A DNA stretch of 42,240 bases from assembly GCA_022564935.1 (NCBI GenBank), contig JADFKM010000011.1, positions 1 through 42,240 of the forward strand, given 5' to 3'. The notes beneath the pieces are model-generated. The model worked only from the letters and a program-made list of their open reading frames with translations. It was not told the DNA's origin and searched no databases. Position numbers and translations under genes: made by a program. Positions 1 through 42,240 of the stretch are shown here, piece by piece; positions within the stretch are counted from its first letter, which is position 1, and each line of letters opens with the position of its first letter. Source of the DNA: Candidatus Dadabacteria bacterium. GTDB taxonomy: Bacteria > Desulfobacterota_D > UBA1144 > Nemesobacterales > JADFKM01.

Positions 1-1
1 G

Positions 2-739
2 CTGGAAGCCGTCGGGTGTCCGATGCCGGACGGTGACACTCCTTGGTCGCTGAAGGGCGCCGTGCTCATCACCGACGACGAGGGCGGCGTGGCTACGCTG
101 CTGGCTCAGGAGCTGACCCGTCGCGGCGCGACGCCCGTAGTCGTGGGGATGGAGCGATCGGGATCGAACGATCGCGGTCACTCGCGCGTGGATCTGGCGG
201 ATCGGGCGGCTGCGGGCAGGTTCCTGGACGATCTTCGGAATCGTCACGGGCGCATCGGGGCAATTGTTCACCTGTCCCCGTTGACGGATAGAAACTCGGG
301 CGCGGATCCGGACGCCAGGCGGTGGATGCGAAGATTGGATGCGGAGCTGCACAGTCTGTTCAACATGGCCCAACACCTTGAGGGCGACCTGCGTCACGAA
401 GGCGCCGGCTGGCTGATGGCGGCCACCCGTATGGGAGGAACGTTCGGTAGCGCCGGCGCGGTGCATGAGTTCTGGCCGGGCCACGGGGCGATCTGCGGGT
501 GGGTCAAGACGGCCGCCCGCGAGTGGACCGATGTTGCGTGTCGCGCCGTCGACTTCGACTTCGACACGTTCCGTCACGTCAACCGGTCGCGGGTGCGCGC
601 GTACGGCGCTGAGCTCAGCTTCGGCAGGACGATGAGGCTTGAGCTTTCCTCTCAAGAAGTCGTTTTCGGAACGGATGACTTCAAAGAGGGCACACAATCA
701 TTCATGGAAAAACGCACCCCCAAGTTCCGGGGTAGTTGA
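2..739 (+). pseudogene. Chimeric fragment: polyketide synthase ketoreductase domain joined to an enoyl-CoA hydratase tail
   Basis: The frame is open to the left edge of the window, so the gene is 5'-partial. Up to about base 560-620 it reads as the NADPH-binding ketoreductase domain of a large type I polyketide or PUFA-synthase-like enzyme. It has a TDDEGGVATLLAQEL nucleotide-binding turn, then IGAIVHLSPL, and a KTAAREW stretch followed by CRAVDFDFD, as in KR domains. The last 25-45 residues are of another kind: DDFKEGTQSFMEKRTPKFRG is the typical end of a crotonase/enoyl-CoA hydratase. No acyl carrier or downstream PKS module follows. The first 600 bases are clearly GC-richer than what follows. 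I read this as two unrelated gene fragments fused in frame at a rearrangement or assembly junction, not as a working enzyme. Confidence 0.6.
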
Positions 740-780
740 CGGGTAGAACGTAGGGTTATTTATGACGGCTATGCCCGTCT

Positions 781-1010
781 TCATCCCCTGTATTTTGAAA
801 AATCGGGCGGCCTTTTTTCGACAAAGGCATTAATGCCCCCCATGGCTTCTCCGGTGGTGTGAAATAGTTCGAGGGAGGTAAGACCCATCCTCGAAATTCC
901 GTAAATGCTGTCTGAATCGGCGTAGAACGAGTACTTGGCCATCTTGAGAGCCGTCGGGCCATCTCAAGCATCTCCCGGGTCCATATCTCCCCCTATTCGG
1001 TGAGCTTGTC
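781..1010 (-). pseudogene. Decayed MenB-like crotonase remnant (C-terminal part)
   Basis: Reading the minus strand, the frame ending at the TGA at 783-781 gives PTALKMAKYSFYADSDS, then a stretch ending EKRPPDFSKYRG. This matches the C-terminus of dihydroxynaphthoyl-CoA synthase (MenB) and close crotonases, where the SFNADSDSI and FVEKRKPDFSK motifs are typical. Upstream of about 965 the homology continues only after a one-base frame change (WTREMLEM), and before that DKLTE is followed by an in-frame TAG near 993. The start, the oxyanion-hole region and the active site are absent. It converges tail to tail with the crotonase tail ending at 739. It is a non-functional remnant; the exact crotonase subfamily is uncertain. 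Confidence 0.6.
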
Positions 1011-1091
1011 GCCCCGTAAAGGCGTATCGATCACGCCATTTAACAGAGGCGGAAGTCGTATCGATGACGGCGTTTTAAAGGGTTGCCGAAG

Positions 1092-1120
1092 TTGACAGCA
1101 ACCCCGCGTTCAGTTAAAGA
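1092..1120 (+). promoter_or_regulatory. Putative sigma-70 promoter of bioB copy 1
   Basis: TTGACA at 1092-1097, a 17-base spacer, and TAAAGA at 1115-1120. The same layout lies in front of the second bioB. It would place transcription start near 1127, about 15 bases before GAGGTGAG at 1141-1148. If real, the upstream TTG start at 1083 lies outside the transcript. Confidence 0.45.
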
Positions 1121-1157
1121 AAAATATTCAAAAAACAAGCGAGGTGAGCCGATTGGC

Positions 1158-2135
1158 ATTTTAGGTGTTGTTGCCGAAAAACTCCTTGAAAAAGAAGAGC
1201 CCATAGGTTTTGACGAGGCTCTTGAGCTTACGGAAATTCCAAAGCGCGATTTACCTGCGCTCGTTTCGCTGGCTGGAAAAGTCACCACTAAATACAACGG
1301 TGAGGGAGTATTCCTGTGCTCCATTATAAGCGCACAGACGGGCAACTGTCCCGAGGACTGCTCGTTCTGCTCACAGTCGTCTCGTTACAGTACGGGCGTG
1401 AAGCCGCAGTCGTTCCTGGTTTCGCAGAAGATTCTAGAGGCGGCGCGGCGCGCTGAGCGGCTGGGTGCCGGGGAGTTTTGTATCGTCATAAGCGCCGGGG
1501 GGCCGTCAAAAAGGGTTTTCAGCCGGGTTCTTGAAGCCGTAGACATGCTGAAGGAGGAGACCGGACTGAAGATCGGATGCTCCCTCGGTAAGCTCACCGA
1601 GGAGCAGGCGCACGCCCTAAAGCAGCACGGGGTTTGGCGCTACAACCACAACATGGAGACCGCTCGAAGCTACTTTCCCAACGTGTGCACCACGCATAAG
1701 TACGACGACAGGCTCAGGACGGCGCTTCTGGTAAAGGAGGCGGGTATGGAGCTTTGTTCGGGGGGAATTATAGGCATGGGAGAGTCGGTGAGGCAGAGGG
1801 TCGAGTTTGCTTTTGAGCTCAGAGACCTCGACCCGAACTTCGTGCCCATAAATTTCCTTAACCCAAGGCCCGGCACCCCGTTTTCAGATATATCCATAGT
1901 CGCTCCGCTTGAGGCCGTGAGGACGATCGCTATATTCAGGCTGATCCTGCCCGGTAAGCGTATCGTAGCTGCGGGCGGAAGGGAAGAAGTGTTGAGAGAC
2001 CTACAGGCCATGGGTCTAATGGCTGGGGCGAACGCAATGATACTGGGCGACTACCTCACCACTCCGGGGCGCTCTCCAGGTGAGGACTTGCGGATGCTCG
2101 ATGACCTTGAGATGCCGGTAATAAAGGATGTTTAA
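1158..2135 (+). CDS. bioB: Biotin synthase BioB, copy 1
   Basis: Radical-SAM enzyme that inserts sulfur into dethiobiotin, the last step of biotin synthesis. The cluster motif CPEDCSFC (Cys-x3-Cys-x2-Cys) lies about 64 residues from the proposed start. WRYNHNMETARSYFPN, LCSGGIIGMGE and the AGGRE segment are all typical BioB features. I chose ATT at 1158 (325 residues). It follows GAGGTGAG by 9 bases, it is conserved in the second copy, and it gives the usual BioB N-terminal length. A TTG at 1083 would add 25 residues that overlap a TTGACA promoter box. Of the expected [2Fe-2S] ligands, the Cys of EFCIV, the Cys of LCSGG and the Arg of GGRE are present. The second Cys appears shifted by one residue (LKIGCSLG where LEVCASLG is usual). 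First gene of the bioB-bioB-bioA-bioF cluster. Confidence 0.93.
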   Translation: MLGVVAEKLLEKEEPIGFDEALELTEIPKRDLPALVSLAGKVTTKYNGEGVFLCSIISAQTGNCPEDCSFCSQSSRYSTGVKPQSFLVSQKILEAARRAERLGAGEFCIVISAGGPSKRVFSRVLEAVDMLKEETGLKIGCSLGKLTEEQAHALKQHGVWRYNHNMETARSYFPNVCTTHKYDDRLRTALLVKEAGMELCSGGIIGMGESVRQRVEFAFELRDLDPNFVPINFLNPRPGTPFSDISIVAPLEAVRTIAIFRLILPGKRIVAAGGREEVLRDLQAMGLMAGANAMILGDYLTTPGRSPGEDLRMLDDLEMPVIKDV

Positions 2136-2240
2136 TCGGTTGGGTCGGTTGACGCGCTAAAGAGGCACGGGCACCTTATTGAGAGAAGGTTGTCCCTTGC
2201 GCTCTCTTTCTAAGGAGAAGGAGCGGCGGTGTTTTCCGTG

Positions 2241-2269
2241 TTGACAATAATCCTGGTATCGTTTAATGA
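2241..2269 (+). promoter_or_regulatory. Putative sigma-70 promoter of bioB copy 2
   Basis: TTGACA at 2241-2246, a 17-base spacer, and TAATGA at 2264-2269. It has the same geometry as the element before the first bioB, followed by the same GAGGTGAG at 2290-2297. The second copy therefore probably has its own promoter rather than depending only on read-through. I see no BirA-type operator. Confidence 0.45.
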
Positions 2270-2306
2270 AAACTACTCGAAAACACTCTGAGGTGAGCCG
2301 ATCAAC

Positions 2307-3284
2307 ATTTTAGGTGTTGCTGCCGAAAAACTCCTTGATAAACAAGAGCCCATCAGCTTCGATGAGGCCATTGAGCTGATCGAGACCCATAAGGAACAGA
2401 TGCCCGACCTTATCTCCCTCGCGAGGAAGGTCACCATAAAATACAACGGGGACGGAGTATTCCTGCGCTCAATCATAAGCGCACAGACGGGAAACTGCCC
2501 GGAGGACTGCTCGTTCTGCTCCCAGTCGGCCCATTCCACCACTCAGATAAACGCACATCCCCTGATGCCCGCTCGCCAAATCCTTGAGGCCGCAAAGCAG
2601 GCCGAGCGTATGGGGGCCGGTGATTTCTGCATCGTTGTGAGCGCAAAAGGGCCGTCAAAACGGCTTTTCGAAGAGGTTCTTGAGGCTGTAGACCTTCTGA
2701 GAGAGGAGACCGGACTGAAGATCGGATGCTCCCTAGGGGAGCTCACCGAGGAGCAAGCTATAACCCTGGAGCGGCACGGGGTTTGGCGTTACAACCACAA
2801 TATGGAGACCGCGCGGAGCTACTTCCCCAACGTGTGCACCACGCATACATACGACGACAGGCTCAGGACGGCGCTTCTGGTAAAGAAGGCGGGCATGCAG
2901 CTGTGCTCGGGGGGGATTATAGGCATGGGTGAGTCTGCGAGACAGAGGGTCGAGTTCGCCTTCGAGCTTCGGGAGCTTGACCCGGGCTGGGTTCCCATAA
3001 ATTTCCTTAACCCCAGGCCCGGAACCCCTTATGAGGACTTGCCTATCATGACACCGTTAGAAGCGGTGAAAACGATCTCGATCTTCAGGCTCATTCTGCC
3101 CGATAAGATCCTCATGATGGCCGGAGGGAGGGAAGTGACCCTTAGAGACCTGCAGGCGATGGGCGTTCTGGCGGGGGCAAACGCCATGATCCTGGGTAAC
3201 TACCTCACCACATCGGGTCGCTCCCCCGAAGAAGACCTGCGCATGCTGGACGACCTGGAGATCCCTGTACGCACGGACTTGTAA
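2307..3284 (+). CDS. bioB: Biotin synthase BioB, copy 2
   Basis: Tandem paralogue of the preceding BioB and clearly a duplication: long stretches are near-identical, such as NHNMETARSYFPNVCTTH. It carries CPEDCSFC for the radical-SAM [4Fe-4S] cluster, DFCIV, LCSGGIIGMGE and the GGRE arginine. LKIGCSLG again shows the shifted cysteine. An in-frame TGA at 2289-2291 replaces the CGA codon of copy 1. The only start matching copy 1 is ATT at 2307, 9 bases after GAGGTGAG, which gives 325 residues. The next ATG (2400) would remove 31 conserved residues. The two copies differ mainly just after the cluster loop (SSRYSTGVKPQSF against SAHSTTQINAHPL) and in scattered surface positions. Why two are kept is not visible; dose, oxygen damage or different sulfur-donor partners are guesses. 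Confidence 0.9.
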   Translation: MLGVAAEKLLDKQEPISFDEAIELIETHKEQMPDLISLARKVTIKYNGDGVFLRSIISAQTGNCPEDCSFCSQSAHSTTQINAHPLMPARQILEAAKQAERMGAGDFCIVVSAKGPSKRLFEEVLEAVDLLREETGLKIGCSLGELTEEQAITLERHGVWRYNHNMETARSYFPNVCTTHTYDDRLRTALLVKKAGMQLCSGGIIGMGESARQRVEFAFELRELDPGWVPINFLNPRPGTPYEDLPIMTPLEAVKTISIFRLILPDKILMMAGGREVTLRDLQAMGVLAGANAMILGNYLTTSGRSPEEDLRMLDDLEIPVRTDL

Positions 3285-3336
3285 ACGGCTCTCGTTCGAC
3301 CCCCTGCCCCTCAAACATGAGCTGTGGTTACCCAAG

Positions 3337-4695
3337 ATGAGTGAAAGCGGCGATAAGCTAAAGGGCTACGACAAACGGTTCATCTGGCACCCCTTCACGC
3401 AAATGCGGGAATACGAGAAGACGGAGCCCGTGGTCGTAGAGCGGGGCGAAGGGGTCTACCTTATCGACAGCGAAGGCAGGAGATACATCGACGGGGTGTC
3501 TTCGCTCTGGGTCACGATTCACGGCCACCGCGTGCCTGAGATAGACCGGGCGATCAAAGACCAGGTCGACAACATAAGCCACAGCACACTGCTGGGGAAC
3601 ACGAACCCCCCCGCCGCCGAGCTGGCAAAGGAGCTTGTGGAGCTGTGCCCTCCGGGCATCGAGAAGGTGTTTTATTCGGGCGACGGGGCAAGCGCGGTGG
3701 AAGTAGCGCTTAAGATGGCATTCCAGTACTGGCTCCACAAGGGCAAGCCTGAAAAACGCAAGTTCGTGTGCCTTGAGAACGGCTACCACGGCGACACTCT
3801 TGGGGCAGTGTCTGTGGGCGGGATAGACATATTCCACGCCACTTTCGAGCCGCTCTTGTTCGAGACATTTAAGGCGCCTTCGTATTACTGCTACCGCTGC
3901 CCGCTGGGGCTTTCCTACCCGGGGTGCGACCTTGCCTGCGCCGGGGAGCATGAGAAGATACTTGCGGAGCACTCCGAGGAAATTGCCGCGGTGATTTTCG
4001 AGCCGTACGTTCAGGCCGCCGGGGGCATGATAGTGTCACCTCCGGGCTACATCAAAAAAGTCAGTGATGCATGCAACAAACACAACGTGCTGCTTATACT
4101 TGACGAAGTGGCCACGGGGTTCGGGCGAACGGGGAAGATGTTCGCATGCGAGCACGAGGGGGTCACGCCCGACATCATGGTGCTCGGCAAGGGGCTTACG
4201 GGGGGCTACCTTCCCCTGTCCGCGACACTTGTGACCCAGGAGGTCTACGATGCCTTTTTGGGTGAGTACGATGAATTCAAGACCTTCTTCCACGGCCACA
4301 GCTACGCAGGGAACCCCCTGGGCTGCGCCGCGGCGCTGGGGAATCTCGAGGCTTTTAGGAACAACGATACCTTGCGGAATCTGCAGCCCAAAATAGACCT
4401 TTTCGAGCGTGAGCTGCGTGAGTTCGGCGGGCTTGCTCACGTGGGCGACGTGAGGAGCAAGGGCCTTATGGCGGGGGTGGAGCTAGTGGAGGACAAGAGT
4501 ACTAAAGCGCCCTACCCGCCGGTGGAGAAGATGGGCTGGAAGGTGGCCGAGCGCGCTAGGGAAGAAGGGGTAATGATAAGGCCGCTCGGAAATGTGGTCG
4601 TGCTAATGCCTCCGATAGGGATCGGAAACGAGCAGCTCAAAGAGCTCCTGGGCGTGACATACCGCGCCATAAGAAGGGCCACCGAGGGTGATTAG
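3337..4695 (+). CDS. bioA: 7,8-diaminononanoate synthase (BioA)
   Basis: PLP-dependent class III aminotransferase of 452 residues that converts 8-amino-7-oxononanoate to 7,8-diaminononanoate. The N-terminal WHPFTQM (about residue 17) is the BioA signature. LDEVATGFGRTGK holds the PLP-ring Asp256, and VLGKGLTGG holds the Schiff-base Lys285. GYHGDT and FFHGHSYAGNPLG are also typical. From recalled sequence it reads closer to the Bacillus subtilis-type BioA, which uses lysine as amino donor, than to the SAM-using E. coli enzyme; that donor choice is inference. A four-cysteine loop, CYRC followed by GCDLAC at 185-201, is present. It starts 52 bases after bioB copy 2 and is probably cotranscribed with it. 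Confidence 0.95.
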   Translation: MSESGDKLKGYDKRFIWHPFTQMREYEKTEPVVVERGEGVYLIDSEGRRYIDGVSSLWVTIHGHRVPEIDRAIKDQVDNISHSTLLGNTNPPAAELAKELVELCPPGIEKVFYSGDGASAVEVALKMAFQYWLHKGKPEKRKFVCLENGYHGDTLGAVSVGGIDIFHATFEPLLFETFKAPSYYCYRCPLGLSYPGCDLACAGEHEKILAEHSEEIAAVIFEPYVQAAGGMIVSPPGYIKKVSDACNKHNVLLILDEVATGFGRTGKMFACEHEGVTPDIMVLGKGLTGGYLPLSATLVTQEVYDAFLGEYDEFKTFFHGHSYAGNPLGCAAALGNLEAFRNNDTLRNLQPKIDLFERELREFGGLAHVGDVRSKGLMAGVELVEDKSTKAPYPPVEKMGWKVAERAREEGVMIRPLGNVVVLMPPIGIGNEQLKELLGVTYRAIRRATEGD

Positions 4696-4746
4696 TTTGA
4701 ATTCTGCCTATCGAGGCGCCTTGCCCCTGGTTTTATAGTACAAGCC

Positions 4747-5922
4747 ATGAAAGACGCTCTCCAGTGGGTTGACGACAGGCTGGAAACGATCCGTGAAAAC
4801 GACCTTTTCAGGGTGCTGACCGAGATTGAAAGCGGACAGTCACCTGAAATCCTGGTCGACGGAAAGCCCTACATACTGCTCGCTTCGAACAACTACCTTG
4901 GCCTGACCACAGACCCACAACTAAAGCAGGCTGCAATACGTGCGGTGGAGGCGTACGGCACAGGCTCAGGCGGCTCGCGGCTCGTCTCCGGTAGCTCCGA
5001 CCTGCACAGGAAGCTCGAGGATAGGATCGCGCGCTTCAAGAAAACCGAGGCGGCAATTCTGTTCAGCTCAGGCTACTTGGCAAACGTGGGCACCATCGCC
5101 GCACTGGTGGGCCCCGGAGACGTCGTTTACAGCGACGAGCTTAACCACGCTTCGATAATTGACGGGTGCAGGCTGTCGAAAGCGGAGGTGAAGGTCTACA
5201 GGCACCGCGACACAAAACACCTCACCTCTATGCTCCGGGACGGAGGTGCAGGAGGCAAGCGGCTCATCGTGACGGACACGGTTTTCAGCATGGACGGCGA
5301 CCTCGCCCCCCTGAGCGAGCTGGTCGATATAGCCGGGCGCCGCGGGGCGATGCTGATGATAGACGAGGCGCACGCAATGGGGGTGCTGGGCGCTAGGGGG
5401 AGCGGCGCTGCCGAGCACTTTTGTGTGGAGGAGGGAGTGCCCATCGTGATGGGTACGCTTTCAAAGGCCGTCGGCTCAATAGGGGGGTACGTTGCCGGGA
5501 GTTGCAAGCTCATCGACTTCATAAGGAACACCGCGCGCACATACATATTCGACACGTCCCTGCCCGCCGCAGCCCTTGCGGCTTCGATGGCCGCAATAGA
5601 CATCATCGAGAGCGAGCCCGAAAGGAGGCGGCGCCTGTGGACATTGATAGAGAAATTCAAGGCCGGGCTTGAAGATGCGGGGATGCGCGTGCTCCCGTCC
5701 CACTCTGCCGTAATACCGGTGCTCATAGGCGAGGCGGCCGCCGCCCTCGAGTTCGCCTCCGCCCTGCGCGAGCACGGGGTTTTTATCCCCGCCGTGCGCC
5801 CGCCGTCGGTGCCTCCGGGGATGTGCAGGCTTAGGGCGACCGTCATGGCCACCCACACACCGGAGCACATCGACAGGGCGCTTAAGGCGTTCAGGGCGGC
5901 GAGGGTTTCGGTAGGCGTTTAG
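4747..5922 (+). CDS. bioF: 8-amino-7-oxononanoate synthase (BioF)
   Basis: Alpha-oxoamine synthase of 391 residues that condenses pimeloyl-thioester with alanine, the first step of biotin ring assembly. NNYLGL, GTGSGGSRLVSG, the LNHASIIDG histidine (His134), IDEAHAMGVLG (Asp206, His209) and GTLSKAVGSIGGY with the PLP Lys240 are all in order. Length is normal for BioF. It lies 51 bases after bioA and is the last biotin gene here: bioC, bioH and bioD are not in the window, so pimeloyl supply and dethiobiotin synthetase must be encoded elsewhere. KBL, a close relative, uses glycine; the biotin-cluster context favours BioF. Confidence 0.93.
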   Translation: MKDALQWVDDRLETIRENDLFRVLTEIESGQSPEILVDGKPYILLASNNYLGLTTDPQLKQAAIRAVEAYGTGSGGSRLVSGSSDLHRKLEDRIARFKKTEAAILFSSGYLANVGTIAALVGPGDVVYSDELNHASIIDGCRLSKAEVKVYRHRDTKHLTSMLRDGGAGGKRLIVTDTVFSMDGDLAPLSELVDIAGRRGAMLMIDEAHAMGVLGARGSGAAEHFCVEEGVPIVMGTLSKAVGSIGGYVAGSCKLIDFIRNTARTYIFDTSLPAAALAASMAAIDIIESEPERRRRLWTLIEKFKAGLEDAGMRVLPSHSAVIPVLIGEAAAALEFASALREHGVFIPAVRPPSVPPGMCRLRATVMATHTPEHIDRALKAFRAARVSVGV

Positions 5923-5976
5923 CCCCTTTTCCACCGCGGAATCCCCCCTTAATCCCCCCGTCCCTCGCCCGCCGTG

Positions 5977-6005
5977 TTGACAAGTGCCAAACCTTACATT
6001 AAGTT
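5977..6005 (+). promoter_or_regulatory. Putative promoter of the aldolase gene
   Basis: TTGACA at 5977-5982, a 17-base spacer, and TAAGTT at 6000-6005, placed 34 bases before the ATG at 6039. This is the same TTGACA-N17-TAA layout as the two bioB promoters. A ribosome site, GAGAGG, sits close to the ATG. Confidence 0.4.
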
Positions 6006-6038
6006 CTTTTTAAAACTATTATAAGAGAGGTGCGTTAG

Positions 6039-6854
6039 ATGGATTGGGGAATGAAAAACCGTATGTCCCGGGTGTTCAAACCGGAAACTGGACGAGCAGT
6101 AATGCTCGCAGTTGACCACGGCTATTTCCTGGGCCCCACTTCGAAGCTGGAAGTGCCCAGGGAAACGATCGAGCCACTTATCCCTTACGCGGACTCTCTG
6201 ATGCTCACGCGCGGCGTGCTTCGGACCTCGGTTGACCCCGGCGCCAATACCAACATAGTTTTGCGGGTGTCGGGCGGAGTGAGCATAGTTGGCCCGGCGC
6301 TCGAAAATGAAGGCATTACCACCTCGATGAGGGAGGCCGTCCGCCTCAACGTGTGCGGTGTGGGACTGTCGGTGTTCATAGGCACCGAGTACGAAAGACA
6401 GACCCTCCTCAGTCTGGCCGAGCTTGTGAACCAGGGCGAGGAGTACGGCATTCCCGTTCTCGCCATCACCGCGGTGGGCAAGGAGCTTGAGAAGCGCGAC
6501 GCCAGGTACCTGTCTCTGTGCTGCAGGGTTTGCGCCGAGCTGGGAGCCCATTACGTAAAGACGTATTACTGCGAGGATTTCGAGAAGGTCACCCGGAGCT
6601 GCCCTGTGCCCGTCGTTATAGCGGGGGGGCCGAAGCTGGACACCGAGCTCGACGCGCTCAAGATGGTCGCAAACGCCATCGAGCAGGGGGCGTCAGGCGT
6701 GGATATGGGAAGGAACATCTGGCAGTCCGACCATCCGGTGCCCATGATAAGGTCGATAAGGGCGGTCGTGCACGAGGGCTACACCCCCGAAGACGCATAC
6801 GACCTTTTCAGGTCTCTCAAGGAGAAGGGTTCTAAGAAAGCAGCGAGCGTGTGA
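6039..6854 (+). CDS. Class I aldolase of the DhnA/LsrF family
   Basis: 271-residue TIM-barrel aldolase. It aligns from its first residues with E. coli LsrF (DWGMKNRMSRVF, AVDHGYFLGPT, LTRGVLR, IAGGPKL and ASGVDMGRNIWQSDHPV). LsrF is the thiolase that breaks down phosphorylated autoinducer-2 product. The Schiff-base lysine is Lys174 in YVKTYY, and Asp26 in AVDHG is also conserved. The rest of the lsr operon (lsrK, lsrG, transporter, lsrR) is absent from the window. The next gene is instead a zinc alcohol dehydrogenase, 56 bases on. The substrate is therefore open: relatives include fructose-bisphosphate aldolase and the ADH synthase of the alternative aromatic pathway. I would annotate it as an LsrF-like aldolase of unknown substrate. 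Confidence 0.85.
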   Translation: MDWGMKNRMSRVFKPETGRAVMLAVDHGYFLGPTSKLEVPRETIEPLIPYADSLMLTRGVLRTSVDPGANTNIVLRVSGGVSIVGPALENEGITTSMREAVRLNVCGVGLSVFIGTEYERQTLLSLAELVNQGEEYGIPVLAITAVGKELEKRDARYLSLCCRVCAELGAHYVKTYYCEDFEKVTRSCPVPVVIAGGPKLDTELDALKMVANAIEQGASGVDMGRNIWQSDHPVPMIRSIRAVVHEGYTPEDAYDLFRSLKEKGSKKAASV

Positions 6855-6910
6855 TGCGCCGGTGACTCCTCTAACACCCGTATTCAATTACTCATAAGGA
6901 TATTCCTGCT

Positions 6911-7936
6911 ATGCGTGTAGCTATGTACTACAACAACAACGATGTGCGCGTAGAAGATATGGACGCCTCGAAGCCGGGCGCGGGCGAAATCGTTATGCGC
7001 ACCGAGGCGAGCGGCGTTTGCGGGAGCGACGTTATGGAGTGGTACCGCATCCCCAAGGCGCCCCTTGTGCTCGGCCATGAGACTTCCGGCGAGGTGGTGG
7101 AAGTGGGGGAGGGGGTGGAGAAGTTCAAGCCCGGAGACAGGGTGGTGGCCACGCACCACGTCCCTTGCAACACATGCTACAACTGTCTCAGGGACAACCA
7201 CTCGGCCTGCGACACACTTAGGAGCACCCACTTTCACCCCGGCGGTTTTTCCGAGTTCATACGCATCCCGGCCGTGAACGTCGACCGGGGCGTCTTCCTG
7301 CTCCCCGACGAGGTCTCTTACGAGGAGGGCTCTTTTGTGGAGCCGCTCGGCTGTGTGGTGCGGGGGCAGAGGGTTGCGGGGTTTCAGCCCGGAGGGAGCG
7401 TGCTCGTTATGGGGAGCGGCATCACGGGGCTTCTCCACATACAGCTTGCCGCCGCTCAGGGCGCGGGCAGGATTGTCGCCACCGACGTACACGGCTACAG
7501 GCTGAAGGCCGCCATCGACTTCGGCGCCGATGAGGCGGTTAATGCCTCTGAGGACATCGCCGGAGCGCTCAGGGAGGCGAACGACGGGAGGCTCGCTGAT
7601 TACGTGGTCGTATGCACGGGAGCGCCGTCTGCGCTGCAGCAGTCCCTTGAGCTTGTGGAGCGCGGGGGGAGCGTCCTTTACTTCGCCCCGTCTGAGCCGC
7701 AGGTGAAGCTCTCCGTACCCTTTAACGACCTGTGGTGGAAGGGAGCAAGAATTTGCAGCTCCTACGCCGCCGCGCCAGCAGACCTTATGCTCGCCCTGGA
7801 GCTGATACGCTCGAAGCGGGTGAACGTGGCGGATATGGTTACACACAGGCTGCCGCTTGCAGAGACCGGCCGTGGCTTCAAGCTCGTCGAGCAGGCCGGC
7901 GACTCCATCAAGGTGATAATCGAGCCGCAGAGGTAG
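6911..7936 (+). CDS. Zinc-dependent medium-chain alcohol/polyol dehydrogenase
   Basis: 341-residue MDR enzyme of the sorbitol/threonine dehydrogenase type. The catalytic zinc site is Cys37 (GVCGSD), His56-Glu57 (GHE) and Glu144 (VEPLGC). The structural zinc lobe has four cysteines at 86, 89, 92 and 100. The Rossmann motif VMGSGITG lies near 167, and the acidic VATDVHG suggests NAD(H). It follows the LsrF-like aldolase by 56 bases on the same strand, suggesting a two-step module in which aldol cleavage or condensation is linked to reduction or oxidation of the product. The substrate cannot be read from the sequence. Confidence 0.88.
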   Translation: MRVAMYYNNNDVRVEDMDASKPGAGEIVMRTEASGVCGSDVMEWYRIPKAPLVLGHETSGEVVEVGEGVEKFKPGDRVVATHHVPCNTCYNCLRDNHSACDTLRSTHFHPGGFSEFIRIPAVNVDRGVFLLPDEVSYEEGSFVEPLGCVVRGQRVAGFQPGGSVLVMGSGITGLLHIQLAAAQGAGRIVATDVHGYRLKAAIDFGADEAVNASEDIAGALREANDGRLADYVVVCTGAPSALQQSLELVERGGSVLYFAPSEPQVKLSVPFNDLWWKGARICSSYAAAPADLMLALELIRSKRVNVADMVTHRLPLAETGRGFKLVEQAGDSIKVIIEPQR

Positions 7937-7965
7937 GGGGGGGAAATAACGCAAACCACAGCGAT

Positions 7966-8353
7966 TTTTATACTACGCATGCGGTATGGTTTTATTTGTT
8001 TTCATATCTCATATTGTTCATCTTCCCTATAATCTGGCCTGTGGTTTATTTGAAATTATTATCGTTTCCTTTTCTAGCCAAATATATAAGAAATCCAATC
8101 CCCACACCTTGGGACTACGTGTTTGGTCAAAGACGTCAACATTGGGTTATAGTGCATTTGGAAGATGGGAGAAAAATAGGAGGCAAATATCACAAAAACT
8201 CCTTTACTTCTTCTTATCCTGTGGAGGAGCAGATTTATTTAGAGAGAAGTATGGGAACTTGATGAAAACGAAGATTTCAAACGGGTGATTGACAGAACAG
8301 AGGGAATGATTATATCTAGAGACGAGATTTTATCCGTAGAGTTATTTTCGTAA
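7966..8353 (+). pseudogene. DUF6338-like membrane protein, 5'-truncated and frameshifted
   Basis: Beginning just after the dehydrogenase, an AT-rich frame reads a transmembrane stretch (VWFYLFSYLILFIFPIIWPV). It is followed by TPWDYVFGQRRQHWVIV, LEDGRKIGG and SFTSSYPVEEQIYL, the conserved core of what I recall as the DUF6338 family. At about 8245-8252 one base is out of frame: the first frame stops at 8260-8262, while the family ending (VWELDENEDFKRVID, then IISRDEILSVELFS) continues in the next frame to TAA at 8351. The usual N-terminal membrane helices are absent; the sequence before 7966 is the end of the dehydrogenase. Base composition is much more AT-rich than the neighbours. It is probably a broken copy of the element found intact at 37205-37861. 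Confidence 0.65.
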
Positions 8354-8373
8354 AATCGTTTGAGGAAAGAATT

Positions 8374-8601
8374 ATGTCACAAAGTCAGAAAAGTGAAAGT
8401 GTAAAAACAGTGGTAAAAGGCAAAAGCCGCGATCATGAAATTTATCAACCAAACCAAAGTACTTGGTTAAATCCTCAACCTCCCCAAGGTGGTTCCGGCT
8501 TGCCGTCAAAGCCTCCCGGCAATGCTGACAACGGTAATACCGCTCAGCAAACAAGCACGCCAGCCAGTTCGAAAGTAATGACAGTAAAGATTGAAGATTA
8601 G
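8374..8601 (+). CDS. Small proline/serine-rich protein, partner of the DUF6338-like gene
   Basis: 75 residues, ATG at 8374 with a good ribosome site (GAGGAAAG), 20 bases after the end of the broken DUF6338-like gene. The protein is polar and probably disordered: MSQSQKSESV, then EIYQPNQSTW, NPQPPQGGSGLPSKPP, then an Asn/Gln/Thr-rich run and a charged end, VKIED. There is no signal peptide, membrane segment or Cys. It resembles in composition and position, not obviously in sequence, the 47-residue proline/lysine-rich protein after the second DUF6338-like gene (37065-37208). Function unknown. That it stayed intact while its neighbour decayed is notable. Confidence 0.6.
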   Translation: MSQSQKSESVKTVVKGKSRDHEIYQPNQSTWLNPQPPQGGSGLPSKPPGNADNGNTAQQTSTPASSKVMTVKIED

Positions 8602-8972
8602 TGGATTGTTCTTAAGTTGTTGATGGTTTGAACTACGTTTACAACCTTTAATTTCCAAACCCGAATCCAAGGTTAGTGGAGTGTGGCCGGAGCTTGCGAG
8701 GTCTTGGAGGGTGATTTCGGTATGCTCAAGCTTGTCCCGCACAGCCGGGTGTCGGGTCGCAGCTTGCTTTCGTTGACAGCGGTCTATAACTGCGACAAAC
8801 GCCTTGATACTGGGGAAAATAACCTCGTCCATTTCGCCAGTTAGCCTTACCCAAATTGTAGTGCTTCGAAGGGCGGTAGTAAAGCCGGCCCGGCGCTCTA
8901 CCGGCTGTCATGGGAATGCGAGGCGCGCCTTTCTTTGATTGACATACAAAATCAATTTACACTTTCTTATCG
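8602..8972. other. Gap before priA; one uncharacterised minus-strand open stretch
   Basis: No gene I can name. On the minus strand a frame without stops runs from 8907 down to 8506 (133 codons, antisense to the small protein at its end). It reads ERRAGFTTALRSTTIWVRL and then IKAFVAVIDRCQRKQAA. It has an ATG only at 8832 and no clear ribosome site. A TTGACA at 8939-8944 is not matched by a good -10 box. Confidence 0.3.
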
Positions 8973-11396
8973 ATGCGAAACGAATCAGTAGAGGTCGCCC
9001 TTCCCATACCCGGCGAGGGCATATTCCACTATGCCGTGCCCCAAGAACTCCGCGAGGGCGTAGAGGTGGGCAAGCGCGTGCTTGTGCCCGTCAGGAAGCG
9101 GCGTGAGCTTGGGTTTGTAGTGGGCTTCGGCGAGCCGCCCCCGGATATTGAGCTTCGGGACGTAATCGACGTTGTGGACGACTCGCCCCTTTTCGACGAG
9201 AAGAAGCTTGAGTTCTTCAGGTGGGTTGCCAATTACTATCAGACATCGCTGGGAAGCGTGCTCAAAGCCGCCCACCCCGGCGGTCTCGGTGTGCGCCTTC
9301 AAAAGAACCTCTCGGTTACAGAGAGGGGTATGGAGTTTGCAGAGGGTGGCGCTCTTAGCGAGGCTGAGAAAAGCGTAGTCAAGACGATAGTACATTCCGG
9401 CGAGATATCCCAGAGCAGGCTTGAGGGCATCATCGAGGGGTTGAAGAACGAAACACTCAATTCGCTTCTTAGAAGGGGGCTTATCCAATACAGCTACGCG
9501 CTCCATTCACGCCCAAAGTTCAAAGTGGAGAAGATAATCCACGTCAAGAACTACGCCGAGCTTGTCCTCGAAGAGAACAAGAGGCTGGGCGAGACGAAGA
9601 GGCGGATGCTCGAGTACCTTCTGGGTAACAGGAGGGTCGGCTACGGCGAGCTGAAGGAGATTTTCGGTGACATAAGCCCGCACATAAACTGGTTTAAAAA
9701 AAAGGGGGTGGTCGAAGTCGAGGAGAGGAGGGTAGCGCGAGACCCCTACGGCTCTATTCCCATCAAAAAGGTGCCCCCCCCGGAGCTGAATCTCGACCAG
9801 AAAAAGGTGCTGGATGAAATCATAGAGGTCATAAGGGCGGGCAGGTACGATTCCTTCCTCCTCCACGGGGTGACGGGGAGCGGCAAGACGGAGGTGTACC
9901 TCCGCGCCATTGCCGAAGTCATTAAGAAGGGAAGGGAGGCCATTGTCATGGTGCCCGAGATTTCCCTCACACCCCTGCTCGTAAGGAGGTTCAGGGAGAG
10001 GTTCGGTAAGAAGGTGGCCGTCATACACAGCGCGCTCAGCGAAGGGGAGAGGTTCGATGCCTGGCGCATGGCGAGCGCAGGGGAGGTGAGCATAGCCATA
10101 GGGGCCCGCTCGGCAGTATTTACACCGTTTAAGAACCTGGGAATCGTCGTGGTGGACGAGGAGCACGAGACCTCTTACAAGCAGGATGAGACCCCGATAT
10201 ACAACGCTAGAGACCTTGCCCAAGTGCTCGGCAAGATGATGAGCGCCGTGGTCATCCTCGGCTCCGCCACACCGTCGCTCGAGACGTATGCGAATACGCT
10301 CAGGGGCAAGACCCGGTACCTGTCGCTCCCCCTCAGGGTGGACGACAGGGCGCTGCCGGAGTTAAGCGTTGTGGACATGAGGGGGGAGGAGGACGACATC
10401 CTCTCCGGTGCTCTAAGGAGGGCGATGGTTGAGAACTTCGAGCGGAAGCGGCAGACGATACTGTTTCTGAACAGGCGCGGCTTTTCTTCGTTGCTAATTA
10501 AGGCCGAGAGCGGCGAGGTGGTGATGTGTCCCAACTGTACGGTGCCCCTCACCTACCATGTAAAGGGGGATTCGGCGGTCTGCCATTTCTGCGGCACGGC
10601 TGAGGTGTTTGGGGATTTGCAAGCCGCTTTGGGAGAGGGAATAAAGAAGGTCGGCATGGGAACAGAGAAGGTTGAGCGAACGGTAAGGAGGCTGCTGCCG
10701 GAGGCCGAGGTCGCCAGGATGGACAGCGACACGGTGAGCGGCAAGAGGAGCTTGTTGAGCCTGTACAGGAGGCTTGAGAAGGGCGAGATAGATGTGGTCG
10801 TGGGCACTCAGCTCGTGGCTAAGGGCCATGACCTTCCCGGGGTGACGCTCGTGGGCGTGATTTCGGCTGACCTTGCCCTCGGGATGCCCGACTTCAGGTC
10901 TTCGGAGAGGACTTTCCAGCTCATTACGCAGGTTGCCGGACGCTCAGGCAGGGGGGATGAGCCGGGTAGGGTGTTCGTTCAAACCTACAACCCCGAGAGC
11001 CCAAGTGTCGGGTTTGCGCTCAAACAGGACAGCATAGGGTTTATGGACAGAGAGATGGAGCTAAGGCGGGAGCTGCAATACCCCCCGTTCTCGAAGCTAA
11101 TCAAGCTGAAGATAAGCGGAAGGAGAGAGCAGGAGGCCGGAGAGGCTGCGCGTTTGCTGGGAGAGAGGGCAAGGAAGCTGCTCTCCGGACTCAAGCCGGG
11201 TGAGTTGAAAATAAGAGGCCCGTCGCCGGCCCCGATTTATAAGATTAGGAACAGGTTCAGGTGGCATATGCTGCTTGGCTCAGAGGACATCGGTGTGCTG
11301 CATAAGTTCTCTAGGGCGTTGAGGACCTATGCGGACTCAACTGGACTCGGCGGTGTAAGGGTAGTGGCTGACGTCGACCCCCTGAGCTTTTCCTAA
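8973..11396 (+). CDS. priA: Primosomal helicase PriA (replication restart), reduced zinc-binding region
   Basis: 807-residue superfamily 2 DNA helicase that reloads the replisome at stalled forks. The N-terminal 3'BD and winged-helix part covers roughly residues 1-255. Walker A is GVTGSGKT (299-306), the DEEH box is at 395-398, followed by SYKQDETPIYNARDLA and the helicase motifs GSATPSLE, GTQLVAKGHD and QVAGRSGRG. The zinc region differs from most PriA. CPNC and CHFC (519-522, 537-540) are there, but the CRxC pair expected just before (here LIKAESGEVV) and the CPxC pair expected just after (here FGDLQAALGEG) are both missing. In characterised PriA these two pairs together bind one zinc, so a whole site appears lost. 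The gene stands alone; ATG 8973 fits the normal N-terminus. Confidence 0.95.
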   Translation: MRNESVEVALPIPGEGIFHYAVPQELREGVEVGKRVLVPVRKRRELGFVVGFGEPPPDIELRDVIDVVDDSPLFDEKKLEFFRWVANYYQTSLGSVLKAAHPGGLGVRLQKNLSVTERGMEFAEGGALSEAEKSVVKTIVHSGEISQSRLEGIIEGLKNETLNSLLRRGLIQYSYALHSRPKFKVEKIIHVKNYAELVLEENKRLGETKRRMLEYLLGNRRVGYGELKEIFGDISPHINWFKKKGVVEVEERRVARDPYGSIPIKKVPPPELNLDQKKVLDEIIEVIRAGRYDSFLLHGVTGSGKTEVYLRAIAEVIKKGREAIVMVPEISLTPLLVRRFRERFGKKVAVIHSALSEGERFDAWRMASAGEVSIAIGARSAVFTPFKNLGIVVVDEEHETSYKQDETPIYNARDLAQVLGKMMSAVVILGSATPSLETYANTLRGKTRYLSLPLRVDDRALPELSVVDMRGEEDDILSGALRRAMVENFERKRQTILFLNRRGFSSLLIKAESGEVVMCPNCTVPLTYHVKGDSAVCHFCGTAEVFGDLQAALGEGIKKVGMGTEKVERTVRRLLPEAEVARMDSDTVSGKRSLLSLYRRLEKGEIDVVVGTQLVAKGHDLPGVTLVGVISADLALGMPDFRSSERTFQLITQVAGRSGRGDEPGRVFVQTYNPESPSVGFALKQDSIGFMDREMELRRELQYPPFSKLIKLKISGRREQEAGEAARLLGERARKLLSGLKPGELKIRGPSPAPIYKIRNRFRWHMLLGSEDIGVLHKFSRALRTYADSTGLGGVRVVADVDPLSFS

Positions 11397-11976
11397 TGAA
11401 ATTGAGGTACAGTTATGCTAATTTATGTATTGAAACCTAATCCGAATCCAGCTGTCTAATTAATGAGAGTCCGTGATTAGCAGTATGTGTTGAGGTGAGA
11501 CTGTTTGATGGGTTTGAGGGAAATATCCTTATTTGCATGTGGCGGTTTGACCCTAAGAGGGTATGTTTTGTTGCTATAAGACACGGAAAGTTAAAGTTTT
11601 TGTATAGGTTCGAGTCATTTTTTTAGCGTAGGGGCTGAGATTGAAAAATGTCGAGGAAATACGCGCGGAAGCCGAGGCCGAGGTTTCCCCGAATGTTCAG
11701 GTGGTAACCAACGGCTGTTCCTCTCAGTCCGAGAACCCACAGTAAGAGCCCGGGCGCTGACAAAACTCATTTGAAAATTCCCTTTTCTTTTGCACAACAG
11801 GGCCAGCTGAAATTGCTGCGACAGTCTTTTTCAAGCGGGTCAAACCCCCTAATTATCTCCGTGTATAACCGCAGTGTATGAGGCTGATAAACCTGTGTCA
11901 AATAGGTATAATGAGAGGGATTTTTGGATAGAGTTCGTTAGGTTATCCTGGCTGTTCTGCAATATGTAGAAGGAAT
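11397..11976 (+). other. Gap between priA and glnE
   Basis: 580 bases without a convincing gene. A 35-codon frame beginning near 11641 reads KNVEEIRAEAEAEVSPNVQV and then TNGCSSQSENPQ before TAA. It may be a gene remnant but I do not recognise it. The glnE promoter candidate lies at the right end. I see no tRNA and no clear hairpin-plus-T terminator after priA. Confidence 0.4.
11884..11912 (+). promoter_or_regulatory. Putative promoter of glnE
   Basis: A perfect -10 box TATAAT at 11907-11912, a 17-base spacer, and CTGATA at 11884-11889 as a weak -35. It lies about 65 bases before the glnE start. Confidence 0.45.
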
Positions 11977-14820
11977 ATGAGCCGCGCTTGTATGAAAATA
12001 CTGCGCAGGCTCCAGCGCCGTAATAAACCGTACGACAATGAGATGAGAGTGAAACACACGCTTCCCGACCCGCATAATGCCGAAAACGTCTGTAAGCGCT
12101 TTACAGAAACACACGGCCGCATTTCAAAAAAGAAAAGAGATATCCTTAGCCTGCTCTCTTCTTACAGCAATTTTCTCGGGAGGTCTATTATAAAAGACCC
12201 CGCCATTCTGGATTACCTGTTGAAGAGCGATTACACGGGCGAGCAAAAATCCCAGGATGTGTTCCTAGGCGAGGCCGTTTCCATTAACGAGCACTCGACT
12301 TCGGATGATGAGTTGATGTCTGCGCTCAGGCGGTTTAAGTACAGGGAGCTTTCAAGGATCGTTTACCGCGACATTATGGGAATGGGGAACTTCCCGCAAG
12401 TAATGGAAGAGCTCTCAGACCTTGCGAGCTCAATACTCGAGGCCGCATACCTTTTTTACGCCCGAGAGCTTGAGATAAAAAACTCCGGGCGGTTCGTCAT
12501 AATGGGTATGGGTAAGCTTGGGGGAAGGGAGCTCAATCTCAGCTCCGACATTGACCTGGTCTATTTCTTTAAAGACGCTCCGGACCCGGACCCCTTATTT
12601 AAGCTCGCTGAAAAGATCACCAAGACTCTGAGTGCCATTACCGAAGACGGGTTTCTCTACAGGGTGGATATAGCTCTGAGACCGGGAGGCGGCAAGAGCC
12701 CCATAGCCGTTTCACTAGAAGGAGCTCTTGAGCACTACTTCTACTGGGGGGAGACCTGGGAACGGGCGGCGCTGATCAAATCCCGCCCCGTGGCAGGGGA
12801 CAGGTTGCTTGGGGAAGAGTTCTGCAGGGAGATAGAGCCCTTTGTGTATAAGAAGTACCTCGATTTTATGTCCATAGAAGACTTAAAGGACATGAAAACC
12901 AAACTGGACGGGTTACATAAAAAAGCGGACGTGAAACTGGGAAGGGGGGGAATCAGGGAGATAGAGTTTTTTGTCCAGGCCCTTCAGCTGGTCAATGCGC
13001 ATGCCGTAGAGGCCCTCAAAGAGCCCGGCATGCTTAAGACCATGAGGGCGCTGCTCGTAAATAAAATAATAGATACCGATACTTATAAATCCCTTTACAC
13101 CTCGTACTTGTTTCTAAGAAGGGTGGAGCACAATATCCAGCTTGTAGATGAGGTACAAACACACTCGCTCCCGCGCTCTAGGGCTGGTGTGGGCAAACTC
13201 GCTAGGATGATGGGGTTTGGCTCGGTGGGGGAGTTTGAGGATGCTTTTTCGGATCATACAGGGGTTGTCTCCCGAATTTACGACGGTCTGTTCTATGAGC
13301 CCGCCAGCAAGATAGAGGAGGGAGTAAAGGATTTTTGGGAGCTTGCCGATTTCCTGACCGAGGGCAACGTCGATGAGGATGAAGCCCTCGGGAAGCTGAG
13401 AAGTCTCGGGTTTAAGCACCCCGAGGGCGCTTTAGACCTAATTTCCGTGCTGCTTGACCCCCGGAGGGGGGGACTCACCCAAAAGGGAAGGTCTTACGCG
13501 AAAAAAGTCATCTCCGCTTTTTTGGGCAAAGCTATTTCCTCATCGGATCCTGACAACGTGCTCGGGAATCTGGAAAGGTTCGCCTCCGCCGTAGGGTGGC
13601 GGACGAACATATACGCGGTGCTGCAGGAGAATCCGGAGATCCTGGAGCTCCTTTCCAGACTTTTCTCAACCAGTGGTTACCTTTCAAACTTTTTGATACG
13701 CCACCCGGAATACTTAGACATACTCACAATAAAGGGAGCGCGGATCGAGTACTCGTCCAAGCAGGAGATGGTGGACTCGCTCCGGGTAATGCTTGGGGAG
13801 CAAAGCGACTACGCCCTTAAGCTTGATATCCTCAGAAGGTTCAAAAACATCGAAACCCTTAAGCTATGTTTGAAGGACTTGAACAAAGAGGTCGATCATG
13901 TGATTGTAGGGAAATACCTGTCGATGGCGGCAGACGCATTCCTCGAGGTCGGACTCCGCGTCGCGGGCGAGGCGATGGGGATGAGCGGCAAAAACATCTC
14001 ACGGATGCTGGTACTCGGGCTGGGCAAGCTGGGCGGGGAGGAGCTTAGCTACAACTCCGACCTGGATATCATTTTTATCTACCAAGGAGCCGACCATGAG
14101 CAGTTCTCGAAGCTGGGACAGAGGCTGATAACCGTTTTGTCCGTGCCCACGATTGAGGGGTTTGCCTATAAGGTCGATACGCGCCTGAGACCTTCGGGAA
14201 GGGCCGGGGCGCTGGTTTCCTCCTTCGACTCTTTTAAAGCCTACCAGGAGCGCAGCGCGATGCTTTGGGAGAGGCAGGCCCTGATTAAGGCAAGGCCCTG
14301 CGCCGGAAGCGTTGAGTTCGGCTCAAAGGTCATGGATACTGTACAGAGGTGTGTGTACGAGCGTCCGCTTGAAGAGGACTGTCATGTGGAAATCGACCGG
14401 GTGCGCAAGAGGATGGAGAAGGAGCTTGCCAAGGAAACGGATAACAAACTGAATCTGAAGACCGGAAAGGGTGGTATTGTGGATATAGAGTTTGTTGTTC
14501 AGATGCTCCAGCTCAAGTACGGACGCGAGCACCCGGACGTTAGGAATACTAATACCCTCGGGGCCCTGGAGGCTCTGCGCAGTGACGGGTTGATCGCGCA
14601 GCGTGATTATGACGTGCTCAAAGACGGGCTTTTTTTCATGAGAAGAATGGAGAATCTATTGAGGCTTCTCCATGACAGGTCGACCAGCGACCTTTACCGG
14701 GGGGATTTTCATAACCTGGCTATAGAGATGGGAATTAGCGAGGGCGGTGAAGGGCTTAGGGATATCTATACTCTGAAGACTGAGGAAATAAGAAGTGTCT
14801 ATGACAGATACTTCAATTGA
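11977..14820 (+). CDS. glnE: Glutamine synthetase adenylyltransferase/deadenylylase GlnE
   Basis: 947-residue bifunctional enzyme that adds AMP to or removes it from glutamine synthetase, tuning nitrogen assimilation. Two nucleotidyltransferase domains are visible. The N-terminal one has GMGKLGGRELNLSSDIDLVY from about residue 176 (deadenylylation in the known enzyme). The C-terminal one has GLGKLGGEELSYNSDLDIIF from about residue 679 (adenylylation). Each keeps the GxG...DxD active site. Each is followed by its regulatory helical domain (GRGGIREIEFFVQ and GKGGIVDIEFVVQ). Length is normal. The first 20-25 residues are poorly conserved, so a later start such as the ATG at 11992 or 12043 is possible. 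A phosphodiesterase gene follows 80 bases on. Confidence 0.95.
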   Translation: MSRACMKILRRLQRRNKPYDNEMRVKHTLPDPHNAENVCKRFTETHGRISKKKRDILSLLSSYSNFLGRSIIKDPAILDYLLKSDYTGEQKSQDVFLGEAVSINEHSTSDDELMSALRRFKYRELSRIVYRDIMGMGNFPQVMEELSDLASSILEAAYLFYARELEIKNSGRFVIMGMGKLGGRELNLSSDIDLVYFFKDAPDPDPLFKLAEKITKTLSAITEDGFLYRVDIALRPGGGKSPIAVSLEGALEHYFYWGETWERAALIKSRPVAGDRLLGEEFCREIEPFVYKKYLDFMSIEDLKDMKTKLDGLHKKADVKLGRGGIREIEFFVQALQLVNAHAVEALKEPGMLKTMRALLVNKIIDTDTYKSLYTSYLFLRRVEHNIQLVDEVQTHSLPRSRAGVGKLARMMGFGSVGEFEDAFSDHTGVVSRIYDGLFYEPASKIEEGVKDFWELADFLTEGNVDEDEALGKLRSLGFKHPEGALDLISVLLDPRRGGLTQKGRSYAKKVISAFLGKAISSSDPDNVLGNLERFASAVGWRTNIYAVLQENPEILELLSRLFSTSGYLSNFLIRHPEYLDILTIKGARIEYSSKQEMVDSLRVMLGEQSDYALKLDILRRFKNIETLKLCLKDLNKEVDHVIVGKYLSMAADAFLEVGLRVAGEAMGMSGKNISRMLVLGLGKLGGEELSYNSDLDIIFIYQGADHEQFSKLGQRLITVLSVPTIEGFAYKVDTRLRPSGRAGALVSSFDSFKAYQERSAMLWERQALIKARPCAGSVEFGSKVMDTVQRCVYERPLEEDCHVEIDRVRKRMEKELAKETDNKLNLKTGKGGIVDIEFVVQMLQLKYGREHPDVRNTNTLGALEALRSDGLIAQRDYDVLKDGLFFMRRMENLLRLLHDRSTSDLYRGDFHNLAIEMGISEGGEGLRDIYTLKTEEIRSVYDRYFN

Positions 14821-14900
14821 ATGGGCATAAGGCCGTGTTTTATATGTATGAAGTCGTGACGAATCGTGAAGCATTTATTTACAAAGAAGAGGGCGTTTAG

Positions 14901-16304
14901 TTGAAAAGCTGCATTTTTTTGCTGGCAGACGGGGCTAGGGCAGATGTGTTCGCGGAGTTGCTGGAGAGGGGAGATCTGCCCAATATATCCCGATATATGA
15001 TCGAGAGAGGCACCTACAGGAACGCGGTGTCGGTATTTCCCTCTACTACCGGGCCGGCGTACACCCCTTTTCTGCTCGGCAGGTTCCCCGGCAGGTGCAA
15101 CCTGCCCGGAATCAGGTGGTTCGACAGGAACATATACTCAAAGAAGCTGTTCTCGCTTTTCAGGTTCAGGAGTTATATAGGCCTGGAGGCCCCGCTGATG
15201 AAATACGACATCTCAAAGGAGTATCCCACCATTTTCGAGATACTGCCCAATACCGTAAGTCTTATGAACGAGCTTACCAGGGGGCTTTCCTCTAAGGGCA
15301 ATAGGACGAGGTTCTGTAGCATGTGGCGCAAGGTAAAAGCCCATTACGACGACTCTTGGGACAAAATCGATGTGGCCGTAAGGCATACGCTGCTCGAATC
15401 GCTGAACGGGACAACCCAGTTTACCTATTGTGTTTTTATGTCGATTGATCACTTCTCGCACGTTAACCACCCGTTTCACCAAGAGGTGATAGACGGCTAC
15501 AGGAGGCTTGATGATACTGTTGGGCAGCTCGTCAAGTCGCTTGAGGAAACCGGCAGGGCAACCGAAACGCTTCTTATAGTGACGAGCGACCACGGCCTTA
15601 CTCCGGCGCACACCCATTTTGACTCTGTCGAGTTCATGGTAAGGCAGGGTTACAAGACGCTGTATTATCCGATGGTATTTAAGCACTTCAGGGACGCTGA
15701 GGCCGCCAACATGGTCTCGGGGAACTCTATGACTCACCTTTACGTTAAGAGCCCGGATGGGTGGGGCAGGCCTACCACATTCGGCGAGCTCTCGGGGCTC
15801 GTGGACGACCTTCTCGAAGAGAAGGCGGTGGATATAGTTGCGGGTAGGGATGAAGCAGGCGTGGTGCGGATTAAGAGCGAGAGGGGTGAGGCGCGGGCAT
15901 GGATAGACGAGCAGAGGAGCATAGTGTACGAGCCCCTGGAGGGCGACCCGTTCGGATATCACGACCTATCCGGCGCTATGAGCCCGTATGAGGCTGTTGC
16001 CAATACCGCCCGTACGGGTTACCCGGACGGAATCTTGCAGGTTATCCAGCTGTTCGACTCACCCCGCACGGGAGACCTGGTCGTGAGCGCCGCGAAGGGT
16101 TTTGATTTGAGAGCCAGGTACGAAAACCCTGAGCACCGCTCCACGCACGGGGCTCTTTACAGAGAGCACATGCTTGTGCCGTTTGCAATTAACGCCAAGA
16201 TAAACAGGGAGTTTGTGAGGACCGCCGACCTGTTCCCCACCGTGCTCAAGTACCTCGGCGTCGAGCCTCCCACTGAAATTGACGGTGAAAACTTGATCGA
16301 TTGA
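14901..16304 (+). CDS. Alkaline phosphatase superfamily phosphodiesterase
   Basis: 467 residues of the type I phosphodiesterase/nucleotide pyrophosphatase family. LLADGARADVF carries the first metal Asp. VFPSTTGPAYTPFLLGRFPG holds the nucleophile Thr. SIDHFSHVNHPFH, VTSDHGLTPAHTH and a late STHGALYREHMLVPF give the remaining Asp/His metal ligands. No signal peptide is seen, so a cytoplasmic role or membrane-lipid head-group hydrolysis are both possible. The start is a TTG at 14901 after an AGAAGAGGG ribosome site. It probably shares a transcript with glnE. The substrate is unknown; candidates are nucleotide sugars, phosphonates and phosphodiesters. Confidence 0.82.
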   Translation: MKSCIFLLADGARADVFAELLERGDLPNISRYMIERGTYRNAVSVFPSTTGPAYTPFLLGRFPGRCNLPGIRWFDRNIYSKKLFSLFRFRSYIGLEAPLMKYDISKEYPTIFEILPNTVSLMNELTRGLSSKGNRTRFCSMWRKVKAHYDDSWDKIDVAVRHTLLESLNGTTQFTYCVFMSIDHFSHVNHPFHQEVIDGYRRLDDTVGQLVKSLEETGRATETLLIVTSDHGLTPAHTHFDSVEFMVRQGYKTLYYPMVFKHFRDAEAANMVSGNSMTHLYVKSPDGWGRPTTFGELSGLVDDLLEEKAVDIVAGRDEAGVVRIKSERGEARAWIDEQRSIVYEPLEGDPFGYHDLSGAMSPYEAVANTARTGYPDGILQVIQLFDSPRTGDLVVSAAKGFDLRARYENPEHRSTHGALYREHMLVPFAINAKINREFVRTADLFPTVLKYLGVEPPTEIDGENLID

Positions 16305-16438
16305 GGCGCTTGCGTCTTGCTCCTGTTTCACTCACGTATTTCAGCGCATCTTGAAAGCGCGGCCCGCTCGGTTGTGCGGAAACGGCAACATTGAGTTTCA
16401 AATACCCGGTAGGGGGGGGACCCGGCCGCGGCGTCCTT

Positions 16439-18412
16439 TTATCTGAACGATGTCCGGTAGCTCAGGTACGCGGCCATGATCGATTCTGTGACTAACATAA
16501 ATAATACGGCCCATAGAAAATAGGGCCATATTTCGCGGAGCACCTTTACCAATCCAAGTTTCTCATCTCTGCTCTGAGCGCCCTGAGCGTCGAGGGATAT
16601 TTTTTCCAGGTTCGATTCGGCTGTGTCGATGTTTACGGCAAACTTGTACTCCCGGCCTCCCTTCGTTGAGACTGTGTAGATGCCTGGAGTGAAGGTGCGG
16701 CTGAACTGCGGGCGCTCTATGTCAACTTTAAATTCCTCGCCGTTTGGGTCTTCTACCGTAGCGGTATCGGCATCACCCCGGAATTCGACCTCGACGCTTT
16801 CCCCCACGGTAAAATCCCTTCCTTGATGTTTATTGACGATTGAGGTGTTTATAATTTTCTTGATTGTGGGAAGAAAATACGTGCTGAGCGGGAAGTCATT
16901 CCACGCTATATCGGCCGTGGAGCCGAAGAGAAACACCGTCCCTCTGCCGATCTTTTTGTGAACGAGGAAGGGGAATGAGTTCGAGGCTATGAGCAGCACC
17001 TTGGCGTTTTCAGCGGGGCGGAGGGAAAACAGTTTTTTTACATCAACATTAGTGACGGAGCTTCCGAGGTAGCTTGAGAGCTCGTCAGGCTCGCCGGGCG
17101 CGAGGGTGAAAGCGCCCTCTTCGGGAAGGCCGAGCTCGGCGGGCAGGATGTCTTTCATAACGGTGTTGTAATAAGTGCTCCTCACCCTGTCTCCGAGAAA
17201 AACCGACAAGGTTCCTCCCGAGCCTATAAACTCGAAGAGTTCCCCCGCCTCCTCAGGGCCGAGTGAGCCCAGGTTCGCCAGGAATATAGCGTCATATCTA
17301 TCCAGGTTTACGTCCGGGAACTTTTCGTTGTCTACGGTCGTTATATTGCCCGGAGCGACTGCTGTTATAGTCTCGAGCGCGCTGCTGAGATAGAAGGACT
17401 CGCTGAGCCTCGTGTCCTCCCTGATGTCTCCGTCCACGATGAGAATCTCAGGCTCTTTTGTAGCGGAGATTACAAAGTGGCGGGTGTCGTCTATTCTGAG
17501 CTCGTCATTGGTTATCTCGACCTTAGCAGGTGCCCCTTCCTGCTGGAGCGCGCCGGGGGGCAAATTGAACTTGCTTTGCGCCTCGATGCCGGGCGGGACG
17601 TCTATGTGCGTTCTGATGAGTTTGTCCGGCAGGCTAAGAGTGATAAGGAGTTTGCCTACCGGCTCGGAGGAGTAGTTGAACACCTTCGTGAGGACAGTGG
17701 TATTTTCCTCCGTCTCAGTTATGCGGGTGGCGGTGACGGCCAAATTGTGGGGTCCTGACTCGGGAGCCACGTCGATTGCGCGGAACCAGCTTCGAGAGAA
17801 TTTAGCGCTCTTCCACCCGTTTTTCTGCATGTCTGTGAACAGCACTACCTCCTTTTCCTCGTTTGGGGCGGTTTTAAGAAAGTTGTATATGTGTTCTATT
17901 CTCATTGCGTTGTCCGTGAAAGAGTATGAGAGCCCTATGTCTTGTAAGTCACCGGTAACGGCGGATTTATCTGCGAACGCTCCCGGCCTCTGCTCGCCGC
18001 TCGGTACGAGGGGCACTGCGATTGCGAAGCTTCCGTCCGGGAGGGACTTTACGTATTCTGTAGCCAGCCGCTTTGCCCGTTCGAAGTTGTCCCCGTAGCC
18101 CATGCTGTAGGAATTGTCCAACACTATAGCGGCCGAGCGGGGGGAAGCTGCGCCTACTGCTGAAAATGTGTAAAGGGCCGGTTTCGTAAACACCATCACG
18201 AGCAGCGCCACCGTCAGTGCGCGGAGGGCTAGAAGAACGATGTCTTTGAGTTTGGACCTTCTGGTTGCCTGTACCTCCGAGGAAACCAGGAACTGCACGG
18301 CGGAAAACCGCCTCTTCAACCCCCCCTTTCTGGAGATTAAATGTGCTATAACTGGAAGAGCTATAGAGAGCAGACCGACTAAAAAGAAAGGGTTTATTAG
18401 AGAGAGGTTCAT
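16439..18412 (-). CDS. BatA-like membrane protein with VWA domain
   Basis: 657 residues. The N-terminus, INPFFLVGLLSIALPVIAHL followed by RRFSAVQFL, is the double-transmembrane aerotolerance-regulator domain found in BatA/BatB. A von Willebrand A domain follows with a MIDAS motif, DNSYSMG (about residue 98). The middle has a glutamine-amidotransferase-like fold region (ANLGSLGPEEAGELFEFI) and ends with a C-terminal helix (WPYFLWAVLFMLVTESIMAA). It is probably anchored in the inner membrane with the large part in the periplasm. It lies 8 bases after the DUF58 gene on the minus strand, as in MoxR-type operons, but no MoxR ATPase gene is next to it. Confidence 0.82.
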   Translation of the reverse strand: MNLSLINPFFLVGLLSIALPVIAHLISRKGGLKRRFSAVQFLVSSEVQATRRSKLKDIVLLALRALTVALLVMVFTKPALYTFSAVGAASPRSAAIVLDNSYSMGYGDNFERAKRLATEYVKSLPDGSFAIAVPLVPSGEQRPGAFADKSAVTGDLQDIGLSYSFTDNAMRIEHIYNFLKTAPNEEKEVVLFTDMQKNGWKSAKFSRSWFRAIDVAPESGPHNLAVTATRITETEENTTVLTKVFNYSSEPVGKLLITLSLPDKLIRTHIDVPPGIEAQSKFNLPPGALQQEGAPAKVEITNDELRIDDTRHFVISATKEPEILIVDGDIREDTRLSESFYLSSALETITAVAPGNITTVDNEKFPDVNLDRYDAIFLANLGSLGPEEAGELFEFIGSGGTLSVFLGDRVRSTYYNTVMKDILPAELGLPEEGAFTLAPGEPDELSSYLGSSVTNVDVKKLFSLRPAENAKVLLIASNSFPFLVHKKIGRGTVFLFGSTADIAWNDFPLSTYFLPTIKKIINTSIVNKHQGRDFTVGESVEVEFRGDADTATVEDPNGEEFKVDIERPQFSRTFTPGIYTVSTKGGREYKFAVNIDTAESNLEKISLDAQGAQSRDEKLGLVKVLREIWPYFLWAVLFMLVTESIMAAYLSYRTSFR

Positions 18413-18420
18413 TTTCCCCC

Positions 18421-19296
18421 TTATCTGGAAGCGATTTGTATTAGGAGCTCTTCAATCGGTTGGTTCGTTAAACATAAGACGTATTTGACCCCGTTTTCCT
18501 GGAAAATCAATTTCAGGCGCTCTATGAACTCCTCGACATTCTTCTTGTAGATGCTCCTGATTGAGGCGGCGTCAACGGTGATTTTCACGCCGTCTTCTAA
18601 GTCCTCAAACTCTATCGTGTCTTCGAAGGGGAACGAAATCTCATATGGGTCGAGCACGTGAAATGCGAACACCTCTTTTCTTGAGGAGCGAAGTATTTTT
18701 ACGGTTTCTTCCAACGATTCCAGCTCAGTAAAAAAATCCGAGACTATTACATAAGCCGAATCCCTCTTTATGCTCTCCAGCGTTCTTAAGATCGGCTGCT
18801 TAAACCCGGTCTTTCCCTCGGCCCTGACTGTTCTCAGGTTTTCGAGAGCGGTGATGAGGTTGGATGTGGAGGTTTTGGGAGCGGCTATCTTTACCTCCTT
18901 TTGAGAGAAATCACCCAGAGCCACGGCATCTCCCTGCTTTGTTAGAAGGTACGCCAGGGTGGCAGATAACCTGATGGCAAACCTGAGCTTTGATACCGAG
19001 CCAGAGGCGTAACCCATTGAGCCGCTTCTGTCAATCAGTACGCACCAGGTAAGGTTCACTTCGTCTTCAAATTTTTTTATGTACAGCTTGTCCAGCCTGC
19101 CGTAAACCCTCCAGTCTAGGTGCTTGAGCTCGTCGCCCGGGGTGTATTCCTGGTACTCGAAAAAATCGGGACTGGCCCCTTTAAGAAAGCTTTTGTGCAC
19201 ACCAGTTCTGTAGCCCTTCACGGGCGCATTTAGAGTGAATGAAAACCCTTTGAGTTTTGCTGCGGCGTTGAAATCTATTAACTCGTCAAGCTGCAT
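18421..19296 (-). CDS. DUF58 (VWA-like) protein
   Basis: 291 residues. The N-terminal half has the DUF58 signature (FEYQEYTPGDELKHLDWRVY). It is followed by a VWA-like fold with the MIDAS sequence DRSGSMGY and SDFFTELESLEE. Proteins of this family usually work with a MoxR AAA+ ATPase in metal insertion, envelope stress or complex maturation. Here the ATPase is missing from the neighbourhood and the upstream gene on the same strand is carD, 68 bases away. Cytoplasmic; no membrane helix seen. Confidence 0.87.
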   Translation of the reverse strand: MQLDELIDFNAAAKLKGFSFTLNAPVKGYRTGVHKSFLKGASPDFFEYQEYTPGDELKHLDWRVYGRLDKLYIKKFEDEVNLTWCVLIDRSGSMGYASGSVSKLRFAIRLSATLAYLLTKQGDAVALGDFSQKEVKIAAPKTSTSNLITALENLRTVRAEGKTGFKQPILRTLESIKRDSAYVIVSDFFTELESLEETVKILRSSRKEVFAFHVLDPYEISFPFEDTIEFEDLEDGVKITVDAASIRSIYKKNVEEFIERLKLIFQENGVKYVLCLTNQPIEELLIQIASR

Positions 19297-19364
19297 GAGG
19301 GGAATTTAGTGTATTGTATCTTGGTATTTTGTATCGTTGGGGGGGGGGCACCGGCAAAAACGGG

Positions 19365-19859
19365 CTACTTGTCGAGCAGCCTTTCAATCTCTAAGGCTAC
19401 CTTATCTTCTTTTGAATTCTTGGCTATGGAAATCTCTTTAACCAGGAGTGTTCGTGCGGAGTCGAGAACCCTCTTCTCTCCAAAGGAAAGCTCTTTCGTA
19501 TCCTTTAGCATGTGAATTTCCTTCAACACTTTGGCCACTTCGAATATGTTCCCGCTCTTCAGTTTGTCTGCATACTCACGGTAACGCTTGTTCCAGCTCA
19601 AATTACCATTGGCATGGGTACTGTCATTTTCTTTTCTCTTTAATATGGTGTAGACCTTAGGCACTTCCACACTCTCTATAATGGGTCTCAGGCCCACCAT
19701 AGAGGCGTTTTCAATAGGCACCATGACGGTGACATCGCTGTCGATGACCTTTAAAATGTAAAAAATTTTCTTAGTGCCGCAAATCTCTTTGTTCTCTACG
19801 CTATTGATTTGCACTACACCATGGGCCGGATGGACGGCCATTCTGCCAACTTTAAACAT
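19365..19859 (-). CDS. carD: CarD/CdnL family RNA-polymerase-binding regulator
   Basis: 164 residues. The N-terminal Tudor-like domain (VGRMAVHPAHGVVQI, then FYILKVIDSDVTVMVP, then VGLRPI) binds the RNA polymerase beta subunit in characterised CarD/CdnL. The helical C-terminal domain (NKRYREYADKLKSGNIFEV) contacts promoter DNA upstream of the -10. Such proteins stabilise open complexes at rRNA and other housekeeping promoters. It is divergent from gyrB, and a promoter candidate lies at 19937-19909. The DUF58 and BatA-like genes follow on the same strand and could share its transcript. Length and motifs are normal. Confidence 0.9.
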   Translation of the reverse strand: MFKVGRMAVHPAHGVVQINSVENKEICGTKKIFYILKVIDSDVTVMVPIENASMVGLRPIIESVEVPKVYTILKRKENDSTHANGNLSWNKRYREYADKLKSGNIFEVAKVLKEIHMLKDTKELSFGEKRVLDSARTLLVKEISIAKNSKEDKVALEIERLLDK

Positions 19860-19908
19860 TGTTTAACATTGACCCGGTTCCTTCTTTCTTCTGAAAACGA
19901 ATATAATT

Positions 19909-19937
19909 ACATTAACACATTTTTGGAATTCAGTCAA
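19909..19937 (-). promoter_or_regulatory. Putative promoter of carD
   Basis: Minus strand: TTGACT (plus 19932-19937), a 17-base spacer, and TAATGT (plus 19909-19914), about 50 bases before the carD ATG. Same geometry as the bioB promoters. Confidence 0.4.
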
Positions 19938-20156
19938 CTCGTGTATAGGTTCAAGACATATGAGACAAAAGGCCGGAGTGATAATTTTCCCTGTGGATTT
20001 AATCGATTGATTCCATTTACATCCCTTGTTTCTTACCGGTATTGCTGAGTTTTTTCACCCCCACTGGGTTTGGCGCCGGGAGGCTTTATGGGGTGGAGGG
20101 GGTGCGCCGAGGCGGCTCCGGGCGTTATGACAGTGGCCTGTGCGAACCCTCGGAGC

Positions 20157-20172
20157 TCGTTATTTTTAACGA
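20157..20172. repeat. Perfect hairpin in the carD-gyrB intergenic region
   Basis: TCGTTA, four T, TAACGA: a 6-bp stem with a TTTT loop. On the minus strand a T-run precedes it. It is surrounded by a GC-rich stretch (about 20075-20130). It could be a terminator for either side or a binding site; neither is clear. Confidence 0.35.
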
Positions 20173-20203
20173 AAAAAGGGCTGAGAAAACCCTGCAGAAA
20201 ATC

Positions 20204-22744
<2,541 letters not shown>

Positions 22745-22979
22745 CGGTGGTTTGAGCCGGCGGGGCCGTTGACTGTGAGTACAGCTATTTGGGTGGTTTC
22801 ATGAGGGTGCTCATATGATGGAGGCGGAGCAAAAAATACGTCCCTCTTTTAAGCGTTAGTTTTTACCCCTTCCGTCATATTTGGTCTTTTGACCTGCCTG
22901 AGAGCCATCGAGTTGCTTTTAAGCGTTTCGCCCGTCTTTTCATTCAACGAGCCCCCGTTCATTGCCCTCCATCGCCCAC

Positions 22980-23255
22980 TTAAGATTGGGGGTCGGTTGG
23001 GGGAGGTGTTCTCGCAAATTTATACGTAACCCCCACTATAACAATGCACACTGCAAGCACTCCAAGCCTTATCGGAAGGTCTGCCGATGTCGTCAGCATC
23101 GAGCTTGCGGCAATGGAAGTTAGGGAGACAAAGAACGCTGCGGCAAGAGCCGTACCTCCGTTTTTTGATATCTTTCCCTTTCTCACTTCAAGGCGAATCC
23201 TGAATAGGATGATCACATAGGCAGTTGCAGTAACAAAAATCCCGAACCCGAGCAT
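22980..23255 (-). CDS. Small membrane protein, unknown
   Basis: 91 residues with three hydrophobic segments, at roughly 2-18 (GFGIFVTATAYVIILF), 35-53 (TALAAAFFVSLTSIAASS) and 61-80 (IRLGVLAVCIVIVGVTYKFA). The first two are separated by a basic loop, RLEVRKGKISKNGG. The C-terminal tail is short, polar and Pro-rich. No family recognised. It lies 95 bases downstream of nuoH on the same strand and may be a late gene of that transcript. The region from here to gyrB (22745-22979) shows no gene. Confidence 0.5.
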   Translation of the reverse strand: MLGFGIFVTATAYVIILFRIRLEVRKGKISKNGGTALAAAFFVSLTSIAASSMLTTSADLPIRLGVLAVCIVIVGVTYKFARTPPPTDPQS

Positions 23256-23350
23256 CGTGAGTCGTTTCTTCCCTAAACGGTTGTTGTTCTGCTTATTGAT
23301 GCCCGAAGGGAATGCCTAAAGTAATACCCTAAGGGAATCCATTGTGCGCC

Positions 23351-24397
23351 TCAGCCGCCCTTAATGAGGAGCCAGACGCTTGTTATGAGCAGGTTCACCA
23401 TAGCCAGCGGGAACAGCACCTTCCATCCGAGCCCCATGACCTGGTCGTAGCGGAACCGAGGGAGGGTGAACCTTACCCAGATGAAGCAGAACAGCAGGAA
23501 CGCCACCTTCCCTGTAAAAATAAGCGGGGGGAGAAACCAGAATGTATCGAGGTCTACCTTGGATAAGACGTTCCAGGGCAGGTGCCACCCGCCTAGGAAC
23601 AGGGCGACTATAAGGCACGAGGCGATTATCATATTGGCGTACTCGGCCATGAAGAACATTGCGAACTTCATGCTGCTGTACTCGGTGTGGTACCCGGCCA
23701 CAAGCTCCGTCTCCGCCTCCGGCATATCGAACGGCAGGCGGTTCGTCTCGGCGAATGAGGCGACGGTGAACACCACGAAACCGAGGAACTGATGGGTCAC
23801 GTACCAATGGTTTTGCTGAGCGTCGATGATCTCATTTAATCTGAGAGAGCCCGCAACCGCGATTACCCCGATAATCGAAAGCCCCAGGGGGAGCTCGTAG
23901 CTTATCAACTGAGCTGCGGAGCGCAGCGAGCCGAGCATGGAGTATTTGCTGTTTGACGACCAGCCCGCAAGCACTATGCCGTAGACCCCCAGGGAGGTGA
24001 TTGAAAGCACGTACAGGAGCCCGACGTTGATGTCGGCTATCTGAAGGCTCACATAGGTGGGCTCGTCAAGCAGGCCGAATATGGTGGTGTTGAACCCGTA
24101 CCCGATGGGTATCACGGCTATGGCGATAAGCGCCGTTACCAGGGAAATCGCCGGGGCCAGCAGGTAGAACACTCTGTTTGAGTTCGCGGGGATAATGTCC
24201 TCTTTGAATATGAACTTTACGCCGTCGGCAATGGGCTGCAACAGCCCGAACCAGCCCACCCGGTTGGGCCCGTGCCTGTCCTGGATGAACGAGCTTATTC
24301 TCCTCTCGGCGTAGGTCATGTAGGCCACGGCAGTAAGGACTACAAAAAGGACGAACAGAATTTTTACCACTATTATTACTATTTCCACTGTGCCCAT
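23351..24397 (-). CDS. nuoH: NADH-quinone oxidoreductase subunit H
   Basis: 348-residue membrane subunit that forms the quinone-site entrance of complex I. About eight transmembrane helices are present. ERRISSFIQDRHGPNRVGW and FIFKEDIIPANSNR are the invariant NuoH loops, and MPEAETELVAGYHTEYSSMK is the conserved acidic loop facing the quinone tunnel. It follows nuoG by 14 bases. In standard operons nuoI comes next; here no further complex I gene is found, so the complex must be assembled from more than one locus. Confidence 0.95.
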   Translation of the reverse strand: MGTVEIVIIVVKILFVLFVVLTAVAYMTYAERRISSFIQDRHGPNRVGWFGLLQPIADGVKFIFKEDIIPANSNRVFYLLAPAISLVTALIAIAVIPIGYGFNTTIFGLLDEPTYVSLQIADINVGLLYVLSITSLGVYGIVLAGWSSNSKYSMLGSLRSAAQLISYELPLGLSIIGVIAVAGSLRLNEIIDAQQNHWYVTHQFLGFVVFTVASFAETNRLPFDMPEAETELVAGYHTEYSSMKFAMFFMAEYANMIIASCLIVALFLGGWHLPWNVLSKVDLDTFWFLPPLIFTGKVAFLLFCFIWVRFTLPRFRYDQVMGLGWKVLFPLAMVNLLITSVWLLIKGG

Positions 24398-24411
24398 GAT
24401 GTCTGCGTGTT

Positions 24412-26049
24412 TTAGGATGCTGTATGTTCGTCCTCTCTCATCATTCCGAGTGAACCGATCTTCTCGTAGCTTATGTTCGAATAGGATGGGATTTGCTTTG
24501 CGATCTCTTCGGCGATTTCCGACGGGCTCGAGTGTTTGAAGCCCCCGTCGCGGAACCTCGTTCCCAAAAGCGTGAGGATTTCCCAGTCCGGCTTGGAGTC
24601 TCCCGGAGGGGGGATCGCTATGTTTAGCTTCTGGACTCTCCCCTCATCGTTCGTAAACGTCCCTTCCTTCTCATAGGGGCTTGCTCCGGGGAGCACCGCT
24701 GCTGCGAGCTTTGTGGTTTCGGTGACGCGAAAATCCTGCACAGCAAGGAACCGCAGCTTAACCAGGGACTCCCTTAATTTTGCCTTCGCTTCCTCCGGTA
24801 CGAGATCGAATAGATCCACCCCTGCGACGTAAAGCCCGCTCAGTTTCCCCTCAAGCACGTCCTCTATAACGGACGCCAGGGCGTCTATGTCGTCGTTAAG
24901 CCCCAAGTCCCTGGCCCCGGCGCTGTTGGGAAAGGGGTCTGTGCTTATTATGCCAAACTTCTTCTCTGCATCGAGAGTGCCTGTTCTTACGACCAGGTTT
25001 GGTATTCCTGACGCTATTGAGATCTTTTGCAGCAAGTAAAGCTCCTCGTTTGTCATCAAGGCCGAGCCCACTATGGCTACGCTGCCCGGGTCTTCCCTCC
25101 TCAGCGCTTCGAGCCGGGTGTGTGTGGCCTCTAGCACTTCTTGCCACGTCCTGGGCTCAAACCCCTCTCCGACCCTGAGAAGGGGTTCCATCAATCGCCT
25201 CTGCCCCGGAGCGTCCTTGAAGCCGTACCTCCCGGTGTCGCATATCCAGAAACCGTTTACTTCCGGGTTGACCCTGGGGCGAACCCTAGAGATGCGGCCT
25301 CTTCTGGGGTCCACGCCCACCGTGATGTTGCAGCCGTTGCTGCAAAGCGAGCACACCGTGTCGGTAAACTTCCAGTACCACACCCTCTCTTCATGGAGCG
25401 AGTCTCTGCTCAGGAGGGCGCCCACCGGGCACAGGTCGATAACGTTGCCCGCCAGCTCGTTATCAAGCGGGGAGCCAGGGAATACAACGATTTTCTTTTT
25501 GAACCCGCGGCCCTGATACCCCAGCTCGCCCGTGCCGGTGACCTCGTCTGTGAACCGCACGCACCTTGTGCACATTATACACCGGTTGGGGTCGTACATT
25601 ATTCTCTCGCCGAGCGGGTATTTCTTCCTTACCCTTTTCTCTTCGGGCTCTTCGAAGCGGCTGTAGCCCGGCCCGTGCTTGAACGTCGTGAGCTGGAGGG
25701 GACATTCCCCCCCCTTATCGCATATAGGGCAGTCGAGGGGGTGGTTGATGAGCGTGAACTCTACAGTGGCCCTTTGAGCCTTAACGGCCTTCTCTGAGTC
25801 GGTTTTTATGTTCAGCCCGTCCCTGACGAAGGTGCTGCACGCGGGCATCACCTTGGGCACGCCCTCGACCTCCACCAGGCACTGCCTGCATTGGGCGACG
25901 ATGCTCAGGGCGGGGTGATAGCAGAAATGGGGGATCTCAATGTCTAGGCGAGCCGCGGCCTGAATGATGTTGAGGCCGTCTTCTACTTCTATTTCCCTGC
26001 CGTCGATCGTGAGTTTCGCCATAGCTGTGTTGTCAAGATATCCCTTCAC
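24412..26049 (-). CDS. nuoG: NADH-quinone oxidoreductase subunit G
   Basis: About 545-residue iron-sulfur subunit of the complex I electron-input arm. In order: a [2Fe-2S] site (Cys43, 54, 57, 71), the His-Cys3 [4Fe-4S] site (HPLDCPICDKGGEC, 103-116), a [4Fe-4S] site (RCIMCTRC plus Cys207 in LCPVGA), and an N7-type site (CSLCSNGC at 233-240 plus Cys270). The molybdopterin-like C-terminal domain then follows in short form. It can start at GTG 26049 or at the ATG 27 bases later (MAKLTIDG); an AGGAGG touches the GTG, so neither spacing is ideal. Cotranscribed with nuoH. Confidence 0.93.
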   Translation of the reverse strand: MKGYLDNTAMAKLTIDGREIEVEDGLNIIQAAARLDIEIPHFCYHPALSIVAQCRQCLVEVEGVPKVMPACSTFVRDGLNIKTDSEKAVKAQRATVEFTLINHPLDCPICDKGGECPLQLTTFKHGPGYSRFEEPEEKRVRKKYPLGERIMYDPNRCIMCTRCVRFTDEVTGTGELGYQGRGFKKKIVVFPGSPLDNELAGNVIDLCPVGALLSRDSLHEERVWYWKFTDTVCSLCSNGCNITVGVDPRRGRISRVRPRVNPEVNGFWICDTGRYGFKDAPGQRRLMEPLLRVGEGFEPRTWQEVLEATHTRLEALRREDPGSVAIVGSALMTNEELYLLQKISIASGIPNLVVRTGTLDAEKKFGIISTDPFPNSAGARDLGLNDDIDALASVIEDVLEGKLSGLYVAGVDLFDLVPEEAKAKLRESLVKLRFLAVQDFRVTETTKLAAAVLPGASPYEKEGTFTNDEGRVQKLNIAIPPPGDSKPDWEILTLLGTRFRDGGFKHSSPSEIAEEIAKQIPSYSNISYEKIGSLGMMREDEHTAS

Positions 26050-26147
26050 CCTCCTACAAAAATAGTATCTGAGCTATATAGCATAGGCAAGGAGTGGAAA
26101 TTCCTGTGTAAGGGCAGATGGTAAGGGGTTTTTAGGGAGCACGCCCC

Positions 26148-26414
26148 TCAAGCCGGGGTCCCCGTTTTGGGCTTGTCGTCTGGAGTGCTCTCTTGTTCTT
26201 CTATAGGTGGGGAGGTGCGTTCTTGAGTGCCCTTGTCTTTTTCGTCGTAGTCGATTTCGGCGGTAATCGTGTGTTTTATCTCGTCTGTGGCGCGCTGTAT
26301 ATTTCTTATGGTTCTTCCCAGCGTCCTGGCTACCTTGGGGATTTCTTTGGGGCCGAGTACCAGCAGCGCGATAAGCAGTATGATCAATACTTCGCTTGTG
26401 CCTATACCGAACAT
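26148..26414 (-). CDS. Twin-arginine translocase TatA/TatB family protein
   Basis: 88 residues. MFGIGTSEVLIILLIALLVL is the single membrane helix with the early Glu of TatB. It is followed by the LGPKEIPKVARTLGR hinge and amphipathic helix, then an acidic, Pro-rich tail (PPIEEQESTPDD). TatA normally has FG at the hinge, and the LGPK form here favours TatB. It works in export of folded proteins across the inner membrane; TatC is not in the window. It lies 98 bases upstream of nuoG on the same strand. Confidence 0.85.
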   Translation of the reverse strand: MFGIGTSEVLIILLIALLVLGPKEIPKVARTLGRTIRNIQRATDEIKHTITAEIDYDEKDKGTQERTSPPIEEQESTPDDKPKTGTPA

Positions 26415-26847
26415 TGGAGCTACTCGTAAAGAGCTTACCTGACCGGGGTGAAGGTCTTATTGTTTTAGAGCGAATAGGTGCGCTGTCATAGAGCCGTTCA
26501 TTCCTTTCCTGCCTTCGCACACCCGGATAAAACAAGCTATCACAATATGGTTCGTCATACAAACCGGACGCTGTCCGTCCAGCCCTTTAATGTAACCGGC
26601 GCATGGGGGTAGAATTCGGGTCTTTAACGGACACGGCGCTGGGTTTTTCATTACAGCGGGTCTATGCCGGACTGCAATTTTTTTGAAATGAGTGTCGGTA
26701 GAACACGGCGCGTTTTGGTGGTAGTATCATTTGCAGCGGGGGATGAACTTATCTTAGCAGTGATGGTGTTTGAGGGAGTGGTCGCCTGACTCGTCAATAA
26801 AACATACGAAATCGCCCAGGGGATATCATAAGGAGGATGTCAGAAGA
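26415..26847. other. Gap between tatB-like gene and the MDR gene
   Basis: 433 bases. Frames on either strand are short and show no recognisable protein. The right end carries the ribosome site of the next gene (AGGAGG at 26831-26836). No clear promoter, tRNA or terminator seen. Confidence 0.4.
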
Positions 26848-27870
26848 ATGAAAGCGGCAATATATAACGAAGTAGGAAGTGTGGAGGTACTAAAATACGA
26901 GGATGTGCCGGAGCCGGAAATAAGCCCCGACGAGGTGCTTGTAAGAGTCAAGGCGTCCTCCCTGAACAGGCTCGATTTGAGGTTGAGGTCGGGCAAGTCC
27001 CCGAGGCCCGTAAACCTGCCCCACGTGGGCGGGGTCGATATTGCCGGGGACATCGAGAAGGTCGGCAGGAACGTTAAGGGCGTCAAACAGGGCACTAGGG
27101 TGGTGGTTTCTCCCACGGTGAAGACCATATCCCATAAAACCGGGGGCGCCGACCTGGCGCTCAACAAGGTTATCGGGGTGAACTACTGGGGGGGCTTTGC
27201 CGAGCTTGTGAAGGTGCCTGCCGAAAACTTGGTCGAGATTCCGGAGGGCCTTTCCTATGATGAAGCATCGACGCTTCCCGTCTGCTACGTGACGGCGTGG
27301 TACGGGCTGTTTGACAGGGGAGGGCTCAAGCCCTCGGAAACGGTGCTCGTGCACGCAGCCGGAAGCGGCACCGGCAGCGCAGCGGTTCAGGTTGCAAAGC
27401 TAGCCGGCGCGTACGTTATCGCCACCGCAGGCTCGGACGAGAAGCTTGCCAAGGCGCGTAAGCTCGGAGCGGATGAGACGATCAACTACTCGACCTGTGA
27501 GTTTGCGGACGAGGTAAAGCGCATCACCGATAAAAGGGGGGTCGATCTGATTTTCGACCAGATAGGCGGCTCGGCGTGGGAGGGGAACATAAGCTCCCTC
27601 GCCCCCAAGGGGAGGCTCCTCCTGGTTGGCGTCGTCGGGGGAGGAGCAGCTTCGGCGAACATAGGGCCGATTATCATGAGAGACATCTCCGTGCTGGGGG
27701 TGACGGTGTTCAACGCGGAGCTAAGCACCCTGGCGACGGTGGCGGGCCTTGCCGTAAAAGGGGAGCTCAAGCCCGTGATCGACCGCGCAATGCCGCTCTC
27801 AGAAGCCCAGGCGGCGCAGAAGCTCCTCGAAGACCGCGCTCAGTTCGGCAAAGTGGTGCTGAATCCGTAG
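26848..27870 (+). CDS. Quinone oxidoreductase-type zinc-free MDR enzyme
   Basis: 340 residues from ATG 26848, which follows AGGAGG by 11 bases; a TTG at 26770 would add an unconserved 26-residue stretch. It is a medium-chain dehydrogenase/reductase: VRVKASSLNRLDLRLRSG, GGVDIAGDIEKVG and the NADPH motif HAAGSGTGSAAVQVAKLAGA near 170. FDQIGG and GRLLLVG follow. The cysteine and zinc lobe of alcohol dehydrogenases is missing, as in quinone reductases (QOR) and enoyl reductases. It probably reduces a quinone or activated enone with NADPH; the substrate is unknown. It stands alone, convergent with the M3-like gene. Confidence 0.85.
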   Translation: MKAAIYNEVGSVEVLKYEDVPEPEISPDEVLVRVKASSLNRLDLRLRSGKSPRPVNLPHVGGVDIAGDIEKVGRNVKGVKQGTRVVVSPTVKTISHKTGGADLALNKVIGVNYWGGFAELVKVPAENLVEIPEGLSYDEASTLPVCYVTAWYGLFDRGGLKPSETVLVHAAGSGTGSAAVQVAKLAGAYVIATAGSDEKLAKARKLGADETINYSTCEFADEVKRITDKRGVDLIFDQIGGSAWEGNISSLAPKGRLLLVGVVGGGAASANIGPIIMRDISVLGVTVFNAELSTLATVAGLAVKGELKPVIDRAMPLSEAQAAQKLLEDRAQFGKVVLNP

Positions 27871-27949
27871 TATTCTTTGCGGTATATTTCGGTCAAGCAT
27901 ACAGGGCGGAGGCTAATGTGTGTTGTTGTATATAGTTCATTCGGCTTTA

Positions 27950-29431
27950 TCACCCCAGCGCCTTCTGAAACATCTCGACCAGGGTGGATAAATCGGGTTT
28001 TTCGACCCCCGCTTCCCTTGCGAGTGTCTCTGATGTAGTCCTCCCCCCGGCTTCCCATATATTGGTCAGGTACTGCCCCGCTTGGGGAACACGCCACCAC
28101 TCCTCGTCGAACCGCTCGGTAAGCAGCGCAAATGTGGGCAGCGCAAGTGCAGCCCCCCTCAAAATGCTTGCGGTATGGAGAAACGGCTCCTCGTCCAGCA
28201 GGTAGTGCAGCGTGTCGTGCTCGCACATGGTGGCCGAGTCCAGGATTTGAATGAACAGCTCGGTCTTTGTGGTGAAGTCACCGTCCTCATGGAGGGCGAG
28301 GGAGTAAAGCAACCGCCCGGCGGTGTTTCTCACCTTCGCGAGCGCCCTGAAATAGAGGAGTGTGAGGAGGTCCCTGTCTGCGTCCAGCTTGAGGCAGCGT
28401 TTCAGCCACTTTGGCTCAAGGAGGAACCGCTCGAAGAGGTAGCCGAAGCACTCCGATGCTGTGGGCTCCCTCAGCCACCTGAACTCGAAAAAATCCTCAG
28501 GGTCTGCAAAAACCAGGAAAAGGGCGGCCCCGGTCTCGTGCAGGAAAAGCTCGTAGTCCTCTACGCTTCCCACAGGGTGCAAAGCAAACACGGCAGCGCC
28601 TGTTGCGGGAAGGGGCAGCGCAGGGGTGAGCCGGGCCTTTGCCGGGTGAGGCTCGAGGTCGAATTTTATCCGCTCGATTTCCAAGACCCCCAAATCCCTA
28701 AGGAGCTTTTTCACTACAGCGCTCAGCTCTCCGGTTTTAAAGTACCCGCTCAGCTCATGGGAATTGATCATGTAGGACAGGTCGTGCCATTTTGCGTCCT
28801 TGATATTTATCCCCAGCTTCTTGTCAAGGAACCAAACGAGAAGGTCTCTGTATACGTACTCGGTCTCCTTGAGGAAGGCCTCCGCCTGGGTTTTGAGCGA
28901 GTCAATCTCTAGCCCATCCACTTCATTGAATAGCGAGAGGTAACTGTCATATCCAAGCGCTGATGAAATCGAGTGTAGTCTGTCCAGCATCTTAACGGCG
29001 TTTTCGTTAATACCCCTCAAGGCGCCTTCGGCGTTTTGTATCAGTTCAAGCCTTTTGGCCCTGCCTGCAACCTGTTTAAGCAAGACCCGGTACTCCCTCG
29101 GTGTAGTCTTCCGTTTGCCGTATTTAATTGTGCCGGAGGTTTCGAGCCCGGTGCGCGCATCCTCAAGGGTAGAGGTCTCGGAGCCGAGTATGGACTTCGC
29201 AAGGAAGCTCAGGAGCAGGGATTTCGATGTTCTCTCCTCTTCCTCTGCGGGGGCTAAATCCCTGAGTGACGCGTAGGTATCGGGCTCAAGCAGCTCCCGG
29301 TGTGGGCGGTAAAGGGTGGTGAAATCGCTCTTTGTCTCAAGGCCGGAGGCGGAATTAACGGTTTCGTTGCTCAGCGAATCGGTGACTTTCTCACCGAATC
29401 GGCGAATTTCCAGGAGGGTTGAGGAACTCAT
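27950..29431 (-). CDS. M3 peptidase-like protein lacking the HEXXH zinc motif
   Basis: 493 residues, with the all-helical layout of oligoendopeptidase F/M3 peptidases. A long helical N-terminal half includes AVKMLDRLHSISSALGYDSY. YELFLHETGAALF (about 293-305) stands where M3 enzymes have a HEXGH motif, and WLREPTASECFGYLFERFL follows where the third ligand Glu lies. In place of HEXXH the sequence is HETGA, so the second zinc His is missing and catalysis by the usual mechanism looks impossible. No signal peptide is seen. It starts 32 bases after the MFS transporter gene on the same strand, so the two probably act together. It may be a pseudoenzyme with a binding or regulatory role, or a diverged hydrolase. 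Confidence 0.65.
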   Translation of the reverse strand: MSSSTLLEIRRFGEKVTDSLSNETVNSASGLETKSDFTTLYRPHRELLEPDTYASLRDLAPAEEEERTSKSLLLSFLAKSILGSETSTLEDARTGLETSGTIKYGKRKTTPREYRVLLKQVAGRAKRLELIQNAEGALRGINENAVKMLDRLHSISSALGYDSYLSLFNEVDGLEIDSLKTQAEAFLKETEYVYRDLLVWFLDKKLGINIKDAKWHDLSYMINSHELSGYFKTGELSAVVKKLLRDLGVLEIERIKFDLEPHPAKARLTPALPLPATGAAVFALHPVGSVEDYELFLHETGAALFLVFADPEDFFEFRWLREPTASECFGYLFERFLLEPKWLKRCLKLDADRDLLTLLYFRALAKVRNTAGRLLYSLALHEDGDFTTKTELFIQILDSATMCEHDTLHYLLDEEPFLHTASILRGAALALPTFALLTERFDEEWWRVPQAGQYLTNIWEAGGRTTSETLAREAGVEKPDLSTLVEMFQKALG

Positions 29432-29463
29432 TGTAAAGATATTTTACAAGAGCTCACAGTTAT

Positions 29464-30717
29464 TTACAGCAGGGCCGGTGTTTTTTGTCGCTTCCTCGGC
29501 ATCTTTATCAGGAATGTTGAGAAGGCGGCTATGTAGCAGAAAGCGATTGTCAGATAGAACGCGTAGTAGTAGGAGCCTGTGTTGGAGAAAATGTAGGCGG
29601 CAATCATCGGCCCGGCCATGGCGGCGAGGCTGAAGGACGTGCCGAGAAAGCCGTATATGGTGCCGAGCGCCTTAAGGCCGAAGAAGTTCCCCAGCATGTT
29701 GGGGAATATCGGCACCCAGCCGCTGTAGAAAAAGCCGTATAGCAGGCCGAAGATGTAAAACGACCACGCCTCCTTAACGAAAAGTGCGATGAAAATTGAG
29801 CTGCCCTGAAAGAAGTAACACAGGAACAGCACCCTCTCGTTTCTCAGCACATCGGTGAGATACCCGGAGATGAGAATCCTTCCCACTATGCTCCCGATGC
29901 CTATGCAGGCAAGCGTGTAAGCCGCCAGCTCGGTACTCAGGCCGGAATCGATTACATAGCTGAACACGTGGAGCACCACTATGAGAAACGTCATGAATCC
30001 GAATGCGTAGGTGGTGTACATAAGCCAGAATATGGGGGTTTTGAAGACCTCTCTTGCAGTCCAGTCGTCCTGCGTTCCGGTATTGTTTTCAGGCCCGGCT
30101 CCCTGTTTTGGCTTTTCTTCATCCCCGTAGGGCTCGAGGTTCATGTCCCGCGGATATGCCCTGAAAACAAATGATGACAGGAGCAGTGTGCTCAGCAGTG
30201 CGGCCAGCGCAAAGAACGCCACCCTTACACCGAATGACGTTATCAGCCATTCGGCAAGGGGCGGGTAGAGAAACCCGCTTATGGGCATGCCGGTCGTTAT
30301 TATGGCGATGACAAGGGCGCGCTTTTTCACGAACCACCTGCTCACAACTGCTACGCAGGTTACGTACAGCACCCCGTCCCCGAGGCCTATGAGTAAGCCG
30401 TACGACATCCAGATGTGCCACTTTTCTGTAGCGAATCCCGAGAGCAGCAGACCCAGGGCCGCTATCAGTCCGCCGCCAAAAATTACCGCTCTCGGGTCGT
30501 GCCTGTCCACCAGCCAGCCTGCAAGCACCAGGGAGAAGGCGAGAATTAGAGACCTGAATGCGAATATCGAGGATACCTCGGAGCGCGACAGGCCGAACTC
30601 TTGGTTCAGGAAAGGCATATACACCCCAAAGGTGTACAGAAGCAATCCGTCCAGTGTGATGATTATCAGGGAGGCGGCCACTATGTACCAGCCGTAAAAG
30701 AGTCTTGGTCCCTTCAT
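29464..30717 (-). CDS. MFS transporter (oxalate:formate antiporter/monocarboxylate type)
   Basis: 417 residues with twelve hydrophobic segments. The N-terminus FYGWYIVAASLIIITLDGLLL and the loop GWLVDRHDPRAVIFGGG are typical of the OFA/monocarboxylate branch. The central cytoplasmic loop is polar (EEKPKQGAGPENN) and divides the two six-helix halves. Such proteins carry small organic acids across the inner membrane; the substrate cannot be told. It is the first gene of a probable two-gene unit with the M3-like protein. Confidence 0.85.
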   Translation of the reverse strand: MKGPRLFYGWYIVAASLIIITLDGLLLYTFGVYMPFLNQEFGLSRSEVSSIFAFRSLILAFSLVLAGWLVDRHDPRAVIFGGGLIAALGLLLSGFATEKWHIWMSYGLLIGLGDGVLYVTCVAVVSRWFVKKRALVIAIITTGMPISGFLYPPLAEWLITSFGVRVAFFALAALLSTLLLSSFVFRAYPRDMNLEPYGDEEKPKQGAGPENNTGTQDDWTAREVFKTPIFWLMYTTYAFGFMTFLIVVLHVFSYVIDSGLSTELAAYTLACIGIGSIVGRILISGYLTDVLRNERVLFLCYFFQGSSIFIALFVKEAWSFYIFGLLYGFFYSGWVPIFPNMLGNFFGLKALGTIYGFLGTSFSLAAMAGPMIAAYIFSNTGSYYYAFYLTIAFCYIAAFSTFLIKMPRKRQKTPALL

Positions 30718-31357
30718 CTGTTCTCCAACGGGAAAGTGTAGTACGTTCGGTATCCAATCTCGGGCTTTATTGCAGTAGATTTGAAAAGCCGGCTGATTTT
30801 CAGGTGGTCGGCCTTGGGCCTGCGACTACGGTTACGGCTGAGGATATTATTTCACCAACGCCGACGCCAACACCAACTCCGCCACCAGATGAGCCCGTTC
30901 CTTCTCCGCCACCAGACGTAACCCTGAACGAGGAGATACCGCCACCCCCACCGCCACCGGAGCCTACCCCCGCAACGGGCGCAGATATAAACTTTTGCAC
31001 TATGGCCATTGATGCAACGAGTATAACCTTAGCCGATCTTGCCAGACAAGTCTCACTCCTTGGAAGTGGATAAGCATACCTGAAATTCGCCCTAAAGTTC
31101 GCAGCCCTAATAGTCGGCTGCTGAGTCATGCAGAGTTGCTGCGAAACCATTATATTTCCCGTAAAACGGATTTCTGTTAGAATAGGTAGCGCTTTTACGA
31201 AGCGGGAAAACTCACTCATTGGTTTGAGGATGGAGCCCGGGGAGTTGATTGAGCGAACAGTTGCTCGGGTTAAGGGAATCTCATTCGTGCGGGGGCGAAA
31301 TAAGGGGGAGGGGGCGGGGTTCCACGGTGTGGGGAAACCAGTCAAGAGAGACAACAG
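30718..31357. other. Gap with a low-complexity proline-codon tract
   Basis: 640 bases between divergent genes. On the plus strand a frame ending at 31073 contains SPTPTPTPTPPPDEP and then EEIPPPPPPPEPTP, encoded by CCA/CCG/ACG repeats (about 30856-30975). Before it stands VGLGPATTVTAEDI. The frame has no convincing start (a GTG near 30804 at best) and no signal peptide. The minus strand gives Gly/Val repeats of the same tract. It may be a small proline-rich protein or a non-coding simple repeat. The rest shows nothing recognisable. Confidence 0.35.
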
Positions 31358-32635
31358 ATGGATTTATCGGAGTCGCGCACACAGGGGATTATGAAGAGTC
31401 TAGGGCCGAGCCTGCTGTGGGCGGGGGCCGCAATAGGGGTGTCTCACCTGGTTCAATCCACCAGGGCGGGAGCGGGATATGAGTTCGCCCTCGTGTGGGC
31501 GGTAATTCTCGCCAACCTGCTCAAATACCCATTCTTCGAGTTTGGCCCGCGCTACGCCGCCGCTACGGGCGAGAGCCTGCTGGCCGGATATAAGAGGCTC
31601 GGGAAGGTTGCATTCGGCATTTACATAGTCATCACCATAACGACTATGTTCACGATTATTGCGGCGGTGACAATCGTCACGGCCAGTCTGGTTGCGGGGG
31701 TATTCAAGCCGGTGGTCGAGCTCTCACCCGTAACGTGGAGCGCTATATTGCTCGTTATATGCGCGGTTATCCTGGTGCTGGGGCAGTACTCGGTTCTCGA
31801 CGGACTGACGAAGTTTATCATCGTGGCTCTCTCAATATCAACGGTTGTGGCCGTTGTGGCCGCGGTGGGGCATGGGAGCTCCGCGAGGCCCGATTTCATC
31901 CCGCCTGCGATCATGACGAAGGCCGGCATCGCGTTCATTATCGCCCTTATGGGCTGGATGCCCAGCCCTGTGGAGCTTTCGGTCTGGACCTCAATCTGGA
32001 CTCTGGAGCGCAAGAAGCAGACGGGGCACACACCCAAACTGCGCGAGGCCCTTTTCGATTTCAACCTGGCTTACTTTATTACAGCCTTTCTCGCAATATG
32101 CTTTGTTACCCTGGGCGCCATGGTGATGTACGGGACGGGGGAGCAGTTTTCGAGGAAAGGCACGGTATTTGCCGCTCAGTTCATAAGCCTCTACACTCAA
32201 ACGCTGGGGGCATGGAGCTACCCCGTGATAGTGATCATGGCAATTGCCACCATGTTCAGCACCACTCTCACCTGCACCGACGCTTATTCCAGGGTACTCA
32301 AGCGCTCCACAGAGCTTATCGTACCCGCAGCCGACAAATGGGCAGATAACAAGAGGCTTTACTGGGTGTGGCTGGTTGTAGTTATAGTCGGAGGGGTTTT
32401 GCTGATTACCCTCCTCAAGAGGAGCATGACGTTCATGATTGACCTTGCCACGACGTTGTCGTTCTTAACTGCACCTGTGCTTGCGGGCATCAACTACTGG
32501 CTTGTCACCTCCAGGCACATGCCCAAGGAAGCGGTGCCCCCGATGTGGCTGAGGGCTCTCAGCATTTTGGGGATTTCGTTCCTGACAGGTTTCGGTATAA
32601 TCTACATCTGGAGCAATTTTTTTGATGGTATTTAA
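31358..32635 (+). CDS. Divergent Nramp-family metal transporter
   Basis: 425 residues, eleven or so membrane helices with Nramp spacing. Helix 1 reads GPSLLWAGAAIGVSHLVQST, in place of the metal-binding DPGN of canonical manganese/iron Nramp proteins. Helix 6 reads LMGWMPSPVELSVW, where the usual motif is MPH. It thus belongs to a side branch whose cargo is not established; DPGN loss is also seen in Nramp-related magnesium carriers. The downstream thioredoxin-like gene overlaps its end by 11 bases. Confidence 0.82.
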   Translation: MDLSESRTQGIMKSLGPSLLWAGAAIGVSHLVQSTRAGAGYEFALVWAVILANLLKYPFFEFGPRYAAATGESLLAGYKRLGKVAFGIYIVITITTMFTIIAAVTIVTASLVAGVFKPVVELSPVTWSAILLVICAVILVLGQYSVLDGLTKFIIVALSISTVVAVVAAVGHGSSARPDFIPPAIMTKAGIAFIIALMGWMPSPVELSVWTSIWTLERKKQTGHTPKLREALFDFNLAYFITAFLAICFVTLGAMVMYGTGEQFSRKGTVFAAQFISLYTQTLGAWSYPVIVIMAIATMFSTTLTCTDAYSRVLKRSTELIVPAADKWADNKRLYWVWLVVVIVGGVLLITLLKRSMTFMIDLATTLSFLTAPVLAGINYWLVTSRHMPKEAVPPMWLRALSILGISFLTGFGIIYIWSNFFDGI

Positions 32636-33269
32636 CCGATTGACGAATGGTTTAAAAGGCTTGGGCGTTGCCGCTTTAATGATAGCCGCGTTGCTGTCGC
32701 TTGGCGGGGATTTTGTGCGTGCGGCGGAGGGTGAATCTACTAACGGAAATGAGTGGAAGCCCTCGGAGGGCGCTGAGCTTTTAGGCACCGCCGCGCCCCC
32801 GTGGCGAGGGTTGCAGTGGATTCAGGGAGGCCCGCTCCGGCTTGAGGATTTAATGGGAAAGGTGGTGCTGGTGCGGTTCTGGCTTGTAGGGTGTCCTTAC
32901 TGTCTCCATTCGGCGCCAGCGCTGAACGAATTTTACGAAAAGTATCAAAAAAAGGGCCTTGTTGTTGTCGGTATACACCACCCGAAATCCTCCAGGACAA
33001 GGGACCCTGAGGTGGTGCGGAGCGCTGTAGGACTGCTGGGCTTCAAGTTCCCCATTGCCCTGGACAACGGGTGGGATGCTCTCCGCTCGTACTGGCTTAA
33101 CGGAGGCAAGCGCTCCTTCACTTCGGTGAGCTTTTTGATAGACAAAAGCGGAGTGATAAGGTTCGTTCACGACGGGGGCGAGTACTACCGCAGTAAAAGT
33201 GATGCCAAAGCAAACAGCGCATATGAGGCCATCGATAAAAAGATATCCGAATTGCTGCTCGGTGAATGA
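32625..33269 (+). CDS. Periplasmic TlpA/thioredoxin-like protein
   Basis: 214 residues from ATG 32625. A signal peptide is visible (GLKGLGVAALMIAALLSLGG, then VRAAEG). The thioredoxin fold has WLVGCPYC (Cys90, Cys93), GLVVVGIHHPK and a cis-Pro region replaced by TSVSFLIDKSG. The redox pair is CPYC. It is expected in the periplasm, possibly reducing or forming disulfides, or making thioether or metal sites. Translation is probably coupled to the Nramp-like gene through the 11-base overlap. Confidence 0.85.
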   Translation: MVFNRLTNGLKGLGVAALMIAALLSLGGDFVRAAEGESTNGNEWKPSEGAELLGTAAPPWRGLQWIQGGPLRLEDLMGKVVLVRFWLVGCPYCLHSAPALNEFYEKYQKKGLVVVGIHHPKSSRTRDPEVVRSAVGLLGFKFPIALDNGWDALRSYWLNGGKRSFTSVSFLIDKSGVIRFVHDGGEYYRSKSDAKANSAYEAIDKKISELLLGE

Positions 33270-33359
33270 GTGAGATCCCCGTGCCATTGGCTTTGTTCTC
33301 CTTTCACACGGGTATTTGAGTGTTTGCAGGACTGTTGAGATGGTCGTTTCAATTATCAG

Positions 33360-33389
33360 TTGACAAGTTACAGGCAATAATGAGATAAT
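33360..33389 (+). promoter_or_regulatory. Putative promoter of the OmpA-domain gene
   Basis: TTGACA at 33360-33365, an 18-base spacer, and GATAAT at 33384-33389, about 115 bases upstream of the ATG at 33504. Confidence 0.4.
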
Positions 33390-33503
33390 TGGCTTGTGAG
33401 GTGGAAACAGGCGCAAACTTGCCGGCGTTTAACTCCAAAACACACTTCAGGTCATCTCTTCAATTTGCAGAGTCTTGGAGTTTTTGGACCGTATTAGCTT
33501 GAG

Positions 33504-34652
33504 ATGAGAGTATTTGTGGTAACCAACACAAAATTTTTGATAATATGTTTGCTGTCAGCCATCGCCTCCTGTGTATGGGTAGTGACATCGCTCGGTCAGG
33601 AGGGTAGCCCTTCTAAGGCCGCATCTGCTGAGATTTTGCACTTAAGGAACGTATTTTTCGATTCCGACACATTCAACATCAAGGAAGACGGCAAAACCAT
33701 CCTCAAAGAGGTTGCTCGGATTGTTAGATCAAACCCCGATATTTACATCAAGATTGAAGGGTACACGGACCTCAGGGGCACCGATAACTATAACCTCGTT
33801 CTGGCTGAAAAAAGGGCAAGCGCCGTAAAACGGCACCTGGTCGGCCTGGGTGTGGACTCGAAAAAGATTATAATAACGCCTTTGGGAGAGACGGATAAGT
33901 TCGCGAAAGGGAAGACCGACGAGGCTCTTCGACTGAACAGAAGGGCGGCAATAGCTCAAACGGAGAAAGCGCCGTCGCAAAAAAAAGCTGAACGGCCAAA
34001 AGGCCCGGAGCCCAAACCCTCGAAACGGGTTGAGACTTCTCCATCCGTTGTTGTCAAGAGTGAGTTAACCGAGCCCGAGCCGACGAAAATCACGGCAGAC
34101 GGCGCGGAGGCTGCAACTGAGATTGACAGGGCACTCGAGCACGTGCTGAGAGAGGTTGGGCCGGGAGAGACCGAATTCTCCCCGCCTTCGGTTATGAAGG
34201 TCGGAAGCGGTGAGAAGGTGTATGTGGGCGTGAGTAAATCCCTGTCCGAGAAGATATCGAGCAGACTGAAGAGCTTGCGGTTAAAAGAAGCGAGAAGGGT
34301 TATAGTAGGCTCATTAATAAATGTCCGGTTGTCTGGAGTGAACTTTGACGTCAAACAGACCAAAAGCTCCACCCCTTCGACCGGGAAGAACGGAGAGAGG
34401 AGGTGGGAGTGGGATGTTGTGCCGCTCAAATCCGGAGTTCAGTCCCTTTTAATCTCGATTACTTTCAACCTTGACATTCCGGGTCAGGGCATAAAAAGGA
34501 AAGAGATCCCTTTGATTGAGAGGGTGGTGGATGTGAAGCCCAACCCGCTGTATTCGGTGTATTCGTTTCTCAGAGCATATAGAGGCATTATCGTGAGCTT
34601 TGCTCTTATATTGGGAGGGGTGTGGTTTATCAAGTCGAAACTGTTTGCGTAG
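33504..34652 (+). CDS. OmpA-domain protein fused to an unnamed membrane-proximal domain
   Basis: 382 residues. Order: an N-terminal hydrophobic signal (FLIICLLSAIASCVWVV); an OmpA-like peptidoglycan-binding domain at about 45-155 (VFFDSDTFNIKEDG, IEGYTDLRGTDNYN, LNRRAA); a Lys/Pro/Glu-rich linker at about 156-215. A beta-rich domain at about 225-350 has SVMKVGSGEKVYVGVS, RLSGVNFDV and WEWDVVPLKSGVQSLLISI. A C-terminal helix follows (IIVSFALILGGVWFI) with a short basic end, KSKLFA. I recall similar domains with W-x-W-D-V-x-P-L next to membrane helices in multidomain bacterial proteins of conflict or signalling type, but I cannot name the family. It would tie the cell wall to the inner membrane. 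It stands alone. Confidence 0.7.
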   Translation: MRVFVVTNTKFLIICLLSAIASCVWVVTSLGQEGSPSKAASAEILHLRNVFFDSDTFNIKEDGKTILKEVARIVRSNPDIYIKIEGYTDLRGTDNYNLVLAEKRASAVKRHLVGLGVDSKKIIITPLGETDKFAKGKTDEALRLNRRAAIAQTEKAPSQKKAERPKGPEPKPSKRVETSPSVVVKSELTEPEPTKITADGAEAATEIDRALEHVLREVGPGETEFSPPSVMKVGSGEKVYVGVSKSLSEKISSRLKSLRLKEARRVIVGSLINVRLSGVNFDVKQTKSSTPSTGKNGERRWEWDVVPLKSGVQSLLISITFNLDIPGQGIKRKEIPLIERVVDVKPNPLYSVYSFLRAYRGIIVSFALILGGVWFIKSKLFA

Positions 34653-34986
34653 TTGTCTTTTCTAAATGTTATAGGTATAACTGTCATTAAGTATGGTTGA
34701 TAACTACCTTAAAAGTCAGAAAGTTTTTTCGTGTCCGTCCGAATTCAACAAAAGTAAATATTCGCTCTGAAGTCGTGGCTGGAAGGTGAGGTTTAATTTC
34801 GCGGAGGGCTAGAATGGGGAAGAAGCTGCTTGGGGAGATCTGCATCATCAGGGCGGTAACGGCGGAGTTGGAGTGAATATGGACGACAGCCCGAGTATTC
34901 AAGCTCCCGATGAGAAGAAAGAGGCCGAAATGGTGATCGACCTTGACCCGCCGCCGGGGGGGTTAGAGTTTTCGAGAGCCGTGTCT
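34653..34986 (+). other. Gap with two very short ORFs
   Basis: After an AT-rich stretch there is a 20-codon ORF at 34814-34876 (MGKKLLGEICII...) with a good ribosome site (GGAGGG). A 57-codon ORF at 34879-35052 follows two bases after its stop and overlaps the end of umuC on the other strand. The first resembles the start of a GspE/PilB N-terminal domain; the second contains VIDLDPPPGG, reminiscent of the LigD polymerase domain. Both resemblances are weak, and they may be gene scraps. Confidence 0.3.
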
Positions 34987-36273
34987 TTAGAGCGCAGGGA
35001 AGGACGCCCTTGCGACGGGAAGCTCGCTCCACTGCGTTGTGTAGCGGTTTGAGAGCTTCGAGCGGCGCATCTGCCAGCGCTGCTTCACCCCCGCGGCGGC
35101 GTACCTGAGCGCGGCGCTCCCCCACCGGGCGTTTATGCCGTCCACGGCGCGCATGAGCGCCCTGTTGCGGTTATAGCTGTTGCAGGGGGCAAGCAGGTTC
35201 AGCTGCACCTCGCCTTCGGGAACGATATCGGTCAGCATGACGCCGGCTTTCTTGTACCTGTAGCCCGCTCTGTATATCCTCTCCAGGCCGTTGTGGACAT
35301 GGCTGATAAGCTCGGGGGTGTGTGAGCTTGGGACGGACAGCCTCGAGGTCGCGGAGTTCGAGTACTGCGGGTCGTCGCTGAACTTGTTGGTTTTAATGAA
35401 AACGGAGATGCAGGAAGCAATAGAGCGCTGGGAGCGCATCTTCTCGGCCGCCCTCGACGCGTGTACGGCTACGGCCTCTTTGAGGTCGGCGAGCGTCTCC
35501 GCGGGCACACCGAACGACCGGGAGCTTATGATGCACTTCTTCGGCGGGGGCGCCTGCTCCAGGGATACGCACGGCGTGCCCCGCAGCTCCCACACGGTGT
35601 GAAGCCCCGCGACGCTCATGCGCTTCCTCACCCACTCGTCCGGCGCGTCCCGGAGCTGGAGCGCCGTGGATATGCCGTTTTCATTGAGCATCTTCGCGTG
35701 CCTGCGCCCCACTCCCCACACGTCGCCAACCTCGATTTCGTCCATGTACTCGTCTTGCTGCCGGTGCCCGCTTATGTCGAACACGCCGTTATGTTCGTTA
35801 TGCTTTTTCGCATACTGCGCCGCCGCCTTGGCCAGGGTCTTGGTGCTCCCTATGCCCACCGATACAGGGACGCCCGTCCAGCGCTTCACGGTGTTTTTGA
35901 TGAGCCTGCCGTATTCGGTGAGGCCGTTGTATGCGCTCCCGTCGATGAGGAGAAAGGCCTCGTCTATGGAGTAGACCTCCACCTCGGGGCTGAACCGCTC
36001 TAGCGTGTCCATGACGCGCCTCGACATGTCGGCGTAGAGGGTGTAGTTCGAGGAGAAGACGCTTATACGGTGTTTCTTTATCGTGCCCCTGCACTCGAAC
36101 ACCGGGGCGCCCATCCTTACACCTATCTCCTTCACCTCGTTCGAGCGCGCGATGACGCAGCCGTCGTTGTTCGACATCACGATCACGGGCCTGCCTTCGA
36201 GCGCCGGGTCGAACACCCTCTCGCACGACACGTAGAAGTTGTTGCAGTCGATAAGGAAGAACGCCTTTGCCAT
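34987..36273 (-). CDS. umuC: Y-family DNA polymerase V catalytic subunit UmuC
   Basis: 428-residue translesion polymerase. FFLIDCNNFYVSCERVF holds the first catalytic Asp (Asp9). YSIDEAFLLI holds Asp104 and Glu105. GVPVSVGIGSTKTLAKAAA, VWGVGRRHAKML (helix-hairpin-helix) and the UmuC-specific C-terminal domain are present. It lies 2 bases after umuD, the normal umuDC arrangement. After UmuD cleavage it would bypass damage as UmuD'2C. Length matches E. coli UmuC. Confidence 0.96.
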   Translation of the reverse strand: MAKAFFLIDCNNFYVSCERVFDPALEGRPVIVMSNNDGCVIARSNEVKEIGVRMGAPVFECRGTIKKHRISVFSSNYTLYADMSRRVMDTLERFSPEVEVYSIDEAFLLIDGSAYNGLTEYGRLIKNTVKRWTGVPVSVGIGSTKTLAKAAAQYAKKHNEHNGVFDISGHRQQDEYMDEIEVGDVWGVGRRHAKMLNENGISTALQLRDAPDEWVRKRMSVAGLHTVWELRGTPCVSLEQAPPPKKCIISSRSFGVPAETLADLKEAVAVHASRAAEKMRSQRSIASCISVFIKTNKFSDDPQYSNSATSRLSVPSSHTPELISHVHNGLERIYRAGYRYKKAGVMLTDIVPEGEVQLNLLAPCNSYNRNRALMRAVDGINARWGSAALRYAAAGVKQRWQMRRSKLSNRYTTQWSELPVARASFPAL

Positions 36274-36275
36274 CC

Positions 36276-36704
36276 CTACTCCACTTGATGGATTGCGTGC
36301 GTGACGACGCCCCAGACCTCGAAGTCCATCTCCTTTGTGACTTCGAGCGGGCCGAACTCCGGGTTTTCCGCCGCGAGGAACAGCCCGTCAGCCGTCTTTT
36401 TGATGCGCTTTACGGTAAGCCCGCCGTTGAGCACCGCTATTACGACGTCTCTGTCCGAGGCTTCGAGCGCGCGGTCTACGATCAGAATGTCGCCGGAGTG
36501 TATGCCCGCGTCGACCATGGAGTCTCCCTCCACGCGCACGAAAAAGGTGGCCGCCGGGTGCTTTATGAGGAGCTGGTTCAGGTCGAGCTTCGTGTCCACG
36601 TAGTCATCTGCCGGGGAGGGGAAGCCCGCGGGCGTCCTGGTAAGCATGAGCGGGCACTTCAGCTCCGTGCCCTGCTCCGACCTAAATATATCGCTTATTA
36701 GCAT
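36276..36704 (-). CDS. umuD: UmuD, SOS-cleaved accessory subunit of polymerase V
   Basis: 142 residues from the ATG at 36704, which has AAAGAGGG in front and matches E. coli UmuD in length. Starts further upstream (a double ATG at 36725/36722, or 36938) add unconserved sequence. AGFPSPADDYVD contains the self-cleavage bond Ala26-Gly27. GDSM gives Ser62 and LTVKR gives Lys99, the Ser-Lys dyad of the S24 family. There is no N-terminal DNA-binding domain, so it is not LexA. A palindrome 25 bases upstream is a likely SOS operator. Confidence 0.93.
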   Translation of the reverse strand: MLISDIFRSEQGTELKCPLMLTRTPAGFPSPADDYVDTKLDLNQLLIKHPAATFFVRVEGDSMVDAGIHSGDILIVDRALEASDRDVVIAVLNGGLTVKRIKKTADGLFLAAENPEFGPLEVTKEMDFEVWGVVTHAIHQVE

Positions 36705-36729
36705 ACCGTCCCTCTTTGCCATCATATTA

Positions 36730-36746
36730 TATGATTTTATATCATA
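36730..36746 (-). promoter_or_regulatory. Palindrome upstream of umuD, candidate SOS operator
   Basis: TATGAT, five bases, ATCATA: perfect 6-base arms in an AT-rich stretch, 25 bases before the umuD start. It is not the E. coli CTG-N10-CAG box nor the Bacillus GAAC-GTTC box. Position and symmetry fit a lineage-specific LexA site. Confidence 0.4.
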
Positions 36747-37064
36747 GATATGGAGTTTGTCAACTGCGAATTTGATTGTTATTTGGGATTTGGCATAAGA
36801 TGAGGTTTTGGGCTGTGGACTGAGTGATGGCCTATGTATGTTCCAATGTTTTATAGAGAGTAGAAATGGATGGCTTTTTATGGAGAAAGAGTTTACTTTG
36901 CTTTTTGGTTCATGGTGTAAGGTTAAGGCGATGAGCAAACAACGCGGAGGGAGTAGGAAGGCTCGCGAAAATCAAAGGTGCGGAGAGATAACTAAAGCTT
37001 TTATAAAACATCGATAATATTTAATGTGCTGAACCATTTATCCTTTGTTGCTCTGCTTGCGTTG
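36747..37064. other. Gap between umuD and the small proline-rich gene
   Basis: 318 AT-rich bases. Frames here are short; nothing recognisable. It belongs to the AT-rich island that continues to about 37.95 kb. Confidence 0.4.
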
Positions 37065-37208
37065 TTACCTATCTGTTTTCTTGGATGGTCTTGAAGTGTT
37101 AAGTTTGGGCGGCGGTTTACTAGGTCTTGCGGTGGATGGTTTGGGAGACACCCTACCTTTTTTAATTAAACGTGCTTCCTTTAAATCTTTTTCATGCTTT
37201 ATAATCAT
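37065..37208 (-). CDS. Small proline/lysine-rich protein overlapping the DUF6338-like gene
   Basis: 47 residues, encoded from an ATG that overlaps the upstream stop as ATGA (37208-37205). It starts MIIKHEKDLKEARLIKKG and then runs into a Pro/Ser/Lys tail with SPKPSTARPSKPP and the repeated RPSK ending TSRPSKKTDR. It is strongly basic, probably disordered, with no membrane segment. The tight overlap implies translational coupling and a joint function. Its counterpart at the first DUF6338-like locus is the 75-residue protein at 8374-8601. Function unknown. It is too short for most gene callers. Confidence 0.6.
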   Translation of the reverse strand: MIIKHEKDLKEARLIKKGRVSPKPSTARPSKPPPKLNTSRPSKKTDR

Positions 37209-37861
37209 TTGGTTTCCTCTATTTCTTCATTGTCAGTATTATAGCTGTTGCCAAGGATAAATTCTACATTTAGTTTTCTTTTATCTCTTGCGAAGTATAA
37301 AACTGGCAGACAATATTGCTTTTCCCCACTAGAAGAGTTAAATACTTCAACTTCTATAAGAAGAAATTCTTCATCATCATCTGTTATATCAGAATATGCT
37401 TCTAGCCATCCTTTATAAGTTAGATTGTTTTCTAGATCTCTGATAACAACCCATCCTCCATAATTGTCTAGTGTATATCCCCAAACACCTAAGTTTCCAA
37501 GGAACTCAGAAACTTTCAGTTTGTAAGCGATTCTGTATAGAACCCTATATTTATGCAAAGCGGTGATAATAAAAGCTATAGGAAATGAAAGTATTGTAAC
37601 CCAGGTTATCTCTTCGAAATTTAAAGGGGTTGAAGAATTAGTTAGGCTTTCTAAGAAAAAGAATGGTAGGTCTAGAAAAAAAACGAGTTTGGTTACTAAG
37701 TAATAAGTAAAATAGCATACAAAACCGTAAATTAATGAAAACAGAACTATTTTGTGCAATTTTGCCTCTTTGTGGGGCGTTAAAGCATCGATAATATAGA
37801 AAGCGATTAAACCAGGAAGGAATATGAGAATTAGTTTGAAGGTAAATTCTGAAATTTCCAT
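37205..37861 (-). CDS. DUF6338-like membrane protein, intact
   Basis: 218 residues. Three membrane helices: about 7-26 (TFKLILIFLPGLIAFYIIDA), 37-60 (KIVLFSLIYGFVCYFTYYLV) and 82-102 (EEITWVTILSFPIAFIITAL). A soluble beta-rich C-terminal half follows (WGYTLDNYGGWVVIRDLENN, TYKGWLEAYSDITDDDEEFL). The early PGLIAF and the W-V-V-I-x-D-L...Y-x-G strand pattern match the general plan of DUF6338 proteins, of which a broken copy lies at 7966-8353; similarity between the two is in plan more than in residues. Base composition is very AT-rich compared with umuDC beside it, a sign of transfer. Function unknown; inner-membrane location expected. Confidence 0.65.
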   Translation of the reverse strand: MEISEFTFKLILIFLPGLIAFYIIDALTPHKEAKLHKIVLFSLIYGFVCYFTYYLVTKLVFFLDLPFFFLESLTNSSTPLNFEEITWVTILSFPIAFIITALHKYRVLYRIAYKLKVSEFLGNLGVWGYTLDNYGGWVVIRDLENNLTYKGWLEAYSDITDDDEEFLLIEVEVFNSSSGEKQYCLPVLYFARDKRKLNVEFILGNSYNTDNEEIEETK

Positions 37862-38051
37862 ACTTTAGTAAAAACATATCGAGATAAAAAATATATTTGA
37901 GGTAATTGTATACAACACCGAAACTTTAAACAAGATTCAGGTCGTGAACAGCATCGTATTAGAATATACACATAATTTGTTCAACTTTTCAACCAAACTT
38001 ATCTTTACCCTCCGCTTGCACCGTTTCACCCCTTTATGTAACATTCCCACA

Positions 38052-39017
38052 GTGACGGCCCAAAAAAAAATCCCGAAAAAATCCCAGCAAAATTTACAGC
38101 AAAAATTCCAAAAGAAATTCACGGTAGCCCTAGTGCAGATGGCGGCCACAGAAGACCCCGTCTATAACCTCAGGCGCGCAGTATCGAAGGTGCGCGAAGC
38201 CGCCAAGGATGGGGCGTCCGTCATATGCCTGCCGGAGCTTTTCCGCACGAGGTATTTCTGCCAGAGCGAGGATACGGCGGCGTTCGAGCTTGCAGAGCCT
38301 GTGCCGGGGCCCACAACCGATGCGCTGTCGAAAGTCGCAAAAGGTACGGGCGCGGTGGTGATTGCCCCCATTTTCGAGAAGAGGGCGGCGGGAGTCTACC
38401 ACAACAGCGCAGCCGTTATTGATGCGGACGGATTCCTGTCTGATCTGCACGAATTCCAGTGGCGCGAGTTGCCGTTCCACGTGGCTCCCGATCACGGGAT
38501 CGTGGCGACGATAGAGCGAGCATGTGAGGAGGAGAAACTCGCCCTGCTACGAGATCTGGCACTTCTTTCCGGCCAGAAGGTATTGGGACCCAAAGCTGAA
38601 CACACCGTCTGGCTTTGGCCGGCCATCGAGTGTATCCGGGACACAGTGGTACTGTGCAGTCTAATCCAAGAGGGGAAACCACGATTCCGACGAAGAGAGG
38701 TTCTGGCTCTCATTGAACAGCAGTTCCCGGAGCATTCTCCTGTGGCAGAACAGATCTACTGGTACAAGGCAAGCGAGGATGGGCGGAAGGCGTTGCGCGC
38801 ATTGCTCAGCTCAGAACCCAGAGTGCGCGAACGTGAACTGCGGCCCATCACGGAAGATGTCATTTCCTTCTGGCACGCGGCAATGGCTGAGGTAGACACG
38901 TACTTACTGGAAGGACGCTCCCTGATCCCCTTCGCGAGGGAGGACTGGAAGGAGAGCAATCACGCAGCCTATGAGCGATTCCTTGAGGATCACTTGGCGA
39001 AGACGCCTTCCATCTAG
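38052..39017 (+). pseudogene. Truncated N-carbamoylputrescine amidase fused to foreign sequence
   Basis: From a probable GTG at 38052 (the frame is open from 37944), residues FTVALVQMAATEDPVYNLRR, VICLPELFRTRYFC and PVPGPTTDALSKVAKGTGAV are the N-terminal third of a nitrilase-family amidase of the AguB type (N-carbamoylputrescine to putrescine). The homology stops at AAVIDADG (about 38427). The catalytic Lys and Cys that should follow are absent. The remaining roughly 195 residues (SDLHEFQWRELPFHV onward, ending DHLAKTPSI) are unrelated, GC-rich, and unknown to me. This marks the right-hand border of the core chromosome segment. Only the catalytic Glu of the triad remains, so the amidase is dead. 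Confidence 0.65.
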
Positions 39018-39107
39018 AAGAGGCAGCCGGTGCAGCAGAAGAGCATCAGATGGGGTCGGTCGCACTTCACGTGACATTGACGAGGCGGACGAGGGATGGT
39101 CGCATTG

Positions 39108-39134
39108 TGACTAGCGACAATTATAATTCCCGCC
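39108..39134 (+). repeat. Left terminal inverted repeat
   Basis: 27 bases starting TGACTAGCGACAATTATAAT; the exact reverse complement is at 41200-41226. Inside it, TTGCCTCA recurs near both ends (39140 and about 41194). Confidence 0.85.
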
Positions 39135-39237
39135 AGCATTGCCTCATGTTTTTTGCTACCCTCGGTAGGCCGTTGCCTCATATATTCTGCTACCCCTTTG
39201 TCGTTCGTGGGAGCGGAAAATGGCGAGGAGGATCAGC

Positions 39238-40743
39238 ATGGCGACCAAACGGGAGCTCGTGGCGGAGGTTGGGCGGCGATACCGGACGGCTACGCGCGGC
39301 GAGAAGCGCCGGATCATGGATGAGTTCGTGGCCCTGACGGGGTACCACCGGAAGCACGCCTTGAGGCTGCTCAACGGCGCTGAGACGTGCTACCGGCGCT
39401 CGGGTCGGCCGCGCTCCCGGATCTACGACGAGGCCGTGCATGAGGCCCTCATCATCGTCTGGGAGGCCGCCGACCGGATCTGCGGCAAGCGCCTCAAGGC
39501 CCTCATGCCGATCATGGTGGGGGCCTTGGAGCGGCATGGTCACCTGGTTCTGGGTACCGAACTGAGGGAGCTCCTACTGGGCATCAGCGCGGCCACGATG
39601 GACAGGCTCCTTGTGCCACAGCGGGCTGACGCCTCGGGACGACGGCGGCGCCGCCGCCGGTCCAACGGGCTTTTGCGTAACCAGATTCCGGTGCGCACCT
39701 TCGCCGATTGGGGCGACCCGCCGCCTGGGTTTGTGGAAGCCGACCTGGTGGCCCACAACGGCGGCATCAGCGAAGGCAGTTGTGTCCACACGCTGGTGTT
39801 GACCGACATCGCCTCGGGCTGGACGGAGTGCGTGCCACTGCTCGTGCGAGAGCAGGGCCTGGTCGTAGAAGCGATAGAGATGACACGAGGCCAACTTCCC
39901 TTCGCACTGCAGGGCCTGGATACGGACAACGACGGCGCCTTCATCAACGAGAGCCTCCTTAAGTACACCAGGGACGAAGGTCTCACCCAGACCCGCTCGC
40001 GCGCCTACCGCAAGAACGACCAGGCCTGGGTCGAGCAGAAAAACGGGGCCGTGGTGCGGCGTCTGGTCGGGCATGGGCGCCTGCAGGGGGTCAAGGCCGC
40101 CCAGACGCTGTCCCGTCTGTATTCCGTTTCGCGGCTCTACGTGAACTACTTCCAGCCCTCCTTCAAGCTCAAGGAGAAACTCCGACAAGGCGCCAAGGTG
40201 ACCAAGCACTACCATCCACCGGCCACCCCTTGCCAGCGCTTGCTGGCATCCGAACACCTCGGAAACGACCAGAAGCAGACTCTTCGGGAGCTTTCCGACT
40301 CGTTGGATCCACCGCGGCTGCTCAACGAGATCCGGTCGGCGCAGTCGGCGCTAGCCCGGCTCTCCGCGCCGGACGAACCGACCGAGGACTCCTCCGGTGA
40401 CAACGAGCTTGCTCTCTTCCTGGCGCAACTGCCCACGCTGTGGCGCGAGGGAGACGCTCGGCCGACACACCGACAGCCTCCTGCCGCGGCTCACCACTGG
40501 CGTACTCGCCCAGATCCCTTCGCTTCGGTGTGGTCAGAGGTGGAGACCTGGTTGGTCGACGAGCCCGACGCCACGGCGAAGTCCCTCTTCCAGCGGCTCC
40601 AGAGAGAACACCCCTCGACGTACGCCCCCGGTCAGCTCCGTACCCTGCAACGCCGCGTACGGGAGTGGCGCCGTGCCATGGCCCGGAAGCTCATCTTCGG
40701 TAGCGCCGTGGCGGCCGACGGGAGAGCATATTCAAACCCATGA
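39238..40743 (+). CDS. DDE transposase (integrase-core, ISNCY-like)
   Basis: 501 residues from ATG 39238, which has AGGAGG six bases before it; an ATG at 39220 is less well placed. An N-terminal helix-turn-helix part (GYHRKHALRLLNG) is followed by an arginine-rich run, then the RNase-H-like core. Core motifs are FVEADLVAHNG (Asp169), LDTDNDGAFIN (Asp230) and NDQAWVEQKNG (Glu266). The C-terminal region, SRLYVNYFQPSFKLKEK, is typical of this transposase group. It moves the element delimited by the 27-bp repeats. GC-rich and not adapted to the core genome. Confidence 0.9.
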   Translation: MATKRELVAEVGRRYRTATRGEKRRIMDEFVALTGYHRKHALRLLNGAETCYRRSGRPRSRIYDEAVHEALIIVWEAADRICGKRLKALMPIMVGALERHGHLVLGTELRELLLGISAATMDRLLVPQRADASGRRRRRRRSNGLLRNQIPVRTFADWGDPPPGFVEADLVAHNGGISEGSCVHTLVLTDIASGWTECVPLLVREQGLVVEAIEMTRGQLPFALQGLDTDNDGAFINESLLKYTRDEGLTQTRSRAYRKNDQAWVEQKNGAVVRRLVGHGRLQGVKAAQTLSRLYSVSRLYVNYFQPSFKLKEKLRQGAKVTKHYHPPATPCQRLLASEHLGNDQKQTLRELSDSLDPPRLLNEIRSAQSALARLSAPDEPTEDSSGDNELALFLAQLPTLWREGDARPTHRQPPAAAHHWRTRPDPFASVWSEVETWLVDEPDATAKSLFQRLQREHPSTYAPGQLRTLQRRVREWRRAMARKLIFGSAVAADGRAYSNP

Positions 40744-40890
40744 CCAAGGCCGTACTCGATTCTGATCGCTCAGCGTGCTCAAGCCGGCGCCTCTCGCTGT
40801 GTCTCCATCGTTGGCAGCGCCTTAGGGGGCGAGCCCCATGCAAGTGGGTCGGCGCGATGAGCCACCCTCCCGTCCACCCACAACCTTCGA

Positions 40891-41010
40891 ACCACACCCC
40901 CGTGGAGACTGAAAATCCGGTACGGTACCTCCACCCCCCGCAGGGGTACAACCACACCCCCGTGGAGACTGAAAATCCGGTACGGTACCTCCACTCCTGC
41001 AGGGTACAAC
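40891..41010 (+). repeat. Two tandem 60-bp hairpin repeats inside the IS tail
   Basis: A unit starting AACCACACCCCCGTGGAGAC occurs at 40891 and again at 40951, followed by the start of a third (AACCACTCTCC, from about 41009). Each unit contains GTGGAG and, about 30 bases on, CTCCAC, so each can fold into a hairpin. Each also contains the near-palindrome GGTACGGTACC. Spacing and length do not fit a CRISPR array. Confidence 0.8.
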
Positions 41011-41199
41011 CACTCTCCAAGGAAAGACAGACCAACCTCAAGGCGAGCTTATTCTACCGCCCTTTCTGTCCAGTTGACGGGGTACACCTCATCGATCTGG
41101 AGCCCCGATTCCCCCAGAACACTCTCCCCGACACTACCGAATTGGCGTCGGGTGCAGCATCTTCTGTACCTGGTAACACTATTACGTGAGGCAACACGG

Positions 41200-41226
41200 G
41201 CGGGAATTATAATTGTCGCTAGTCAA
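41200..41226 (-). repeat. Right terminal inverted repeat
   Basis: Exact reverse complement of the left repeat over 27 bases, ending ...GTCGCTAGTCA at 41226. Confidence 0.85.
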
Positions 41227-41252
41227 CTGACCTATCCACGACTGATTGTGCT

Positions 41253-41717
41253 TTGCTAAAGCTCCTCTGCGATAGCGCGATGGAGAGAAAGGAAAGACAT
41301 GTCAATGTCGGGGACCTCAGCGAGAAGCTCCAGGCCCTCAAACTGGCTGAAGATACAGTTGCGGAATCACTACAGATACTAGCCGACGAATACATGATCG
41401 ACGATTCCGTGCCTCATGGCGGTAGGATTCACCATACAACCATTGCCGTGCAGGCCTTCGAGAATTACTGTTTGGCCACCATAGATGGATATGCAGACTT
41501 GAAGCGAACCATTGGGGCTCAGCTTGCAAACGAGGGCATGACCACCAACCATGCTCTCGTGGAGAGATATGGTCAACCCCGCATAATCGTAGATCAGGTG
41601 CTAGATGCACTCGAGAGCGATGGGTTCATCTCTTTGACCTACATGACAAGCAGCACGGTCCAGGTTACCAGTGTGAAGCCTCAACTTGGGAGGGCCCTGA
41701 GTACCGATGAGTTGTAG
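41253..41717 (+). CDS. Uncharacterised protein, possibly winged-helix, near IS edge
   Basis: 154 residues from TTG 41253, or 145 from ATG 41280. The frame is open right up to the IS inverted repeat. The upstream residues (TDLSTTDCALLKLLCDSAME) look continuous with the protein, so the IS may have cut its 5' part. The sequence suggests small helical, winged-helix-like units: NVGDLSEKLQALKLAEDTVA, then VDQVLDALESDGFISLTYM. No catalytic motif. Family not recognised. Confidence 0.45.
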   Translation: MLKLLCDSAMERKERHVNVGDLSEKLQALKLAEDTVAESLQILADEYMIDDSVPHGGRIHHTTIAVQAFENYCLATIDGYADLKRTIGAQLANEGMTTNHALVERYGQPRIIVDQVLDALESDGFISLTYMTSSTVQVTSVKPQLGRALSTDEL

Positions 41718-41928
41718 CGTCGTCCCGATTCTGCGCGGACGCTCCGCCTTGCTTCTGATCGTCCGGAAATCATTCCGAGACGAGCTTCTGGATCGGCAAG
41801 TACGAGTTGGGTTCCATCATAAGATCTGACGGTCAGAGCGGCGGTTCATAGAGCTGGATTGGGGCTTCGCCAGGCTGGATCGCAGCGACTGATGCCATCG
41901 GTGATCCCGCCCGCATGTCATCCTCGTG

Positions 41929-42141
41929 TCAGCCTGTGCGATCCAACTTGAGAAGGCAATCACTAACGGGCACTCTCAACTCATGGGTGATCTTCGCCGT
42001 CCCGTCCCCTTCGATGCTGAGTTCGATGATCTTCTCGACGAGTTTCGCTTCCTCTGGACACACCCGTAGGCGATGGGTTTCGCGATCCAGCTCATATCCG
42101 ATCGGGGGAGCTTCGCCAACCCACTGGCCGTTCTCGGCCAT
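41929..42141 (-). pseudogene. Large serine recombinase fragment
   Basis: Minus-strand frame with ENGQWVGEAPPIGYELD, PEEAKLVEKIIELSIEGDGT and KITHEL. This is the typical 'Recombinase' domain that follows the catalytic domain in large serine recombinases of phages and mobile elements. The catalytic N-terminal part would lie beyond the right edge, and the frame appears to shift near 42141-42160. The protein ends soon after this domain (stop at 41929), so the zinc-ribbon and coiled-coil parts are missing. Probably a decayed mobile-element gene. Confidence 0.55.
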
Positions 42142-42240
42142 GAGGATTTTCGAAGCTCTCCTTCTCCATGCCGTCTCTTTCTGCCAAACGCTTCTGAGCC
42201 TCCCCGAGTGTCACCAGATGGTTCCGCGCATGTGAACATC

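Follow-up and report, generated by a model that had tools for sequence, protein, structure and literature searches.

What does a tiny proline-rich reading frame do immediately behind the gene for a membrane protein, and is this arrangement more than a peculiarity of one genome? The question is raised by a 42,240-nucleotide stretch of DNA from a Candidatus Dadabacteria bacterium (hereafter the window), in which two overlapping genes occupy positions 37065-37861 and a comparable locus is found at 7937-8601. A first-pass annotation, made from the sequence alone, had described the former as a DUF6338-like gene joined through an ATGA overlap to a small Pro-rich gene, and both open reading frames, of 218 and 47 aa, are confirmed.

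The window pair and its setting

The features on which the analysis is based are the following.

37205..37861, minus strand: DUF6338-like membrane protein, 218 aa (open reading frame, Pfam, AlphaFold2, plasmid homologues)
37065..37208, minus strand: Pro-rich basic partner, 47 aa, probably disordered (ATGA overlap, SD-like GAGG)
36740..38110, no strand: AT-rich island with the window pair, about 33% GC (composition)
7937..8353, plus strand: canonical DUF6338 remnant (E 1.2e-21, profile positions 76-168)
8374..8601, plus strand: Pro-rich ORF, 75 aa, intact-looking, partner to the remnant (YQP...NPQPPQGGSGLPSKPP)

The ATGA comprises the end of the 218-aa ORF and the start of the 47-aa ORF, both on the minus strand, and an SD-like GAGG lies upstream of the ATG of the partner (37208-37065), whose sequence is MIIKHEKDLKEARLIKKGRVSPKPSTARPSKPPPKLNTSRPSKKTDR. 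The AT-rich island noted in the first-pass annotation is evident, with 32-33% GC in a window that is mostly above 50% (50-60% around the pair). Membership in DUF6338, which had also been proposed, stands as homology but not by the Pfam cut-off: a Pfam profile search with the window protein gives 21.7 bits against PF19865 (E=1.7e-4), below the whole-protein gathering cut-off of 26.5 bits. Members of the window clade (L036-L039) score 32-49 bits and a canonical protein (L107) scores 123 bits; plasmid relatives of the window protein carry the DUF6338 annotation (tblastn), and the clade relatives that pass the cut-off have the same kind of partner. Homology to canonical DUF6338 extends over the transmembrane (TM) region and the beta domain (hhalign, A3 against A5: 79% probability, E 1.5e-5, 155 columns). 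These comparisons make the window protein a divergent, DUF6338-like one that falls short of the Pfam threshold and belongs to a distinct sister clade with good support. Among phage isolate records, the window protein had no match and clade A had one.

Genes resembling umuD and umuC (36276-36938 and 34987-36273) lie next to the pair on the same strand, across a gap of about 340 bp in which no terminator was found. The SOS polymerase is thus indeed a neighbour, but no other locus showed umuDC nearby, and a functional link was rejected because this neighbourhood is confined to the window and because of the length of the gap. Housekeeping genes (biotin genes, priA and a gyrB-like gene) are also found in the vicinity. 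On the other side, an ORF at 37944-39017 retains only the N-terminal part of a carbon-nitrogen hydrolase (60-167) fused to unrelated sequence, and adjoins a GC-rich gene that matches the rve integrase core (39220-40743); the two give the appearance of a gene interrupted by a mobile element.

The second locus shows the gene order that had been claimed for it, but its DUF6338 part is a truncated and frameshifted remnant. The match begins directly after the stop of an unrelated gene (7936), and we regard it as a remnant because it starts at about profile position 76, so that the N-terminal third is missing, and changes frame near 8245. A fragment at 7930-8262 nevertheless scores 77.7 bits against PF19865, and the 75-aa partner (8374-8601) resembles the one at locus L080. 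Within this 1.99-Mb genome DUF6338 is matched only twice, both times on the 42-kb contig. The PADLOC 2023 defence models recognised no family in either window pair, the window's partners gave nothing above chance in Pfam, PHROGs, NCBIfam and PADLOC, and Rfam found no match in the window and two Vibrio loci.

A conserved pairing with a separately coded partner

Whether the pairing is general was addressed with DUF6338 loci gathered by methods blind to the partner: a Pfam model run over 928 genomes, a search for the window clade in 84,980 species genomes, and plasmid and phage records, E. coli genomes and viral contigs. Broken or very weak DUF6338 matches were excluded from the pairing count, and loci were clustered at 80% identity. 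A partner was defined as an ORF of 30-100 aa that starts at -60 to +60 nt of the DUF6338 stop and whose residues are no less than 9% Pro and no more than 20% hydrophobic; other ORFs of at least 150 aa in the same loci served as control. By this definition a Pro-rich partner follows DUF6338 in 79 of 91 non-redundant loci (87%), compared with 45 of 666 control ORFs (7%; Fisher p = 4e-61; an initial, redundant control count gave 36 of 522). The prediction of the first-pass annotation, that DUF6338 homologues would be followed by such an ORF, is thus borne out, and the pairing is conserved. It is present in 43 of the 45 viral-contig loci examined. Of the 12 loci that fall outside this definition, at least four (L029, L033, L071, L105) do have an evident partner, which is frameshifted or fails a threshold, and about 8% of the surveyed DUF6338 genes are without an evident one. 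The surveyed partners have a median length of 52 aa, 18% Pro and a net charge of +5, and some loci hold one to three tandem, diverged copies.

The partners evolve under purifying selection. In five related partner pairs (a sixth was identical), differences at codon positions 1, 2 and 3 number 22, 11 and 85, and the pooled pS and pN are 0.40 and 0.058. The codon-position data and the control rate together rule out a chance Pro-rich ORF. It is also conceivable that the partner represents a programmed-frameshift extension of DUF6338. However, the reading frame of the partner with respect to DUF6338 can be any of the three (12, 37 and 30 cases), which excludes a fixed frameshift product, and SD-like sites precede 57 of the 79 partners as opposed to 12 of 79 matched controls. 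The partner is thus coded separately from DUF6338.

Despite their low complexity, the partners carry recognisable motifs. In clade A the partners contain repeats of GYxP, often with PPPKKP or NPPxxGxxGKK at the end, clade-B partners have poly-proline tails, and partners in clade C, to which the window belongs, contain EGYxxKGGxN...RPPPPxP or the variant E..R..KG.NKP...KPxxPPP; the window partner aligns with the latter clade as E..R..KG...KP....KPSKPPP. Across the 79 partners GYxP is counted 75 times, distributed over 34 of them, where shuffled sequences lead one to expect 1.1 occurrences. The partner motif type tracks the DUF6338 clade: on the DUF6338 tree the motif class changes 11 times, against a shuffled mean of 36 (0 of 200 shuffles as low), a result that is supportive rather than independent because the classes were set after inspection and the window's label comes from a lenient form of the pattern.

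The pair is not entirely undescribed, as the first-pass annotation had supposed, because one such operon has been reported. In Pseudomonas stutzeri ATCC 14405, mass spectrometry identified three Pro-rich proteins of fewer than 50 aa encoded in an operon with DUF6338 (PMC10433244), in the order seen in the surveyed pairs; they were taken to lack conservation and perhaps to be de novo genes. They were well expressed and DUF6338 was undetected, membrane fractions having been left out of that analysis (PMC10433244). From position, size and composition we infer that these proteins belong to the partner class. The partners tested could be assigned to no protein family (nothing above chance in Pfam and PHROGs), and our findings suggest that they form a conserved, motif-bearing class rather than de novo genes.

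Predicted architecture of the DUF6338-like protein

The first-pass annotation had envisaged a three-helix membrane protein with a beta-rich half, and structure prediction agrees. An AlphaFold2 model of the window protein (22-sequence alignment, pLDDT 80, pTM 0.62) places TM helices at 5-27, 35-62 and 82-104, followed by short amphipathic helices and a five-stranded barrel at 137-202, with the chain ending about 15 residues past the last strand. DUF6338 (PF19865) itself likewise has three TM helices and a C-terminal beta domain. Loop charges, inspected in the light of the positive-inside rule, predict an N-out, C-in topology, so that the C-terminus would be inside. Compared with the PDB, the window barrel reaches a VIA-align Z of 9.4 (2.0-2.1 A over about 70 residues), and all 50 matches listed are Sm, LSm or SmAP proteins. 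A clade-A prophage protein is predicted to have the same architecture, with Z 8.4 to SmAP and 7.8 to Hfq. We conclude from these models of medium confidence (pTM 0.62 and 0.56) that the beta domain is, by prediction and in two clades, an Sm/LSm-like five-stranded barrel. Profile searches of PDB sequences found no Sm protein, and a BFVD fold search returned weak uncharacterised matches only.

The barrel fold is shared with Sm, LSm and Hfq proteins (VIA Z 8-9), from which the DUF6338-like protein differs in its predicted membrane anchor and in lacking an Sm sequence match. In MscS, too, three TM helices lead directly into an Sm-like beta domain beneath them, the layout predicted here. Its sm domain is located below the pore (PMC1890815). 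MscS additionally contains a C-terminal alpha/beta vestibule domain, which is missing from the window protein, and the DUF6338-like protein differs further by its peptide partner; no sequence match to MscS was found, and MscS is absent among the PDB matches listed, those lists being filled by Sm proteins.

Mobile and defence contexts, and what the pair may do

DUF6338 was present in a few per cent of genomes where this was tested, a patchy, accessory pattern, and its hosts include chromosomes of several phyla and of the archaeon Haloferax volcanii. The pair is carried on plasmids, phage-plasmids included; in Vibrio it lies alone between attC-like repeats 944 bp apart, as an integron-like cassette among toxin-antitoxin cassettes. 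Close relatives occur in 6 of 5,426 E. coli genomes. In the E. coli yfhL prophage the pair sits between genes for a DEAD-box helicase and a VRR-NUC protein (L107 6567-9257; also L109), and in L158 this variable cargo slot is filled by BstA (PADLOC E 1.4e-115), a prophage-encoded abortive infection protein (PMC8585504) that is unrelated to the pair. In further relatives (L159, L160) the slot contains a cytosine methyltransferase or unknown genes, including one for an uncharacterised 236-aa protein. A comparison of the insertion site of the E. coli GF131 prophage matched only the tRNA elsewhere.

Other loci place the pair beside recognisable immune genes. At L054 (3660-5848) it begins 11 bp after a CBASS-type cyclase and a 2TM/SLATT effector. 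A small TIR protein and a caspase-like protease lie next to it on plasmids of Proteus and Curtobacterium (L057 5817-7185 and L100 2523-3886), distant hosts with caspases 46% identical, and the TIR+caspase settings include a Tn7-like element. At L056 the pair lies near DUF4062, which has been reported to act as an NADase against phages (PMC13174449). In Acinetobacter (L103 1-4778, L059, L105), a WYL regulator, a metallohydrolase and a fused E1/JAB protein are encoded ahead of DUF6338 and one or two Pro-rich partners, in what is a candidate for an undescribed defence operon; the metallohydrolase is weakly LmuA-like. At chromosomal loci of the window clade, 96 neighbours match 77 PADLOC models at E<=1e-15 (among them AbiE, type IIG RM, DISARM, Dpd and CBASS phospholipase) and 101 control proteins match 7, figures that count models rather than genes because the models are redundant, with a control drawn from few genomes and for the window clade only. 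The mobile or defence islands expected by the first-pass annotation are therefore frequent but not universal, since other loci lie among housekeeping genes. In three alphaproteobacterial loci (L018, L027, L031), a common gene for an enzyme of about 410-420 aa begins about 165-180 nt past DUF6338, which indicates a chromosomal location in that lineage as if stably inherited. This enzyme resembles phenylacetate-CoA ligase.

How might such a pair act? It is probably an immune device, given that prophages, plasmids and integrons carry it and that it often neighbours known anti-phage genes or takes their place. The explanation towards which we lean, at somewhat better than even confidence, is a mobile two-gene anti-phage module in which a membrane Sm-like ring is controlled by a disordered motif peptide. 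We envision a scenario whereby the DUF6338-like protein, with its three TM helices in the inner membrane and its Sm/LSm-like barrel in the cytoplasm, probably forms rings, as do other Sm proteins and MscS. The short, basic and disordered partner, whose short linear motifs (GYxP; EGYxxKGGxN...RPPPP; poly-P) number one to four and are specific to the clade, would probably bind the Sm-like domains, several motifs per ring, and thereby set the state of the membrane complex. Infection might disturb this interaction such that the ring permeabilises or alters the membrane, and the most likely role would be anti-phage, by abortive infection or exclusion. We infer oligomerisation, binding, phage defence and the division of the two genes into effector and regulator; the membrane sensor or effector with a disordered partner suggested by the first-pass annotation fits the predicted fold. 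More tentatively, the pair may constitute a new type of immune device, a ring pore held or triggered by a multivalent peptide through GYxP, KGGxN and PPP motifs and sometimes wired to CBASS, TIR-caspase or E1-JAB modules, which might cleave or modify the peptide.

Alternatively, DUF6338 may be a membrane toxin and the peptide its labile antitoxin, an addiction pair that maintains plasmids, prophages and integron cassettes. The small, overlapping second gene, the carriage on plasmids and phage-plasmids and the lone Vibrio cassette among toxin-antitoxin cassettes are all in line with this idea. Yet one to three tandem, diverged copies would be unusual for an antitoxin, the P. stutzeri partners were found without DUF6338 (with the caveat about membrane fractions), and contact with defence operons is repeated; we thus consider an addiction pair unlikely, while noting its overlap with the anti-phage explanation. 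Exclusion factors are typically small membrane proteins, and the pair does occupy accessory-gene positions in prophages, so that it might instead stop DNA entry of competing phages without cell death, with the peptide as an assembly factor. The wide occurrence outside phages, up to Haloferax volcanii, and the cytoplasmic position of the Sm-like domain count against superinfection exclusion, which appears distinctly unlikely. The fold match to the RNA-binding Sm, SmAP and Hfq proteins, finally, would be explained by a membrane-tethered regulator whose Sm-like domain binds RNA and is modulated by the peptide. In canonical Sm proteins, Asp/Asn of Sm1 and Arg-Gly of Sm2 contact RNA. These positions are not evident on inspection of the conserved strands, and the conserved partner is a peptide, which leaves RNA binding improbable.

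Proteins so small and of such low complexity had escaped annotation, and here they emerge as a class of conserved partners of a widespread domain of unknown function. The PF19865 family description names neither function nor partner, and DUF6338 now gains its first partner along with a predicted fold and a role that can be tested. Should the pair prove to serve defence, control of a membrane Sm-like ring by a disordered motif peptide would be a principle new to bacterial immunity.
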